From the NCBI GenBank assembly GCA_020058765.1, contig JAGVDM010000004.1:62001-126000 (forward strand): a stretch of DNA of 64,000 nucleotides, given 5' to 3'. This document shows, piece after piece, positions 1-64,000 of the stretch (the stretch's first letter is position 1; the number at the start of each line of letters is the position of its first letter). A program made the position numbers and the translations under genes. The notes beneath the pieces were generated by a model, which was not told where the DNA came from, did not search any database, and saw only the letters and a list, made by a program, of their open reading frames with translations. Source of the stretch: Candidatus Peribacterales bacterium. GTDB lineage: Bacteria; Patescibacteriota; Gracilibacteria; Peribacterales; Peribacteraceae.

Positions 1-1
1 T

Positions 2-82
2 CTGTGGAAGATGAACGTGAATTCGATGCTCATCAATCGTCTGCGTGCTATAGAGAAAGACGGAAATTTGGATACGAAATAG
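2..82 (+). CDS. C-terminal end of an unidentified CDS (partial)
   Basis: The frame starting at base 2 is open to a TAG at 80-82 and encodes 26 residues, ending NRLRAIEKDGNLDTK. The gene begins upstream of the window. The tail is charged and could be a helix end, but it is too short to name. It is followed by a hairpin whose T-run faces the opposite strand, so no terminator serving this gene is visible. Confidence 0.35.
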   Translation: MWKMNVNSMLINRLRAIEKDGNLDTK

Positions 83-101
83 TCATTCACACATACAAAA
101 A

Positions 102-130
102 CCCCGTTCGCACATCGTGCGCGAACGGGG
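102..130 (-). terminator. Rho-independent terminator of the coiled-coil protein gene
   Basis: A perfect 10-bp stem (CCCCGTTCGC at 102-111 with GCGAACGGGG at 121-130) has a 9-nt loop. On the minus strand it is followed by GTTTTTG, the T-run of an intrinsic terminator. It lies 35 nt beyond the stop of the minus-strand gene ending at 165. Confidence 0.85.
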
Positions 131-164
131 TATTGCTGCAAGGATTCAAAAAATCACAGTAGTG

Positions 165-1355
165 TTAACGGCACCACCGGTGGCACCAGCGGTAGCCGTA
201 GGGGCCGCTTGGGCAGCTCCAGGCCACTTGGTACACCGGGCAGTGTGCAACCGTACTAATGCGGTAGGTCTCGGCTTTCGCTTTGAGCTCCCGCAGGAGA
301 GTAGTCACTGCCGACGTTTGCGCGGACGTTGCGAGCCCGTGCATTTTCGCTTCCATGCGATTGAGGAGGGTAACGACCTCCTTGGCTTTGTCCTCGGGGA
401 ACTTCATGCTCGAGATTTGCTCCGTAAGCTTCTTGATCTCCGCGCTCTGCGCTTCGACCAATCGGCTGACATTGCGAACCTCCGTCGTCACAGCTTGCAC
501 ATCCGTGCGCAAGCCTGAGACTTCTTCCTTCAAGCCGGCGATAGCCACACTGGCTGCCACTTGCTCACCTCGGATCGCTCCGACGCTCGTCGTGAGTCTG
601 TCCACTTTCGTGTTCAACTCAGCGATGTGTCGAGAGATTTCCAGTTGACCAACAAGTGGGAGAATGTCCTTCAGTTGGTGCTCGGCTTCGCTTAGCTCAG
701 CCTTTGCACCCCTCAAGAACGTTTCTGCCTTTTCGACGTTTTCCGCGGCTGTCGCCAGCGCGCGGCCAAGGTCTCCGACCGTGGTCGTCATGGCTTCAGT
801 TGCGTCTTCCAACGCACTTGAAGCACTGGACGGCTCAACATCGGTGTCGATCTTGCTTCCGGTTTCGGCGTTGAGTGCCGAGAGGAAGCTCCGGAGGGCG
901 ACACGCGCATCCTTTGCCTTCGTGGCAGCGGCTTCGCGCATCTCCTTGTTCTCACGCTCGAGGCGTTCGATAGCGCCTTTTTCGCCACCTGGCACAAGCA
1001 CTGTGGCCTTGCGTGCCTCCACAAGCGCTTCGTCAGCCTCTTCGCTTGCAGTGACCAGCGTGTTCAACTCGAGAGCTGCATCACGCAGGCGGGTAAGGCC
1101 TGCACGCGCGCGATCCAGATCGGCGCGAGCTTGGGTCACCTTGGCTTCGGCGACCAGTTTGTCTTCTTCGGCTTTGCCAACCACAGTCTTGGCAGCTTTG
1201 AGGCGCTCCTGCGCCTGTACAGCCGCGTCAACGGTGATGGTTCCACCCGCGGTGTAATCCACCTCGGGAGCCTTGCTGGGGGTTTGCGCCGTAGCGGCGC
1301 CAATGGTCAGAGCGACGATCGCCGTGACGTACACGAACATGAGGGAACGGTTCAT
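165..1355 (-). CDS. Exported coiled-coil protein with Cys-rich tail
   Basis: A 396-residue protein. The start at 1355 is chosen because it gives a clean signal peptide (MNRSLMFVYVTAIV, then a cleavage-like ATAQ) and because GAGGA lies 9 nt upstream, one of the clearest Shine-Dalgarno sequences in the window. The mature part is almost wholly Ala/Glu/Lys/Val-rich heptad sequence, predicted as long coiled coils in the periplasm or on the surface. The last ~25 residues change character: aromatic and basic with four Cys (WSCPSGPYGYRWCHRWCR), suggesting disulfides or metal binding. A promoter (1583-1611) and a terminator (102-130) make it a single-gene unit. No enzymatic motif is seen and the function is unknown. 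Confidence 0.8.
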   Translation of the reverse strand: MNRSLMFVYVTAIVALTIGAATAQTPSKAPEVDYTAGGTITVDAAVQAQERLKAAKTVVGKAEEDKLVAEAKVTQARADLDRARAGLTRLRDAALELNTLVTASEEADEALVEARKATVLVPGGEKGAIERLERENKEMREAAATKAKDARVALRSFLSALNAETGSKIDTDVEPSSASSALEDATEAMTTTVGDLGRALATAAENVEKAETFLRGAKAELSEAEHQLKDILPLVGQLEISRHIAELNTKVDRLTTSVGAIRGEQVAASVAIAGLKEEVSGLRTDVQAVTTEVRNVSRLVEAQSAEIKKLTEQISSMKFPEDKAKEVVTLLNRMEAKMHGLATSAQTSAVTTLLRELKAKAETYRISTVAHCPVYQVAWSCPSGPYGYRWCHRWCR

Positions 1356-1582
1356 TCTCGGGGTCCTCAAACAAAGGAAACAATCGGGAAACGGAAACGA
1401 ACAACAAACAGCACAACGAACATAAACAGTCGGTCGACAATTCTCCTTTCGTACAAAAGTAGTGTGATTTGGATAGAATCCCTGCCGCAGCCCTACGGAA
1501 GAACGTTGCAATCATTGCAACAATCCGCAGGGCGCGGAAGGGGCAGAACTCCGGTGCTGTGAAGGAGCTCGCTGTATAGTTA

Positions 1583-1611
1583 AAAATACAATAAAAACTG
1601 CTATTTGTCAA
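1583..1611 (-). promoter_or_regulatory. Sigma70-type promoter for the coiled-coil gene
   Basis: On the minus strand, TTGACA (1611-1606) is followed by a 17-nt spacer and TATTTT (1588-1583). This would give a leader of about 220 nt before the start at 1355, unless a nearer promoter is also used. Confidence 0.6.
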
Positions 1612-1745
1612 TGTTCTCTTTCTCTGCGTCAGGCGGGGCACGGGTACGTAAAAAGATCGTGCTTTCCCCTTTACTTGGGAAAAGTGAGCTACTAGGATGC
1701 GCCAGCGCGTACGGCATCTGCCGTGCCGTCCCTCATTCTGTATTC
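1612..1745 (+). promoter_or_regulatory. Leader region of rpsL with hairpins
   Basis: The 5' region of rpsL has a possible -10 (TATAGT) near 1574. It contains two small hairpins: a TTTCCC/GGGAAA pair around 1665-1685 and a perfect ACGGCA-TC-TGCCGT at 1711-1724. It ends in a partly pyrimidine-rich stretch before ATG, without an SD. Str-operon leaders often carry control elements, but no known S12/S7 autoregulatory motif is recognised here. Confidence 0.35.
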
Positions 1746-2171
1746 ATGCCTACCGTTAATCAGCTCATCCGCAAAGGTCGCACCAGCAAGCGCAGAAAGT
1801 CTAAGGCGCCTGCACTCCAGTACACCTGGAATGCGCTCAAACTCCGTGACGTGCCACTCCCAAAGGGTGCGCCGTTCAAGCGTGGTGTGTGTCTCAAGGT
1901 CACAACCATGACACCAAAGAAACCAAACTCCGCTCTCCGAAAAATCGCCCGCGTACGCCTCACGAATGGTCACGAAGTGAAGGCCTACATTATGGGTGAA
2001 GGTCACAACCTGCAGGAGCACAGCGTGGTTCTCGTGCGCGGTGGTCGTGTAAAAGACCTTCCAGGAGTTCGTTACCACATCGTTCGCGGTATTCTGGACA
2101 CCGAGGGTGTGCAGGGTCGCAAGAAGGGTCGTTCCCGTTACGGTGCCAAGCGTCCAAAAGCAGCGAAGTAA
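1746..2171 (+). CDS. rpsL: 30S ribosomal protein S12
   Basis: A 141-residue uS12, part of the decoding centre of the small subunit. The start at 1746 gives the standard N-terminus [12 protein letters not shown]; the in-frame codons further upstream encode nothing S12-like. The conserved [11 protein letters not shown] block, the [10 protein letters not shown] block and the [12 protein letters not shown] loop are all present, as is the basic C-terminus. The slightly long length comes from a short insert after the N-terminal basic region, as seen in many bacteria. First gene of the str operon, 18 nt ahead of rpsG. Confidence 0.97.
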
Positions 2172-2189
2172 TCTCTTTTTTCTCTTCTC
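2172..2189 (+). promoter_or_regulatory. All-pyrimidine leader before rpsG
   Basis: The whole 18-nt gap between the rpsL stop and the rpsG ATG consists of C and T (18/18). There is no room for an SD. Because the gap is inside an operon, the tract is unlikely to be a transcription start signal and is a candidate translation signal, perhaps read by ribosomal protein S1 (inference). Confidence 0.6.
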
Positions 2190-2648
2190 ATGTCTAAGCC
2201 AACAAAGCAGTACATTCCTCAGGGTTCCGATGCCACGATCGAGAAGTTCGTGAACTGCATGATGTACAGCGGCAAGAAGTCGACTGCACGTCGCATCTTC
2301 TGGGATGCCATGGAAGTGATCAAGACACGCACCAAGGATCAGCCATTGGAGGTATTCAGCAAGGCGTTGCTCAACGTGACGCCGCTTGTGGAAGTGCGCC
2401 CAAAGCGCGTTGGTGGTTCTGTGTACCAGGTGCCAACCGAAGTAACCCCGAAGCGTCAGCAGTCCCTCTCTGTTCGTTGGATTTTGGAAGCTGCTCGCGC
2501 TCGCAAGGGCATGCCAATGGCACAGCGCCTGGCAATGGAACTGCTCGATGCCAGCAGTGATCAGGGTGCTGCATTCAAGAAGAAGCAGGACGTGATCCGC
2601 ATGGCACAGGCCAACAAGGCATTCGCGCACCTCGCAGCCCGCTCGTAA
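2190..2648 (+). CDS. rpsG: 30S ribosomal protein S7
   Basis: A 152-residue uS7, the primary binder that nucleates the 30S head and contacts the E-site tRNA. Visible family features are the basic N-terminus, the ALLNVTPLVEVRPKRVGG segment and the YQVPTEV beta-hairpin, RWILEAAR, and the C-terminal helix with a KKKQDVIRMAQANKAFAHL-type end. Length is typical. Normally fusA follows directly, but here two small genes and a promoter-terminator cassette intervene before fusA at 3418. Confidence 0.97.
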   Translation: MSKPTKQYIPQGSDATIEKFVNCMMYSGKKSTARRIFWDAMEVIKTRTKDQPLEVFSKALLNVTPLVEVRPKRVGGSVYQVPTEVTPKRQQSLSVRWILEAARARKGMPMAQRLAMELLDASSDQGAAFKKKQDVIRMAQANKAFAHLAARS

Positions 2649-2684
2649 GGCAGATTGGTCTTCCCCAAGAGCTTCTGGTGTGTT

Positions 2685-2712
2685 TTGACTATTTTGAAAT
2701 ATATAGTAAAAT
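2685..2712 (+). promoter_or_regulatory. Sigma70-type promoter of the small lipoprotein gene
   Basis: TTGACT (2685-2690), a 16-nt spacer and TAAAAT (2707-2712) lie in an AT-rich patch 36 nt after the rpsG stop. They are well placed to drive the lipoprotein gene starting at 2785, with a leader of about 65 nt. Confidence 0.65.
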
Positions 2713-2784
2713 ATACATGTCCCATCCATCGGATGGCAGAGCCGTCCGGGGACAAGCTTTCCTGCTCTCAAGAAAGGAATCGTT

Positions 2785-2967
2785 ATGTGCAGGATCCTCG
2801 TTCTTTTGTCACTGTTGATGCCACTCCTATTCGGATGCGCCAATTCGCGCAGCAGCCTAGCCGTTCAGGCCGAGGCAACCGCCGACCGCAAGGCTGGTAC
2901 CGACTGGGTCGATGATTGGGAAACGCACGCCGTTGCCCGCATCGAATATCGCATCGATTTCAAGTGA
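2785..2967 (+). CDS. Small predicted lipoprotein
   Basis: A 60-residue protein. The start at 2785 is supported by AAGAAAGGA, an SD-like sequence about 6-7 nt upstream and unusual for this window. The N-terminus MCRILVLLSLLMPLLFGC is a lipoprotein signal with a LLFGC lipobox, so Cys18 would be lipidated after signal peptidase II cleavage. The ~42-residue mature part (ending DWETHAVARIEYRIDFK) has no recognised domain. Own promoter (2685-2712) and strong terminator (2974-3012): a self-contained cassette between rpsG and fusA. Entericidin-like toxin/antidote lipoproteins are similar in size, but no specific similarity is claimed. Confidence 0.7.
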   Translation: MCRILVLLSLLMPLLFGCANSRSSLAVQAEATADRKAGTDWVDDWETHAVARIEYRIDFK

Positions 2968-2973
2968 CAGTTT

Positions 2974-3012
2974 CCTGCCTCGGTCGTTCATTCGGCCAAG
3001 GCAGGTTTTTTT
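2974..3012 (+). terminator. Intrinsic terminator after the lipoprotein gene
   Basis: CCTGCCT (2974-2980) pairs with AGGCAGG (2999-3005), extended by GG/CC pairs past one mismatch, followed by seven T (3006-3012). It begins 6 nt after the TGA stop. Confidence 0.85.
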
Positions 3013-3048
3013 GACAACGGGGCAGGGGAGCGGTACAACAATCCTCCT

Positions 3049-3300
3049 ATGTCGCATGAATCTGAGCGCATCTTCCTGATTGCCACGTCCGCCGGCGATA
3101 CCGATCTGGAGCGCTTTGTTGCAGATCATGACAGGGCTGCAGCTGATGATTTTCAGCAGGCGTTCCGCGAGCGCTTTGGGTACCTGCCGTTTTCCCATGC
3201 TGATCAGCAACTCGATCCGGAGATCATTGATCGATGCCTGCAGACGGGGCACGACATACTATTGCGCGTGGTGAGTGGTCGAGTGGAGCGCTATAGGTAA
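3049..3300 (+). CDS. Small orphan protein between the lipoprotein gene and fusA
   Basis: An 83-residue acidic protein (MSHESERIFLIATSAGDTDL at the start), predicted alpha-helical with no signal peptide or membrane segment. The short pyrimidine-rich CCTCCT directly before ATG matches the leader style of neighbouring housekeeping genes. Codon use looks like that of its neighbours. Ends 117 nt before fusA. No family is recognised. Confidence 0.6.
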   Translation: MSHESERIFLIATSAGDTDLERFVADHDRAAADDFQQAFRERFGYLPFSHADQQLDPEIIDRCLQTGHDILLRVVSGRVERYR

Positions 3301-3417
3301 GGGCACTTTCTCGCCGTTGTTCGTTGCAAGTTCGCGCCTGCTACAGTAGAGTCCTGCGGAAATTCAGACCGCAAATTTCCGCGCGTCTGCCGCTTTTCTC
3401 TCTCATCCCACCTTATC

Positions 3418-5514
<2,097 letters not shown>

Positions 5515-5542
5515 TCTGGAAGAATATCGTCAAAAAACGAAG

Positions 5543-5569
5543 GCCGCGCCGCTCCAGGTGCGGCTTTTT
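5543..5569 (+). terminator. Intrinsic terminator after fusA
   Basis: GCCGCGCC (5543-5550) pairs with GGTGCGGC (5557-5564), one G-T pair, 6-nt loop, then TTTTT (5565-5569). It closes the str-operon transcript. Confidence 0.85.
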
Positions 5570-5595
5570 GATTCATATCTTGACGGGGTATGTAG

Positions 5596-5613
5596 CACTG
5601 TGATACAACAGTG
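5596..5613 (+). promoter_or_regulatory. Palindromic operator candidate before the TrpR-like gene
   Basis: CACTGT (5596-5601) and ACAGTG (5608-5613) form a perfect inverted repeat with a 6-nt spacer. It sits 6 nt upstream of the ATG at 5620, downstream of TTGACG (5580-5585) and over a possible -10 (TGATAC). Its position fits autorepression by the downstream helix-turn-helix protein (inference). Confidence 0.5.
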
Positions 5614-5619
5614 ACACAT

Positions 5620-6075
5620 ATGACCTCCCAGCGCCTCACAGAAGATTCCTGGCGAACAAGCCCCCGATTTCGGGGTCTCTGCGCTGCCTTGCGCTCATGT
5701 AAGTCCGAGGAGGAGCTCTCTGACTTCCTGCGGGATATTGCCACGCTTTCCGAACTGCAGGCATGGAGTGAGCGCTTGGAAGTGGCAAAGCAACTCGCGC
5801 GCGGCCTCTCGTATCGTCAGGTTGCCGCTGCAACCGGTGCGAGTACCACGACGGTCACACGGGTGGCGAAGTTCCTGGAGAATGGCGAAGGCGGCTACCG
5901 TCGGTATCTGCAGCGCGAGAAAGTACTCGTGCCTGCAGCAGAGCCCGAGCAGCGCTTCAGCGCGCTGGAGGAATTGCAGCGTCGCCAACAGGAACGCAAA
6001 GAGCAGCATCCACATACCGAGGATCCACGCACGGAGCGGCAGGCGTCGGCGCTGCGGAAGTTCTTAGATAAATAG
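5620..6075 (+). CDS. TrpR/YerC-YecD family transcriptional regulator
   Basis: A 151-residue protein. Residues ~25-100 carry the YerC/TrpR-like fold: LSDFLRDIATLSELQAWSER followed by an HTH (LARGLSYRQVAAATGASTTTVTRVAKFL). The YerC branch is best known from Gram-positives, and its ligand is not settled. The ~50-residue C-terminal tail (AEPEQRFSALEELQRRQQER) is charged, probably helical, and longer than in typical ~100-residue relatives. ATG 5620 is preferred over GTG 5611, which overlaps the palindrome. Monocistronic, with its own terminator. No Trp biosynthesis gene is in the window, so Trp as ligand is not implied. Confidence 0.8.
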   Translation: MTSQRLTEDSWRTSPRFRGLCAALRSCKSEEELSDFLRDIATLSELQAWSERLEVAKQLARGLSYRQVAAATGASTTTVTRVAKFLENGEGGYRRYLQREKVLVPAAEPEQRFSALEELQRRQQERKEQHPHTEDPRTERQASALRKFLDK

Positions 6076-6096
6076 CAGCCAGACTCCGGAATCTGC

Positions 6097-6119
6097 CCCT
6101 CCGCGCGGAGGGTTTTTTT
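6097..6119 (+). terminator. Intrinsic terminator after the TrpR-like gene
   Basis: CCCTCCGC and GCGGAGGG form a contiguous 16-nt palindrome (6097-6112) followed by seven T (6113-6119). The T-run merges into the pyrimidine tract of the next small gene. Confidence 0.85.
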
Positions 6120-6142
6120 ATTCTTTCTTTCTTCTTTTTTTT

Positions 6143-6316
6143 ATGTCTACACCAGAAGACAGTCCTGAGCCGCCACCTGCGGCGCCTATCCCTACTCAGC
6201 CGCTTCCTATAGAGAAGCAGCGCTCAGTCTACGCCCTTTTCTTTGATCGAGTAGAGGGTCGATGGGTTGAAACTCCACTCATGGGTATTTCCTGTAAAGA
6301 TGACGATGGCGAGTGA
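6143..6316 (+). CDS. Small Pro-rich orphan protein
   Basis: A 57-residue protein from ATG 6143 to TGA 6316. It starts MSTPEDSPEPPPAAPIPT, a Pro-rich N-terminus, then SVYALFFDRVEGRWVETPL and an acidic tail with one Cys. The 22 bases before ATG (6121-6142) are all pyrimidine, the strongest leader of this type in the window, which is the main reason to call it a gene. No homologue is recognised. Confidence 0.6.
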   Translation: MSTPEDSPEPPPAAPIPTQPLPIEKQRSVYALFFDRVEGRWVETPLMGISCKDDDGE

Positions 6317-6345
6317 TCATCACCATCATCATCGGCGAAAATCCT

Positions 6346-6375
6346 AATACCCCCCTTGTGCACAAGGGGGGTATT
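6346..6375. repeat. 30-bp perfect palindrome upstream of ribD
   Basis: AATACCCCCCTTGTG is followed immediately by its reverse complement. Hairpin potential is very strong but there is no good T-run on either side, so it could be an atypical terminator of the preceding gene or an operator for ribD, whose GTG is 16 nt downstream. Confidence 0.7.
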
Positions 6376-6391
6376 TCACGACACTGTCCTT

Positions 6392-7408
6392 GTGCACCAT
6401 GAATCCTTTATCCACCGGTGTCTGGAACTCGCTGCGCTCGGACGGAAACGCACGGGCACAAACCCTCTTGTTGGTGCACTCCTCGTGCGCAACGGTTTGC
6501 TGATTGCCGAGGCATGGCATGAGGAATTCGGCGGATCGCATGCAGAGCGTCTGCTTCTACAAAACTTTGAACAAGAAATTAGATCAACAGACACGCTCTA
6601 CGTGAACTTGGAACCCTGCTGTCATGAAGAAAAGAAGACACTGCCCTGCACGTCGATTCTCCTCGAGCGGGGAGTGAAGCGTGTCGTTGTTGGTATGGTT
6701 GATCCTAATCCCAAGGTGGCGGGGCAGGGGATTGCACTGTTGCGCTCCCGTGGGGTGCAAGTCGTAGCCCCCGTGGAGCGCGTTCCCTGTGAACGGTTGA
6801 ATAGAGGCTTCGTCTCACTCATGACCAAGGCGAGGCCGTGGATCACGTTGCACAATGCCCGCACGTTGGACGGCAGAATTGCGAATGCAGACGGCTCGCC
6901 ACTCAAGATCACATCACCGCAGCAGGACGCGTGGGCGCATGAGCATCTGCGGGCAATGCACGATGCTATCCTCGTTGGAGTCGGCACCATCATCGCCGAT
7001 GATCCACAGCTCACAGTTCGGCTATCGAATACAAAAGTAGATCAAATAAATCCTCTCCGCATAGTGCTTGATCCGAATCTTCGGCTTCCATTGGATACCA
7101 AGATTGTCACTGGAAAGGCTGCACGAGGAACCGTCATTGTGTGTGCAGAGAGTCTGGATGCTGCGGGGCACGCGCGCAAAGCACTGCTGGAAGAGAGGGG
7201 AGTGGTCGTTGCACTGCTCCCGCTTCACTCTGATGGGCACTTCGTATGGGATGCGCTTTGGGAATATTTCCGAATGCCTTTGCAGGGCTTTCACGGCATT
7301 GCTTCGGTCCTTGTAGAAGGAGGGCCTGGAGTATGGCAGGCGTTCCGTGGTGCAGGCATGGTAGATGAGGAGGTGACACTCGTGGGGTCGCCTACGATGT
7401 CGCACTGA
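6392..7408 (+). CDS. ribD: RibD-like deaminase/reductase, C-terminally short
   Basis: A 338-residue protein in the arrangement of bifunctional RibD (riboflavin synthesis: deamination, then NADPH reduction of the pyrimidine intermediate). N-terminal CMP-deaminase fold: TNPLVGALLV, the zinc ligand segment HAERLLL and PCCHEEKKTLPC. C-terminal reductase: WITLHNARTLDGRIA, GVGTIIADDPQLTVR and VEGGPGVWQAF. GTG 6392 is chosen because upstream codons run into the palindrome. The protein stops soon after the EGGP block, some 25 residues short of usual RibD, and its end overlaps the convergent gene by 17 bp. No ribBA, ribE, ribH or FMN riboswitch is in the window. A role in another pterin- or pyrimidine-like reduction is possible. 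Confidence 0.85.
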   Translation: MHHESFIHRCLELAALGRKRTGTNPLVGALLVRNGLLIAEAWHEEFGGSHAERLLLQNFEQEIRSTDTLYVNLEPCCHEEKKTLPCTSILLERGVKRVVVGMVDPNPKVAGQGIALLRSRGVQVVAPVERVPCERLNRGFVSLMTKARPWITLHNARTLDGRIANADGSPLKITSPQQDAWAHEHLRAMHDAILVGVGTIIADDPQLTVRLSNTKVDQINPLRIVLDPNLRLPLDTKIVTGKAARGTVIVCAESLDAAGHARKALLEERGVVVALLPLHSDGHFVWDALWEYFRMPLQGFHGIASVLVEGGPGVWQAFRGAGMVDEEVTLVGSPTMSH

Positions 7409-8348
7409 GGCGTTTGCTAAGCTTCTCGCTTACATACCGTATAGACCGTAGTGGCCCTGCAGTGAGCAGACCCTTGAGTGTCATAGTCATGCTCGATTGA
7501 CCTACGATGTTCCGCAATCCTGTGCGCACCTGTGTAGCCAGCTCATCTGGTGAAGTGTTGCCGCCAGTGGTTTCGGGTAGCTGCTGCTTTACGCCCTTTG
7601 GAAGTCGATCAATGAGTATCTGCTGCTCTACTGGATCTTGCGGTTGCTGGATTCTCCCTTCGCCCATCTGCATAAGTGTAGGGGTCTTTTCCACAATGCC
7701 GCCGTACATGGAGCGCAGGCGGTCGAAATTTGCTGCGACGATGTTCTCTACTTTGTGTGGGTTCTCGCCAACACCCATGCGCACATCGCCCGCGTACGAG
7801 AGGCCTGTGATCGTGCGATAGAGCTCCTCTTCGTGAAAATATTCCGGCAGCAGCAAACGCGCGGTATCCACTGCATGTTGCTTATTGCATTGCTGTGCGA
7901 ATTCCACCACAGGATCAGGCCGCACTACTCCCACAGGCTTGTGCATACGCCCAGAAACGTACAGCGTCTCCCAATCGACCAGGTCGTTGAGCAGACGACG
8001 TGTTTCGATCACGCCGTACTTGATTTCCCGATCGCCGAAACGCACGTACGGGTTGTAGTACACACCCGCACCCATTTCCTGCACAGAGCGAACCGCTTTG
8101 GCGCCAAAGTGCTTCAGGAAAGAGTAGTCATCTGGATTCGCTGCCATGTTCCTGCGGTGCCAGGTTTCTGCATCATCCACTGCCAGTACAAAATCAATCA
8201 TGGGCTTCGTATTCTTGCTATAGCCGTTCTGCTCTACCGCACCTGAGCCGTACGCCATGGCGTAACGCAGCTCATCGTGACCGTACCGCGCAAGGAGCGC
8301 GTCGGTATCCACGGGGAGTGAATGCTGCTGTTCCATAAGGCGCGCCAT
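7392..8348 (-). CDS. Tam41/Mmp37-family CDP-diacylglycerol synthase homologue
   Basis: A 318-residue protein matching the Tam41 (Mmp37) family, which makes CDP-diacylglycerol from phosphatidate and CTP and is best known as the mitochondrial matrix enzyme upstream of cardiolipin. Visible signatures are YGSGAVEQNG at 33-42 with IDFVLAVDDAETWH about 51-64 (nucleotidyltransferase GS plus acidic residue D52), then NPDDYS, GAGVYYNPYV, IKYGVIE and DLVDWETLYVSGRMHKPV. Residues after ~265 form a helical tail. The gene converges on ribD with a 17-bp overlap. No cdsA is seen in the window. ATG 8348 or the Met five codons on (8336) could be the start. Confidence 0.85.
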   Translation of the reverse strand: MARLMEQQHSLPVDTDALLARYGHDELRYAMAYGSGAVEQNGYSKNTKPMIDFVLAVDDAETWHRRNMAANPDDYSFLKHFGAKAVRSVQEMGAGVYYNPYVRFGDREIKYGVIETRRLLNDLVDWETLYVSGRMHKPVGVVRPDPVVEFAQQCNKQHAVDTARLLLPEYFHEEELYRTITGLSYAGDVRMGVGENPHKVENIVAANFDRLRSMYGGIVEKTPTLMQMGEGRIQQPQDPVEQQILIDRLPKGVKQQLPETTGGNTSPDELATQVRTGLRNIVGQSSMTMTLKGLLTAGPLRSIRYVSEKLSKRLSATS

Positions 8349-8392
8349 TCAGCCCTTTTTCTATGGATTTAGCAATCCTGATCCTGGTTTTT

Positions 8393-8710
8393 TTACGCAA
8401 AAAGCAGGATGCCAGCAATCACGATAACCTCCATACAGAGTGCAATAGAGGTGTAGGTGACGATGATGCGTTCTCTGTGCAGCATGCCGTAGGCCAGCAT
8501 GGGGATATTGCACAACAGAAAGAGCATCCAGCTCACAAGCGAGAGCGAACCAGCTTGCTGTGTTGTGTAGATCCGTACAATCTGCGGCAGATTTGCGAGT
8601 GGTGCTGCTACAGCAGTTACACGCACCACGGCATCCACCTCACGCACAAAATACCCAGGGCGAAACCAGGCGATGCACCGCTGCCAGAGCGACATTTGCC
8701 GTATATCCAT
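8393..8710 (-). CDS. SemiSWEET-type (PQ-loop) sugar transporter
   Basis: A 105-residue, three-helix membrane protein of the SemiSWEET/PQ-loop family, which works as a dimer in sugar transport. The PQ motif is visible (PLANLPQIVRIYTTQQAGSL), followed by SWMLFLLCNIPMLAYGML and a third helix (SIALCMEVIVIAGILLFA). ATG 8710 gives the normal family length; an in-frame Met 13 codons earlier lies inside the promoter palindrome. Transcribed just upstream of the Tam41-like gene. Confidence 0.8.
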   Translation of the reverse strand: MDIRQMSLWQRCIAWFRPGYFVREVDAVVRVTAVAAPLANLPQIVRIYTTQQAGSLSLVSWMLFLLCNIPMLAYGMLHRERIIVTYTSIALCMEVIVIAGILLFA

Positions 8711-8732
8711 GTGCTGCACGACATGCACCATA

Positions 8733-8751
8733 TATTGTATATTATACAATA
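8733..8751 (-). promoter_or_regulatory. Palindrome overlapping the SemiSWEET -10 region
   Basis: TATTGTATA-T-TATACAATA is a 19-bp perfect palindrome with one central base. On the minus strand it contains TATAAT (8746-8741), about 30 nt before the ATG at 8710. A repressor bound here would block the -10 element (inference). Confidence 0.5.
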
Positions 8752-8778
8752 CTTTTGTGTTTTACTCAATTCACCTGT

Positions 8779-9453
8779 TTAGGTGAACTTTTTGAGCATG
8801 TTCTCCCCCCATCGCATTACCTTGGAACGTACCTGATGTTTCACGGGTGGTTTGCCCGTGCGCTGGAATGTCTCCACAACCTTTGCAAACTCAGTTCCCT
8901 TCGCTTTGGCTGTGGTGATGCTTTGCGGCCGCCCATTCACCACAAAGCCAAACTTGCCCGGGCCGGCCATGCAGCGCCCCTCAAAGCAGTGGCCGATGTA
9001 ACTGCCGCCGAAGTACTGCAACGACTGCGGGAGGTGGCTTGTTGTGCTTTTCATGAGGCCAATCCATGCGGCCTCTGGCGCACCACCGGAGAAGATCAGG
9101 AAGAATGGCTTGCCCTTGAGCGTGCCTTTGCTGCGCGTTGCAGCGTCCAATCCGAACGCTCCCAAGCGATCGATGAGATTCTTCAAGTGTGCAGGCACGC
9201 TGAAGTTCCAAATCGGTGTGGCTACAACAAAGCCGTCACAATGAGTAATCAGATCTACCACGCGCAGCAGGTCGGGTTCATGTGGGTAGTCCGATCGGTA
9301 GCAATCGAGGGTGAAATGCGCGAGTTGTAACTCGCGAATCGTTACGCGCTCTACTGTTGCTCCTTGTGCAGTGCAGCCTTCGCAAAAGGCATCTGCCAGC
9401 GCAGAACTATTACTGGGATCATTGGTTCCTGCGACGAGTACGGCAATCTTCAT
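8779..9453 (-). CDS. NADPH-dependent FMN reductase-like flavoprotein
   Basis: A 224-residue flavodoxin-fold protein. The N-terminus MKIAVLVAGTNDPSNSSALA is the FMN phosphate-binding loop of the NADPH-dependent FMN reductase family. DGFVVATPIWNFSVPAHLKNLID is the conserved middle block and FLIFSGGAPEAAW a later flavin-contact strand. The last ~60 residues (GKFGFVVNGRPQ onward) are family-variable and basic. Start at 9453, or 9462 with two more residues. Likely a quinone, azo or flavin reductase; the substrate cannot be read from sequence. The single plausible FMN user near the RibD-like gene, but on the other strand. Confidence 0.8.
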   Translation of the reverse strand: MKIAVLVAGTNDPSNSSALADAFCEGCTAQGATVERVTIRELQLAHFTLDCYRSDYPHEPDLLRVVDLITHCDGFVVATPIWNFSVPAHLKNLIDRLGAFGLDAATRSKGTLKGKPFFLIFSGGAPEAAWIGLMKSTTSHLPQSLQYFGGSYIGHCFEGRCMAGPGKFGFVVNGRPQSITTAKAKGTEFAKVVETFQRTGKPPVKHQVRSKVMRWGENMLKKFT

Positions 9454-9733
9454 TGCGGCCATGGTAGCAGAGGTACGCACCGTCTCGGTAACGGAGTGTT
9501 CTGTGAGTGTGAAATCGCTTACCAACTTTTTCGATCTGTGACGTGATAGCACTTTCTGTGCAGGTGCTTTTTTGCGTATGTGGCAGGAACAGAGCGCGAA
9601 TTTTTCAAAAGAGTCCCCCGTACTTCTCTGGCAAAACCCGATCTTGACCCTCGCGATCAATGCCAATATCTTGTGGTGTTGCGTGGTACTGCACGCTAGA
9701 TGTAGTGTTTTCTTTCCCTTTCCCTCCCGTTCC

Positions 9734-12700
9734 ATGAACCCTTCCACGACCGCCCAAACATCCGTTTCTCCAGCCAAAGAAGGGCAGAATGAAGGGAAAA
9801 ATCTTGGTGCGAAAGGGCTCTCGATTTCCCGCGTGTTCACTACACCCGGGAGTGATCCAATGGAGGAAGTGACCTACGAGAAGCGCACGAGCAAAATTGT
9901 GAACACCGACGGATCGGTGGTGTTTGCTATGGAAGATGCAGAGATTCCTGCCGATTGGTCGCAGGTGGCAACGGACATTGTGGTGAGCAAGTACTTCCGT
10001 AAGGCCGGCGTGCCGCAGCTCGATGCTGCTGGCAACGTGATTCGCGACGAGAAAGGTGAAGTGAAGACCGGGCCGGAAAAATCGGTGAAGCAAGTCGTTC
10101 GCCGCCTCACAGGATGCTGGCGGTGGTGGGGCGAAACACACCAGTACTTCGAAACCGCACAAGATGCACAGGCGTTCGAGGACGAGCTCTCCTACATGCT
10201 CGTGCACCAAATGGCTGCACCAAATAGCCCGCAATGGTTCAATACGGGCTTGGCGTACGCCTATGGCATTACTGGTGTACCGCAGGGGCACTACTACTGC
10301 GATCCCAAGACTGGAGATGTCCGCAAGAGCGAGGATGCCTACACCCATCCGCAGCCACATGCCTGCTTCATTCAGTCTGTGGATGACGACATGGTGAACC
10401 CGGGTGGCATTATGGATCTGTGGGTGCGCGAGGCACGCCTGTTCAAGTTTGGTTCCGGCACGGGGACTAACTTCAGCAACCTCCGTGGCGATGGCGAGCC
10501 GCTCTCCGGCGGAGGCAAAAGCTCCGGGCTCATGAGCTTCCTCAAGATCGGTGACCGCGCTGCTGGCGCCATCAAATCGGGTGGCACCACCCGCCGTGCC
10601 GCCAAGATGGTCTGCTTGGATCTCGACCACCCAGATATTGAACGTTTCATTGATTGGAAAGTGAACGAAGAGAAGAAGGTCGCCGCCATGGGCGAAGCCG
10701 GGTACGACCTCGACTTCAACGGTGAGGCATACCAGACCGTGTCCGGGCAGAATTCCAACAACTCGGTACGCGTGGCGCACTCGTTCTTTGAATCGGTGGA
10801 AAAAGACAGCGATTGGAGCTTGTTCTGGCGCACAGAGCTCAAAAAGGCGAGTGCAGAGGGTCGCCCCGCTGCGCCATGCAAGACCATGAAAGCGCGCACA
10901 CTGTGGGACAAAATCGGCTACGCCGCATGGGCATGTGCCGATCCGGGTGTGCAGTACGATACGACGATCAACGATTGGCACACTTGCCCAGAGGATGGCC
11001 GCATCAATGCGAGCAATCCGTGTAGTGAGTACATGTTCCTTGATAACACTGCCTGCAACCTCGCGTCGATCAACTTGATGAAGTTCTACAACGAAGAACA
11101 CGGCACGTTCGAAATGGAGAAGTTCCAGCACGCTGTGCGCCTCTGGACAGTAGTGCTCGAGGTGTCTGTGCTCATGGCGCAGTTCCCCAGCCGCGAGATC
11201 GCCGAGCTTAGCTACAAGTTCCGCACGCTCGGCCTTGGCTACGCCAACATTGGGGCCATGCTTATGCGCATGGGCATCCCGTACGATTCCGAGGAGGCAC
11301 GCGCCATGTGTGGCGCGATTACTGCCGTACTCACTGGGGAGTCGTATGCCACCTCTGCAGAGATGGCGAAAAATCTGGGTACCTTCCCTGGCTACAAGCC
11401 AAACCGCGAGCACATGCTCCGCGTGATTCGCAATCACCGCCGTGCCGCCTACGATGCGCCACGCAGCGAATACGAAGGATTGCACGTGAAGCCAGTGGGT
11501 ATTGATCAGCGCCGTTGCCCAGAGAGCATGCTGGAATGCGCCAAAGAGTGTTGGGATCGTGCGCTCGCCATGGGCGAGAAGTACGGGTACCGCAACGCGC
11601 AGACCACAGTGATTGCTCCTACGGGCACTATTGGATTGCTCATGGACTGCGACACCACGGGTGTGGAGCCAGACTTCGCACTGGTGAAGTTCAAGAAGCT
11701 CGCAGGCGGCGGCTACATGAAGATCGCCAACCAGTCGGTAAAGCCCGCGCTGGAGCGCATGGGCTACAGCGACCAGGACGTACAGAGCATCATGCAGTAC
11801 GTCATGGGTACATTGCGCCTCGAGGGTGCGCCACACATCAACCGCGCATCACTCAAAGAGAAAGGATTCACCGATCAGGACATCGCAAAAATCGAGAAGC
11901 AACTGCCCACCGTGTTCGAACTCGGCTTCGCCTTCAACCGTTGGGTGCTGGGCGATGAGACGCTGGATCGATTGGGCATTGCCAAGGAAGACTACGAGAA
12001 GCCCGACTTCCAGCTGCTCCCTGCACTCGGTTTCACCGAGAAGCAGATCGAAGAAGCCAACGTGGTGATTTCTGGCCACATGACTGTGGAGGGCGCTCCT
12101 AACCTCAAAGACGAGCACCTTGCCGTGTTCGACTGCGCCAACAAGTGCGGCAAGATCGGCAAGCGATTCATTGATGTGGAGGGGCATATCCGCATGATGG
12201 CTGCGTCGCAGCCGTTCATTTCTGGCGCGATCAGCAAGACGATTAACCTGCCTATGGAAGCCACAGTAGAGGATATCAAGAATGCGTACTTCCTTAGCTG
12301 GAAGCTCGGCCTCAAGGCCAACGCGCTCTATCGCGACGGCTCCAAGCTCAGCCAGGCGCTCAGCAACAAATCCGACAAAAAAGGAAAGAAGTCCGCTGGT
12401 GCTGCAGCCGAAAGCAAAGAAGTTGTCCGAGAAGTGGTGAAAGAAGTCATCAAAGAAGTGCCGCGTCGCCGCAAACTGCCCGACGAGCGCATGAGCATTA
12501 CCCACAAGTTCTCGGTTGCCGGTCACGAAGGGTACATCCATGCCGGTATGTACGAAGATGGCACCCCGGGGGAGATCTTCATCAAGATGAGCAAAGAGGG
12601 TTCCACGCTCTCGGGCGTGATGGATACACTCGCGCTCTCGCTCTCTATGAACCTGCAGTATGGTGTGCCTCTGGAGGTGCTCTGCGAGAAGCTCGTGCAC

Positions 12701-13138
12701 ACACGCTTCGAGCCAGGTGGTATGACACAGAATCGCGAAATCCCCATGGTGAAGAGCATCATGGACTACATGGGTCGTTGGCTTGCGCTCAAGTTCATGT
12801 CGAAAGACCAGGCCAAGCGGTTCCACAACAGCGATCTTGTGGATAAGGCCTACAGCGAAGGCAGCAAGAGCAAGGAAGCCTTCGCTATGCGCCTGCCAGT
12901 TGTGGATGAAGGTGCACAGCCCGTTGTATTCGACTTCGCACCAGCAGTGCAGGAGAAGACCGCAAAAGAGGTTGCACATGATACTGCACAAGCAGGGAAT
13001 GTGCCCTCTAAGCGCGAACAAGCCAAGCTACAAGGATTCACTGGTTCCATTTGTAGCGGCTGCGGCTCTGTACGCATGAAGCGCAACGGCAGCTGCGAGG
13101 TGTGTCTCGATTGCGGAGCCACGAGCGGGTGCAGTTGA
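9734..13138 (+). CDS. nrdJ: Adenosylcobalamin-dependent (class II) ribonucleotide reductase
   Basis: A 1134-residue class II reductase, making deoxyribonucleotides without oxygen using B12. The start at 9734 follows a 25/26 pyrimidine tract (9708-9733). Visible: SPQWFNTGLAY, HACFIQSVDDD with one redox Cys near 210, the radical-site block NPCSE at 428-432 followed by CNLASINL, APTGTIGLLMDCDTTGVEP, and a C-terminal Cys-rich tail (CSGCGSVRMKRNGSCEVCLD) that re-reduces the active site or binds zinc. About residues 895-940 form a Lys/Glu-rich linker. No B12 synthesis gene or NrdR is in the window, so cobalamin is presumably scavenged. Confidence 0.95.
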   Translation: MNPSTTAQTSVSPAKEGQNEGKNLGAKGLSISRVFTTPGSDPMEEVTYEKRTSKIVNTDGSVVFAMEDAEIPADWSQVATDIVVSKYFRKAGVPQLDAAGNVIRDEKGEVKTGPEKSVKQVVRRLTGCWRWWGETHQYFETAQDAQAFEDELSYMLVHQMAAPNSPQWFNTGLAYAYGITGVPQGHYYCDPKTGDVRKSEDAYTHPQPHACFIQSVDDDMVNPGGIMDLWVREARLFKFGSGTGTNFSNLRGDGEPLSGGGKSSGLMSFLKIGDRAAGAIKSGGTTRRAAKMVCLDLDHPDIERFIDWKVNEEKKVAAMGEAGYDLDFNGEAYQTVSGQNSNNSVRVAHSFFESVEKDSDWSLFWRTELKKASAEGRPAAPCKTMKARTLWDKIGYAAWACADPGVQYDTTINDWHTCPEDGRINASNPCSEYMFLDNTACNLASINLMKFYNEEHGTFEMEKFQHAVRLWTVVLEVSVLMAQFPSREIAELSYKFRTLGLGYANIGAMLMRMGIPYDSEEARAMCGAITAVLTGESYATSAEMAKNLGTFPGYKPNREHMLRVIRNHRRAAYDAPRSEYEGLHVKPVGIDQRRCPESMLECAKECWDRALAMGEKYGYRNAQTTVIAPTGTIGLLMDCDTTGVEPDFALVKFKKLAGGGYMKIANQSVKPALERMGYSDQDVQSIMQYVMGTLRLEGAPHINRASLKEKGFTDQDIAKIEKQLPTVFELGFAFNRWVLGDETLDRLGIAKEDYEKPDFQLLPALGFTEKQIEEANVVISGHMTVEGAPNLKDEHLAVFDCANKCGKIGKRFIDVEGHIRMMAASQPFISGAISKTINLPMEATVEDIKNAYFLSWKLGLKANALYRDGSKLSQALSNKSDKKGKKSAGAAAESKEVVREVVKEVIKEVPRRRKLPDERMSITHKFSVAGHEGYIHAGMYEDGTPGEIFIKMSKEGSTLSGVMDTLALSLSMNLQYGVPLEVLCEKLVHTRFEPGGMTQNREIPMVKSIMDYMGRWLALKFMSKDQAKRFHNSDLVDKAYSEGSKSKEAFAMRLPVVDEGAQPVVFDFAPAVQEKTAKEVAHDTAQAGNVPSKREQAKLQGFTGSICSGCGSVRMKRNGSCEVCLDCGATSGCS

Positions 13139-13165
13139 TCGCACAGTGTGAAAATGCACAATCGA

Positions 13166-13195
13166 ATGCCGGTGGACGATTCCGTCCGTCGGCAT
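13166..13195 (+). terminator. Stem-loop after nrdJ
   Basis: A 13-bp stem (ATGCCGGTGGACG with CGTCCGTCGGCAT, two G-T pairs) with loop ATTC lies 28 nt past the nrdJ stop. Only a weak T-rich tail follows. Confidence 0.6.
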
Positions 13196-13213
13196 TTCTG
13201 TTAGTATTTGCGC

Positions 13214-13660
13214 ATGTCTTCCTGGCTTGATCTCCTCCCATCTCACGAGCGTCAAAAACTGCGCGAACGCCGCCGCGTGAGCCCCGAGGAGTACGAGAAA
13301 CTCCGAGAGAAGGTAAAGAGCGTGGAGAAAATTGCCGAGGAGATGGATCGTAATCAAGCCATGGCAGAACTTGCGTTTGCACTCGAGAGTGAGCCGAAGA
13401 TCCAAGAAGCACTGCGCAAACAGATTGAGGCCGATTTGAAGAGCGAAGGCCTCGAGAATGTCCTCGATGCAGGTGCACCCGAAGCACTGCGCACAGCGCT
13501 TGCAGAGGGCAGGTTCGACGTACAGGTCGGGAGTGACCCCGATACACATCAAGACCAGATCACTCTAGTGCCGGAGGGGAATGTGTCTGACCGGATCGTG
13601 GTTCCAGCCGCATTGAGCGACCGATACGCGGCGCAGTTCGTGCAGGCGATGCACGAGTGA
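13214..13660 (+). CDS. Hypothetical helical cytoplasmic protein
   Basis: A 148-residue protein. Residues ~8-85 are very rich in Arg/Lys/Glu (HERQKLRERRRVSPEEYEKL) and look like continuous helix or coiled coil. The C-terminal ~60 residues (FDVQVGSDPDTHQDQITLVP) are a small beta-like region. No signal, membrane segment or known motif. It stands alone after the nrdJ stem-loop. Confidence 0.65.
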   Translation: MSSWLDLLPSHERQKLRERRRVSPEEYEKLREKVKSVEKIAEEMDRNQAMAELAFALESEPKIQEALRKQIEADLKSEGLENVLDAGAPEALRTALAEGRFDVQVGSDPDTHQDQITLVPEGNVSDRIVVPAALSDRYAAQFVQAMHE

Positions 13661-13677
13661 GCGCAAATTTCATCGGA

Positions 13678-13803
13678 TTACATTCCGACGAACAGGATGC
13701 CGAAGGCGCAGACGAGGAAGAAGTATCGCACGAGGGCAAAGCCTAGTGGTTCAGGTGTTTTCCTTTCAAGAGCAAATAGGGAAACAGCCCTTGCAAAAGC
13801 CAT
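13678..13803 (-). CDS. Possible 41-residue membrane protein
   Basis: ATG 13803 to TAA 13678 encodes MAFARAVSLFALERKTPEPL followed by one convincing transmembrane helix (FALVRYFFLVCAFGILFVGM). It fills the gap between two convergent genes. No SD and no clear promoter are visible, so coding status rests on the hydrophobic profile alone. Confidence 0.35.
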   Translation of the reverse strand: MAFARAVSLFALERKTPEPLGFALVRYFFLVCAFGILFVGM

Positions 13804-13865
13804 AAATGGTGAACAAACTGGTTGAACAGTCGTACACCAGCATTTCCGGGTTTTTGGCTAGTTGA

Positions 13866-14165
13866 TCAAATAATCTGCTCAAACGACGCAAGATCGTCGT
13901 CGGGTGCGGCTCGGTTGGGAATCTGCTTTCCACAGTGCTCGCACCGGTGGATCACCAGGAACCCACGCTTGGAATCTTGATCGATAGAAATGGGCCGCAT
14001 GAGTGCACCGCACATCGATGCACGGTCACCTGGTCCGTCTTTGTCTACGTGCTTGGAAAACAGGCACCGAGGACAGTGATTGCGATACGATCCGTTCTGC
14101 AGCGGATCAACAGAGTGTCCGCAGTGCTCACACGTGAATGCTTCTTGGCGTGCAATAAAGGGCAT
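13866..14165 (-). CDS. RNHCP-domain protein
   Basis: A 99-residue protein of the RNHCP family, named for the motif seen here in YRNHCPRCLFSKHVD. Three CxxC pairs (CEHCG, CPRC, CEHCG) suggest one or two zinc sites. It also has the conserved GDRASMCGALMRPI stretch. ATG 14165 is taken as start; GTG 14171 is possible. The biochemical role of the family is unknown; nucleic-acid binding is plausible from the zinc-ribbon look (inference). Confidence 0.8.
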   Translation of the reverse strand: MPFIARQEAFTCEHCGHSVDPLQNGSYRNHCPRCLFSKHVDKDGPGDRASMCGALMRPISIDQDSKRGFLVIHRCEHCGKQIPNRAAPDDDLASFEQII

Positions 14166-14204
14166 GTTCACTCATTGTAGAGCATGCGCAGGAGTCCGAG
14201 CACC

Positions 14205-14402
14205 TTACTGTGGCGTTTTGGGGCGCTTCCACACCGTGCGTCTGTAGGTGCGTTCGAGTTCCTCAAGGAGGGCATCCACCGTGTGCATACAGTAGCTCTG
14301 CTCCTCGGTGTAATGGCCTTCCAGTGTCGCAAGAGCAGCCATCACTTCCTGCGGTGTTTGCCGCGGGGGAAGCTCTGGCAATCGTGTGGTCTGGGTCACC
14401 AT
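14205..14402 (-). CDS. Small orphan protein downstream of ychF
   Basis: A 65-residue protein starting MVTQTTRLPELPPRQTPQEV, then an amphipathic helix (EEQSYCMHTVDALLEELERT) and a basic end. It starts 43 nt after the ychF stop on the same strand, so it is probably co-transcribed. The bases just before ATG (GCTGCCGTCCTTT) are pyrimidine-rich, as for other genes here. No family recognised. Confidence 0.55.
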   Translation of the reverse strand: MVTQTTRLPELPPRQTPQEVMAALATLEGHYTEEQSYCMHTVDALLEELERTYRRTVWKRPKTPQ

Positions 14403-14445
14403 AAAGGACGGCAGCCTAGACGAGTGCGGCAACCTTGCAAAGTAA

Positions 14446-15537
14446 TCAGACGTTGAATTTGAAGAGCAGCACGTCGCCGTCTTGCACGATGTATTCCTTG
14501 CCCTCACTGCGCTGCTTGCCTGCTTCTTTGGCGCCTTGCCAGCCGCCGTTCGCGATGAAGTCGCTAAACGCGACCGTCTCCGCACGGATGAAGCCTTTCT
14601 CGAAGTCGGTGTGGATGACGCCTGCCGCCTGCGGTGCAGCCATACCCTTGGTGATCGTCCACGCACGTACCTCCTTTTCACCTGCGGTGAAATAGGTGGC
14701 ATAGCCCAGTGCGGCGTATGCGGCGCGAATGAGCTGATCGAGGCCGGATTTGGCGCCGATGCTCTGTAAGTACTCTTTGCGTTCCTCGGCACCGAGATCC
14801 TGCAAATCCTCTTCGATCTTCGCACAGAGAATCACGAGCTGCTCGTTGTCTGTAAGCCCAATACCACGCTTCATGTCTTCGGCGTCGGCACTGGCAAGCT
14901 CCTCCTCGGCCACGTTCACCGCATAAATGATCGGCTTTCCGGTGAGGAGCGGGATCTGCTTCATGAGTACACGCTCTTCGGGTTCCATAGGGCAGGTGAA
15001 TGCCACCTTGCCGGTGTCGAGGTGTGCCTTCACACGTGTGAGCAGTGCAAGCTCCTTGATCTTCTCTTTATCGCCTGTGCGCGCGGCTCCTGCGAGCTTG
15101 TCCATACGGCCAGCCAAGTGGTCAAGGTCAGCCAGAATCAGTTCCATTTCAATCGTTTCCCTGTCGCGCTTGGGTTCCACCGATCCATCGACGTGGATAA
15201 TGTCGCCGCCTTTGAACGCACGAACAACATGGCAGATGGCGTGCACCTCGCGAATGGCTGCGAGGAACTTGTTGCCGAGGCCTTCACCTTTGCTTGCTCC
15301 TTTTACGAGTCCTGCAATATCCACGAATTCCACAGCCGCAGGTACAGTGCGTTCGGGGTGTACAATGCCTTCTAATGCACGCAGGCGCTCGTCTGGCACT
15401 TCGACGATTCCCACATTGGGATCGATAGTGCAGAACGGATAGTTTGCCGCCTGTGCCCCACGGGAGCCCGTGAGTGCGTTAAACAGGGTGGATTTCCCCA
15501 CGTTTGGGAGGCCGACGATGCCGATCTGCAAGGCCAT
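14446..15537 (-). CDS. ychF: Ribosome-associated ATPase YchF/OLA1
   Basis: A 363-residue YchF, an Obg-like P-loop protein that prefers ATP and binds ribosomes. G1 GLPNVGKST begins at residue 9, followed by TIDPNVGIVEVPD, the G3-like DIAGLVKGASKGEGLGNKFL, and the NVAEEE-type motif in place of the NKxD that explains ATP preference. The C-terminal TGS domain (YFTAGEKEVRAWTI, ending DGDVLLFKFNV) is complete. The start at 15537 gives the standard MALQIGIVGLPN end. Divergent from the sortase gene, with the shared region 15538-15645. Confidence 0.95.
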   Translation of the reverse strand: MALQIGIVGLPNVGKSTLFNALTGSRGAQAANYPFCTIDPNVGIVEVPDERLRALEGIVHPERTVPAAVEFVDIAGLVKGASKGEGLGNKFLAAIREVHAICHVVRAFKGGDIIHVDGSVEPKRDRETIEMELILADLDHLAGRMDKLAGAARTGDKEKIKELALLTRVKAHLDTGKVAFTCPMEPEERVLMKQIPLLTGKPIIYAVNVAEEELASADAEDMKRGIGLTDNEQLVILCAKIEEDLQDLGAEERKEYLQSIGAKSGLDQLIRAAYAALGYATYFTAGEKEVRAWTITKGMAAPQAAGVIHTDFEKGFIRAETVAFSDFIANGGWQGAKEAGKQRSEGKEYIVQDGDVLLFKFNV

Positions 15538-15590
15538 GCGCAGCGCAGTGTGACGCCAAAACCTCTCCTCGGCAAACAGGAAAGCGAATA

Positions 15591-15618
15591 TTGACAAATA
15601 TTCATAATTTGTTAGAGT
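15591..15618 (+). promoter_or_regulatory. Promoter of the SLH-sortase gene
   Basis: TTGACA (15591-15596), a 16-nt spacer and TAGAGT (15613-15618). The expected start of transcription leaves a leader of only about 20 nt, mostly pyrimidine, before ATG 15646. Confidence 0.65.
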
Positions 15619-15645
15619 ATTTCTCCAATCCCCACGCATACCTCC

Positions 15646-16905
15646 ATGCGGATCTTCCAGCGTACTGCAGCCGTGCTTTCCCTCCTCAGCATCACGCTGA
15701 CGAATGCCCATGCTGCCACATTTGCCGATGTGAGTGGTACTGGGTACGACACAGCGTATGCCTACCTTTCCGATCGCGGAGTGGTAGAGCAGGGGAGACC
15801 GTATGCACCGCTCAACAGAGCAGAAGCACTCAAGGTTGTTCTGTCGCTGCAGGATGAAACCAAGCAGCGCGCAGCGTGGTACAGCGACAATATGCCGACG
15901 ATCGGCCTCTTCCCCGATGTGCCGCTCAACGCATGGTTCGCTCCGTATGTGGAAACCGGTCACGAGAAGAAGATCGTGAAAGGCTACCCCAACGGTCACT
16001 TTCACCCTGAACGTCTGCTCTCTGTAGAAGAGGCGGTTGCGCTGCTCATGCGCAGCGTTGGCGAAGACGGTACCGATGCCACTGCACTCACGTCTACTGC
16101 AATCGAGAACCGTAACGGCCAATGGTATACCGCTGCTGTGAACGCTGCCATTCGCAAGAATCTGGTGGCGAGTACCGAGCGCCTCAAGCTCGGCCATGCC
16201 ATCACTCGCGGTCAGTTCTTTTCCATTGCACACCGCCTGCTCGTGGTGCGCACCACGGGAGTTGCACAGTTTGCCGAACCACAGCAGCCTACGGCTCCAG
16301 CTCCTGCATACGTGTATGCGCAGCAGCAGCCACAGCAGCCACAGTCGAACACGCATATCAATCAGCTCCCGATCATCAACGCGCCGCAGCCGATTGCTGC
16401 ATCCCGTCCCGTAGCAATCAATACAGGCAGCCAACCTATTGCGCAGCAGCAGCACGGTTCAGAGAAATACTTCTCCATCTCCATTCCGAAGGTAGGCATC
16501 ACCGATCTCACGATCACACATCCTGTGGATCCCTTTAGTGCAGATGGTGTTCTGGCTCCTCTGCAAACGGGTGTAGGACACCTGTTCAGTTACCCCGGTG
16601 CTGGCGGGAAGATTATGATCTATGGTCATAGCAGCAGCTACCCATGGGACGTATCTGCCTATGCCAAGATCTTCCGCCAGATCAACGGTCTCCAGCCTGG
16701 TGATCGCATCTACGTAACCTACAGCGGTACGATGTATGAGTACGAGGTGACATTCGAAGAGGCAATTCCCGCTGCAGATACAAGCCGCTTCCAGGATAAC
16801 GGTGCAGGCGAAGAGTTGATCCTCTACACCTGCTGGCCACCAGACGATATTAGCCAGCGCTACCTGGTACACGCGATCCCCGTGGGGACAGTGGCATTGC
16901 GCTAA
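15646..16905 (+). CDS. SLH-domain sortase fusion
   Basis: A 419-residue exported protein. Signal peptide ~1-24. Residues ~25-210 hold about three SLH-like units (FADVSGTGYDTAYAYLSDRG, FPDVPLNAWFAPYVETG, NRNGQWYTAAVNAAIRKNL). A Gln/Pro/Ala-rich linker ~215-280 (QQQPQQPQ) leads to a sortase domain ~285-419, starting FSISIPKVGI. The catalytic triad is visible as His328 (YGHSS), Cys396 (LYTCWPP) and Arg405 (SQRYLVHA). Sortases cut a sorting signal and join it to an amine. No obvious LPXTG substrate is seen in this window. SLH repeats would hold the enzyme at the wall or S-layer. Confidence 0.9.
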   Translation: MRIFQRTAAVLSLLSITLTNAHAATFADVSGTGYDTAYAYLSDRGVVEQGRPYAPLNRAEALKVVLSLQDETKQRAAWYSDNMPTIGLFPDVPLNAWFAPYVETGHEKKIVKGYPNGHFHPERLLSVEEAVALLMRSVGEDGTDATALTSTAIENRNGQWYTAAVNAAIRKNLVASTERLKLGHAITRGQFFSIAHRLLVVRTTGVAQFAEPQQPTAPAPAYVYAQQQPQQPQSNTHINQLPIINAPQPIAASRPVAINTGSQPIAQQQHGSEKYFSISIPKVGITDLTITHPVDPFSADGVLAPLQTGVGHLFSYPGAGGKIMIYGHSSSYPWDVSAYAKIFRQINGLQPGDRIYVTYSGTMYEYEVTFEEAIPAADTSRFQDNGAGEELILYTCWPPDDISQRYLVHAIPVGTVALR

Positions 16906-16914
16906 ACTCGCCGC

Positions 16915-17523
16915 ATGTTTGCACACGAACCCCAGCGCAGGCACAGCGCCATGCCGCAGGAGGCATGTGTTGTGGATTTTGCAGTGCACCCGGATTTTCT
17001 ACATCGAATAGGCTGCAAAGCCCCCGAGAAAGCCAATCGTGTACTCGACGCTATTACGCAGCGTGCACGATTTATTGCGTATCAAGGCATCATGTTCTAC
17101 TGCATCGAAGACTGGAAGGAATTCGAAAAGCGCTCGCCTGAAGATCCCATTCTTGAGCACATCGCCACCCTTCGACGCGCTCTCGGTAGCCGCCTGGTGA
17201 TCGTGAATGCCGAGTATAAAGTGACCAACGAGCATCCCGATGTCCACGGCCCTGTTTTCGGTGCAGCCCGTGATCAAGCCAGAAGGCAAGGGCATACATT
17301 CACTCCCGATGCTACGGCGTACGCCTACGGTCTTACTTCAACGGTTTGCGTACCACTCACTGCGCGAGCAGCCCGCCAGTACTTTGGCTTCCAGGATCGA
17401 GTGCGTGCTGTGCTCGGTCTCACAGATTTCGATCCAGAAGAACAAGGGCAGGGCTTCGAAGATATTGAGGCGGGTTTCTCCAAGCACGTGGCATTCCAGC
17501 ATTTGCGCCATCGCGAACGATGA
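16915..17523 (+). CDS. Hypothetical protein
   Basis: A 202-residue soluble protein starting 10 nt after the sortase stop, so probably co-transcribed. No signal peptide despite the envelope context. Mixed alpha/beta with segments such as DFAVHPDFLHRIG, IAYQGIMFYCIEDWKEF and YAYGLTSTVCVPLTARAARQ. No catalytic motif is recognised. Confidence 0.65.
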   Translation: MFAHEPQRRHSAMPQEACVVDFAVHPDFLHRIGCKAPEKANRVLDAITQRARFIAYQGIMFYCIEDWKEFEKRSPEDPILEHIATLRRALGSRLVIVNAEYKVTNEHPDVHGPVFGAARDQARRQGHTFTPDATAYAYGLTSTVCVPLTARAARQYFGFQDRVRAVLGLTDFDPEEQGQGFEDIEAGFSKHVAFQHLRHRER

Positions 17524-17610
17524 TCGGATGTTCTTTGCATGAGTAGAACCGTATTCGTTTCAGATTGCTGCACAGATTAGATTGCTATGCAGATGTGACT
17601 TGTTGCACAG

Positions 17611-17637
17611 ATGCAGCATTGGACCAATGCGCTGCAT
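17611..17637 (+). repeat. Hairpin just upstream of the RAYT gene
   Basis: ATGCAGC (17611-17617) pairs with GCTGCAT (17631-17637); inside it ATTGG (17618-17622) pairs with CCAAT (17624-17628), leaving a one-base loop and a GC bulge. A bulged hairpin beside a RAYT is typical of REP elements recognised by this enzyme class. Confidence 0.5.
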
Positions 17638-17646
17638 CATGCACCT

Positions 17647-18246
17647 ATGAAGCGTTTTCGTGGAAAATACCGCACGGATTCATTGCGTTGTCGCGGCAGG
17701 GATTATTGCCAAGGTTCTTTCCTCGTTACCATTTGCACCAAAGATCGACGTGCATGGTTTGGCGATGTGCAGAATGGTGTTGTTGGATTGAATGCGGTGG
17801 GGTGCATTGTTGCTGATGAACTGCAACGGACACGGATCATCCGTGAATCCGTAGCGGTAGACTTTTGGATTGTTATGCCCAATCACGTGCATGCAATTTT
17901 CCATTTGTATCAAAATGCAAATGTAGGGATGTATGCCGTAGAGACGTCCCGGCGGGACGTCTCTACGGGTGTTGCACAATGTATTCCATTGTGTCGGTTG
18001 CAATCGGGATCATTGGGTGCGGTTGTGAATCACATCAAATCTGCATGTACCAAACGGATACGCGCAATAGGTTTCACAAATTTTGCATGGCAAGCCGGAT
18101 ACCACGATCGAATCATTCGATCAGATGCATCATTGTATGCAATGCGGAAATACATACTGGCGAATCCACGACGATGGGGTGCAAAGATTAACCGATACGT
18201 CGCAAGATCTCGCGATCCACGAAGTCTTTCTGACGACCATACTTGA
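17647..18246 (+). mobile_element. REP-associated tyrosine transposase (RAYT, Y1/IS200-like)
   Basis: A 199-residue single-strand transposase of the TnpA-REP branch. Visible: N-terminal MKRFRGKYRTDSLR and GSFLVTICTKDRR, the HUH motif FWIVMPNHVHAIF, and the C-terminal AWQAGYHDRIIRSDASLYAM region with the catalytic Tyr, then YILANPRRW. RAYTs cut and join REP hairpins and are often domesticated, single-copy genes. Two oddities: a 29-nt palindrome lies in frame within the gene (17938-17966), and the last 59 bp overlap the convergent ATPase gene, so the C-terminal ~16 residues may be read-through of an older, shorter end. Confidence 0.9.
17938..17966. repeat. REP-like palindrome inside the RAYT gene
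   Basis: GTAGAGACGTCCCG (17938-17951), one base, then its exact reverse complement (17953-17966). In the transposase frame it reads VETSRRDVST, so the insertion left the frame open. Its size and symmetry are those of REP-like hairpins. No second copy was seen in the window. Confidence 0.75.
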
Positions 18247-20665
18247 GGCGGCTCAATTGCTTGTACGCTTCTGCAGCTTGCTCGTCTTTTGTGTAGCGCG
18301 CATCGAGCCATGGTCGCGGTACTTCTATGCTGAATGGTCGCGAGGGCTGGCCGCCCACAGAGAGCTTCATGCAGCCCTTGAATGCCTCCAGGTTCACCAA
18401 ATCTTGTTCACTGAATACCGGTGCCATTTCCTTGGCGGCAATCTCTGCATCCTGCGGACCGATCTTGTAGAACATCATGGTGCCTACGTTTCCGAAGATC
18501 GCACCCTTCAGGCTCACCGCACCCGAGAGCTTGTTGTCCTTTTCGAGCTGGTCTAAATACTGGTGCGCCAGGATGAGACCAAGGCGGTACTTACGAGCTT
18601 CAGACAAAATCGACTCGATCGAATCTGTCACGAAGTTCTGGAATTCGTCGATATAGAGGAAGAAGTCTTTGCGGTTCTCTTTGCTCTCGCGCTGGCGACG
18701 CATGGCCGCCACCTGGATCTTGTTCACCACGATCATACCCAGCAGCTGCGAGTTAATATCTCCAATCAAACCTTTACTCAGGTTCATAAGCAAAATCTTG
18801 CCGTTGTTCATACAATCGGCGATATCGAAGGCGCTCTTGGTTTGCCCCACAATGTTGCGCATGAGCGTGTTCGTGTAGAACTGACCGAACTTCGCAGCGA
18901 AGTACGGGATCATTTCCTGCTTCTCACGCGCGCCGGTGGAGGCCATCTGCTTGTCCCAGAACGATTTCACGATGGGGTTTTTCACTTTACTCACCTTGTA
19001 TTTCTGCCATTCGTCATCGGTGAAGAGCTTCACAAGGTCGGTAATTGCACCACCGTCGTCTTCGTCATCCATGAGTGTAAGACACCCGTTGCGGAAGTAG
19101 TCTTGGATGCGTGGGCCGAACACTTCATTGCCGAACATCTTCACCATCATGTTCATGGCATCCAATGCGATGAGGTCTTTCTCTTCTGCGGATTTTCCTT
19201 CGAGGAGGTTTAAGCCCATCGGTCGCTCGGTATCCGCAGGGTTAAAGTAAATCACGTCATCCGCGCGTTCACGTGGGATGTAGGGCAGTAGGTCATCAAT
19301 CAGCGAGCCGTGTGGGTCCACAATGCACACGCCGTTCCCGTTGTGGAAGTCTTGGCGCGCCATGAGCTGGATGATCGAGGATTTTCCTGTACCCGTCTGA
19401 CCAATGATGTAGAAGTGGCGGAAGCGGTCTTCGTTATTCATGAAGATCTTCTTCTTCTCACCGCGATACGTGTTCGTCCCTAGGTGCAGGCCTTCCTGCG
19501 GGATGTCCTTGGGAGCGGGGGCAATCTTGGAGCGCTGCCACTTGATGGTTTCTACCTTGTTGTACTTGATGCTCGGCAAGTGGAAGAAGCTCGCAAGCTC
19601 AGCAGTACCCAGCAGCAGCTTGGGGCTCGTGAGCGCAACGCGCAGAGGGCGGTAGGGGCTGCGGCGGATGAAATCTCGTACGATGCGATTCTTATTGGGC
19701 AATTTGAGCGTGCGGAACCCGTTGCCACGCACCGAATTGAACTGACCGAATGCTGCCAGCACGGTCTGGAGCAGTGTATTAGCACGCGATTGCGTATCTG
19801 CGGACGTTACAATACGCACCACGCAGGTGTACCCCGGTGTGCTCGCTTTTTCATCTACAGCTTTGCTGTAATCCTCCGCCATCTGGCTCACGCGTTCACC
19901 GGTGTTCTTGTCTTCATCGAATTTGATTGATGCATCATCACTCGTAAACAGATCGAAAATCGCACTCAGCCAGGTGAGGGGATTGAACAGACTGCGTGCT
20001 TTCTTCTTTGGATTGATGATGCTGCCAGCCTCCTTTTCCAGCCCGCTTTGCCACCCCGGTGTTGCAGGACGTAGTACAAACTGCACAGCGGCGCCTTCGT
20101 TCACTGCGAGCTTGGAGAACGCGTTGGTTATAGTGCTGAGCGGATCGCTCTTGAGCTGTTGATAGGTGCGGAACACCGAACGGTAGCTCTTCACCGGCAC
20201 AAGCATTTGCGCCGTGGCTACCGAATCTTCTGTGAAGATATTGTAATCCTCCACTTCATCGATCACTGCGTCTGGGTAGAGCGAGGTGATCTGCTTTTCG
20301 AACAGTGGCGCCATGGATTTGGGGCACACCACAAAGAACAGGATCTCGCCTGCGAGAGCCGCGTACTCCAATGAGAAGTGCGGCTGTCCGCGCCAGTACC
20401 GCTTGGGGTTGCTGTCGTAGATAGAGTGCAGCGACTGGTACAGGTGATCCATGATGCCGAGCACTTCTTTGAAGTCCTGCCCGGAGTATCGCTCTGCTTC
20501 TACTTCTTTATCTTCTTTGCTCTCCTTAATAGGCACTAGAATTTGCAGGAATACGAGCTCGCGCTCGCGCTGCGTGGCGGAATGTCTGCGTAGCACGCCA
20601 ATACCAGCGGCGGCGAGGGCAATGGCGCCGAGTACCAGGCCGATAGGGAGGATGAGCGTCTCCAC
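18188..20665 (-). CDS. VirD4/TraG-like type IV secretion ATPase, paralogue 1
   Basis: An 825-residue membrane-anchored ATPase. One N-terminal transmembrane helix (LILPIGLVLGAIALAAAGI), then ~380 residues of lineage-specific sequence. The ATPase core has Walker A GQTGTGKSS at ~421-429, CIVDPHGSLIDDLLPYIP, Walker B FFLYIDEFQNF at ~665-675, then a sensor-like LILAHQY. It resembles coupling proteins that move DNA or protein through type IV systems. The gene at 52345 is a close paralogue across the whole core. Follows the receiver remnant on the same strand. Confidence 0.85.
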   Translation of the reverse strand: METLILPIGLVLGAIALAAAGIGVLRRHSATQRERELVFLQILVPIKESKEDKEVEAERYSGQDFKEVLGIMDHLYQSLHSIYDSNPKRYWRGQPHFSLEYAALAGEILFFVVCPKSMAPLFEKQITSLYPDAVIDEVEDYNIFTEDSVATAQMLVPVKSYRSVFRTYQQLKSDPLSTITNAFSKLAVNEGAAVQFVLRPATPGWQSGLEKEAGSIINPKKKARSLFNPLTWLSAIFDLFTSDDASIKFDEDKNTGERVSQMAEDYSKAVDEKASTPGYTCVVRIVTSADTQSRANTLLQTVLAAFGQFNSVRGNGFRTLKLPNKNRIVRDFIRRSPYRPLRVALTSPKLLLGTAELASFFHLPSIKYNKVETIKWQRSKIAPAPKDIPQEGLHLGTNTYRGEKKKIFMNNEDRFRHFYIIGQTGTGKSSIIQLMARQDFHNGNGVCIVDPHGSLIDDLLPYIPRERADDVIYFNPADTERPMGLNLLEGKSAEEKDLIALDAMNMMVKMFGNEVFGPRIQDYFRNGCLTLMDDEDDGGAITDLVKLFTDDEWQKYKVSKVKNPIVKSFWDKQMASTGAREKQEMIPYFAAKFGQFYTNTLMRNIVGQTKSAFDIADCMNNGKILLMNLSKGLIGDINSQLLGMIVVNKIQVAAMRRQRESKENRKDFFLYIDEFQNFVTDSIESILSEARKYRLGLILAHQYLDQLEKDNKLSGAVSLKGAIFGNVGTMMFYKIGPQDAEIAAKEMAPVFSEQDLVNLEAFKGCMKLSVGGQPSRPFSIEVPRPWLDARYTKDEQAAEAYKQLSRLKYGRQKDFVDREILRRIG

Positions 20666-20763
20666 GGGCGTATCCTACCATTGTACCACGAACCGCGTTT
20701 CTGAAACAGGTGATTTAGGCGTGGCAAAGCGCTAAACACACCAAAGATCCCTTGTGTACTACA

Positions 20764-21131
20764 CTACCGAAGCAAATTCTCCACCATCGTAATCAGCGTC
20801 TTGATCGTCATTTCGCTCTTTACGAAGAAGTCATTCGCACCAAGCTCTGTGCCACGCTGGCGCGTGTTCTCGTCTGCGAGGTTCGTGAGCAGCACCACAG
20901 GGAAGCCACGGGAGTCTGGCGGATACTTCGCGAGCACGTCGAATCCGTTCACTGCTGGCATGTTGATATCCAGCACCAGCGCATCTGGTGTCTTCTGTTC
21001 AATCATGGCAATCGTCTCCGCGCCATCGGCCGCAATGCGAACATCGTACCCGCAATGGAGAACTTCTTCTTGTAGATCTCCCGGAGCACCGGGTCGTCTT
21101 CTGCAAAGAGGATGTCTGCTTTTCCAGCCAT
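20764..21131 (-). pseudogene. Stand-alone receiver (CheY-like) gene with a frameshift
   Basis: ATG 21131 opens a receiver domain (ADILFAEDDPVLREIYKKKF, with the acidic EDD). After FSIAG near 21049 the frame shifts: YDVRIAADGAETIAMIEQ continues only if one missing base is restored. The remainder is intact to 20764, including phospho-acceptor Asp in LVLDINMP and Lys in DFFVKSE. Restored length is about 122 residues, a single-domain regulator. It starts 44 nt after the tsf stop. Either a real single-base deletion or a sequencing/assembly error. A re-start at Met 21006 would lack the acidic pocket. Confidence 0.75.
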
Positions 21132-21174
21132 ACCAATCATTCTACCAGCAGAATGTGATCTTGGCTACGGGTCT

Positions 21175-21948
21175 TTACGCTACAGACATACGCACGTAGC
21201 CCGTCACCTTGGCGCTCCCAAGGTAGGCCTGCACGGTCTTGCTCGGATCCTTCACGAAGGCTTGAGTGAGCAGCGCGTTCTCTTCGCGGAACTTCTTCTC
21301 TTTACCGATCATGATCTTCTCCTGAATTTCTGGTGGCTTGCCCTCCTTTTTGAGCTGCTCCGTCCAGATCTCCTTCTCCTTGGCGACGGCCTCTGCCGTT
21401 ACTTCTTCTGGTGAAACATAGCTTGGGCCCATGGCCGTTGCGTGCATGGCTGCATCTTTTGCAGCCTCAACCGAACCGCCTTCCAGTGCTACCACCACAG
21501 CAAGCTTGCCGTTGGTGTGCACGTAGTGGCCGAGCGTGGAACCCTCCACCACCTTGAGCTCACCCAAAGTAATGTTCTCGCCAAGCTGCTGCACTGCTGC
21601 AGCAATCTTCTCTTTGATTTCATCTTCTGCTGCTTCGCCCTTGGCGAGCGCAAGCTCGGCAAGCTCTTTGCCAATCACCTGGAACGCATCGCTGCGGCTC
21701 ACGAAGTCCGTTTCGCAACGGAGCATCACCAGTGCTGCTTTTCCGCTACCCTCCGCGAGGAAGATGTACCCTTCACCCTGTGCGCGATCAGCCTTTTTTA
21801 CAACCTGAGCCTCTCCGCGCTTGCGCAGAATCTCGATGGCCTTCTCTTCGTCACCACCTGCTTCCTCCAGTGCCTTTTTGCACTCCAGGATGCTCACACC
21901 CGTGCGGGCGCGAAGTGATGCGACTGCTGCTGCGGAGATATCTGCCAT
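21175..21948 (-). CDS. tsf: Translation elongation factor Ts
   Basis: A 257-residue EF-Ts, the nucleotide-exchange factor for EF-Tu. N-terminal UBA-like domain with LRARTGVSILECKKALEEAG, and the core Tu-contact block AALVMLRCETDFVSRSDAF. The C-terminal part (GKEKKFREENALLTQAFVKD) is complete. The 24 bases 21953-21976 upstream are all pyrimidine on the coding strand, with no SD. In the usual rpsB-tsf order, 46 nt after rpsB. Confidence 0.96.
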   Translation of the reverse strand: MADISAAAVASLRARTGVSILECKKALEEAGGDEEKAIEILRKRGEAQVVKKADRAQGEGYIFLAEGSGKAALVMLRCETDFVSRSDAFQVIGKELAELALAKGEAAEDEIKEKIAAAVQQLGENITLGELKVVEGSTLGHYVHTNGKLAVVVALEGGSVEAAKDAAMHATAMGPSYVSPEEVTAEAVAKEKEIWTEQLKKEGKPPEIQEKIMIGKEKKFREENALLTQAFVKDPSKTVQAYLGSAKVTGYVRMSVA

Positions 21949-21994
21949 GATCGAGAGAGGGGAGAGAGAAAAGGGATTCTAGGGATGATCTGTA

Positions 21995-22750
21995 TTACTC
22001 GCCGGCTTCCATTTCGGCGATAGGTTCTACTGTTACTTCTTCGCCAGTCATTTTGCCACCAGGGCCTTTGCGTGGAGCAGGTCCGCCGAGTTCGTTGCGA
22101 ACAGTCTCCAATACTAGGGCGATGGACTTCACTGCGTCGTCGTTACAGGGCACCAATGCAGCGAACAGATCTGGATCGGCATTGCTATCACAAATACCAA
22201 ACACAGGGATGCGCAGTTTGCGTGCCTCGAGCACGGCCACGTGGTCGCGCACGGCATCCACTACAAACATGGCATCTGGCACACCGTTCATAGAGCTTAC
22301 GCCGGAGAGGGCGATATCCAACTTGGCAAGCTTCTTGCGCAGCTCTGTCTGCTCTTTCTTGGTGTACTTCTCCACTTCACCCGTCTTAAAGGAAGACTGG
22401 AGATCGAGGTAGTACTTGATACGCTTGCGCAGGGTGTTCCAGTTGGTGAGCAGACCTGGGATCCACTTCTTGGTCACCGTTGGCTGATTGAGCGACTTAC
22501 CGAGCTCTTCGATGAGCGCGGTGCTCTGCTGCTTGGTGCTTACAAACAGGATGGTCTTGCCCTCCTTATGCATCTTCTTGAGCTCTTCGCACATGCGGAT
22601 GAGCTTCGCGTGGGTCTGTTCCAGATCGAAAATGTGAATACCGCGGCGAACGCCGAACAGGTACTTCGCCATCTTGGGGTTCCATTTTTCGCGCTTGTGG
22701 CCAAAGTGGCACGCAGCAGCGAGCAGATCCTGAGGGGTTGGCATAGCCAT
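21995..22750 (-). CDS. rpsB: 30S ribosomal protein S2
   Basis: A 251-residue uS2. Start at ATG 22750 (MAMPTPQDLLAAACHFGHKR) or 22744. Family landmarks: HFGHKREKWNPKMAKYLFG, RRGIHIFDLEQT, TILFVSTKQQ, KKWIPGLLTNWNTLRKRI and PDAMFVVDAVRDHVAVLEAR with GICDSNADPDLF. The C-terminus ends in an acidic extension (EVTVEPIAEMEAGE). First gene of the rpsB-tsf operon, with its own promoter and structured leader. Confidence 0.96.
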   Translation of the reverse strand: MAMPTPQDLLAAACHFGHKREKWNPKMAKYLFGVRRGIHIFDLEQTHAKLIRMCEELKKMHKEGKTILFVSTKQQSTALIEELGKSLNQPTVTKKWIPGLLTNWNTLRKRIKYYLDLQSSFKTGEVEKYTKKEQTELRKKLAKLDIALSGVSSMNGVPDAMFVVDAVRDHVAVLEARKLRIPVFGICDSNADPDLFAALVPCNDDAVKSIALVLETVRNELGGPAPRKGPGGKMTGEEVTVEPIAEMEAGE

Positions 22751-22813
22751 ACAGATATGGGGGAATCCTTGGGTCACCCTCCCTGCATCATTTCGCTTCA
22801 GTTGCGGAGGATC

Positions 22814-22895
22814 CCTACCGGAGTAGGTCAGGACCGCGGCGATCAGCGGGGAGTGAAAGTGCTCAATTTATACGCATTAATATTTGAATAAACAA
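22814..22895 (-). promoter_or_regulatory. Promoter and leader hairpin of rpsB-tsf
   Basis: On the minus strand TTGTTT (22895-22890), a 17-nt spacer and TATAAA (22872-22867) form a promoter about 115 nt before rpsB. The leader holds a CCTAC-TCCG-GTAGG hairpin (22827-22814). In some bacteria S2 represses its own mRNA through the leader; whether this hairpin does so is unknown. Confidence 0.5.
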
Positions 22896-22914
22896 GAGTT
22901 TCACGCAGATTTTT

Positions 22915-23808
22915 TTACTCTTGCGGGTCAATTAGTCCGTGTTCTATAGCCTGATTGTGTTCCCAATTTATCCATGTCCATTTCAATCTATAATCGCGAA
23001 TAAGTGATGACTCTCGCCAGTGCGTTTTCCATACATGCTTGCTCAAAAGTGAAGACATTCGATTTACAAAGTATCCACTCGCAAAGCCGTATCTATTTGT
23101 TTTAGCATAATCAATGCTACCTATTACCCTAGTTCGTTCGAGATACCGATTAATTTGCTCCTCGGTCATTTTAATCGGCTCATTGATGCAATCGTGACTC
23201 ACGTAGTATTCTTTTTTGTAATTGTTATTTGCATCAGAGTAATCAATTGTAATTAGGCACAAAAGAGACGGATATAGCTTTTTAGGTGTTTCATTGAAAA
23301 CGTAATCAAGATTGGAAATTTGAGAACTCACTGGTACATATTTGTTTCTGGGCATTTCAAGCTCAGAAAAGATTCTGAGCCACACTTTTCCTCCAGTGAA
23401 CGGGTGTTGAAGTAGGTTTTTTACTTCGATGTAAATTGGATTATGGATCTCGTATTTTTTTTCAGATAATTGAAGGTAGATGTCTACCCGCATATCAATG
23501 TTAGAAATAACAGGATCAACCGAATTCACCTGAAGTGTGCTTCCGCTGTAAATTAATCGAATAGGAGATCCATAATCCAAATTGAATTTTCTTTGCTCTT
23601 CGATGACACTTCGGATGCTTAGCCAAAATGTTGCAATCGCAATCAGTACGGCAAGCGATTGTATGGCAGTACCGTTTTTGTTCAGCCAACTCCATATAAC
23701 AACTACAGATTTTTTAATGGGTGACCAAATAGCAGTGCCAAGAATCGAGATCTTTCGACGTAGCATATCAAAGGGATTGATGTTCTTGGATGATGCGGCA
23801 ATTTGCAA
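22915..23808 (-). CDS. AT-rich island gene: membrane-anchored orphan
   Basis: A 297-residue protein from TTG 23808; ATG 15 codons in is an alternative. One transmembrane segment lies at ~38-65 (IQSLAVLIAIATFWLSI), followed by a long soluble domain rich in Ile, Asn, Lys and Tyr with strand-like blocks (DYGSPIRLIYSGSTLQVNSV, GKVWLRIFSELEMPRNKYVP, CLITIDYSDANNNYKKEYYV). Base composition is clearly more AT-rich than either flank, and codon use differs, as expected for recent transfer. No mobility gene is adjacent. No family is recognised. Confidence 0.75.
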   Translation of the reverse strand: MQIAASSKNINPFDMLRRKISILGTAIWSPIKKSVVVIWSWLNKNGTAIQSLAVLIAIATFWLSIRSVIEEQRKFNLDYGSPIRLIYSGSTLQVNSVDPVISNIDMRVDIYLQLSEKKYEIHNPIYIEVKNLLQHPFTGGKVWLRIFSELEMPRNKYVPVSSQISNLDYVFNETPKKLYPSLLCLITIDYSDANNNYKKEYYVSHDCINEPIKMTEEQINRYLERTRVIGSIDYAKTNRYGFASGYFVNRMSSLLSKHVWKTHWRESSLIRDYRLKWTWINWEHNQAIEHGLIDPQE

Positions 23809-23881
23809 GCACGATTAACAAGCAGCTTACTTAATCCTCCCTTAAGCCGAGGGAAATAGAGTGCTCGCGCCGATGGCCAGT

Positions 23882-23907
23882 CCTCTGCCTTTCGGCGAGG
23901 CTTTTTT
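23882..23907 (+). terminator. Terminator-like hairpin without an upstream plus-strand gene
   Basis: CCTC-T-GCC pairs with GGC-GAGG around loop TTTC, followed by C and six T (23902-23907). No plus-strand gene ends nearby. It may be left from before the AT-rich gene arrived, or end an antisense or small RNA. The rest of 23809-24120 is AT-rich and shows no gene. Confidence 0.5.
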
Positions 23908-24120
23908 AGTTTCTTCAGTGCCTAATGGAAACGATATCCTCGTATTGCAATTGTAATCCATCACGCATTTTTTTGGCGAAATGGGTGTGTCAGCGGGTAT
24001 CCAGTTGTCTTGCCAATCGAATAACACATAATATTATTATAGCTAGTCAATAAGCGTGGTTTTCGTCTCAAATAAGACTAGACTCGATCTTTACAGACAC
24101 GCCTTCCCACACACAATTGT

Positions 24121-24660
24121 ATGAAAAATCAGGTTATAACCATCGGCATTTCCGTTGTGAGTCTGCTCACAGCCTCTCCATCGGCATTCGCGCAAACCGC
24201 GCCTACCATGAACCAACCCGATAATGGGTTCTTTGAGGGCCCCAACCCGGAGTGGTCCACGCTGCATTCTACCGATAGCCGCGGCACGGTGGAGCACCGT
24301 CAGTACCACAGAGATGCGGTACAAGAACTGTTGCAGTGGAATGCACAGCACCGTGCTGATCAGGGCACATCTGCCTACGATGGCGCGCGTCGCGCGTTCC
24401 ACCAGATGCGCAACATGGCGCACAGGCACTTCCACACCGATCCTGCACTCTTTGATGGATCGATGAATTCGGACACGGGGACGCAGACGACGGTGACCAC
24501 ACCTCGTCAGCCAACTCCCACTACGTCCACGCCAACTGCACCAGTGGATACGGTACAGGGTGATCCTGTGACTCGTACCTACGATACGCGCCCAAGCCGC
24601 CGATCGATCGTGGCGGAAGCAGACCAACGTGAAGCAGATCGCACAGCGCTGCGCGAATAA
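24121..24660 (+). CDS. Secreted Pro/Thr-rich hypothetical protein
   Basis: A 179-residue protein with signal peptide MKNQVITIGISVVSLLTASP and cleavage near SAFAQ. The mature N-terminal half is His/Gln/Arg-rich helix (EHRQYHRDAVQELLQWNAQH, FHQMRNMAHRHFH). Residues ~120-150 are a Thr/Pro linker (TTPRQPTPTTSTPTAP) like wall-spanning segments. The C-terminus is charged (SIVAEADQREADRTALRE). No known domain. Upstream of the ECF sigma gene on the same strand. Confidence 0.7.
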   Translation: MKNQVITIGISVVSLLTASPSAFAQTAPTMNQPDNGFFEGPNPEWSTLHSTDSRGTVEHRQYHRDAVQELLQWNAQHRADQGTSAYDGARRAFHQMRNMAHRHFHTDPALFDGSMNSDTGTQTTVTTPRQPTPTTSTPTAPVDTVQGDPVTRTYDTRPSRRSIVAEADQREADRTALRE

Positions 24661-24686
24661 ATGCATAAATAGAGAAAGACACATCT

Positions 24687-24720
24687 CGTGCTGCCCTTGC
24701 CTGTACGGCGGGGCAGCACG
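24687..24720. repeat. Stem-loop between the secreted protein and sigma factor genes
   Basis: CGTGCTGCCC (24687-24696) pairs exactly with GGGCAGCACG (24711-24720); inside the 14-nt loop GCC/GGC can pair again. No T-run follows, so it may be a Rho-type or processing site, or a control element for the sigma gene 64 nt downstream. Confidence 0.5.
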
Positions 24721-24783
24721 ACACACGCTCCTTTCGTTCAATTCATCCACATTCGTGGATTTTTTTCACTTCCCTCAACGCTC

Positions 24784-25365
24784 ATGACACACATCCACAC
24801 AGCAACGAACCGAAGCATTCTTACGACTGTTGTCGCGAGCACAACGCCAAAGCCAGTAGTGTTCAGTGCTATTGAGACCGTCAATTTCACGGCAACGTAT
24901 GAGCTGTATCAAAAGGATATCTACCGGTACTGCGTGTCCAAATCTCGTGACCCAGATACCGCTCAGGATCTGATGCAGGACACATTCCTGCGGTTCTTTC
25001 TGTGTGTGCATCGCGGCGTGAATATTCTGAATACGAGGGCATTCCTGTACCAGATTGCACGCAATCTGTTCATTGATCATCAGCGTAAAAAGCGCGAGTG
25101 CTCACTGGATGTATTGCAGGATGCAGGGTTTGAACCGGCTATTGATCCATGGCGTCACCTGTATAGCCAAATGGAAGTACGTAGGCTCTTTACGGCGCTG
25201 CGTAGCGAACAGAGCCCGTACGCAGAGGTGCTGCACCAGCGGTTCATGTTGGGTATGCCCCCTGCACAGATCGCCGCAATGACGAAGGAGACATCCAATA
25301 CTATTTCTGTTCGTCTGTTCCGTGGGCTCGGCCACTTGCGGGCGATCGCACGTTCCAATGCGTGA
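24784..25365 (+). CDS. ECF-type RNA polymerase sigma factor
   Basis: A 193-residue sigma70-family protein with regions 2 and 4 only. Region 2: YELYQKDIYRYCVSKSRDPD, AQDLMQDTFLRFF, then AFLYQIARNLFIDHQRKKR. Region 4 (SPYAEVLHQRFMLGMPPAQI, then AAMTKETSNTISVRLFRGLG) is the -35-binding HTH. A ~35-residue Thr-rich N-terminal extension precedes region 2. ATG 24784 follows a pyrimidine-rich stretch. No anti-sigma factor is adjacent; the secreted protein upstream or the SLH protein downstream might be targets (inference). Confidence 0.88.
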   Translation: MTHIHTATNRSILTTVVASTTPKPVVFSAIETVNFTATYELYQKDIYRYCVSKSRDPDTAQDLMQDTFLRFFLCVHRGVNILNTRAFLYQIARNLFIDHQRKKRECSLDVLQDAGFEPAIDPWRHLYSQMEVRRLFTALRSEQSPYAEVLHQRFMLGMPPAQIAAMTKETSNTISVRLFRGLGHLRAIARSNA

Positions 25366-25401
25366 TCGCATCGCGCACATGATTCTGTACTGTATTCCCA
25401 A

Positions 25402-25427
25402 AACCCCCACCTATAACGGTGGGGGTT
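25402..25427. terminator. Bidirectional terminator between sigma factor and SLH/CHRD genes
   Basis: AACCCCCACC (25402-25411) pairs with GGTGGGGGTT (25418-25427), loop TATAAC. T-rich tails lie on both sides (GTTGTT on plus, GTTTTG on minus), serving the two convergent genes. Confidence 0.8.
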
Positions 25428-25456
25428 GTTGGGAGTAGCCGCGTATGCGGCAAGTA

Positions 25457-27661
25457 CTACGGCACCATGAGCTGCCCCCGAATTTCTCCGTTCGGGAAGT
25501 TGCTCGAATGGATGTTCACGTAGATCTCTTCATCGAGGATTGCGTTGCGCAGCTCAGACGAGATGTTCGTCCAAGTGCCTGTAGCGCGATTGCCGCTGAA
25601 GCTGATCTCGTGCACCACTGCACCGTTGCTCCCGGTGGAGCCGCGATGGAAGTGCGCGCCCGTAAAGGAGCTGCTCAAGTTGCTGTACGTAATGTCGTAC
25701 TGCAAGCCGCTGCTCGTGAGCGTAAAGGTGCCTGTACCAGTAGCAGATGTGCCAACCGGCGGGCTCTCCTTTGCCCCTGTAAGGAGCATGTCGCTCAACT
25801 GCACGTTGCCACTGACGTACACCACATCGGCATTGCCGCTGAAGTTCACGCCATTGGACGTACGCAGATCAATTACATTTACGGTATATGCCGTTTGGTT
25901 CTGCAGGCTGCCTGCCAGCTGCAGCTCCACCGTACGCTGGTCACTCAAGAGGTCAGCCGTTTGCACGGAGATCGAAGAGCTACCGTCTGTAACGGTGTAG
26001 CGCACGGACTGCTCTGCGCGTGCTACGTCCAAGTCTGTATCGAACGTCAGGCGCAGGCGGGTATTGGATACAGTGGTTACACCCGTGAGGCGACCGACCA
26101 CCCCTTCGTAGGTGAAGGTCATCTGCTCGGAGAGTGTGGAGCCGTCGTCGGCTTCCAGGTTGTTGAGTTCCACCTCGTAGTCCACATCCATTACGAAGCT
26201 GCCGTTAATCGTAAGATCCACGATGCGACTGCTTACCACGCTTGCGTTCTGGATAGACGTACTCCCCACGCCGTCGAGGCGGGCAATGGAATAGCGACTC
26301 TCATTGGAGGCATCGCTCGTATCCAGATCGGTATTGAAGGTGAGGCGTACGCGGTTGCTTGCCGTAGGCACTGCGCTCTGCAGGTGCTCTGCCGTCGCAA
26401 GCGATGAGAAGGTGCGCTCGCCAGAGAACATCACGCCGAGCGTGGTTTCCATGTCGTCCACGATCACGCGGTAGCTCGTACCGGAAGCCAAGGCGCTTTG
26501 TAGCGTCAGGTCTACGGTGTCGTCATCCACGAGTACGGCGCTCTGTACGTTGATCATGCTGGTGGTACCAACGCGTTCGATCTCGTAGTTACCTTCGTCT
26601 TCTGCTGTGTCTTCTTCCACGTCTTGGCTGAACACAACACGCACCATGGTGCTGGATCGTGCAGTGATGCTTTCGATACTCGCGGTGTCACCTTCCTCTG
26701 CGGTGAATGTCTGCGAGTCATCGAAGATTGTGCCGTTCTCGGTGCGCATGTTGTCTACTTCCAACCGGTAGCTGCGGCCCTCAGTGAGGGAACCGGCTAG
26801 CTCCAGCTCTACTGTGCGGGCGTTGACCACATGTACATCCACTACCGCGCCGGCTTCACTACCGGAGGTCTGGTGCACGCTGTAGCGAGATTCTTGCGAA
26901 ATTGTATTGGCGTCCAAGTCTGTATTGAACATCACACGAATGCGCTTGGCTGTCAGTGATTCCACATTAGTGATCTGCCCGGTAGGTTCGGCACAGTCCT
27001 GGCCATAGCGCATCTGCTGTTGTGCGCGGTAGAACATCACCACCATTTCTGCGCGGTTCATGCTCGCGGATGGGCGCACCCATGTGGAGCCGGCATCACC
27101 CTGCAAGATGCAGTGGTCTGCGGCGGTCTGTACTGGCACAAAGTACCAGTTGCCGCGGTTCGTATTGTCGCTGAACACTGGGGCAAGCTCCAAGTGTGGC
27201 AGGCGGAATGCGCGCTGCAAGATGATTGCCATCTCTGCGCGGTTCACGCCATCACCTGGTCGCGCCATGCAGCGCGATGCAGTAGTGCCGTAGCAGTTGC
27301 TGTCACCCTTCACCCAGCCTTCGCGGGCGGCGGTCTCCATATAGGAGTAGTACCATGCCGACTTCGGCACGTCGCCGAAGCTCGGTGTTGATGGCGTCAC
27401 CATATCGGCGCCGTAGACGTTCACGAGCAATTTCATTACCTCTGCGCGTGTGGCAAGTTCGCCTGGGCGCAAACGCGCTTCATTGGTGTCCAGAGCGCCA
27501 CTGCGAAGCAGCTCCGACGCGGCTTGCTCGTAGTACGCGCCGCTCGGAACGTCTGTATAGTGTGTCATTTGTGCCAATGCCGATGGTGTGAACGCAGTGA
27601 GCAGGAGCGCCATGCTGGCGACGCCGCTCATACCGCGAACGAATAGAGGATGTCTACGCAT
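25457..27661 (-). CDS. S-layer-type protein: three SLH units, Ig-like repeats, CHRD domain
   Basis: A 734-residue exported protein. Signal peptide MRRHPLFVRGMSGVASMALL with cleavage near LAQ. SLH units at ~35-200 (YTDVPSGAYYEQAASELLRS, FGDVPKSAWYYSYMETAARE, FSDNTNRGNWYFVPVQTA). Then four ~100-residue SbsA/Big-like repeats, each with an RxxFNTDLD-type strand (IRVMFNTDLD, VRLTFNTDLD, LRLTFDTDLD) and a TYxVxxxxLxT end. The last ~115 residues form a CHRD domain (LTGAKESPPVGT, GAHFHRGSTGSNG, VNIHSSNFPNGEIRG). A good candidate for the main S-layer subunit. The start at 27661 follows a pyrimidine-rich CTTTTCATCCCCTTACTCCC. Confidence 0.88.
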   Translation of the reverse strand: MRRHPLFVRGMSGVASMALLLTAFTPSALAQMTHYTDVPSGAYYEQAASELLRSGALDTNEARLRPGELATRAEVMKLLVNVYGADMVTPSTPSFGDVPKSAWYYSYMETAAREGWVKGDSNCYGTTASRCMARPGDGVNRAEMAIILQRAFRLPHLELAPVFSDNTNRGNWYFVPVQTAADHCILQGDAGSTWVRPSASMNRAEMVVMFYRAQQQMRYGQDCAEPTGQITNVESLTAKRIRVMFNTDLDANTISQESRYSVHQTSGSEAGAVVDVHVVNARTVELELAGSLTEGRSYRLEVDNMRTENGTIFDDSQTFTAEEGDTASIESITARSSTMVRVVFSQDVEEDTAEDEGNYEIERVGTTSMINVQSAVLVDDDTVDLTLQSALASGTSYRVIVDDMETTLGVMFSGERTFSSLATAEHLQSAVPTASNRVRLTFNTDLDTSDASNESRYSIARLDGVGSTSIQNASVVSSRIVDLTINGSFVMDVDYEVELNNLEADDGSTLSEQMTFTYEGVVGRLTGVTTVSNTRLRLTFDTDLDVARAEQSVRYTVTDGSSSISVQTADLLSDQRTVELQLAGSLQNQTAYTVNVIDLRTSNGVNFSGNADVVYVSGNVQLSDMLLTGAKESPPVGTSATGTGTFTLTSSGLQYDITYSNLSSSFTGAHFHRGSTGSNGAVVHEISFSGNRATGTWTNISSELRNAILDEEIYVNIHSSNFPNGEIRGQLMVP

Positions 27662-27895
27662 AGACTCGTGGGAGTAAGGGGATGAAAAGCCGGAAGGATG
27701 CAAAATGATCCTCCCTTCATGTGAGAAGACTCTCATATCGCCCAAGTCTTACGGGCATTTATCACAATTTGTATGCAGCGAGGGGAATGTCTGTTCCAGA
27801 TGTATGCACACACAAACCCTTAATTGGTTCTTAAGCTCGGGGGAATACAGTGCTTGCGGTCGACCCGTATTCTCTACTTCTTTCTTTCATTCATT

Positions 27896-28552
27896 ATGAA
27901 GAAATCATTCACTCTCGGTGCCGCGTCGGGCATGTCGGTGCTTTCACTCGCCGTCGTACTCCTCGCGCAAACCGTTGGCGCACAATCATCGGGTGGTACC
28001 GCGGAGGCCACTCGCATGGCAGATCACCCCACTCCATCCCAGGAGTGCGTTACTGCCATGGCCGATATGCACGAATCACATCTGGCGAATATGGATACCA
28101 TGCACGAAGCGCACAAGACCATGATGACCGCGTACAGCGAGGGTCTTCGTGATGCTGCGGAAATTGCCGATGACGAAGCGCGTGCAGAGGCGATCAAAAA
28201 GATTCGCGAAGATATGCGCACTGCCATGGAGGCAGCACGCCCAAACGAGGAAAACACCGCACTCCGTGATGCGCTCAAAGACGCCTGCGGAGACACCATG
28301 ATGCTCATGGGTCACGGCGGTCCTGGCATGATGGGCGGTGGTCATATGAAAATGAAGATGCACAACGGCAAGGGCATGCTGGCAGAAAAGCTCGGCATGA
28401 CCGAAGACGAACTCAAGTCCGCACTTCAAGAGGGCAAGACGATTGAAGACCTTGCACAAGAAGCTGGTGTGGAATTGCCGCCTCGCCCAGAGATGGGCAA
28501 GCGCATGGGCGGTATGCGCATGAAGTGGCACGGCGAAGACGCCGCTGAGTAA
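27896..28552 (+). CDS. Secreted Met/His-rich protein, possible metal binder
   Basis: A 218-residue protein with signal peptide and AQ-type cleavage (TVGAQSSGG). A helical middle region (CVTAMADMHESHLANMDTMH) is followed by a Met/Gly/His cluster at ~138-164 (MMLMGHGGPGMMGGGHMKMK) and a helix-turn segment LAEKLGMTEDELKSALQEGK similar to DUF2680-type proteins. Met/His clusters of this kind bind copper or silver in other exported proteins. Leader 27871-27895 is 22/25 pyrimidine. Divergent from the SLH/CHRD gene; the 234-bp gap between them holds both promoters but no clear consensus. Confidence 0.75.
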   Translation: MKKSFTLGAASGMSVLSLAVVLLAQTVGAQSSGGTAEATRMADHPTPSQECVTAMADMHESHLANMDTMHEAHKTMMTAYSEGLRDAAEIADDEARAEAIKKIREDMRTAMEAARPNEENTALRDALKDACGDTMMLMGHGGPGMMGGGHMKMKMHNGKGMLAEKLGMTEDELKSALQEGKTIEDLAQEAGVELPPRPEMGKRMGGMRMKWHGEDAAE

Positions 28553-28566
28553 GCAGTCGATTGGAC

Positions 28567-28613
28567 GTAAGAGGAAGCAGAAGGCCGCGCCCGGGGGGAC
28601 GCGGTCTTCTTAC
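28567..28613 (+). terminator. Hairpin after the Met/His-rich gene
   Basis: CCGCG (28585-28589) and CGCGG (28600-28604) form the inner stem; the outer GTAAGA/TCTTAC pair extends it with interruptions. It is T-rich on the 3' side and begins 14 nt after the stop. Confidence 0.6.
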
Positions 28614-28628
28614 ATCTCTTTTCGCTTT

Positions 28629-28714
28629 GTTACTTTTGTCTGGCAACAAAAGTAACCAAAAATGCAGGCGCGCCAGAGCCCCTCCGCTTGCCGCAACACC
28701 CCCCGTGGCGCGCC
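28629..28714 (+). repeat. Bipartite hairpin repeat, copy 1
   Basis: First hairpin: GTTACTTTTGT (28629-28639), loop CTGGCA, ACAAAAGTAAC (28646-28656). Then CAAAAATGCAGGCGCGCCA, whose GGCGCGCCA (28668-28676) pairs with TGGCGCGCC (28706-28714) as a second inverted repeat. The end contains a 17-nt block CACCCCCCGTGGCGCGC (28697-28713) identical to copy 2. The region has no gene. Confidence 0.75.
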
Positions 28715-28889
28715 ACCAACCCCTTCTGTACGTTGTCCATAGATTGTTCAATGCGAGCAATCAATGTCGCGAGGGGTGAACGGTATTGCACATCCCTAGC
28801 CGCAAAATGTAGTGCGCAGCAAACAAAGATCATGAGTGCATGAGGAGATCACTCCAGCGCTGTGGTATGTACGGTGAATGTTTGCGAGC

Positions 28890-28947
28890 ATCATTTTGCG
28901 GTGATTTTTCTTTGCTTCTTTCTTTTCATGGAAGGAAAAGAAAGAAG
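28890..28947 (-). repeat. Hairpin repeat, copy 4 (minus strand)
   Basis: Perfect 13-bp arms CTTCTTTCTTTTC (28915-28927) and GAAAAGAAAGAAG (28935-28947), loop ATGGAAG. On the minus strand it is followed by CAAAGAAAAATCACCGC, matching the CAAAGAAAAGCCACTGC of copy 2. The second inverted repeat has decayed. Confidence 0.6.
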
Positions 28948-28950
28948 GGA

Positions 28951-29009
28951 GAGCTTTGGCGTACCGGCATTTTTTTTAATTTCTTTTGTTGTCGAGCAAA
29001 AAGAACACA
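28951..29009 (-). repeat. Hairpin repeat, copy 3 (minus strand, degenerate)
   Basis: On the minus strand an imperfect hairpin (TTCTTTTTG, loop, CAAAAGAAA) is followed by AAAAAATGCCGGTACGCCAA, which aligns with CAAAAATGCAGGCGCGCCA of copy 1. It lies back-to-back with copy 4, leaving 28553-29099 with repeats but no gene. Confidence 0.5.
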
Positions 29010-29099
29010 AAGAAAGAATGAAGGAAAACTCATACATGTCATTTGTGATCGCTTTCAGGATTGTGCATTGCATTACAAGTCAGGTACGCTTGGCACACT

Positions 29100-30233
29100 A
29101 TGCGCACTCTCACACTCCTCTCTGTTTTGCTTTTGTCCCCGGCTTCCGCTCTTGCACTTACGTTGCAGGCCGCTCCCGTGGAGCCCACGCCTACGCGTGC
29201 AGATACAGTTACCACTGAGCCGCAAAAGGCGCAGGTAGACATGTTCCTAGAAATTGATGGAGTGGAGGGTGAATCCGAAGAGAACACTGCTCCCGGTGTG
29301 GAGCCCGATGAGATTGATGCCCGCGCTACTGATGAGGAGGCTGCCTTCGATGCCTACATCAAGATCCCCGACATTGAAGGGGAATCCGAGGAGAATGCCG
29401 CACCCGGCGTGGAGCCCGATGAGATTGATGCCCGCGCGACCGATGACAGTGCCGCAAAAAAGAAGGGCAATGTGGAATACAATTGGAAGGTGGAGGAGGG
29501 CGAGAAAATGGAAGAGGGGAGCGATGCCCCTACAGACGTTGCCGCACCCAAAGATCCGCAGCGCGCAGGTGCTGATTACCTACTTGAGCTCGACGGTGTA
29601 CCCGGCGAGAGCGCAGAAAATAGCGGTGTAGAGCCAGACGAGATCGATGCTCGCGCAACGGATGAGCAAGCAGCTGGCGGCGTGAATGTCGCCGCAGGTG
29701 ATGTGAACGGTGATGGCATGGAGAATGCCGGTATTGAGCCAGACGAGATCGATGTGGCGATCGATACCGAACCGCTCATGACAAGCTTTGGATTGCTCCT
29801 GGGTGGCGGAAGCGACGCAGATGATAAGCCGGACGAAGGGAGCGAAGAGGCCATTGCCCTCGTTGAGGAAATGATGCTGCAGGGATTGCAGGAGAGCGGC
29901 GTGCCCGTGGAGCAGATCTCACTCAATTTCGAGAAGATCCAGGTGAGCGATACAGAAGGGGATGCTGCGCCGAGCGAAACGCTCTCACTCAACTTCGAAA
30001 AGATCAAAGTGAAGGCCACGCAACCAGTACGGCTTTTTGGCCTGTTCCCACTTACTATCACCGCCACAGTGGATATTCAGGAAGGCGGCGCGAATGTGGA
30101 CTATCCATGGTGGGGCTTCCTGGTGAGTGGTAAAGATGATCAGACGCTCGGTACGCAGATCGTCACGTCGGTATCCAATGTGTTCAAGAGCAAGCACGAC
30201 ATGATGATGAACGCGATCAGGAATATGAAATAG
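29100..30233 (+). CDS. Exported acidic-repeat protein
   Basis: A 377-residue protein with signal peptide MRTLTLLSVLLLSPASALAL. Residues ~45-225 hold four degenerate repeats ending GVEPDEIDARATD (three near-exact, the fourth AGIEPDEIDVAI), each preceded by an (I/L)DGVxGESxEN-like unit. The fourth has DVNGDGMEN, which resembles a calcium-binding loop. The C-terminal ~130 residues differ: SLNFEKIQV and SLNFEKIKV are a tandem pair, then a hydrophobic LFGLFPLTITATVDI strand and a basic helical end. No family assigned. Flanked by hairpin repeats on both sides. Confidence 0.75.
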   Translation: MRTLTLLSVLLLSPASALALTLQAAPVEPTPTRADTVTTEPQKAQVDMFLEIDGVEGESEENTAPGVEPDEIDARATDEEAAFDAYIKIPDIEGESEENAAPGVEPDEIDARATDDSAAKKKGNVEYNWKVEEGEKMEEGSDAPTDVAAPKDPQRAGADYLLELDGVPGESAENSGVEPDEIDARATDEQAAGGVNVAAGDVNGDGMENAGIEPDEIDVAIDTEPLMTSFGLLLGGGSDADDKPDEGSEEAIALVEEMMLQGLQESGVPVEQISLNFEKIQVSDTEGDAAPSETLSLNFEKIKVKATQPVRLFGLFPLTITATVDIQEGGANVDYPWWGFLVSGKDDQTLGTQIVTSVSNVFKSKHDMMMNAIRNMK

Positions 30234-30272
30234 TTGCCCTCGTGTACAGAAGACGACAGGAGCGATCTCCTG

Positions 30273-30295
30273 ATTGAATACAAATTGTATTCAAT
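30273..30295. promoter_or_regulatory. 23-bp palindrome, operator candidate
   Basis: ATTGAATACAA, one A, then TTGTATTCAAT. It lies 60 nt upstream of the gene at 30355. The half AAATTGTATTCAA (30282-30294) occurs again exactly at 52192-52204. Confidence 0.45.
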
Positions 30296-30354
30296 AAGCT
30301 GCAGCCATTCATTCACGGTCGAGTGGGTAGCGAGTATGCTCGGCCGGTCGCAAA

Positions 30355-30723
30355 ATGCATCATCACGAGAAGCTGCAGGACGGCAGAGCCGACGAAGTCG
30401 AGCGCCGCATTGGCGAGGCGCAGCGCGACATTATTTCGGCGCACGAGATTCTCGAAGCGTTGCCTGAGCAGCTTCGGCCTGAAGCCCGGCGGGCGCTGGC
30501 ACATGTGTTCGAAGCAGGCAAAGCCGTGGGCGAACTCCATCGCATGCCGGCCAAGATGGTAAACCCCGATGATGTGCCGATGCTCGGGCCTGAACTCGTT
30601 CGCCACATGCGCCATTGGCACGAGCTGCATGAGGAGCTGCTGGCTACCGAGAAAATTGCAGAGAAGGTGACGGGCGCCAACGTTCGTCGTCACTCGCACG
30701 GCGAGCAGACAGCTGCAGCGTAG
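30355..30723 (+). CDS. Hypothetical His-rich helical protein
   Basis: A 122-residue cytoplasmic protein, MHHHEKLQDGRADEVERRIG at the start, predicted entirely helical. His residues gather at the N-terminus and in RHMRHWHELHEEL, suggesting metal binding (inference). It has no signal or membrane segment and is followed directly by hairpin repeat copy 2. Confidence 0.6.
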   Translation: MHHHEKLQDGRADEVERRIGEAQRDIISAHEILEALPEQLRPEARRALAHVFEAGKAVGELHRMPAKMVNPDDVPMLGPELVRHMRHWHELHEELLATEKIAEKVTGANVRRHSHGEQTAAA

Positions 30724-30733
30724 AGTACGCATC

Positions 30734-30827
30734 TTCTTTCTTTGTCAGCCGCACAAAGAAAGAAGCAAAGAAAAGCCACTGCGCGCCAACTCCCACTCTG
30801 TTTGCCCCTTCACCCCCCGTGGCGCGC
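30734..30827 (+). repeat. Bipartite hairpin repeat, copy 2
   Basis: First hairpin: TTCTTTCTTTGT (30734-30745), loop CAGCCGC, ACAAAGAAAGAA (30753-30764). Then GCAAAGAAAAGCCACTGC and the second inverted repeat GCGCGCCA (30781-30788) with TGGCGCGC (30820-30827). CACCCCCCGTGGCGCGC (30811-30827) is identical to copy 1. Same order and nearly same spacing as copy 1. Confidence 0.75.
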
Positions 30828-30840
30828 GGAACCTACAAAT

Positions 30841-31116
30841 TTATTGCTGCAGCGCGCGCTGCGCTGCTGCGCGGAGATCTTCTACGAGCTTATCGGCATC
30901 ACCGGGGAGCACGAGCTCCACGTTGCCGGTTGGTTCCACGCGGAGCACCGTGCCGTTGGCATCGAAGTGCTGCGGGTGACCCGTGGCCTGCGCCTCGCGC
31001 GCCACGGCTTGAATATTCTCTGTATGTAGACCGCCACGACCGTACGGTGACATGGCAGAACCATTGCCCCAGAATGGTGGCGTCTGTTGCTCGAGTGAAG
31101 AGGAGGTGTTGCGCAT
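30841..31116 (-). CDS. Hypothetical small protein
   Basis: A 91-residue protein ending in an amphipathic helix (DADKLVEDLRAAAQRALQQ). The N-terminal ~25 residues are Ser/Gly/Pro-rich; the middle FDANGTVLRVEPTGNVELVL looks like a beta-hairpin. ATG 31116; an in-frame ATG 21 codons on (31053) would also do. Located 93 nt downstream of glyS on the same strand, so it may be co-transcribed. Confidence 0.55.
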   Translation of the reverse strand: MRNTSSSLEQQTPPFWGNGSAMSPYGRGGLHTENIQAVAREAQATGHPQHFDANGTVLRVEPTGNVELVLPGDADKLVEDLRAAAQRALQQ

Positions 31117-31209
31117 GGCGGCAGGGTACGGATTGCCAGTGTCTCTGCAAGAGAAAATGTGTCGATTTTTGGCTCAATCTTCACGAAAAATTGGTGGTGT
31201 TCAGAAGTA

Positions 31210-32613
31210 TTACAGGCTGGCAATCAGCTCTGCAATTGATACGCGCTTCTGCTCCAGCGTATCGCGGTCACGAATTGTAACGGTATCTGGTTCGCCTTGT
31301 GCGGGGTCTTCACCCAGCGTGCCGAAGTCCACGGTAATGCACTTTGGTGTGCCAGCTTCATCTTGCCGGCGGTAGCGCTTGCCGATGCTTCCCGTGATAT
31401 CGAAGTCCACGTTCAGGTCTGTCTCTTGAATAATTTTTTTGTACACTTCTTGTGCCTTGGCGATGAGGTGTTCCTTCTTACTCAGTGGAAGAATTGCGAC
31501 ATCCACTGGCGCAACCTTTGGAGCGAAGTGCATCACCGTGCGAATGTCATCCTCGGCGAGCTTTTCTTCGTCGTAGGCATCCAGCATCACTGCGAGTGTG
31601 ATGCGGTCGGAACCGAATGACGGCTCCATCACGTGTGGCACAACTTTGCGCTGCGGGTTCTCTGGATCGGTGTACGTCAGATCCTGTCCGCTGAATTCCT
31701 GGTGCTGGCTCAAGTCATAATCGGTGCGATACGCGGCAGCAGCGCACAGCTCGCCCCATCCCCATGGGAATTTGTACTCCACGTCCGTTGTCCCTTTGGA
31801 GTAGTGCGAGAGCTCGTCTTTCTCATGGTCGCGGAAGCGCAGGTTCTCCGCCTTAATGCCGAGTGTTTCCGTGAGGAACGCCCACGTATCCTTTTTCCAC
31901 TGGTCGAAGATGTCCTCCCATTTTGTGGCTTCTGGATCGAAGAAATACTCAATCTCCATCTGCTCGAATTCGCGTGTGCGGAACGTGAAGTTGCCCGGCG
32001 TGATTTCGTTGCGGAACGCCTTCCCAATCTGCGCCACACCAAACGGGAGCTTGAGGCGCATGGTCTGCTGGATGTTCTTGAAGTTCACGAAGATGCCCTG
32101 CGCCGTTTCCGGTCGCAGGTAAATGTCCGTGCCTTCACCCTCGATCACGCCTTGCTGCGTGCGGAACATGAGATTGAACTTCTTCGCGGCCGTCCATGCC
32201 ACTTCGCCGCAGTTGGGGCAGGCGATCTTCTCCGCTGTGAGCATCGGCTCTACCTGTTCGAGCGTGAGTACTGCTGCTGCCTCCACACCGAGTTTTTCTT
32301 CCAGCAATTTATCCCCACGGAAGCGCGATTTACACTTCTTGCAGTCCACCAGCGGGTCGCCAAAGTTGGCCACGTGGCCGCTGGCTTCCCACGCACGCGG
32401 ATTCATAAGGATTGCTGCATCCAGCCCCACCATGTCCTGCCGACCACGCACGAATGTGTGCCACCAGAGACGCTTAATGCGGTTTTTGAGCTCCACGCCC
32501 AGTGGGCCGTAATCCCAGGTATTGGCGAGTCCTCCGTAGATGTCGGAGCCGGGGAACACGAAACCGCGACGTTTGGCGAGGGAGACAATTTGATCGAGAG
32601 TCTGGGCGGGCAT
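31210..32613 (-). CDS. glyS: Glycyl-tRNA synthetase (alpha2, eukaryote/archaea-like type)
   Basis: A 467-residue class II ligase charging tRNA-Gly, of the single-chain homodimer type rather than the two-subunit glyQ/glyS type. Landmarks: RRGFVFPGSDIYGGLANTWD, DYGPLGVELKNRIK, zinc-type CKKCKSRFRG and CPNCGE, motif 2 FRNEITPGNFTFRTREFEQM, EYKFPWGWGELCAAAAYRTD and motif 3 HVMEPSFGSDRI. The C-terminal anticodon-binding domain (APVDVAILPLSKKEHL) is complete. The start at 32613 gives MPAQTLDQIVSLAKRRGF, the usual beginning. Confidence 0.95.
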   Translation of the reverse strand: MPAQTLDQIVSLAKRRGFVFPGSDIYGGLANTWDYGPLGVELKNRIKRLWWHTFVRGRQDMVGLDAAILMNPRAWEASGHVANFGDPLVDCKKCKSRFRGDKLLEEKLGVEAAAVLTLEQVEPMLTAEKIACPNCGEVAWTAAKKFNLMFRTQQGVIEGEGTDIYLRPETAQGIFVNFKNIQQTMRLKLPFGVAQIGKAFRNEITPGNFTFRTREFEQMEIEYFFDPEATKWEDIFDQWKKDTWAFLTETLGIKAENLRFRDHEKDELSHYSKGTTDVEYKFPWGWGELCAAAAYRTDYDLSQHQEFSGQDLTYTDPENPQRKVVPHVMEPSFGSDRITLAVMLDAYDEEKLAEDDIRTVMHFAPKVAPVDVAILPLSKKEHLIAKAQEVYKKIIQETDLNVDFDITGSIGKRYRRQDEAGTPKCITVDFGTLGEDPAQGEPDTVTIRDRDTLEQKRVSIAELIASL

Positions 32614-32750
32614 GGGCGCAATGTACCCGACTCTCTCGGCGTGCGCCACGCATCTGCAGGACTTCACAGGAACCTGTGTTTTGCACACAATGGCACCATT
32701 CCATTTTCTGTCAAAAAGTGGTAGAATAGAGGCAAACAACACACATCCTG

Positions 32751-34418
32751 ATGTTCACGAGAATTTGTGCTCCGGCTTGGGTCGTTGGCTTGCTCAGCAT
32801 GCTGCCTACCATTGCCCATGCGCAGGAGGATTTAGGCCCAACGCAAACGGTAGGTGTGAGCTCTTCGCCCCTCGTGTTCTTGGTTGGCATGGTGCTGCTC
32901 GCGGCGTTCCTTGCGCGCTTCAGCATGGGGGTGATCAATTTGTGCTTCCTCGAGGAGGAATCCCTCGCATCGATCGAGAAGCGTCACCCATACCTGCCGC
33001 GCATGCGGGTGGTAGCGAGCACGCTCATCATCACAGCGCTGATGGTGGTGCTCTCGTACAAAACGATTGCTGGCCTCGCGCCATTCGATGGTCCGTACGG
33101 TACGGCGCTCGCAGTGGGCACGATGTGTGCGTTCGGTCTCGTGGCGCTCGTCGGTCGCCTCCTGTGGCCTGCTGCATCCAAGCAGTACATTTTCGCGGCG
33201 CTCACGGGCACTATCATTACGTTTGCTCTCATTGGGTTTCAGCGATCGATCTTCTCACCCACGGCTGCTCGCGATCCGTTCGTGATGACGATGGGTCTGG
33301 TGTGCATCATTGTGGCATGGCGATTTTTGTTCGGGCCGTGGCGCCCGCCGGTGAAGGCGTTCGTGCTTGGCACATTCATCTTCTGGGTGTGCGTGCACAT
33401 GCTCTCTAGTGCATCGCACGCGGAGCGTATTGCGCAGTTGCTCGCATCGGGCATTGCGCTCATTCCCGCCATCATCTGGTGCATGCTCTTCCTTGGCTAT
33501 CATCGCCAGCGCTTAAGCATGGTGGTGCTCATGTTCTTCTCGGGCATGCTCTCCACAGCACCTATTTTGCTCTACGACAAAGTGCTGCGCAGTGGGCTTG
33601 AGCTGCAGTTCTTCCTCTTCCGCATTGTGCCGGAGAGCTTCACACAAACATCCAACACGTTCATCTCTGGCCGCATTGGTGGCGACTCGCCGTACCATTC
33701 CACGATCGCCGCGACATTCGTGTCGTTCTTGCTCGTTGGCCTCATTGAAGAGCTCAGTAAATTCTGGGTGCTCAAGCGCAGTGGGAGTTCCAGCTTCCGC
33801 AGTATCGACGATGTGATGCAGCTGGGCATTATTGTTGCCATTGGCTTTGCCTTTGCCGAAAACGTGCTCAATCCCAATTACTTCCTGAGCTTTGTGAAGG
33901 ACTACCTTGTGAGCGGTAGCCCAGACTGGGCGGGATTCATGGGGAACTTCCTCGGGCGATCCATCCTCACAAATATGGTGCATATCGTAAGCACAGGAAT
34001 CTTTGGCTACTACTTCGGTATTGCACTCTTCTCCCAGTCGTACATGACGGAAGATCGCAAGATGGGTCGTCGTGTCTTCTTGCCGCGCTTCTTGCACTAC
34101 ATTCTCCGCTTACCAGAAGAAGAGGTGTTCCAGCGGGAGATGGCACTCATGGGTATGGTGGTTGCCGTTGTGCTTCATGGAGTCTTCAACTTCCTCGTAA
34201 CACTGCCATCCCTGTTGCCCGGTCAGCCCACAACTATTGGCGATCTGGTGGGTGCCAATCCACAGTCGCCGCTTCACTTTGTGGCGATCCTCGTTATTCC
34301 GGCGCTCTTCTACGTGGTTGGCGGGTTCTGGCTGCTCACTACGCTCTTTAGTAGCGAACGCAACATCAAGGAAAGGGTGGTGCGCGTCACCGATGTGCGC
34401 GCTCCCGCGGTTGCGTAA
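32751..34418 (+). CDS. PrsW-family intramembrane protease-like protein
   Basis: A 555-residue membrane protein. Signal/first helix MFTRICAPAWVVGLLSMLPT, then about ten further helices. The C-terminal half carries PrsW-type motifs: LIEELSKF (E333/E334, K337), GFAFAENVL (E370), NMVHIVSTGIFGYYFG and VVLHGVFNFL. PrsW in Bacillus cleaves the anti-sigma factor RsiW, so this enzyme could act on a membrane regulator; an ECF sigma factor is encoded 8 kb away, but no link is shown. The N-terminal ~300 residues of extra helices exceed typical PrsW length. Divergent from glyS. Confidence 0.82.
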   Translation: MFTRICAPAWVVGLLSMLPTIAHAQEDLGPTQTVGVSSSPLVFLVGMVLLAAFLARFSMGVINLCFLEEESLASIEKRHPYLPRMRVVASTLIITALMVVLSYKTIAGLAPFDGPYGTALAVGTMCAFGLVALVGRLLWPAASKQYIFAALTGTIITFALIGFQRSIFSPTAARDPFVMTMGLVCIIVAWRFLFGPWRPPVKAFVLGTFIFWVCVHMLSSASHAERIAQLLASGIALIPAIIWCMLFLGYHRQRLSMVVLMFFSGMLSTAPILLYDKVLRSGLELQFFLFRIVPESFTQTSNTFISGRIGGDSPYHSTIAATFVSFLLVGLIEELSKFWVLKRSGSSSFRSIDDVMQLGIIVAIGFAFAENVLNPNYFLSFVKDYLVSGSPDWAGFMGNFLGRSILTNMVHIVSTGIFGYYFGIALFSQSYMTEDRKMGRRVFLPRFLHYILRLPEEEVFQREMALMGMVVAVVLHGVFNFLVTLPSLLPGQPTTIGDLVGANPQSPLHFVAILVIPALFYVVGGFWLLTTLFSSERNIKERVVRVTDVRAPAVA

Positions 34419-34466
34419 AGGGGGCGTCGCCCGTACGCTGTGAGTGTTCAACTTCACTCCTTCTTC

Positions 34467-36128
34467 ATGATGCGCTTCGACGCCCGACGCTCGCTTGTTT
34501 CTGCACTGGCCATTTCGGCAACGGTGCTCTGCTCGTTCCCGGCAATGGCCGCGGAGCAGTGGGGTTTGCCTGCAGAAGGCAATGTGACGCGTGGGGAGTT
34601 CCTGCGCGCAGCCGTGCAGGCGATGGAGTTGCCTACCACAGCGGAGGCAACACTCACGGGCAAGTACACGCGCGTGCCGCAGGCACTCGTTCCCTACGTT
34701 GCAGCTGCAGAGAAGCGCAACAATGCTATTTGGGCATACGACGAAGACCTGCAACTTGGTCGATACATCAATCGTCTGGATGCACTGGAGTTGCTCGTTA
34801 CGCTCACCCGGCCACTCAAAGAAGGAGTCAGCGATCCATATCGTGATGTGCGCGACCAGTCGCTCTCCGCAGATGCAGTCATGCATGCGGTAGGCAAAAA
34901 GTGGATCACGCCTTTGCGCCCTGCGGTATTTGGCGGCAACCGTCTGCTCAATGCACAGGAAGCACTCGCACTCATCAAGCACGCATCTGGCAACATGCCA
35001 CTGCGCCCCACGCAAACGATCGAAGAAGGTGGCGAGAATGGCACGCCAAGCATCAAGATCGATTTCCGCGGATCGGGCCAGAGCGGAAGCATCCCCAATG
35101 CACGCGTGCTGGACACCGTGTGGCAGCTCATCCGCAGCGACTACCTCTACCCTGATCGCGTGGACGAAGACAAAGCCATGCAGAAGGGGATTGAGGAAAT
35201 GGTGAAGAGCCTGGATGATCCCTACTCGTCGTACTTGCCACCGGCAAGCGCCGAGCAGTTCCAAACGCAGATCGACGGACAAGTGTCCGGCATTGGAGCC
35301 CAAGTGGAGGATCGTGCAGGTGTCCTTACCATCGTCACACCGCTCCCAGGTTCACCAGCACAGAAGGCCGGCCTCAAGCCCAACGACAAAATCGTGAAAG
35401 TCGACGGTGTGTCTATTGCGGGTTTGAGCTTCCTGGAGGCCGTAGGCAAAGTGCGCGGTAAGCAGGGCTCCACTGTAGTGCTCACCATTGATCGTGACGG
35501 TGCACAGTTCGAAGTCACTGTCCTACGCGATACTGTCAAAGTGCCCGAGATCGATGTGTCATGGCAGGGGAGTGTTGCCATCGTACGACTCATGCAATTT
35601 GGTCGCCTTACCGATACAGAGCTCCGTGGGATTATGGAGGAGGTGCAAACACAGAAGCCAACGGGCATCATCCTTGATCTGCGTAACAATCCTGGTGGCC
35701 TGTTGCATGCCGCAAACACAGTGCTCAGCAATTTCCTGCCCAAGGGATCGGTAACCGCCATCATCCGTTCACGCGATGGCGATATGAAGGATGCCACGGA
35801 ACATGAACCGACAATCGACGAAGATATTCCTGTCGTGGTTCTTGTGAACGAAGGCTCTGCAAGTGCTTCCGAAATCGTTGCAGGATCATTGCAAGATCAC
35901 GGTCGAGCACGCCTTGTGGGTACCAAAACCTTTGGCAAGGGCACAGTGCAAGAGGTGATCGAATTCATCGATCATTCCAGCCTCAAACTTACTATTGCAG
36001 AGTGGTTCACGCCCAAGGATCGCAAAATCGACGGGCTCGGCTTGCAGCCAGATATCAAAGTGGAATTCTCGCAGGAGCGTGATGCACAACTCCTCCGAGC
36101 GCTCGAGCTTCTGCCCGGTTCACGCTAA
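34467..36128 (+). CDS. C-terminal processing protease (S41) with SLH-like N-terminus
   Basis: A 553-residue exported serine protease of the CtpA/Prc family. Signal peptide ends at AMAAE. Residues ~30-195 resemble degenerate SLH units (NVTRGEFLRAAVQAMELPTT, RYINRLDALELLVTLTRPLK). The catalytic half begins VWQLIRSDYLYPDRVDEDKA, with a PDZ domain ~255-340 (GSPAQKAGLKPNDKIVKVDG). The S41 core has GIILDLRNNPGGLLHAA, catalytic Ser466 in GSASASE and Lys491 in FGKGTVQ. Start at 34467 after pyrimidine-rich ACTTCACTCCTTCTTC. Cleaves C-termini of envelope proteins; substrate unknown. Confidence 0.92.
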   Translation: MMRFDARRSLVSALAISATVLCSFPAMAAEQWGLPAEGNVTRGEFLRAAVQAMELPTTAEATLTGKYTRVPQALVPYVAAAEKRNNAIWAYDEDLQLGRYINRLDALELLVTLTRPLKEGVSDPYRDVRDQSLSADAVMHAVGKKWITPLRPAVFGGNRLLNAQEALALIKHASGNMPLRPTQTIEEGGENGTPSIKIDFRGSGQSGSIPNARVLDTVWQLIRSDYLYPDRVDEDKAMQKGIEEMVKSLDDPYSSYLPPASAEQFQTQIDGQVSGIGAQVEDRAGVLTIVTPLPGSPAQKAGLKPNDKIVKVDGVSIAGLSFLEAVGKVRGKQGSTVVLTIDRDGAQFEVTVLRDTVKVPEIDVSWQGSVAIVRLMQFGRLTDTELRGIMEEVQTQKPTGIILDLRNNPGGLLHAANTVLSNFLPKGSVTAIIRSRDGDMKDATEHEPTIDEDIPVVVLVNEGSASASEIVAGSLQDHGRARLVGTKTFGKGTVQEVIEFIDHSSLKLTIAEWFTPKDRKIDGLGLQPDIKVEFSQERDAQLLRALELLPGSR

Positions 36129-36131
36129 ACC

Positions 36132-36464
36132 ATGGCAACCATCGAAGATTTCGAGCGGCTCGACATTCGTGTAGGGCGCGTGCTCTCCGTTGAGCCCTTC
36201 CCCGAGGGGAAGTACTCCACGCATATACTGCAGATTGATCTAGGTGCAGAGCTCGGTACCAAGAAGTCCCTCGCGCGTCTGGCACCCAATTACACAGGGC
36301 CAGAACTCATTGGTCGGCAGGTGCTCTGCGTGACCAACTTCCCGCCACGGCAGATCGGCAAACATCTTTCCGAAGTACTCACGCTCGGTGTGCCCGATGC
36401 TGCTGATCACACGGTGCTCTTGCAGCCAGATTGTGAAGTACCCCTCGGTGTGCGGATGTACTAA
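36132..36464 (+). CDS. csaA: CsaA-like tRNA-binding-domain protein
   Basis: A 110-residue stand-alone tRNA-binding OB-fold domain of the CsaA/YgjH group. Signature: MATIEDFERLDIRVGRVLSV, EGKYSTHILQIDLG, then QVLCVTNFPPRQIGKHLSEV and VLTLGVPDA. CsaA has chaperone-like and tRNA-binding activity as a dimer. Starts 3 nt after the CtpA-like stop, so translation is probably coupled. No SD. Confidence 0.9.
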   Translation: MATIEDFERLDIRVGRVLSVEPFPEGKYSTHILQIDLGAELGTKKSLARLAPNYTGPELIGRQVLCVTNFPPRQIGKHLSEVLTLGVPDAADHTVLLQPDCEVPLGVRMY

Positions 36465-36485
36465 AAAGAGCCGCAGGTGCGGCTC
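36463..36485 (-). terminator. Terminator of rpsU
   Basis: GAGCCGC (36468-36474) and GCGGCTC (36479-36485) with loop AGGT; on the minus strand it is followed by TTTTT (36467-36463). It overlaps the csaA stop, so the two convergent genes share it. Confidence 0.8.
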
Positions 36486-36509
36486 AAAGTATCCGGTTCC
36501 CCGGAAGAA

Positions 36510-36725
36510 TTACATGTTGGAGTAGAACTGCTTCTGGCGGTTCTCTTGGCGGAACCCCTCGCGCTTGAGCGCACGAATGCGAACGAGGCGCTTGCTTGGA
36601 GTGCGCTTGTACCGTGAGCGCTCGCGGAGCGTCTTCATTACGCCAGTCTTCTGTACCTGCTTCTTCCAGCGCTGGAAGAGGCTGTCGTTACTTTCCTGGC
36701 CTTTGCGGAATGCGTAAATCGCCAT
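36510..36725 (-). CDS. rpsU: 30S ribosomal protein S21
   Basis: A 71-residue bS21 starting MAIYAFRKGQESNDSLFQRW, then KKQVQKTGVMKTLRERSRYK and the basic RTPSKRLVRIRALKREGFRQ end. bS21 sits near the anti-SD end of 16S rRNA and helps SD-based initiation, so its presence bears on how the pyrimidine leaders work. Slightly longer than average at the C-terminus. Its start is divergent from the IMPase gene. Confidence 0.93.
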   Translation of the reverse strand: MAIYAFRKGQESNDSLFQRWKKQVQKTGVMKTLRERSRYKRTPSKRLVRIRALKREGFRQENRQKQFYSNM

Positions 36726-36812
36726 ATGTCCGGTGCAGCCTAAGCGATGCACTGCACTCCTGCAAGGGAATTCTCGTAGAGTTTGCACTGTCTCCTGCTA
36801 CCATGCGCTCCC

Positions 36813-39691
<2,879 letters not shown>

Positions 39692-39715
39692 CAATATTGC
39701 ACTGTTCAGCGAATA

Positions 39716-39744
39716 TTGTAAAAATACACTTTTTATGTTAAAAT
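39716..39744 (+). promoter_or_regulatory. Promoter of the orphan gene at 39768
   Basis: TTGTAA (39716-39721), a 17-nt spacer and TAAAAT (39739-39744). The leader would be only about 17 nt, ending TTTCCCCAATACAAAC before ATG. Confidence 0.6.
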
Positions 39745-39767
39745 AATAAAGTTTCCCCAATACAAAC

Positions 39768-40355
39768 ATGTCCATCGAACAAAACGAGAGTTTGAAATAC
39801 GTATCGTTGAGCACAGATTTTCAAGCACTGACTCCGAATGACCAGAAAGAGGTTCTTGCGATGACATTTCAAGACCCGAAGCTCCAGGGCGTACTCGAAA
39901 AGTCTGCAGATGCGTATATGCAAAAAATTCGTTCCACGCTTCAAGGAGATGTCAAAGACCGCATTGAAAAACAGTACTACAAAGCGGATACGAAGGAACG
40001 CTTGAGTGCTTTGGAAGTGGCAAGCGTTGCATATGTGTACTTGCAAGCGAGAGGCAAGCAGAAGCCTCCTGCCGATCGTATGGTCGGAAATCTTCGAGCC
40101 GTAGAAGTATGGTACCAACTACAGGGTTGGGAGATCCTTGATGAGGATTTTCTTATGGAATTTTCGGCGCCAAACGAGCAACAGAAAGCGGATTTTCAGC
40201 AGCGTTTCACCACAGACATATTGGCCGTTGGTCGCAATACAAACGCGGTTACCTATGAAGATGTTGATCGAATCCTCCAGACGGAAGGCGTGCTCTCCAA
40301 GGCGATCAAAGATCGCAGGGCGATGATGGACAAAATGAAGCAGCCCAATCAATAA
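39768..40355 (+). CDS. Hypothetical protein downstream of gyrB
   Basis: A 195-residue soluble, mostly helical protein (MSIEQNESLKYVSLSTDFQA at the start, then KLQGVLEKSADAYMQKIRST, ALEVASVAYVYLQARGKQKP). Base composition is somewhat more AT-rich than gyrB and hisS. The C-terminus is basic and Met-rich (KAIKDRRAMMDKMKQPNQ). Own short promoter. No motif recognised. Confidence 0.65.
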   Translation: MSIEQNESLKYVSLSTDFQALTPNDQKEVLAMTFQDPKLQGVLEKSADAYMQKIRSTLQGDVKDRIEKQYYKADTKERLSALEVASVAYVYLQARGKQKPPADRMVGNLRAVEVWYQLQGWEILDEDFLMEFSAPNEQQKADFQQRFTTDILAVGRNTNAVTYEDVDRILQTEGVLSKAIKDRRAMMDKMKQPNQ

Positions 40356-40372
40356 GCGCGCTTCTTCTGGGA

Positions 40373-41722
40373 TCAGTCCACGTTCTGATCCAGGTTTCCC
40401 AGGTGATCGTGGAGCGTGTACTTGTCGAGGTTCTTCTCACCGAGGAGTTTCACCACTTCGGAGATCGCATCTTTGAATTTGATCTGCTTCTGCTTTCCGG
40501 CAGCCATGTCGCGCAGAATGATCGTGCCTTCCTTCACTTCCATCTGGCCGAGAAGCAGCGTGAACTTGGCCCCAAAGCGGTCTGCGTGACGCATTTGGCT
40601 CTTCAGGCTGGCTTCGCCCAGCGCTCCCACGGTGTGCACGCCGAGGTCGCGAAGCTTGGAGATAAGCGTGAGGCATTGCTTCTTGGCATCGGGCCCGAGC
40701 TGCGCAACGAATACATCCACTTGATCTTTGTGTGGTGCATCGATGCCGGCTTCCTTCATGTGCCACATGACGCGTTCCATACCACCAGCGAATCCAATAC
40801 CCGGCGTTGGCTTGCCGCCAAGGAGCTCAATGAGCCCGTCGTACCGACCACCACCCCCCACAGCATTCTGCGCACCTGTGCTCTGATCCCAGAACTCAAA
40901 GACGGTCTGCGTGTAGTAATCGAGCCCGCGTACAAGGCCGGGGTTCGGGTTGTATTTGATACCGAGCTCTTCTAAGTATTCCAGCACTGTTTCGTGATAC
41001 TGCCGGCTTTCGCTGTCCATAAATTGCTCCATGGTTGGAGCAGACTTCAGCAGAATCTGCGTGTCCTCTTCTTTGGAATCCAGCAAACGCAGCGGGTTGG
41101 CTGCAAGGCGCTTCTGGTCGAGCTCCGGCAGGTTGCGCTCCTTGCCAATGAAGTAATCTTTGAGCGCTGCAAGGAAGGCTTTGCGGCTCTCCGATGTACC
41201 AATGTTATTGATCTGCAGCGTGAGGCGATCCAGGATTTTGAGATCCTGCAAAATCTTTACCACCATTTGAATGAGCTGTGCATCCAAGCTCGGGTCACGT
41301 AGGCCGATCAGTTCAAAGTTAAACTGGTGAAATTGGCGGAAGCGGCCTTTCTGTGGACGATCGTGGCGGAAGCACGGGCCAATGGCGTAGAGCTGCACTG
41401 GCTGCACGAGCTGTTGCATTGCATGCTCAACGTAGCTACGACAAATTCCCGCTGTAAACTCTGGTCGCAAGGCAAACTCCTTTTCACCTTCGTCTTTGTT
41501 GGTGGCAGAAACCAGGAAGAGCTCCTTTTCTACAATATCCGTGTGCTGACCAATACCGCGCTCAAAGATCTCGCGCTTCTCAAAGATGGGTGGATCGATG
41601 CGCTGGTACCCCGCCTGGCGGGCGCGATGACGCACGGCTTTCTTGATATACGTCATGTATCGCTGCTCTTCAGGGAGCACGTCATGTGTGCCTTTGGGGG
41701 TTCTGTACTGTGCGTCGGCCAT
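40373..41722 (-). CDS. hisS: Histidyl-tRNA synthetase
   Basis: A 449-residue class II ligase charging tRNA-His, whose gene is 3 kb away on the same strand. Landmarks: YRTPKGTHDVLPEEQRYM, motif 2 GPCFRHDRPQKGRFRQFHQF, LVRGLDYYTQTVFEF (His motif 1), GGGGRYDGLIELLGG and GIGFAGGMERVMWHM (motif 3). The anticodon-binding domain DVFVAQLGPDAKKQCLTLIS is followed by GEASLKSQMRHADRFGAKF. Length typical. Confidence 0.96.
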   Translation of the reverse strand: MADAQYRTPKGTHDVLPEEQRYMTYIKKAVRHRARQAGYQRIDPPIFEKREIFERGIGQHTDIVEKELFLVSATNKDEGEKEFALRPEFTAGICRSYVEHAMQQLVQPVQLYAIGPCFRHDRPQKGRFRQFHQFNFELIGLRDPSLDAQLIQMVVKILQDLKILDRLTLQINNIGTSESRKAFLAALKDYFIGKERNLPELDQKRLAANPLRLLDSKEEDTQILLKSAPTMEQFMDSESRQYHETVLEYLEELGIKYNPNPGLVRGLDYYTQTVFEFWDQSTGAQNAVGGGGRYDGLIELLGGKPTPGIGFAGGMERVMWHMKEAGIDAPHKDQVDVFVAQLGPDAKKQCLTLISKLRDLGVHTVGALGEASLKSQMRHADRFGAKFTLLLGQMEVKEGTIILRDMAAGKQKQIKFKDAISEVVKLLGEKNLDKYTLHDHLGNLDQNVD

Positions 41723-41759
41723 ATTGAGGTTGCAGTCTACCAGTGAACCGGCAAGACGA

Positions 41760-41793
41760 AAAGCCCTTCAGGAACCTGTTTCTGAAGGGCTTT
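41760..41793 (-). terminator. Terminator of the glnA-amt operon
   Basis: AAAGCCCTTCAG (41760-41771) and CTGAAGGGCTTT (41782-41793) form a 12-bp stem with a 10-nt loop; on the minus strand it runs into TTTTCG. It lies 23 nt past the amt stop and 38 nt before the hisS start. Confidence 0.85.
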
Positions 41794-41815
41794 CTCTCAT
41801 TCATTTCCCTCAATA

Positions 41816-43000
41816 TCACACGTAAGCGACTGCGCCGTGTTCGTGCGTATCCAAGCCTTCATCCTCAATTTGTCCGCTTACACGGAGGCCCATCGTCGAT
41901 TGGAGGATCCAGAACAGAATGCCAGATGTTATTGCTGTCCATGCAACGATACTGGCAATACCAATTATCTGTGTTCCAACACTGCTCGCAGAAGAGAATA
42001 GACTCACTGCAACTACGCCCCAAATACCCGCGAAGCAGTGCACTGGCACAGCACCGACCGGGTCATCGATCTTGAGCTTCCAGAGGAGTGTGGAACCTGC
42101 ATACATCACCACACCTCCAATGCCACCAATCATCATTGCACTCATAGGGTTCACCGCCGCGCAGCCGGCAGTAATAGCGACAAGACCGGCGAGTGCTCCA
42201 TTGAGCAGCATGCCGACGTTCGGTTTTCCAATCTTGATCCATGAAAGCGCGAGTGCAGTAAGTGCCCCGGCTGCCGCAGCGAGATTTGTATTCACAGCAA
42301 TGAGCGCGATTGCATCGGCATTCGCATTTCCCGAAGCGGCAATCTGGGAACCGGGATTAAAGCCGAACCAGCCAAACCATAAGATAAATACACCCAATCC
42401 AGCGATGGTGACGTTGTGCCCTTTGTGCACAGTCGAATCTCGATTGAATGCTCCTCGCCGTGGGCCAAGTATCATGGCACCAACCAGACCGGCAGTGCCA
42501 CCGACAGCGTGTACCACTCCTGAACCAGCAAAATCCACGAAGCCCATTGCGGAGAGCCATCCACCGCCCCATGCCCAGTGTCCTACCACAGGGTAGATCA
42601 ACCCAGTGATGGCAAGCGAAATAAGCAGATATGACGAGAACTTCGTACGTTCTGCCATCGCTCCAGAGAGAATCGTTGCAGCCGTTGCTGCGAAGACAGT
42701 TTGAAATAGGAAGAATGCCAAGGGCGGAAGAGATGGATGCGAAATATTCGCAAGAAAGAAACCCTCCATACCGATCCATCCATTGCCTGCGCCAAACATG
42801 AATGCATAGCCCACAGCAAAGAATGCGAGTGATCCCACAGTGAAGTCACTAAAGTTTTTCATGAGGATATTCACAGCATTTTTACTCTGTGTAAAACCTG
42901 CTTCTACTAAAGCGAAGCCCGGTTGCATAAAGAATACGAGGAATGCTGCAAGCAGTACCCAGACGGTATCCAGTGATCGTGCTAGTTCGGAAATATCCAT
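41816..43000 (-). CDS. amt: Ammonium transporter
   Basis: A 394-residue Amt/Rh-family channel with about eleven helices. ATG 43000 follows a 16/16 pyrimidine tract (43018-43003 on the minus strand). Visible: FFMQPGFALVEAGFTQSKNA, GHWAWGGGWLSAMGFVDFAG, the signature FAGSGVVHAVGGTAGLVGAM with a pore His, WFGWFGFNPGS, and VGAVPVHCFAGIWGVVAVSL with the second pore His. The C-terminus (TMGLRVSGQIEDEGLDTHEH) keeps the regulatory tail. Directly follows glnA, a nitrogen-assimilation pair; no glnK/PII gene is beside it. Confidence 0.94.
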   Translation of the reverse strand: MDISELARSLDTVWVLLAAFLVFFMQPGFALVEAGFTQSKNAVNILMKNFSDFTVGSLAFFAVGYAFMFGAGNGWIGMEGFFLANISHPSLPPLAFFLFQTVFAATAATILSGAMAERTKFSSYLLISLAITGLIYPVVGHWAWGGGWLSAMGFVDFAGSGVVHAVGGTAGLVGAMILGPRRGAFNRDSTVHKGHNVTIAGLGVFILWFGWFGFNPGSQIAASGNANADAIALIAVNTNLAAAAGALTALALSWIKIGKPNVGMLLNGALAGLVAITAGCAAVNPMSAMMIGGIGGVVMYAGSTLLWKLKIDDPVGAVPVHCFAGIWGVVAVSLFSSASSVGTQIIGIASIVAWTAITSGILFWILQSTMGLRVSGQIEDEGLDTHEHGAVAYV

Positions 43001-43025
43001 ATGAAAGAGGGGAAGGGGTGATGGG

Positions 43026-44453
43026 CTAAATATCGAAGTATCGGGCGTACTCTGCGGGGCTCGGCATTGATCGCTCTTCATCAACTTCTTTTCGCTTCAG
43101 TATGATGTAATCGTCGAGGAAGTCTTTGCTGAATACACCGCCTTCCAGCAAGAACTTCTGGTCTTTTTCGAGCGCATCCAATGCATCCCCGAGTGCGCCT
43201 GGTGCATGTGGTATCTTGGCAAGTTTTGCTGGTGCCATGTCATAGAGGCTTTCGTCTGTGGCGACACCCGGGTCAATCTTATGACGAATGCCGTCGAGCC
43301 CTGCCATGAGCATGGCGGCGAAGGCGATGTACGGGTTGCAGCCAGGATCAGGTGCGCGGTATTCCACACGCTTTGCCTTGGGGTTCTGTGAATACATAGG
43401 AATACGAATTGCCGCTGAACGATTTCGTTCGGAATAGATGAAATTGACCGGCGCTTCGAACCCAGGAACCAAACGTTTATAGCTATTGGTTGTGGGGTTG
43501 CAAAGCGCACACAGTGCAGGCGCATGCTTTATGAGTCCACCAATGTAATGGAGTGCCATATCGCTCAATCCTGCATATTTCTTTCCGGCAAACAGCGGTT
43601 TACCGCCTCTCCACAAACTCATGTGTGTGTGCATACCCGATCCGTTATCGCCAAAAATCGGCTTGGGCATAAATGTGGCTACTTTGCCGTGGCGATAGGC
43701 CACGTTGCGTACCACATATTTATAGCGCACCAGTTTGTCTGCCATTGTAAGCATGGAATCAAATCGCATGTCGATCTCTGCTTGTCCTGCGGTTGCCACT
43801 TCGTGATGGAATGTTTCCACTTCCACACCAACTGATTCGAGAGCCATTACCATTTCTGCGCGGATGTTCTGTTGTTTGTCTGCAGGTGCAGATGGGAAAT
43901 AGCCGTGCTTGTGGCGAATCTTGTAACCCAAGTTCGGGCCAGATTCTGGACATGCACATTCTCCTGAGTTCCAGATTGCTTCATCGCTATCCACTTCAAA
44001 GTGCGCACCGCCTGCAGATACATCAAAGCTCACGTGATCGAAAATAAAGAATTCTGCCTCTGGCCCAAAGTACGCAGTGTCCGCGATCTTGCTCGCCTTC
44101 AAATATTCTTCCGCTCTTCTTGCAATTGTTCTGGGGCTGCGACCGTACAAATGCTTGTGTGATGGATCACGAATGTCACACACCAATGAAAGTGTTGGCT
44201 CATCGGTAAACGGATCGATCACGGCAGTAGTGGGATCGGGGATCAGAAGCATGTCTGATTCCTGGATCGCCTGGAATCCGCGAATGCTACTTCCATCAAA
44301 TCCAGCACCTTCCTTGAGTACGTCTTCCAATTGATGAATGGGCTTGCTTGTGTGGTTGAGCGTTCCTGGGACATCGACAAGGGTGAGATCCAAAATAGTG
44401 CACTTATGTTTCTTTGCTAGATCAATCACATCTTTTGCTGTGCGGGTTGGCAT
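43026..44453 (-). CDS. glnA: Glutamine synthetase, type I
   Basis: A 475-residue GSI making glutamine from glutamate, ammonia and ATP. Landmarks: [73 protein letters not shown] and [36 protein letters not shown] matches the GSI-beta adenylylation region with its Tyr, so covalent control by GlnE is possible. The leader is 30/32 pyrimidine (44485-44454, minus). Only 25 nt separate it from amt, so the two genes form an operon. Confidence 0.95.
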
Positions 44454-44783
44454 GGAATGAGAGGAAGGTGGAAGAGAAAAGGAAGATTGAAAACAGGTTC
44501 GAAAAATTCTTCCTGCATCTGCTTCAATACGGCAATTGCTTGTCTTGTTCAAAAAACGAACTGTTGCGAAAAATTGCACACAGAAGTATTCGTTATTCGA
44601 ACCGCAATTTTGCGGCGATAAATCACTTCTCTATGCCATTTCTTTTGTTAAAAGAAATCCACTATTTTTTAAAAACTTCCTTACTCTTTCCGGCAGGAAG
44701 TTCATGTTCATTACAAATTCCGTGATAGCGGAATGCTTGTACAATAACAGAATGACAACAATGACGATCCTGTATGTATTGAG
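44454..44783. other. Intergenic region between glnA and tRNA-His
   Basis: About 330 bp without a gene. It holds the glnA pyrimidine leader (44454-44485) and three small hairpins: CCGCAATTTTGCGG (44602-44615), TTTCTTTT-GTT-AAAAGAAA (44639-44657) and ATTCCG-TGATAG-CGGAAT near 44725-44742. One could end tRNA-His transcription. No glutamine riboswitch consensus was recognised. Confidence 0.6.
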
Positions 44784-44861
44784 TGGGGCGAGATATGGGG
44801 TTCGAACCCATGACCTTCCGGACCACAACCGGACGCTCTAACCAACTGAGCTAATCTCGCC
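44784..44861 (-). tRNA. tRNA-His (GTG)
   Basis: A cloverleaf on the minus strand: G-1 encoded at 44861, acceptor GCGAGAT pairing with ATCTCGC, T8, D-arm GCTCAGTTGGTTAGAGC, anticodon arm CCGG-TTGTGGT-CCGG with anticodon GTG, T-arm with GGTTCGAACC and discriminator C73 pairing G-1, then an encoded CCA (44786-44784). The G-1:C73 pair is the identity element read by HisRS. Confidence 0.97.
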
Positions 44862-44924
44862 ATACGGTCGGTGCTGTGAAGTGTAGACGAGAGCATCTGC
44901 TGGTCAGAGCATTTTCGTTCTTTT

Positions 44925-44970
44925 GCTCGGATTCCCAAGGGAATCCTCGACCCAACTGAGCCACTCTCGC
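44925..44970 (-). pseudogene. tRNA relic (5' half only)
   Basis: On the minus strand GCGAGAGTGGCTCAGTTGGG repeats the tRNA-His 5' acceptor strand and D-arm, but the following arm is GGATTCCCTTGGGAATCC, an 8-bp stem with a 2-nt loop instead of a 7-nt anticodon loop. No T-arm or 3' acceptor strand follows. It looks like a truncated or recombined tRNA copy about 60 bp upstream of tRNA-His. Confidence 0.5.
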
Positions 44971-45016
44971 TATGTGCGCAGCATAGTAATAGTCGCCTGT
45001 GTCTGCCGCTAGTCCT

Positions 45017-47266
45017 TTATGCTGGGTTTTCGTCGGCGTTTTCTACTGGAGGCTTCGGGGTGGTAGCACTAATGCTGTCTGCACCAATCACAAACTTCAC
45101 ATCATCCTCTGCTGGCAGAATTGGCAATTCTTCTGGCGCTGCTCCTGCAGGCGCTTGTGATGGTTGCTCTGGGGTGGGCGCGCTGATTGGCTGCATAGCA
45201 GGTGCTGGTGCATCGGTAATTGCTGCAGGTTGTGCAGGAGCTGTCGCTGCCTGCTCTCGTGCAGCGGCCTTCTCGGCACGTTCACGATCTCGCTTGTTCT
45301 TGCGGTAGCGCTGGCGCTTCTGACGCTTTCGCTCTTTCTCTCGTTCTTCTGGGGTCATGTCTGCCCAATCTTTCTGGATCGCAGGACCGTCTTCCTCCGC
45401 GAGTTCTTCCTCGGTGAGTGTCTCCATATCGCTCATCTCGGGCTCTGCAGATGCTCCTGTTTGCGGCGTAGTGGAATCAGCAGTGGTTGCGCTTGCTGTT
45501 TGGGTAATGCCCTGTTGCAACCACGCGGGCGCATTTTCCATCTGGATCGGCGCTGATGGTTCACTTGCAGGCATAGTTTCAGGCTGTGGCGTGTCGAGCG
45601 GTACAGGTGCTGGTTCCGGCTCTGGTGCACGAGCGGTTTCCGTGGCAGCCACCTGCTGTGTTTCTTCAGGGAGAGATGCTGCAGGTGCAGCACCGGATTG
45701 CGCCTGTGCGAGCCATGGCGGTACTGCTTGTGCAGAGTTTTCTGGTTCCGCAGAAGTGTTCACTTCTGTTTCATTCGGTATAGGAGTCGCCTCAAATTGC
45801 TCTGCAGGCGTTACGGGTTCTTGTGCAGCTGGTGCCTGTGGGGAAAACGGCTGATCCATTCCGCTTTGGAGCCAGGAAGGTGCTACTGACTCTGTAGGTT
45901 GCTGCACTATTTCTTCTGCCTGTTCTACGCTTTGGGTTTGCACGGCAGTTGTATCAATGATGTTTTCTTCCTCTTCCTCATCGTCGCTCACTGGCAGTGC
46001 CATGGGCTCAGCGGGCTCTGCGGTCATGCCCGGAACAGGTGATCCTACGAGTGCGTTTTCCGCTTTATCAACGGCTGTATGGAATCCGCCTTTCTTGAGG
46101 AATCGAATCAGAAGGGTGAACAAGAATCCCACTGCGACCGATGCCACTATGCCGATTGCAAATCGCAGAATGGTGGAGAGCAATCCTTCTGGCAGTGCAA
46201 AGCCGCCACCATCTGGTTCCTCCTCTGCTGGAGGTTCGGTGTCGGTGCCATCGGGTTCTGGTACGACAATATCGGGTATTGCCACGTCGCTAATATTGAC
46301 GATCTCGCTATAGTCGCCAATTTCTTCTGCGGTGGAGAGGTCTCGCACTGTTGCAGTTACCGTGTATGAACCGTTTTGCATGTATCGATGAATCGGTGCA
46401 TCCAGCATGCTTTGCAGTCCGTCGCCAAACCGCCAGTGCACGAGTAGGGGAGTAGATTCATACTCTGAGGACACGCGCAGCGTGAGTTTCACTGCTCCCG
46501 AACCGAATGGCGTTACGATGATGCGCGCACGCGATTCCTCGATACGGCGCTGTTCCTGCTCGCGCTTCGCGTCGTCTTGCCGCAGTGCGTCAGGCGAAAG
46601 GAGTTGCACGGTTTCTTCGGTGTCCACTTTGCCGCGCAAAGACACGGTGAGCGCTTGATCTTCAATTGGCTCTGTAAACCACACAATGAGCGGTGTTCTT
46701 TGTGTGCTGAAAAATGAATCGGCAACAGCCTGGTCATTGCGCGCATTACCATCACCGTCATCATCTTTTGTTGCATCGATGTCCAATACAATCAGCTCCG
46801 TGTTCTCCGTTGTCGGCGTAAGTCGAACGATCGGGCTAGTTGGCTGCATGCCCACTCGTCCGTATCCATCCATTGCTGGGGACGTTTCTGCCAAGATGTT
46901 TGTCACTGTCGAGGGTGTAGACGCTTCGCTGGTTACTTCAATTGCTAGTTCCAATCGATAACGCGCAGTGGTTGTTGTGGAGCGAACGTCACCACGAAGT
47001 AGGTAGGATCCAGGCTCCACGAGCTGCCCGCGGAACAAGCGACCGCGTCCTGCTTGTAGGAAAGTTTCGCTACGCATGAAGCTCCATGCATAGCTCGCAT
47101 CGGCAATATCGTGTACTGGCAATACTTCGAATACGCTGCCGGAAGGCAGCATAACTGTGCTGCGGATAGGTGTCGCAACTGTTGCGGTTTGAGCCGATGC
47201 CACTCCAATGCCGCCAAGTAGCAACAGTGCAGTGAGAACGGCCGTTGGTCGAAGTGTGTGTCGCAT
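45017..47266 (-). CDS. PKD-domain membrane protein with a long cytoplasmic tail
   Basis: A 749-residue single-pass protein. Signal peptide 1-25 (ending ASAQ); extracellular part to ~360 with a PKD-like domain at ~275-325 (PLLVHWRFGDGLQSMLDAPI, SYTVTATVRD). Transmembrane helix at ~364-390 (ILRFAIGIVASVAVGFLFTL). The ~350-residue tail is disordered, Pro/Ala/Glu-rich, with three copies of a PxWL motif (APSWLQSG ~466, VPPWLAQA ~519, APAWLQQG ~582) and a basic helix (EREKERKRQKRQRYRKNKRD). Its ATG abuts the stop of the pilin gene (TAAATG), so it is in that operon. Likely part of a pilus or type IV apparatus. Confidence 0.8.
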   Translation of the reverse strand: MRHTLRPTAVLTALLLLGGIGVASAQTATVATPIRSTVMLPSGSVFEVLPVHDIADASYAWSFMRSETFLQAGRGRLFRGQLVEPGSYLLRGDVRSTTTTARYRLELAIEVTSEASTPSTVTNILAETSPAMDGYGRVGMQPTSPIVRLTPTTENTELIVLDIDATKDDDGDGNARNDQAVADSFFSTQRTPLIVWFTEPIEDQALTVSLRGKVDTEETVQLLSPDALRQDDAKREQEQRRIEESRARIIVTPFGSGAVKLTLRVSSEYESTPLLVHWRFGDGLQSMLDAPIHRYMQNGSYTVTATVRDLSTAEEIGDYSEIVNISDVAIPDIVVPEPDGTDTEPPAEEEPDGGGFALPEGLLSTILRFAIGIVASVAVGFLFTLLIRFLKKGGFHTAVDKAENALVGSPVPGMTAEPAEPMALPVSDDEEEEENIIDTTAVQTQSVEQAEEIVQQPTESVAPSWLQSGMDQPFSPQAPAAQEPVTPAEQFEATPIPNETEVNTSAEPENSAQAVPPWLAQAQSGAAPAASLPEETQQVAATETARAPEPEPAPVPLDTPQPETMPASEPSAPIQMENAPAWLQQGITQTASATTADSTTPQTGASAEPEMSDMETLTEEELAEEDGPAIQKDWADMTPEEREKERKRQKRQRYRKNKRDRERAEKAAAREQAATAPAQPAAITDAPAPAMQPISAPTPEQPSQAPAGAAPEELPILPAEDDVKFVIGADSISATTPKPPVENADENPA

Positions 47267-47656
47267 TTAAGAGCCAGAGGCTGTTTCCACAACGAATGTG
47301 ACGAAGGCGGAAGCAAGCACAATCACTATGAGACCTACCGCCACGTAGATGATGATCTTGATCGCTTTGTTGCGGGAATCTTCAGTTCCTCCACCAACAA
47401 TCAAGAAGATGCCAGCAATCACAATGACACACACAGCAATGAGCCCCATGTACGAAATCACACGGAACAGAATTTCCGTTGCGGTCTCTCGTAAGTCTGA
47501 GCTCCCTCCGGTATTGATATCCGATGCATCCTGCACACCCATTCCGTTTCCGCTGAACGTTTGCGCATTCGTTGCCAAAGGCATCGCAAAGCCCAGCAGG
47601 AACAATCCTGTACAGAGGGCAAGTACCGCTTTTCGGGGAGAAAGAGTGAGCGTCAT
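47267..47656 (-). CDS. TrbC/VirB2-like pilin, paralogue 1
   Basis: A 129-residue exported protein. Signal sequence (AVLALCTGLFLLGFAMPLAT) with ATNAQ-type cleavage, a short soluble spacer, then two close hydrophobic helices (YMGLIAVCVIVIAGIFLIVG and IIIYVAVGLIVIVLASAFVT) joined by a basic loop GGTEDSRNKAIK. This is the TrbC/VirB2 major-pilin layout of type IV secretion systems. Middle gene of a three-gene unit. Confidence 0.82.
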   Translation of the reverse strand: MTLTLSPRKAVLALCTGLFLLGFAMPLATNAQTFSGNGMGVQDASDINTGGSSDLRETATEILFRVISYMGLIAVCVIVIAGIFLIVGGGTEDSRNKAIKIIIYVAVGLIVIVLASAFVTFVVETASGS

Positions 47657-47724
47657 AGGATGTGTATTTGTCTTCTTATTCTAGCACAAATCACTGTGCC
47701 TGACCAGTGCCCATCTCCGCACGC

Positions 47725-48123
47725 TTAGCCAGCGAACGTCTCATCTACCCATCGCACAAGCGCACCAGCGAGCGTGACCAGAATCAGTCCGATAACTGCG
47801 TAGAGTACCATGTTTCGAGCCTTCTCGCGCTGTCCGTCTTCTCCTCCTTGTACAATCAGGATCAATCCAGCAATCACAATGACCAGCACGGCAATGATGC
47901 CGAGGAACGAAAATACTGCGTAGAGGATATTCACAATGGTCTCGCGAGCACTTTGTGAACCATCGGTTCCTAGGTTTTCTGCTTCATCAATTCCTTCTTC
48001 CACCCCGCCGCCGTCGTAGCCGAAGTTCACCAGATTCCAGTTCACCGCAAACGCAGGGGTTCCTTGCGAGAAGAGCGTGAGTGCAACAGCAACAATGGAG
48101 AGTGCGTATCGAATCATTGGCAT
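47725..48123 (-). CDS. TrbC/VirB2-like pilin, paralogue 2
   Basis: A 132-residue relative of the downstream pilin. Signal peptide MPMIRYALSIVAVALTLFSQ with FAV-type cleavage; acidic spacer (GGGVEEGIDEAENLG); paired helices (FLGIIAVLVIVIAGLILIVQ and VLYAVIGLILVTLAGALVRW) with the same basic GGEDGQREKAR loop. Start 48123, or 48117. First gene of the unit pilin-pilin-PKD protein, 68 nt before the next. Divergent from the peptidase gene at 48184. Confidence 0.82.
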   Translation of the reverse strand: MPMIRYALSIVAVALTLFSQGTPAFAVNWNLVNFGYDGGGVEEGIDEAENLGTDGSQSARETIVNILYAVFSFLGIIAVLVIVIAGLILIVQGGEDGQREKARNMVLYAVIGLILVTLAGALVRWVDETFAG

Positions 48124-48183
48124 GAATTGTCCCACGAGCATGGCTATGGTGCAATTGTCACTGCATTGCACTAGCATTGCAGC

Positions 48184-49179
48184 ATGGCAGAAAGTATTTG
48201 GCATCGGCTTCTGCGTGATGCACTGCATCCCGCACTCCTCGTGACGTCTTCGGCGAATCTTCGCTATCTCACCGGAATGGATGCGCATGATTGCGTTCTT
48301 CTTGTTACGCCAAAACGCCGCATCCTGTTTGCGTCACCGCTCGATGCTGAACGCTTGCGAGCGGAAATCTTTCCAGGGATTGTCGTGAAAGATCTCTCTA
48401 CAATCACTAGTGTTCTGGAAAGTATTCCCGTGTGCCATTGCGAGTGGGGAGACGTTTCTTTAGAGCGAATACAGCGGTGGAAAACAAATTTTAAGAATAC
48501 AAAATTTGTTCGGTTTTCAGATCGAATAGAAGAGCTCCGTCGAAAAAAGTCACCAGAAGAATTGCAGAAGTTTCGCCGAGCGCAATCGCTTACCAAATCT
48601 CTCGTGGCCATGGTGCCCAGCCTCCTCAAGCCCGGTGTGACTGAGCAGCAGGTTGCATGGGTACTAGAGAAAACCGCTCGTGAACGCGGAGCGGAAGGAA
48701 TGTCGTTTCCACCAATTGTGGGTTTCGGTACGCACACGAGCAGGCCGCATCATCGCCCAACTGACCGCAAGTTGTCCAAGCGTGCAATTGTGCAAATCGA
48801 TATTGGGGCACAGGTGCACGGATACTGCGGTGATCGCAGTGCAGTATTCTTTGTTGGCGACCCTACCGCAGAGCAGGCGAAGGTGGTTGCTGCAGTCACC
48901 AAAGCTTTCCGCAAAGCCAAGGCCGCGGTGCGTGCTGGCATTGGCACTCGGACACTTGATGCCATTGCGCGCGACAGTCTGGCATCCGCCGGACTCGCGA
49001 AATATTTCATTCATTCACTAGGGCATGGTGTAGGTTTGGAAGTACACGAACGTCCAACGCTCTCGCCACGCGCACCAGATATTCCTCTCATTGCCGGCGA
49101 GATTGTTACCATTGAACCGGGTGTCTATATTCCGGATCGGTTTGGGGTACGTATAGAGGAAGAAGTCATTGTAGAGTGA
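48184..49179 (+). CDS. Xaa-Pro aminopeptidase / M24 peptidase
   Basis: A 331-residue creatinase-fold metallopeptidase that removes N-terminal residues before proline. Short N-terminal domain (1-125), then the pita-bread catalytic domain. Dinuclear metal ligands are visible in order: Asp in VQIDIGAQ, Asp in GYCGDRSAV, His in SLGHGVGLEVHE, Glu in VTIEPGVYIP and Glu in VRIEEEVIV. Also VGFGTHTSRPHHRP with the catalytic His region. PepP/PepQ-type; which one cannot be settled. Confidence 0.92.
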   Translation: MAESIWHRLLRDALHPALLVTSSANLRYLTGMDAHDCVLLVTPKRRILFASPLDAERLRAEIFPGIVVKDLSTITSVLESIPVCHCEWGDVSLERIQRWKTNFKNTKFVRFSDRIEELRRKKSPEELQKFRRAQSLTKSLVAMVPSLLKPGVTEQQVAWVLEKTARERGAEGMSFPPIVGFGTHTSRPHHRPTDRKLSKRAIVQIDIGAQVHGYCGDRSAVFFVGDPTAEQAKVVAAVTKAFRKAKAAVRAGIGTRTLDAIARDSLASAGLAKYFIHSLGHGVGLEVHERPTLSPRAPDIPLIAGEIVTIEPGVYIPDRFGVRIEEEVIVE

Positions 49180-49224
49180 ACTTGTCTAGATGCAGAGCCG
49201 TAATTCTGCTAGAATAACTGGATT

Positions 49225-50574
49225 TTGCGAAACACACACATAACCATCGCGTGTCTTGCTCTGCTGTGCGTCCCCGCTGTGGGGCATGCACAGGAAGTGC
49301 GTGAACAGGAGTTCGTGCTCACCGCGTACTACTCGCCGGAACCCGGCCAGTGTTGCTATGTGAAAGGTGGATTGCATGCCGATCGAGTGCTCAACGGGCA
49401 GGGCATCGCAGGTGCAGATGGCACTGCGGTATACCCTGGAATGATTGCCGCTCCGCCCACATACGCATTTGGTACGCGTGTTGCTCTTCCCGGTTTGGGT
49501 GTGCTCACCGTGCATGATCGCGGTGGCGCGATTCAAGAATGGGAAGGAGGTGTGCATCGTCTAGATGTATGGGTAGGTTCTGGCGAAGAGGGTCTGGCTC
49601 GTGCATTGGCGTTTGGCGTACAACGCATGCGCGGCACCGTGTATCCTCCCGGCACTTCGCAGCCAAACGAGTCGTTCTCGCTCGATGCACTGCCTGCACC
49701 GACGGAAAAACTCACGCATCTTTCTACCGATGACAGCACGCTTATTGGTCTTTCTGTACAAGAGGGAGATGCCACATATTCGGTGCGTATTCTGCAGCAA
49801 TCACTTGCCGCAGCAGGGTACTTTCAGCGCTCAGTAACGGGCTTTTTCGGTGCAGAGACCAAAACAAGCCTTGAGCGATTCCTCACGGATTACGGCGTAG
49901 GCGAATCTGCAGCGAGCCTCACGGATCGTACTGCTGCATTCCTGCAGAGTGCGGTTGCACGCATTGGTGCTCGTCCACCGATTGATCGAGAAATGGGTGT
50001 TGGTTCCACGGGATCCTCAGTCGCTGCAGCGCAGCGATTGCTTCGATTCCTTGGGTATTACCGTGGTAGAACCGATGCCGTGTACGGAGATACACTTGCA
50101 GATAGCGTACTTCGCTTTCAGCAAGATCATGGCCTCGTTGGTACAGCGACCGACCCGGGTGCAGGGCGCATTGGACCGATGACGAAGACGGCGCTCACTG
50201 CGGCATGGAATCGCAAGTTGGTTACAGCCCGCGCCGAGCGCGAGCTCATGCTTGCGCGCATCGATGCGACACTCGCATCACGCGGGGCGTACATTGATCA
50301 GTTCCTTTCAGAAGGGGACGGCGGTACACAGGTAACGCTCTTGCAACAGCTTCTCGCTGAGCGCGAATTCTTTCCACAGGGCGATGTGAACGGACACTTC
50401 GGGCCGCTTACCAAGTCCGCACTGCTTGCGTATCAAATTGATCGCAGCATTGTCACGAGTGCTGCCGATGTCGGCGCAGGAGTAGTGGGGCCACGCACGC
50501 TGGAGGCTTTCCAAAACGAAGAAAAACGCGATGCGTATTTGCTCGTACGCGCAAAGGGATGGTCGGTGCTCTAG
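49225..50574 (+). CDS. Exported 3D-domain protein with three peptidoglycan-binding repeats
   Basis: A 449-residue protein. TTG 49225 is taken as the start because it gives a complete signal peptide (RNTHITIACLALLCVPAVGH, AQ cleavage) and no ATG fits. Residues ~28-125 are a 3D domain (FVLTAYYSPEPGQCC, VLTVHDRGGAIQ, HRLDVWVG), the fold of MltA/RpfB-type lytic enzymes with its three Asp. Three PG_binding_1-like repeats follow at ~185-245, ~265-330 and ~365-435 (VRILQQSLAAAGYFQRSVTG, VAAAQRLLRFLGYYRGRTDA, VTLLQQLLAEREFFPQGDVN). Likely a wall-remodelling hydrolase. Confidence 0.85.
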   Translation: MRNTHITIACLALLCVPAVGHAQEVREQEFVLTAYYSPEPGQCCYVKGGLHADRVLNGQGIAGADGTAVYPGMIAAPPTYAFGTRVALPGLGVLTVHDRGGAIQEWEGGVHRLDVWVGSGEEGLARALAFGVQRMRGTVYPPGTSQPNESFSLDALPAPTEKLTHLSTDDSTLIGLSVQEGDATYSVRILQQSLAAAGYFQRSVTGFFGAETKTSLERFLTDYGVGESAASLTDRTAAFLQSAVARIGARPPIDREMGVGSTGSSVAAAQRLLRFLGYYRGRTDAVYGDTLADSVLRFQQDHGLVGTATDPGAGRIGPMTKTALTAAWNRKLVTARAERELMLARIDATLASRGAYIDQFLSEGDGGTQVTLLQQLLAEREFFPQGDVNGHFGPLTKSALLAYQIDRSIVTSAADVGAGVVGPRTLEAFQNEEKRDAYLLVRAKGWSVL

Positions 50575-50584
50575 CATTGCTCTC

Positions 50585-51052
50585 ATGACACATTTTCTCG
50601 ACAAATACTGGGATCAAATCCTCAATGTAAGTGTAGATATACAGCCTGTTGTGGAGCGTGCAAAGGATGTGAGGGAGGACGAGATCGAGAGGAGTTTTGC
50701 AATGGACGAAGATATGAGCGAGCGCATAGAGGAGCACATCCGAAAACGCCGCGAGCTTGTGGACGCGCTCTTGGTGGTGAGCACGGGATCAATGCCTTTC
50801 CGCGACTGCATGCGCTGGATGCAAAGTCTTTCTGGGCCGGATGACTATGATGCCGTCGGGCAAGTATGTGATGAGATCACCGAACAAGTTGCTGAGAAAT
50901 TTCTCACGGTGATTGAAGACACTGATCGCAAGGAACTTCAAGCCATCGCCCATGAGGCAATTGTGGCAGATGCTGGTCTTCATCGAGATAAGTCCGATGC
51001 ACTTCAGAATTTCGTGAGTGTCTATCTCATGGAAAAGTTGTACGGGGAATGA
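50585..51052 (+). CDS. Hypothetical acidic protein
   Basis: A 155-residue soluble, strongly acidic, mostly helical protein (MTHFLDKYWDQILNVSVDIQ; EDMSERIEEHIRKRRELVDA; DAVGQVCDEITEQVAEKFL). Starts 10 nt after the 3D-domain gene, so probably co-transcribed, though it lacks a signal peptide. No motif recognised. Confidence 0.65.
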   Translation: MTHFLDKYWDQILNVSVDIQPVVERAKDVREDEIERSFAMDEDMSERIEEHIRKRRELVDALLVVSTGSMPFRDCMRWMQSLSGPDDYDAVGQVCDEITEQVAEKFLTVIEDTDRKELQAIAHEAIVADAGLHRDKSDALQNFVSVYLMEKLYGE

Positions 51053-51114
51053 GCACCCTGAAATCCTAGAACTGCAATTGCACTTCGGGAATCAATCCAG
51101 CAAGCTGCTCCGGC

Positions 51115-52191
51115 ATGCGCTGGACAACTGCGCTCATCGTGGTATTTCTCACATTCCCTGCCGCAGCATCGGCAGAGGGTCTGTCGCGCCGTGACGGATT
51201 CTTGCGCATATGGGAAACAGTGAAGCGTCCTGCGTACGATGCACGCGAAACGCCGTACATCGATGTGCCAGAAGGCGCGTTGGGTTTTACGGAAATCACG
51301 TACGCCAAGGATAGGGGATTACTGGATGACCAAGAGGCCTTTTATCCCGATGCTGCAATGACGAAGGCGGATGCGGCTATGTGGCTTCTGCGCACGAGAA
51401 ACGTGGATGATGTGGACGAAATGGAACGGGAAGATTTACCAGCGTTGCTTGCGCGATATCCTATCGTGAAAGAGGCCGAACTCTCCCAAACGTTTGCGGG
51501 CATCGAAGATCTCGATCTGCTCATTTCCTCCTTCACCACCATGTTGCGTGATGAGGTGCATGAGATCAGCTTCTATTCCGAAAAATTTCACGGGAAGGGA
51601 ACGGCCTTCGGTGAAACGTTCGATATGAATGCCCTCACCACCGCACATCCCACATTTCCGTACAACACGCTCGTGCGTGTAACAAACCTCGATAACGACA
51701 AGCAAGTGACCGTTCGTGTGAATGATCGCGGGCCGTTTGTGGAAGGGCGATCCATGGATTTGAGCCTTGCAGCCTTTGTTGCAATCACAGAGCGCAGCAG
51801 CGGCGTGCTGCGCAATGTACGCATCGAACGTTTGGGTGATAGTGAAATGCTCGAGGGGCACACAGGCATTGGTGCATCGGACTGCATTCCTGCCGATGCA
51901 GAGAGTCGCCGCTACCAGCAGCGCATCACTCGCGATGTCCGCTTTCATCGCGGCGTTCCCCACACATTCACTGTTGGCGAAACCTTGCAACTCGGGTCTT
52001 CCAAATTCTTCGTTGTCCGCTCGGTGACCTATCCAGATGGGTACCGCTGGAATGCGCAGCAGTGGATCGATCCAGAAGAGCAATTCAGCTTCCGCCCGGA
52101 GCAACAAGGCGAGCACATTCTGCGTATTGGAACAGCACAAGGCAGAGTACGCGACTTCCGAATGCAGGTGGGGGTGTGCATTCATGAATAA
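51115..52191 (+). CDS. RlpA-like lytic enzyme with SLH-like N-terminus
   Basis: A 358-residue exported protein. Signal peptide MRWTTALIVVFLTFPAAASA. Residues ~25-110 resemble SLH units (LSRRDGFLRIWETVKRPAYD, YPDAAMTKADAAMWLLRT). The double-psi beta-barrel at ~148-222 is RlpA-like: ISFYSEKFHGKGTAFGETFD, NALTTAHPTFPYNTLVRVTN, VTVRVNDRGPFVEGRSMDLS, with the conserved catalytic-type Asp and His. RlpA cuts glycan strands that lack stem peptides, at division sites. The C-terminal ~100 residues form an extra beta-rich domain (FTVGETLQLGSSKFFVVRSV). Confidence 0.88.
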   Translation: MRWTTALIVVFLTFPAAASAEGLSRRDGFLRIWETVKRPAYDARETPYIDVPEGALGFTEITYAKDRGLLDDQEAFYPDAAMTKADAAMWLLRTRNVDDVDEMEREDLPALLARYPIVKEAELSQTFAGIEDLDLLISSFTTMLRDEVHEISFYSEKFHGKGTAFGETFDMNALTTAHPTFPYNTLVRVTNLDNDKQVTVRVNDRGPFVEGRSMDLSLAAFVAITERSSGVLRNVRIERLGDSEMLEGHTGIGASDCIPADAESRRYQQRITRDVRFHRGVPHTFTVGETLQLGSSKFFVVRSVTYPDGYRWNAQQWIDPEEQFSFRPEQQGEHILRIGTAQGRVRDFRMQVGVCIHE

Positions 52192-52264
52192 AAATTGTAT
52201 TCAAAGAATGCAGTGAGCCTGCAGCACCAAGCGACTACACTGCAGCGGAGTTTTCTGCTATAAT
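52192..52264 (+). promoter_or_regulatory. Promoter region of VirD4-like ATPase 2
   Basis: A good -10 (TATAAT at 52259-52264) with a weak -35 gives a leader of about 75 nt. Upstream, AAATTGTATTCAA (52192-52204) is identical to half of the palindrome at 30273-30295, and GCAGTG/CACTGC form a possible long-loop hairpin. Confidence 0.5.
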
Positions 52265-52344
52265 ACTTCGATATTCCTGCATTTGCGTAAAACGATTTCT
52301 GCGCGAAAGGGGACTATCCTCTCACACAATCACTCTTCACCTCC

Positions 52345-54963
52345 GTGGTCGCCTTCCTCCGCATTCTGGCCATTCCGCTCTTCTGGCTCTTCGCCCTCGT
52401 GGTGAGCTGGCTCAGCAAACCAGAAGTGTGGGAAGGATCGTACAACTGGTTCATGCAGGATCCCGTTGGTGCGATCTTCAATGTCTTCAACGTTCTGTTT
52501 GCGCTCTGGCTCGGTAAGCGGCTCTTCCGCTACTGGTATGCCGTTCGTCGCTCCAAAAAGCTCGTGAAGTTCAAAGTCATGCTCCCGCGCGAAGACAGTA
52601 AGATCGATCAGGAGAAGCGCACGGAAAAAGATTTCAAAGAGAAGGTTGCGGTTATGGAACAGCTCTACCGCGCGCTGTGGGAAGTGCGCAGCCTCAATGT
52701 ATGGCAGGTGCTGCACTACTGGATTTTCCGCTATCGCATCATCAGCTTGGAGCTCTATGTAGAGAAAGGGCTCATCACGTTCTACGTCGTCACGGAGCCG
52801 CAGCTCCAATCCATCGTAGAAAAGCAGATCACTTCTTTTTACCCAGATGCAGAGGTTTCGCCAGAAGAAACACCGGACATCTGGCCGAAGGATAGCAAGA
52901 TGGTCGCCTACTACATGAAGTGCAAGCGGGCATTCATGTTCCCTATCCGATCATACGATCAGATGCAGGATGATCCGCTCAACGGTATCGCGAACGTCAT
53001 GGGCAAACTCAAAGAGAATGAAACAGCAGGTATTCAGGTGGTGCTTTCGCCATCGTTCTCCAATAAATGGGGCGAGAAAGCACGCAAGTATGCATCAGCG
53101 AAATTCAAGGGCAAGTCGTCATCTTTCCTCTCAAACATCCCCATACTCAAGGTACTGTCACCGATCTTCGATTACATCGTGTTTGGTGGCAGTGGCAGCC
53201 TTGGCGGCACAAGTGCTCCGGGCGCGAACAAAGGCGATGCGTTCATCCGCATGATCCAGCCGGAAGAAGAGCTGTATAAGCGCATGGGCGAGAAGGCAGG
53301 TATGAGCTTCTACCACACGTCAGTCCGCATTGCCGCAGCAGGTGATACGTGGCTCCGAGCCAATGAGATCTGTAACAACATCCAAGTCGCGTTCAATGCG
53401 TACAAAGATGTGTATGGGAACTACTTCGAGAACCGCCGTGTCTATAGCGAGATCTTCCCAATGGTGTGGAATGCCAAGGTTATTCGCAAACTCTGGATGC
53501 GCAGACTCAACGGCTTCATCCATAAGGAGAACCTCATGGTGGAGAAGGAACTCGCTGGTTTGTACCACTTCCCAGATAGTCGCTACAACAAAGTGCCAAA
53601 CATCCAATGGATGACCTACAAGGCGCTGCCACCTCCGCCCAATATTCCAAGCGAGGGTATTCTGATCGGGAACAACGTGCATCGCGGCGTCACCACGCCG
53701 ATCAAATTCCTCGGCAAAGACCGCACGCGTCACCACTACATCATCGGTAAATCGGGTACAGGTAAATCCGCGCTCCTAAGCTACATGGCTCGCCAGGACG
53801 TCGCAGCAGGCGATGGTCTGTGTATGGTGGATCCGCACGGCGACCTGATCGAAGACGTGCTCGCACACACGCCCAAGGAGCGAGCAAAGGATGTCATCCT
53901 CTTTGATCCAGCCGATATGGATCGCCCGATGGGCTTAAACCTTTTGGAGGCAAAAACCCCAGAGGAGAAGGATCGCGCATCGCTCGATGCGATGGAGATC
54001 TTCATCAAACTCTTCGGAAACGAAATCTTCGGTCCGCGTATTCAGCACTACTTCCGCAACGGCTGTCTTACACTCATGGACGACGAAGAAGAAGGTGCCA
54101 CACTCATCGATGTGCCGCGCTTGTTTGTGGATGAAGACTTCCAGCGCTACAAAGTAAGCAAGTGCAAGAACGCCGTGGTGCGCAGCTTCTGGGAGCATGA
54201 AATCGCCAAGACCGGTGCGCGCGAGAAGGAGGAAATGATTCCGTACTTCAGCTCCAAGTTCGGTCCGTTCATTACGAACACGACCATGCGTAACATCATC
54301 GGTCAGCCGAAGAGTGCCTTCAACATCCGTGAAGTGATGGATAACCAGAAGATTCTCCTCATCAACTTGAGTAAAGGAAAGATCGGCGACATCAACGCGC
54401 AGCTCCTCGGCCTCATCTTCGTGAACAAGGTGAACATGGCCGCTATGAGCCGTGCAGATATGCCTCGCGATCAGCGCAAGCGCTTCTACCTGTACGTGGA
54501 CGAATTCCAGAACTTCGTGACCGACGCGTTCGCATCGATTCTTTCCGAGGCGCGTAAGTACGAGCTCGCGCTCATCATGGCGCACCAGTACATCGGTCAG
54601 CTTGTAGGCAAAACAGAAGCCTACGGTCAGGCCAGCACCAAGATGCGTGATGCCGTGTTCGGTAACGTGGGTACCATCATGAGCTTTAAGATCGGTGCAG
54701 AAGATGCCGAGTACATGGCGAAAGAATATGCGCCTGTGCTCAGTGAGCAGGACGTGATCGGCATCCCGAACTTCAACTGCTACTGCAAGCTCAACATCAA
54801 CAACGTGCAGTCACGCCCCTTCAGCATGTCCACTATTTGGGACGAAAGCAGCCGCAACGATAAGCTCGCAGCGCTCATCAAGGAGTACAGCCGCATGAAG
54901 TACGGCCGCAAGAAGGTCTTCGTGGATCAGGAGATCGAGGATCGCATCGGTATCGTTCGGTAA
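52345..54963 (+). CDS. VirD4/TraG-like type IV secretion ATPase, paralogue 2
   Basis: An 872-residue protein from GTG 52345, after the pyrimidine-rich CACTCTTCACCTCC. Two N-terminal hydrophobic helices (LRILAIPLFWLFALVVSWLS and a second near 45-60), then a ~390-residue lineage-specific domain. ATPase core: Walker A GKSGTGKSA at ~468-476, CMVDPHGDLIEDVL, LLINLSKGKIGDINAQLLG, Walker B FYLYVDEFQNF at ~712-722, then LIMAHQY. It aligns with the 18188-20665 protein through the entire core, including GPRIQxYFRNGCLTLMDDE. No relaxase, VirB6 or VirB10 gene is adjacent. Confidence 0.86.
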   Translation: MVAFLRILAIPLFWLFALVVSWLSKPEVWEGSYNWFMQDPVGAIFNVFNVLFALWLGKRLFRYWYAVRRSKKLVKFKVMLPREDSKIDQEKRTEKDFKEKVAVMEQLYRALWEVRSLNVWQVLHYWIFRYRIISLELYVEKGLITFYVVTEPQLQSIVEKQITSFYPDAEVSPEETPDIWPKDSKMVAYYMKCKRAFMFPIRSYDQMQDDPLNGIANVMGKLKENETAGIQVVLSPSFSNKWGEKARKYASAKFKGKSSSFLSNIPILKVLSPIFDYIVFGGSGSLGGTSAPGANKGDAFIRMIQPEEELYKRMGEKAGMSFYHTSVRIAAAGDTWLRANEICNNIQVAFNAYKDVYGNYFENRRVYSEIFPMVWNAKVIRKLWMRRLNGFIHKENLMVEKELAGLYHFPDSRYNKVPNIQWMTYKALPPPPNIPSEGILIGNNVHRGVTTPIKFLGKDRTRHHYIIGKSGTGKSALLSYMARQDVAAGDGLCMVDPHGDLIEDVLAHTPKERAKDVILFDPADMDRPMGLNLLEAKTPEEKDRASLDAMEIFIKLFGNEIFGPRIQHYFRNGCLTLMDDEEEGATLIDVPRLFVDEDFQRYKVSKCKNAVVRSFWEHEIAKTGAREKEEMIPYFSSKFGPFITNTTMRNIIGQPKSAFNIREVMDNQKILLINLSKGKIGDINAQLLGLIFVNKVNMAAMSRADMPRDQRKRFYLYVDEFQNFVTDAFASILSEARKYELALIMAHQYIGQLVGKTEAYGQASTKMRDAVFGNVGTIMSFKIGAEDAEYMAKEYAPVLSEQDVIGIPNFNCYCKLNINNVQSRPFSMSTIWDESSRNDKLAALIKEYSRMKYGRKKVFVDQEIEDRIGIVR

Positions 54964-55019
54964 TACACACGCTCAATACACCTAGCGTATAGAGTGCGGT
55001 CTTCACACTTCCACGTGTG

Positions 55020-55430
55020 CTACTTCAGTCGATCTTTCTCGTAGGCGGCGATCGCTACGTCGATTGTTTTCTCTTGTTCAATCTCGCGGCTGGCACCCCG
55101 CATTTCCCATCCAAGGATAATCCCAATAGCAGTACGGAGAGCAACAATAGCGGCCAGCGTGACAATGCGCTCCATGGTAGGGCTCACGATCGTTTCAATA
55201 ATGTCTTTGCCCACCAGGAACTCCAAACCAAGGGAGAGGTGTTTAGCCACTTCAATACGGATCTCAATAAGGAGTTTGCGCTTGTGGCGCACGTTCATCA
55301 TGAACATGCCGAGGCCCTTTACCGTGCCGTAGGTCATGATGATGACGCCAATGAATCCAATCAAACCCGCAGCGACCATTCCGGTTGCTTCCAGGAAGAC
55401 GACGAGGCTGTTTTCGATTTGGTGTTCCAT
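55020..55430 (-). CDS. DUF1622 membrane protein
   Basis: A 136-residue inner-membrane protein of the DUF1622 family: first helix GMVAAGLIGFIGVIIMTYGT, then RIEVAKHLSLGLEFLVGKDI, IETIVSP and a last helix (IVTLAAIVALRTAIGIILGW), the family's most conserved part. The C-terminus is charged. Function unknown; sometimes annotated as a possible channel. An extended -10 promoter lies just upstream. Confidence 0.85.
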   Translation of the reverse strand: MEHQIENSLVVFLEATGMVAAGLIGFIGVIIMTYGTVKGLGMFMMNVRHKRKLLIEIRIEVAKHLSLGLEFLVGKDIIETIVSPTMERIVTLAAIVALRTAIGIILGWEMRGASREIEQEKTIDVAIAAYEKDRLK

Positions 55431-55447
55431 AGGTGTTTGTTGCAACT

Positions 55448-55456
55448 ATTATAGCA
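55448..55456 (-). promoter_or_regulatory. Extended -10 promoter with a very short leader
   Basis: On the minus strand TGC-TATAAT (55456-55448) is an extended -10. Transcription would start about 55441, leaving a leader of ~11 nt before ATG 55430. Confidence 0.55.
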
Positions 55457-55522
55457 CATTTTCTCTATTTGGCACCACCCCCTCTATTCCCCTATACTTC
55501 CGCGGCTATTTCCCATTCTTCC

Positions 55523-55834
55523 ATGCCGTCATTCAAACAAGCTCGCGACCTGTTCCGTCTGCAAAAGGAAGCCAAGAAGATTAAAAAGGAGCTCAAGAAT
55601 ATCCATGTGGAAGCAGAGGCATCGGGCGTGAAAGTGGTCGTTTCTGGTGAACAGACGATACTCCAGATCATCATTGATCCATCTGTAGATGTTGCACAGC
55701 TCCCCGCACTGCTTATTGATGCTCTCAACAGGGCGCTCAAGAAGGCGCAGGTTGTGTCCTCGGAGCGCATGCAGTCGATCATGGGAGAGATGGGTCTTTC
55801 CACAGATCCCAGTACCATGAGCGATGGTCAATAA
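55523..55834 (+). CDS. YbaB/EbfC-family nucleoid-associated protein
   Basis: A 103-residue DNA-binding dimer of the YbaB family. Visible: N-terminal helix (FKQARDLFRLQKEAKKIKKE), EAEASGVKVVVSGEQTILQI with the short beta-sheet, then ALNRALKKAQVVSSERMQSI and a Met-containing GEMG end. Leader 55499-55522 is pyrimidine-rich (TCCGCGGCTATTTCCCATTCTTCC in part). No dnaX or recR beside it, unlike the common ybaB-recR pair. Confidence 0.88.
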   Translation: MPSFKQARDLFRLQKEAKKIKKELKNIHVEAEASGVKVVVSGEQTILQIIIDPSVDVAQLPALLIDALNRALKKAQVVSSERMQSIMGEMGLSTDPSTMSDGQ

Positions 55835-55844
55835 CCGTTTTCCT

Positions 55845-56852
55845 ATGAAGAAACTTTTCCTCTTCACCGTTGCCTTGGTTGTAACTGTGCTGCTCGGGTA
55901 CACCTGGTATGCAAATGCACTTGGCTCTGTAGACGGTGGGGAAGGCCGTGTACAACTCACGATCGAACCGGGCACGTCTGTATCCGGCATCGCGGGTGCC
56001 CTCCATGCAAAGAATCTGGTTTCCTCGCCGCTTGCGTTCAAGCTCTATGCGAAGTTCCATGGCCTAGAAGGGAAGCTTCAGGCGGGGAATTTTGTGTTCC
56101 AGAAGCCCGTATCTGTTGCGGAAATCGCCGATATTCTCCAGTCAGGCAAAACACAAGAAATTTCGGTCACCATCCCAGAAGGGTTTACGGTGAGTGATAT
56201 TGATGCACTACTCGTGCGCAGAGGTCTCACTGAAACCGGTGCTGTATTGGACTGCGCTCGCACATGTGATTTCTCGTCGTTTGATTTCTTGCCTACACGA
56301 TCGGGCTTGGCTGAGCGCGGAGGGAAGGTAGAGGGCTACCTCTACCCCGATACGTATTTTGTTGCGACAGACTCGTTTTCCGTTGAGGCGTTCCTGAAGC
56401 GCTTACTTACCACATTCGAAGCGCGCATCGTCGACGAATATGCAGCCGAAATTACCGCCTCAGGAAGGCCACTGCATGACATTGTCACTATGGCGTCGCT
56501 CATAGAGGAAGAAGCGATCACCGAAGAAGAACGCCCCGTGATCGCAGGTATTCTTTGGAAGCGCTTCGATGCGGGGCAAGGACTGGGTGTAGATGCAACG
56601 GTTCGCTACATTCTCAACAAGCCGAGTGCGGATATCACTCTCCAGGATTTGAATGTAAATAGCCCCTATAACACGCGTAAATTCCGCGGACTGCCACCTG
56701 GGCCCATTGCGAATTCGGGTATAGAAAGTATTGAGGCAGCGCTGCAGCCGGAGGATTCTCCATATTGGTACTACCTGCACGATCCAACGGGTCGCATTCA
56801 TTACGCCGAAACAAACGAGGCGCATAACCTCAATAGGATTCGGTATCTATAA
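55845..56852 (+). CDS. mltG: Endolytic transglycosylase MltG
   Basis: A 335-residue membrane-bound enzyme that ends glycan strand growth by cutting nascent peptidoglycan. N-terminal anchor KKLFLFTVALVVTVLLGYTW; LysM-like domain with IEPGTSVSGIAGALHAKNLV; YceG core with KVEGYLYPDTYFVA, the catalytic-Glu block ASLIEEEA at ~218-225, GLGVDATVRY, NSPYNTRKFRGLPPGPIANS and the end PYWYYLHDPTGRIHYAETNE. ATG 55845 is preferred over 55824 because the latter is inside ybaB and 55845 has the pyrimidine leader. Confidence 0.93.
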   Translation: MKKLFLFTVALVVTVLLGYTWYANALGSVDGGEGRVQLTIEPGTSVSGIAGALHAKNLVSSPLAFKLYAKFHGLEGKLQAGNFVFQKPVSVAEIADILQSGKTQEISVTIPEGFTVSDIDALLVRRGLTETGAVLDCARTCDFSSFDFLPTRSGLAERGGKVEGYLYPDTYFVATDSFSVEAFLKRLLTTFEARIVDEYAAEITASGRPLHDIVTMASLIEEEAITEEERPVIAGILWKRFDAGQGLGVDATVRYILNKPSADITLQDLNVNSPYNTRKFRGLPPGPIANSGIESIEAALQPEDSPYWYYLHDPTGRIHYAETNEAHNLNRIRYL

Positions 56853-57536
56853 TTACAAGTCGTCCTCTTCCAATTGTTCTTCGGCGAGCAGTGATCGCCC
56901 AACAAGAAGCGCACGCAGCGTTGCCAGAGCATTGGGATCAATAGCCACTTCCCCTTGGCTTGCGAATCGTTCCAATTGCACAACAATCATATGTACGGTG
57001 TTGAAACGGGTTTTGGAGTTGAGCTCTCTACTTGCCTGAGAGATTCCCACTAATGCTTCAGAAATCTTTGGATCGTTCTCTGGTAGAGACTTTCCAGCCT
57101 TGATGTTCCATGTGGCAAACAGCATATTCGGATGCACATAGCGGTCGATTTCCATATCGCCTATATCTGTTTCGTCATTCTGCTTTCCGGCTGCATGCGC
57201 TTTTGCGAGTCTTCGTACCTCTTCAAAGTCCTTTGATCCAATGCTTTGCGCTTTTTGTGCTGGCGGCGCACTGGCTTTTAGCGGATCAGTTTTAGGTGCA
57301 GCACTTTGTGATTCTGCAGTGGTGTTTTTGCTGCCATTTCCACTTGGCTGTATTCCTCTCAGTCGTTCCATGAGTCTGGATCGCAGTTCTTCCTGGGTTC
57401 TATTTACAGGGAACGCTAGTGTTCTGCTGAGCACCTGCATGCCGCGGTCGTATGCACCTGCCTCTACTGCGGTATGTGCTTCTGCAAATAAGCGGTCTAG
57501 TTCTGTCGCCGGTGGTGACGATTTGGAGGGATCCAT
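56853..57536 (-). CDS. Hypothetical protein with disordered linker
   Basis: A 227-residue cytoplasmic protein. N-terminal ~55 residues are helical and TPR-like (LDRLFAEAHTAVEAGAYDRG), then a Ser/Ala/Pro linker (~60-100), then a helical domain (DFEEVRRLAKAHAAGKQNDE; HMIVVQLERFASQGEVAIDP). Acidic C-terminus LLAEEQLEEDDL. The stop abuts the mltG stop (convergent). No family recognised. Confidence 0.65.
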   Translation of the reverse strand: MDPSKSSPPATELDRLFAEAHTAVEAGAYDRGMQVLSRTLAFPVNRTQEELRSRLMERLRGIQPSGNGSKNTTAESQSAAPKTDPLKASAPPAQKAQSIGSKDFEEVRRLAKAHAAGKQNDETDIGDMEIDRYVHPNMLFATWNIKAGKSLPENDPKISEALVGISQASRELNSKTRFNTVHMIVVQLERFASQGEVAIDPNALATLRALLVGRSLLAEEQLEEDDL

Positions 57537-57621
57537 AGAGGAGGCACATCCTAAACCTCCATTGTAGTCATTGCAACGCAGTCGGCAGCCAAAAAGACAC
57601 CGTGCAGAGAAGCGGTATTTT

Positions 57622-57630
57622 TGGTATAAT
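57622..57630 (+). promoter_or_regulatory. Extended -10 promoter giving a nearly leaderless mRNA
   Basis: TGG-TATAAT (57622-57630) lies only 9 nt before ATG 57640. A start about 7 nt downstream would leave 3 nt or so of leader, so the GGAG at 57631-57634 would not be transcribed or could not act as an SD. Confidence 0.5.
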
Positions 57631-57639
57631 GGAGACGAA

Positions 57640-58299
57640 ATGCACACGAATAAGCACAAGCGATACAAGATTGGCGTCATGGGTTCCGCGTCCGGTCCGC
57701 AGATAGAAGATCCGCATGCTCGCGAAATGGCCACACTCCTCGGCAAGGAGATTGGCAAGCGAGGGTGCATCTTTGTGAACGGTGCGTGCCCCGGTTTGCC
57801 GCACGATGCCCTCTTGGGTGCCAAGGAAGCAGGTGCGCTTACCATTGGTATTTCCCCTGCGTTCTCAGAGCACGAGCACGTGCATGATTACAAATCACCC
57901 AACGGGCATTACGACATGGTCATCTTCACGGGGATGGGTTTCATGGAGCGTGACATCATCAATATCCGCTCATCCGATGCTGTCGTGATTATTGGTGGAG
58001 GCATTGGTACGTTGAACGAATTCACCATCGCCTACGAAGAGGGTCGACCTATCGGCATCCTCACCAATACCGGTGGCATCAGCAATTCCATTCATCACAT
58101 TGTGGAAGAGCTATGCCAGCGAAAGATTGCACCCAATATGGTATTCGATGATGATCCTGTGAAACTCATGGATAAGCTGGAGCAAGTCATCGTCGATTTT
58201 CCTCTGCCCGTACGCGAAGACGGTCGCGTTGTGGATTCACATAAGCCCGAACCACGTCGCGAGGAGTGGTGGTGGGTGGATGAACAGCGTCGTGGTTAA
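57640..58299 (+). CDS. LOG/SLOG-family nucleotide-binding protein
   Basis: A 219-residue Rossmann-like protein of the SLOG/LOG (lysine decarboxylase-like) superfamily. Visible: KIGVMGSASGPQIEDPHARE, NGACPGLPHDALLGAKEAGA, the phosphate-binding segment VVIIGGGIGTLNEFTIAYEE in place of LOG PGGxGT, and the conserved GRPIGIL. Some LOG proteins release cytokinin bases; others in SLOG sense nucleotides. The GGG variant and the Trp-rich basic tail (EEWWWVDEQRR) keep the role open. Stop overlaps the der stop by 4 bp. Confidence 0.82.
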   Translation: MHTNKHKRYKIGVMGSASGPQIEDPHAREMATLLGKEIGKRGCIFVNGACPGLPHDALLGAKEAGALTIGISPAFSEHEHVHDYKSPNGHYDMVIFTGMGFMERDIINIRSSDAVVIIGGGIGTLNEFTIAYEEGRPIGILTNTGGISNSIHHIVEELCQRKIAPNMVFDDDPVKLMDKLEQVIVDFPLPVREDGRVVDSHKPEPRREEWWWVDEQRRG

Positions 58300-59645
58300 C
58301 CTTCGCTTGGCCCCTTTGTGATCCAGCGAATGGGTGTGCCTTCGAATGCAAACGTTTCACGGAGCCTGTTTTCCAAAAATCGCAGCTCGCTGGTTTGGAT
58401 CTTTCGAGGATCTTTTACGAACAGAATGAATGTTGGAGGAAGCTCTTTGCCCTGGGTGATGTGCTTGGTTCGCACAAGTGCGTACATCGGCTGTCCGTAC
58501 ACTGTGGATTCGAACCACTGGATGAGAGTTTTTGTTGGGATGCGCCTCGTGCGATTGCGTTGCACAGTTTCGATCAGGTCGAAAATCTTCAGGAGACCGT
58601 CTCGTGTTTTTGCGGATACGGGCAAGATTGGTGCGAATTTGCAGAATGCCAGCAGCATTTCGATATCGTGTACTGCTTGCTTGCGCTCTTCTACCGTGAG
58701 GAGGTCTGCCTTGTTCAGCAGGATAATGAGCCCTTTCCCTTCGGTAACCGCCATACGCGCAATGCGCTTGTCTTGGCGGGAAAGCGGCTCGTGCACGTCG
58801 AGAACGAGCACGGCAATGTCGCACATTTCCAATGCGCGAACGCTGCGGAAGAATGCATGCACATCAATATCAGAATCGTTCTTCCCGTCACGCCGCTTAA
58901 TACCAGCAGTGTCCATAAAAACGTATTCCTGGTCGTGATACCGCACAATCGTGTCAGTCGTATCACGAGTAGTTCCTGCAATTTCCGATACCAAGAGCGG
59001 CGAAGTCTGTCGTTGCGTTTCGGACATGAATGCGTTCACAAGCGAACTCTTGCCCACGTTCGGCTTGCCGATGATTGCGATCTTCGGCAGTGCGTCTTCG
59101 GGCTGTTCTTGCTTACTGAAATGCAATGCAGTGAGATGTTTTTCGATGGCGCTCAGAAGTGCGTCGACACCGGATTTATGTGGTGCGCTCACGGGAATGA
59201 CTTCTTCTCCAATCTTCAATTCGTAGAGTTGCGGAATTGCATTCTGGGCTACTTCGGCGTTGTCGCATTTTGTGGCAACAACAATCACCGGTACATGCGA
59301 CCGTCGATGCTTTCGTAGCAGTGTGGAGATTTCAATGTCACGACTCGTGATCGCTTCCTGGGCATCGATCGTGAATAGAATAATGTCGGCATTCTGGAGT
59401 GCGAGCATCGACTGTGAATGCACATCGTCCTCGAAGTCTTTGTCCTCGGTTCCACCGCCCATACCACCGGTGTCTACCAGCAAAAAGTCCACTGCATCGG
59501 TTTCGATCCGTGCTGCGATATGATCGCGTGTGGTACCCGGCGTGTCGCTCACAATAGCTTTGCGCCTTCCAACAAACCGGTTAAACAGCGTGGACTTCCC
59601 CGTATTGGGTTTGCCGATGATGGCGACAACGGGGAGCTTGGCCAT
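58296..59645 (-). CDS. der: Ribosome-assembly GTPase Der
   Basis: A 449-residue double-GTPase needed for 50S assembly. First G domain: GKPNTGKSTLFNRFVGRRKA, DTPGTTRD, VDTGG, ATKCD (for NKxD). Second: GKPNVGKSSLVNAFMSETQR, GTTRDTTDT, DTAGI, NKAD. The KH-like C-terminal domain (PPTFILFVKDPRKIQTSELR, then FLENRLRETFAFEGTPIRW) is complete. The AGGA about 10 nt before ATG is the nearest thing to an SD for a housekeeping gene here. Confidence 0.95.
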   Translation of the reverse strand: MAKLPVVAIIGKPNTGKSTLFNRFVGRRKAIVSDTPGTTRDHIAARIETDAVDFLLVDTGGMGGGTEDKDFEDDVHSQSMLALQNADIILFTIDAQEAITSRDIEISTLLRKHRRSHVPVIVVATKCDNAEVAQNAIPQLYELKIGEEVIPVSAPHKSGVDALLSAIEKHLTALHFSKQEQPEDALPKIAIIGKPNVGKSSLVNAFMSETQRQTSPLLVSEIAGTTRDTTDTIVRYHDQEYVFMDTAGIKRRDGKNDSDIDVHAFFRSVRALEMCDIAVLVLDVHEPLSRQDKRIARMAVTEGKGLIILLNKADLLTVEERKQAVHDIEMLLAFCKFAPILPVSAKTRDGLLKIFDLIETVQRNRTRRIPTKTLIQWFESTVYGQPMYALVRTKHITQGKELPPTFILFVKDPRKIQTSELRFLENRLRETFAFEGTPIRWITKGPSEG

Positions 59646-59895
59646 GCGCCACGCATCCTAGCGCAAGCCAAGTGCCCTAGCACGTGTTTCTTGGCAGAAA
59701 GAACAGAAAAACCTCCGATTGTTTCATCGGTTTCGATCCGTCGAAAATTCCTCTGAAACAAGCGGAGCATGCGCTGTGCGCATAGTTCGGCATGCGAGTG
59801 TATTGGTCGCGTGCAAAGCTTCGCTATGCTCGTGGCAAGAAAAGGGAGAAAGCCCTTGCACAAGGGCTAAAACGAGAGTGAACTGCCGTGCCAAT
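59646..59895. other. Intergenic region between der and the AAA+ regulator
   Basis: 250 bp with no gene. Small palindromes: CCGAT/ATCGG around 59717-59736, ATGCGC-TGT-GCGCAT (59769-59783) and AGCCCTTG-CA-CAAGGGCT (59851-59868), the last 27 nt before the regulator's ATG. The CCCTTG..CAAGGG core also occurs in the palindrome at 6346-6375. One could be an enhancer or operator. Confidence 0.45.
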
Positions 59896-61092
59896 ATGAC
59901 CAGTATCCCCTCAGCACCGGCGACTGTGTCGAGTCAGGCTACTCCCCAAAGTAGAGATGCGTCCGTGGAGATGCTCCGTCACATTCTCAAGACTGAAGCG
60001 GGTCTTGTAACCGATGGCATGGACGATCTGGTGATACAGATCGATAAGGCGAGCCGGCGTAAGGATGCTATCCTCGTTCTTGGAGAATCAGGAACAGGGA
60101 AAAGTAATGTTGCCAGGGGGATCGAGGCACTCAAGAAATACCATGGCGAACAGGGCAGTTTGACCGAAATGAACTGTGCAGCAACGCCATTGCCGCTGAT
60201 GGATGCCAAGCTCTTCGGTAACGTACGCGGTGCCTATACCGACGCTCGTCACGATCACAAAGGAGTGCTCGAGATGGCGGATAAAGGAAGGCTCTTCCTT
60301 GATGAGATCGGTGAACTTTCTTATGACATGCAGGCCAAGCTGCTTCGAGTGATCGAAGATGGTGAGGTGGAAAAGTTAGGTGCGGAGAAAACCATACACG
60401 TGGATGTGCAGATTCTCGCGGCAACCAGTGCATCCAAGGTTACTGGTGAACGTTCCGCAATTCGCCCGGAGTTGTATTACCGCCTCTCGGCGAATGAGAT
60501 CACGCTTCCGCCATTCCGCGAACGCCCCCCAGAAGCCAAGCAGGCCATAGTGGAGCAAGCATTCCGCAATGCACCAAAAAAGGTGATGCATGGCGAGCAT
60601 GCTGCCGTTCGCATTGAACCCGAAGTGATCATCGCACTCGCTCAACAACCGTTCCGAGGGAACATCAGGGAGTTGATCAATACTGTCACGAACGTTTTTG
60701 CAGATGCCGCCTACGAACAGATGCCAAAGACGATGCACAATGGAGAAGAGGTGACGGTGCATGTGAATCTTTCGCATGCCAAAAAGTACGTACTGGACGA
60801 CGCACATGCGCAAACTGATTTTCAGCGCAGTACCTTGCTCACCGTGCCCTACACCAGCAATGCCACGCTCGATGACATGAAGCAGCAGTTGTTCATCGCA
60901 CTGCTATTAGAAAAGCTCAGGGTTTACGGAGTGAATGCCAGCGTCGTTGATCTGGCTAAGAGCATGGGTGTAGCGCGAAGTTCATTTACAAAACATTTGT
61001 CGCATGTTGCCGGACAGTTTGGCATTACTGGGGATTCTCATAGCATCTTCCGTGCGCTTATTGCACGAGAGGAATCGGCTCAGGATTCGTAG
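59896..61092 (+). CDS. Sigma54-activator-like AAA+ regulator with altered GAFTGA loop
   Basis: A 398-residue protein. AAA+ domain of bacterial enhancer-binding proteins: Walker A GESGTGKS at 63-70, LTEMNCAATPLPLMDAKLFG, GAYTDA at 112-117 in place of GAFTGA, Walker B GRLFLDEIGELSYDMQAKLL, arginine-finger region RPELYYRLSANEITLPPFRE and FRGNIRELINTVTN. No receiver, GAF or PAS domain: the N-terminus is ~30 residues of Ser/Ala/Thr. C-terminal HTH VVDLAKSMGVARSSFTKHLS. GAFTGA contacts sigma54; the G-to-D change suggests it may not use sigma54. No rpoN is in the window. Confidence 0.85.
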   Translation: MTSIPSAPATVSSQATPQSRDASVEMLRHILKTEAGLVTDGMDDLVIQIDKASRRKDAILVLGESGTGKSNVARGIEALKKYHGEQGSLTEMNCAATPLPLMDAKLFGNVRGAYTDARHDHKGVLEMADKGRLFLDEIGELSYDMQAKLLRVIEDGEVEKLGAEKTIHVDVQILAATSASKVTGERSAIRPELYYRLSANEITLPPFRERPPEAKQAIVEQAFRNAPKKVMHGEHAAVRIEPEVIIALAQQPFRGNIRELINTVTNVFADAAYEQMPKTMHNGEEVTVHVNLSHAKKYVLDDAHAQTDFQRSTLLTVPYTSNATLDDMKQQLFIALLLEKLRVYGVNASVVDLAKSMGVARSSFTKHLSHVAGQFGITGDSHSIFRALIAREESAQDS

Positions 61093-61128
61093 TTGTGGCG
61101 CAGCGCCCGTCGCGTTACGCTTTCCTCT

Positions 61129-63543
61129 GTGAATAAGCCCTACGAAGCTTCACCGGTAGAATCTAAGTGGCAGCAGCGCTGGGCAGATGCGCAGCTCTAC
61201 CATACCGATTTGAAGAAGGCCAAGAAGCCGTTCTATAGCTTGGTGATGTTCCCATACCCAAGTGGTGACAAGCTCCATGTGGGGCATTGGTATAACTATG
61301 CTCCGGCAGATAGCTATGCACGCTTTAAGCGCTTGCAGGGCTACGACGTTTTCTCTCCAATGGGCTACGACGCATTCGGTTTACCTGCGGAGAACTACGC
61401 TATCAAGACAGGAATTCATCCCATGCAGTCCATTGGCGAGAATACGCAAACAATGACCAAACAGCTCAGCCGGATCGGATGTATGTACGACTGGAACCGC
61501 ACGGTGAACACGAGCACGCCCGAATACTACCGTTGGACGCAGTGGGTGTTTCTGCAAATGCTCAAGCACGGCCTTGCCTACAAAAAAGATGGCAACGTGA
61601 ACTGGTGCCCCAAAGATCAAACGGTGCTGGCAAACGAGCAGGCACAAGACGGTGTATGCGATCGTTGCGGCACTGCCGTTGTACAGAAGCCGATGACGCA
61701 GTGGTATTGGAAGATCACCGAATACGCAGATCGATTGCTCAATGGCCTTGAAGATTTGGAATGGCCCGAGAAAACCAAGCTCATGCAACGCAACTGGATC
61801 GGCAAGAGCGAAGGTGCGGAAGTCGTCTTCCCCGTTGAAGCAAGCGCGGATGCAGTAACAGTATTCACTACACGTGTAGATACCATTTACAGCGCTGCGT
61901 TTGTTGTGCTTGCGCCGGAACATCCGCTGGTCGAGAAAATCACGACCAAAGAGCAGCATAAACATGTTGAGCATTATCGCAGCGAAGCACGAAAGAAAAC
62001 GGATCTGCAGCGTACCGATTTGGCTGGTGAGAAAACAGGTGTGTTCACCGGTGCGTATGTAATCAATCCGGTGAACGAAGAGCGATTGCCAATCTGGATT
62101 GGTGATTTCGTGCTTGCGCACTATGGTCACGGAGCAGTGTTCGGTGATGCGCATGACGAACGTGACTTCGTGTTTGCAAAGAAGTACGACATTCCGCTCA
62201 AAACTACAATCAAGCCTGCAGACGGGAAAAACGAAGATGCAATTCAGAATCTGGAGATCTGCTTTTCCGATGACGGCATTCTCTATGATTCCGACAAATT
62301 CTCGGGTCTTACTTCCGCCGAGGCTCGCAAGAAGATCACCGCATGGCTGGAGAGCCTGGAGAGTGGACGTCGTGTTGTGCAGTATCGTCTGCGCGACTGG
62401 TCTATTAGTCGGCAGCGCTACTGGGGCGCGCCGATTCCTGTTGTGTATGATCCGGAAGGCAATCCGCACCCTGTGCCAGATGAGCACCTCCCGTGGTTGC
62501 TCCCTACAGATGTGGAGTTCAAACCCACAGGTACTGCGCCACTCGCGCAGAGCAAGGAACTGGTAGAGCGCACAGAGAAGATTTTCGGAAAAGGCTGGAA
62601 GCCAGAAGTGGACACCATGGATACGTTCGTGTGTTCCAGCTTCTACTATCTTCGCTATCTTGCAGGTGATGATTTACAGCATGTCATCGACCCAACAACA
62701 GAGAAGCACTGGATGCCTGTGAGCATGTATATAGGAGGTGCAGAGCACGCCTGCATGCATCTCATCTACGCACGATTTGTCATGATGGCATTGCATGACT
62801 TTGGCTTTGTGAAGCACGATGAACCGTTCAAAAAATTAGTTCATCAGGGCACAATTACCAATCAAGGTGCCAAAATGAGCAAGAGCAAAGGCAACGTGGT
62901 GAGCCCCGATGCATTCGTGGAGCACCATGGGTCGGATGTATTCCGGATGTACCTCATGTTCATGGGGCCATTCACACAAGGAGGGGACTGGAGCGATACG
63001 GGTATTAAGGGCATCGATCGATTTGTGCAGCGTATCTATAAGCTCTGCACCACATCCGTAGATGCGAAAGCAGCAACAAGCTCGGCAGTAACCACCAAGC
63101 TCCACGCCACGATCAAAAAGTGCACGGAAGACATTGAGCGTTTGCACTTCAACACGGTGATCAGTGCCCTCATGGAGTTGCTGAATACCTTAGAAGGGGA
63201 GGGGAGTGTGCACCCCGATGTTGCCAAAACGCTTGTGGTACTCCTGGCGCCCATCGCGCCACATCTTTCTGATGAACTATGGGAGGCACTTGGCGGCAAG
63301 GGCTTTGTGCTTGAGCAGCGTTGGCCCGCCTTCGATCCAGCTCTCCTTGTTGCAGAGTCTGTAGTGATTGCAGTGCAAGTGAATGGCAAACTCCGCGGTC
63401 AGGTCACGGTACCTGCAGAAGCTTCACAGGAAGACGTATACGCTGCAGCGCTGGAAGAAGAGAACGTCGCAAAATTCATCGATGGCAACGAACCCAAAAA
63501 GGTGATCTACGTCCGCGGCCGACTGCTCAACATTGTGGTGTAA
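61129..63543 (+). CDS. leuS: Leucyl-tRNA synthetase
   Basis: An 804-residue class I ligase charging tRNA-Leu. GTG 61129 (VNKPYEASPVESKWQQRWAD) after TTACGCTTTCCTCT is the chosen start. HIGH region: FPYPSGDKLHVGHWYNY; CP1 editing domain with TTRVDTIYSAAFVVLAPEHP and DERDFVFAKKYDIPL; catalytic WSISRQRYWGAPIPVVY; KMSKS at GAKMSKSKGNVVSPDAFVEH. The C-terminal anticodon and Leu-specific domains end VNGKLRGQVTVPAEASQEDV. The zinc-knuckle Cys pairs CPKD and CDRCG are present. Confidence 0.96.
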   Translation: MNKPYEASPVESKWQQRWADAQLYHTDLKKAKKPFYSLVMFPYPSGDKLHVGHWYNYAPADSYARFKRLQGYDVFSPMGYDAFGLPAENYAIKTGIHPMQSIGENTQTMTKQLSRIGCMYDWNRTVNTSTPEYYRWTQWVFLQMLKHGLAYKKDGNVNWCPKDQTVLANEQAQDGVCDRCGTAVVQKPMTQWYWKITEYADRLLNGLEDLEWPEKTKLMQRNWIGKSEGAEVVFPVEASADAVTVFTTRVDTIYSAAFVVLAPEHPLVEKITTKEQHKHVEHYRSEARKKTDLQRTDLAGEKTGVFTGAYVINPVNEERLPIWIGDFVLAHYGHGAVFGDAHDERDFVFAKKYDIPLKTTIKPADGKNEDAIQNLEICFSDDGILYDSDKFSGLTSAEARKKITAWLESLESGRRVVQYRLRDWSISRQRYWGAPIPVVYDPEGNPHPVPDEHLPWLLPTDVEFKPTGTAPLAQSKELVERTEKIFGKGWKPEVDTMDTFVCSSFYYLRYLAGDDLQHVIDPTTEKHWMPVSMYIGGAEHACMHLIYARFVMMALHDFGFVKHDEPFKKLVHQGTITNQGAKMSKSKGNVVSPDAFVEHHGSDVFRMYLMFMGPFTQGGDWSDTGIKGIDRFVQRIYKLCTTSVDAKAATSSAVTTKLHATIKKCTEDIERLHFNTVISALMELLNTLEGEGSVHPDVAKTLVVLLAPIAPHLSDELWEALGGKGFVLEQRWPAFDPALLVAESVVIAVQVNGKLRGQVTVPAEASQEDVYAAALEEENVAKFIDGNEPKKVIYVRGRLLNIVV

Positions 63544-63548
63544 CGAGA

Positions 63549-63989
63549 CTACGCTCCAGCGAGCCCCTGTACGGAATATCGTGGATTGGATCGACCACGG
63601 GCTTCTTGTATAAGTTTTTCAAGGGCGCTGGCATCTGCAATGAACTCAGGACTCGGCTCATAGATCTCCGCCATCTCGGCGCCGTATCGCACCTTCATGA
63701 TTAAGTAGGCGATTTCCTGCAGTGGTCGTTGCTGAGCGAGCTTTTCGCGCAGACATTCCGCGCACCCCATGCGGGTAATTGCGCCGATACGTCCGAGGAG
63801 CTTTCTTTGGCGGAATTCCACAGCGTCTTCTGGTGAGACGATTTGCCCGTTCGGTAATTCCGTAAGGTCAAGATCACCCATCATCTGTTGGAACAGAACC
63901 GAATCACGGTATGTCTCTACTGGTGCCACTGCTGCCTGCACCTCTTGCTCCTCATCCTCTCTAAAACCAGTTTCTTCTTTGAGTTGCAT
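63549..63989 (-). CDS. Hypothetical protein at the window edge
   Basis: A 146-residue soluble protein if ATG 63989 is the start; an upstream TTG at 63998 or a start outside the window is possible. Mixed helix with DLDLTELPNGQIVSPEDAVE, FRQRKLLGRIGAITRMGCAE, CLREKLAQQRPLQEIAYLIM and a Ser/Arg/Gly tail. The MGCAECL pair of Cys is the only notable motif. Convergent with leuS, 5 bp apart. No family recognised. Confidence 0.65.
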   Translation of the reverse strand: MQLKEETGFREDEEQEVQAAVAPVETYRDSVLFQQMMGDLDLTELPNGQIVSPEDAVEFRQRKLLGRIGAITRMGCAECLREKLAQQRPLQEIAYLIMKVRYGAEMAEIYEPSPEFIADASALEKLIQEARGRSNPRYSVQGLAGA

Positions 63990-64000
63990 GTACCGCAAGG

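Follow-up and report, generated by a model that had tools for sequence, protein, structure and literature searches.

The window analyzed here is a stretch of 64,000 nucleotides (contig C6, positions 62,001–126,000) from the 1.17 Mb genome (G000) of an uncultured bacterium of the candidate phyla radiation (Candidatus Peribacterales); the genome is 99.3% complete and assembled in 10 contigs. Eight tracts of C and T lie upstream of start codons in this window. The first of these, 18 pyrimidines in 18 positions (2172–2189, plus strand), constitutes the whole intercistronic gap between rpsL (uS12; 1746–2171, plus; Pfam PF00164), the upstream gene of the rpsG operon with a stop codon ending at 2171, and rpsG (uS7; 2190–2648, plus; PF00177, E = 6e-53), whose ATG begins at 2190. 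Four further tracts, scored by base count, are on the plus strand: 22/25 (3393–3417) preceding fusA (EF-G; 3418–5514), 22/22 (6121–6142) preceding a 57-codon open reading frame (6143–6316), 25/26 (9708–9733) preceding nrdJ (class II ribonucleotide reductase; 9734–13138), and 22/25 (27871–27895) preceding a Met/His-rich gene without a Pfam match (27896–28552). Those on the minus strand are 24/24 (21953–21976) upstream of tsf (EF-Ts; 21175–21948), 16/16 (43003–43018) upstream of amt (ammonium transporter; 41816–43000), and 30/32 (44454–44485) preceding glnA (glutamine synthetase; 43026–44453); fusA, nrdJ, tsf, amt and glnA were all identified by Pfam. The pyrimidine counts for these tracts had been reported in an earlier note on this DNA and are exact in all eight cases, and an equal window occurs in non-coding DNA at a frequency of 2e-5 to 2e-3 for each tract. 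The tracts had also been described as standing directly before the start codon, which is so for most, with the exception of tsf, where GATC (4 nt) intervenes before the ATG, and amt, where the tract ends 2 nt (AT) short of it.

The tract at 6121–6142 is weak evidence, as it adjoins an intrinsic terminator (hairpin plus U-run; 6097–6119, plus) and part of it coincides with the terminator's U-run. The 57-codon open reading frame that follows is a doubtful gene, wedged between two terminator-like inverted repeats, and it may not be a gene at all.

Genes and starts throughout the genome were called using a three-periodic Markov coding model that is blind to the sequence upstream, yielding 477 confident ATG starts; Escherichia coli K-12 was taken through the same pipeline as a positive control, and 15 of 18 confident annotated starts were recovered exactly. 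Pyrimidines account for 63.9% of positions −18 to −1 across the 477 starts, as compared with 48–50% farther upstream, and for 82% at position −1. At least 15 pyrimidines in these 18 positions are found at 18.7% of starts and at only 0.41% of internal ATGs, with similarly low values in coding windows (0.29%) and in convergent intergenic windows (1.1%); pure C/T runs of at least 12 nt precede 5.5% of starts and 0.17% of internal ATGs. The excess is maximal in windows that end at the ATG and returns to background within 12 nt downstream, and the runs most often end exactly at the ATG. Shine-Dalgarno (SD) 4-mers are depleted, being present at 3.6% of starts but 13.9% of internal ATGs, whereas in the E. 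coli control they precede 55% of starts and the upstream pyrimidine content is 37.6%. The statement in the earlier note that the genes behind the tracts show no purine SD thus extends to the genome as a whole, where there is a pyrimidine excess and no normal purine peak, and C/T-tract starts without an SD are confirmed as a real, genome-wide feature.

The tracts are graded in strength, with a strong tract at 19–33% of starts depending on the threshold and a weaker pyrimidine bias elsewhere. Ribosomal protein genes and their neighbours are somewhat richer in pyrimidines (73% compared with the 64% average; p = 0.02), although this set has only 16 members and includes a few starts picked by homology that may be wrong.

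A second class of start, overlooked in the earlier note, is marked by a −10 box. TANNNT hexamers starting at −12, −14 and −15 are found in 47, 37 and 37 genes respectively where 6.4 are expected per position, a six- to sevenfold enrichment, and after background subtraction a −10 box stands at −12 to −18 before approximately 30% of starts. A box at such a distance is expected where transcription begins at or beside the AUG, and from its position we predict that these genes, some 30% of the total, are leaderless or near-leaderless. The boxed and pyrimidine-rich classes avoid each other, with both features at 3.1% of starts as against 10.6% expected, part of this avoidance being built in because the box contains an A. 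Since 37% of confident starts have neither a box nor a strong pyrimidine bias, the C/T tract is not universal. The initiation mode proposed in the earlier note therefore stands insofar as the tracts mark real starts, but it is only one of two modes, and a graded one.

The sharp placement of boxes at −12 to −18, together with the pyrimidine at −1, which matches the usual Y(−1)R(+1) preference of transcription starts, could be taken to mean that the tract is itself a transcription signal – an initially transcribed region or a promoter discriminator – and that most genes are leaderless. The earlier note had argued from the rpsL–rpsG gap that an operon-internal tract cannot be just a transcription signal, and the same is seen more widely: box-less co-directional gaps of 14–45 nt (n = 35) are 76% pyrimidine, and 60% of these gaps are at least 80% pyrimidine, whereas the 18 nt following the stop codons of convergent genes are 54% pyrimidine. 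As tracts fill these box-less gaps within operons, they cannot be a promoter feature only. With the two classes of start excluding each other and position −1 still a pyrimidine in 77% of tightly spaced box-less cistrons, we regard a purely transcriptional role as quite improbable.

Local folding energy is weakest at starts, and the tract might merely keep the start region unstructured and be read by no factor, with unstructured RNA, an AUG and IF3 being sufficient. Bacteroidia similarly pair SD-less starts with low structure (PMC9976891), and strong k-mer specificity is absent here. An element of this kind would, however, be expected to favour A and T, whereas it is C that is enriched at starts (approximately 0.35, compared with 0.26 upstream) and A is not, and it would not account for the excess of long pure C/T runs; we consider this explanation unlikely, though deserving of some weight. 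Avoidance of structure beyond that given by base composition is not seen, as native starts give −4.51 and shuffled sequences −4.34 and composition explains all of the effect.

A k-mer test at starts identified no fixed motif or spacing in the tracts, only a mild enrichment of TTTC, TTCC and TCTC, which argues against base pairing of the tract. Purine-rich stretches do exist in 16S rRNA and C/U tracts would in general be complementary to them, such that a swapped SD/anti-SD arrangement away from the 3′ tail can be imagined; but with no k-mer standing out further, a loose spacing, and a 16S 3′ tail that is itself pyrimidine-rich, we give this idea almost no credence. According to PMC5397173 and references there, ribosomal protein bS1 prefers U- or pyrimidine-rich RNA, and from this preference, together with the absence of any set motif or distance, we infer that bS1 probably reads the C/U tract.

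The earlier note had named the number of S1 domains, bS21, and a CCTCC at the 16S rRNA 3′ end as points on which its proposal could be examined. A bS1 of 448 amino acids is present, with residues 3–350 aligning to residues 7–348 of E. coli bS1, a segment we take to span domains D1–D4, among them the D1–D2 pair that serves for docking; the Peribacteria protein is thus predicted to have four domains (D1–D4), with D5–D6 absent. Most genomes of the family have a full or near-full bS1, with only weak matches in two (G023 and G025), and none of the features tested is unique to bS1 of this lineage. Both uS2 and IF3 are present. The C-terminal 40 or so residues of bS1 (406–447) resemble a stretch of another open reading frame (G000, contig C4, 91116–91235), a likeness that recurs in other genomes of the family at approximately 46–61% identity and represents a shared small module.

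A candidate bS21 gene (rpsU; 36510–36725, minus) does lie in the window, identified by a weak Pfam match. It has a −10-like TAGGCT approximately 17 nt before the ATG, which would make it near-leaderless. Six other sampled members of the family gave no bS21 match at the same threshold, which may reflect weak sensitivity of the HMM, divergence or real loss.

Few bacterial sequences are as conserved as the CCUCC anti-SD, and its state in this genome goes beyond what had been anticipated. The 16S 3′ tail (locus L001) reads GTAGGAGAACCTGCGGATGGAACATTTCCTTA, also quoted as GGAACATTTCCTTA and CAUUUCCUUA, with UUUCC where CCUCC is normal, such that CACCTCCTTA has become CATTTCCTTA. Among 26 readable tails of Ca. 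Peribacteraceae, CCTCC is gone in 23 and kept in three; those without it read ATTTCC, ACTTCC, ATCTCC, GTTTCC or GTTTCT, and seven versions of the anti-SD stretch are found in related genera. Two relatives with single-contig genomes (G027 and G029) each have one 16S match, which makes an intact copy elsewhere in these two genomes unlikely. Compensating SD pairing with UUUCC was tested and rejected, as complements of the genome's own tail occur at 2.3% of starts and 7.1% of internal ATGs. In the rest of the class, most families retain CACCTCC. Further losses or changes are found in five families (f6, f10, f27, f44 and f54), showing that anti-SD decay is recurrent in the phylum.

Several additional observations concern these tails. 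Separate losses or changes at loci L350, L365, L364, L112–L114, L120, L121 and L123 in other candidate-phyla families have the forms ACTTAA, AATTCC, ACTTCC, CCGCC, CACCACC and CACCTTTG. A contig scan for TTCC-type anti-SDs (16 specified bases) was too loose, and most of its matches look like chance, although three Peribacteria/Peregrinibacteria matches are real 16S tails. The 16S gene of the window's genome is broken at a contig end, with its 3′ part starting contig C7, and contigs C2 and C3 (L013 and L014) both end within the first 100 nt or so of a 16S gene, which suggests either two rRNA operons or an assembly broken by repeats.

The anti-SD region can pair with the precursor sequence that follows it (L001, 654–680; family loci L068–L092), with both sides switching together, as in TTCC-TTACCA-GGGAA and CTCC-TTACCA-GGGAG. 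The second core base of the anti-SD co-varies with a downstream precursor base in 25 of the 26 tails (C-G in 11, T-A in 14, and C-A in the remaining one). Placed on a 16S tree, this covariation needs approximately four to six changes, a count that depends on a poorly resolved tree with one row (L091) on a very long branch; two of the changes are forced by well supported branches. Because the partner is outside the canonical 16S 3′ end, we read the pairing as a pre-16S hairpin. The mature 16S may end at UUUCCUUA, or may retain the hairpin partner, CCAGGGAA. Elsewhere in the phylum, many families have comparable CTCC...GGAG pairs.

Other members of the class were sampled at 160–200 kb each, giving 62–88 confident starts apiece. 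In G027 and G029, which belong to the family, SD 4-mers occur at 1.5% of starts and pyrimidine content is 68–69%. In two class members from other families, G041 (f3) and G055 (f5), CCUCC is intact, yet SD 4-mers are found at only 6–8% of starts compared with 17–18% internally, and pyrimidines are in excess (at 68% and 62%, respectively); G063 (f18) is also without SD and has a small excess (51%). As families with an intact CCUCC are already SD-less, SD use would have been lost first and the rRNA have decayed later, and the loss of SD use thus appears older than that of the anti-SD. Upstream of rpsG, 30 genomes of the family average 74% pyrimidine with no visible SD, whereas outside the class, where the comparison covers rpsG and fusA starts only, rpsG has 48% pyrimidine and an SD in five of 19 cases. 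Within the phylum, it is here that the C/U tract is strongest.

We think it likely that this lineage has given up SD pairing, with leadered mRNAs depending on a C/U tract, carried by about a third of genes, that is probably bound by bS1, and about another third of genes predicted to be leaderless or near-leaderless. Leadered mRNAs and operon-internal cistrons would offer an unstructured C/U tract in approximately the last 20 nt before the AUG, at which the 30S subunit would be recruited, probably through the RNA-binding domains of the four-domain bS1; the pyrimidine at −1 and the low local structure may aid selection of the AUG. In the leaderless or near-leaderless third, a −10 box 12–18 nt before the AUG would place the 5′ end at or beside it. 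The tracts, the absence of SD, the −10 boxes, the decay and covariation of the anti-SD and the presence of bS1 are direct observations, whereas the tract as a ribosome-binding site, bS1 as its reader and the leaderless state of the boxed genes are put forward by inference. Once SD was no longer used, the anti-SD would have drifted within the family from CCUCC to UUUCC, CUUCC, UCUCC and further variants, the main constraint being its pairing with the adjoining downstream stretch of the precursor. More tentatively, and with slightly less than even confidence, we propose that the whole family has exchanged rRNA–mRNA pairing for bS1 recognition of C/U tracts as the general ribosome-binding site of leadered genes, leaving the anti-SD free to drift and preserved mainly by the pairing that it forms with the pre-16S trailer in the course of maturation.

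Genomes without SD, loss of the anti-SD, and leaderless genes have all been described before, each on its own. Bacteroidia resemble this genome in having no SD genome-wide, weakly structured starts and a bS21 (here a candidate), but their anti-SD is intact and sequestered by bS21, bS18 and bS6, whereas here it is broken, and they favour A at −3, −6, −12 and −13 where C/T is favoured here (PMC9976891, PMC3155529); A has frequencies of 0.17, 0.20, 0.21 and 0.23 at these positions, with no enrichment of the Bacteroidia type. Organisms without an anti-SD have been reported for 128 taxa (Amin et al. 2018, PMC6107228; Lim et al. 2012 cited there), which according to the main text of PMC6107228 are concentrated in Bacteroidetes, Mycoplasma and Carsonella, and that main text makes no mention of ‘candidate’, ‘Peregrinibacteria’ or ‘pyrimidine’. 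As the main text describes them, these taxa have a mutated anti-SD without a matching SD variant, and the degenerate anti-SD without a compensating SD found here is of the same kind. Recognition of U- or pyrimidine-rich leaders by bS1 is described for E. coli (Boni 1991) and cyanobacterial rbcS (Mutsuda and Sugiura 2006), as cited in PMC10783764 and PMC6847405; as presented there, those systems share the pyrimidine-rich upstream element and bS1 but concern individual mRNAs or an accessory to SD, whereas in the present genome initiation of this type would operate genome-wide with no SD. Bacteria rich in leaderless mRNAs, such as Mycobacterium and Deinococcus (PMC5397173, PMC3160421), likewise have a −10 box immediately before the AUG, but their leaderless genes usually stand beside SD-led genes, whereas here the leadered genes too are without SD.

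We found no description of SD or anti-SD use in Patescibacteria in the literature within reach, which lay mostly outside subscription journals. What appears to be new is that these features come together in a lineage of the candidate phyla, along with a pyrimidine tract across the genome, and that the anti-SD varies through the family in a series of forms that change in step with the trailer. The lineage offers a natural system for asking what initiation specificity remains without SD pairing. Start calls in such genomes may be wrong where the gene finder is tuned to SD, and the results suggest that start annotation could gain from the use of C/T tracts and −10 boxes.

One further member of the class, G077 (f10), has no SD and 59% pyrimidine at its starts when TGA is read as sense. 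Its coding fraction (L318–L327) rises from 0.19 to 0.80 on this reading, which is consistent with a TGA-recoded lineage within the same class.
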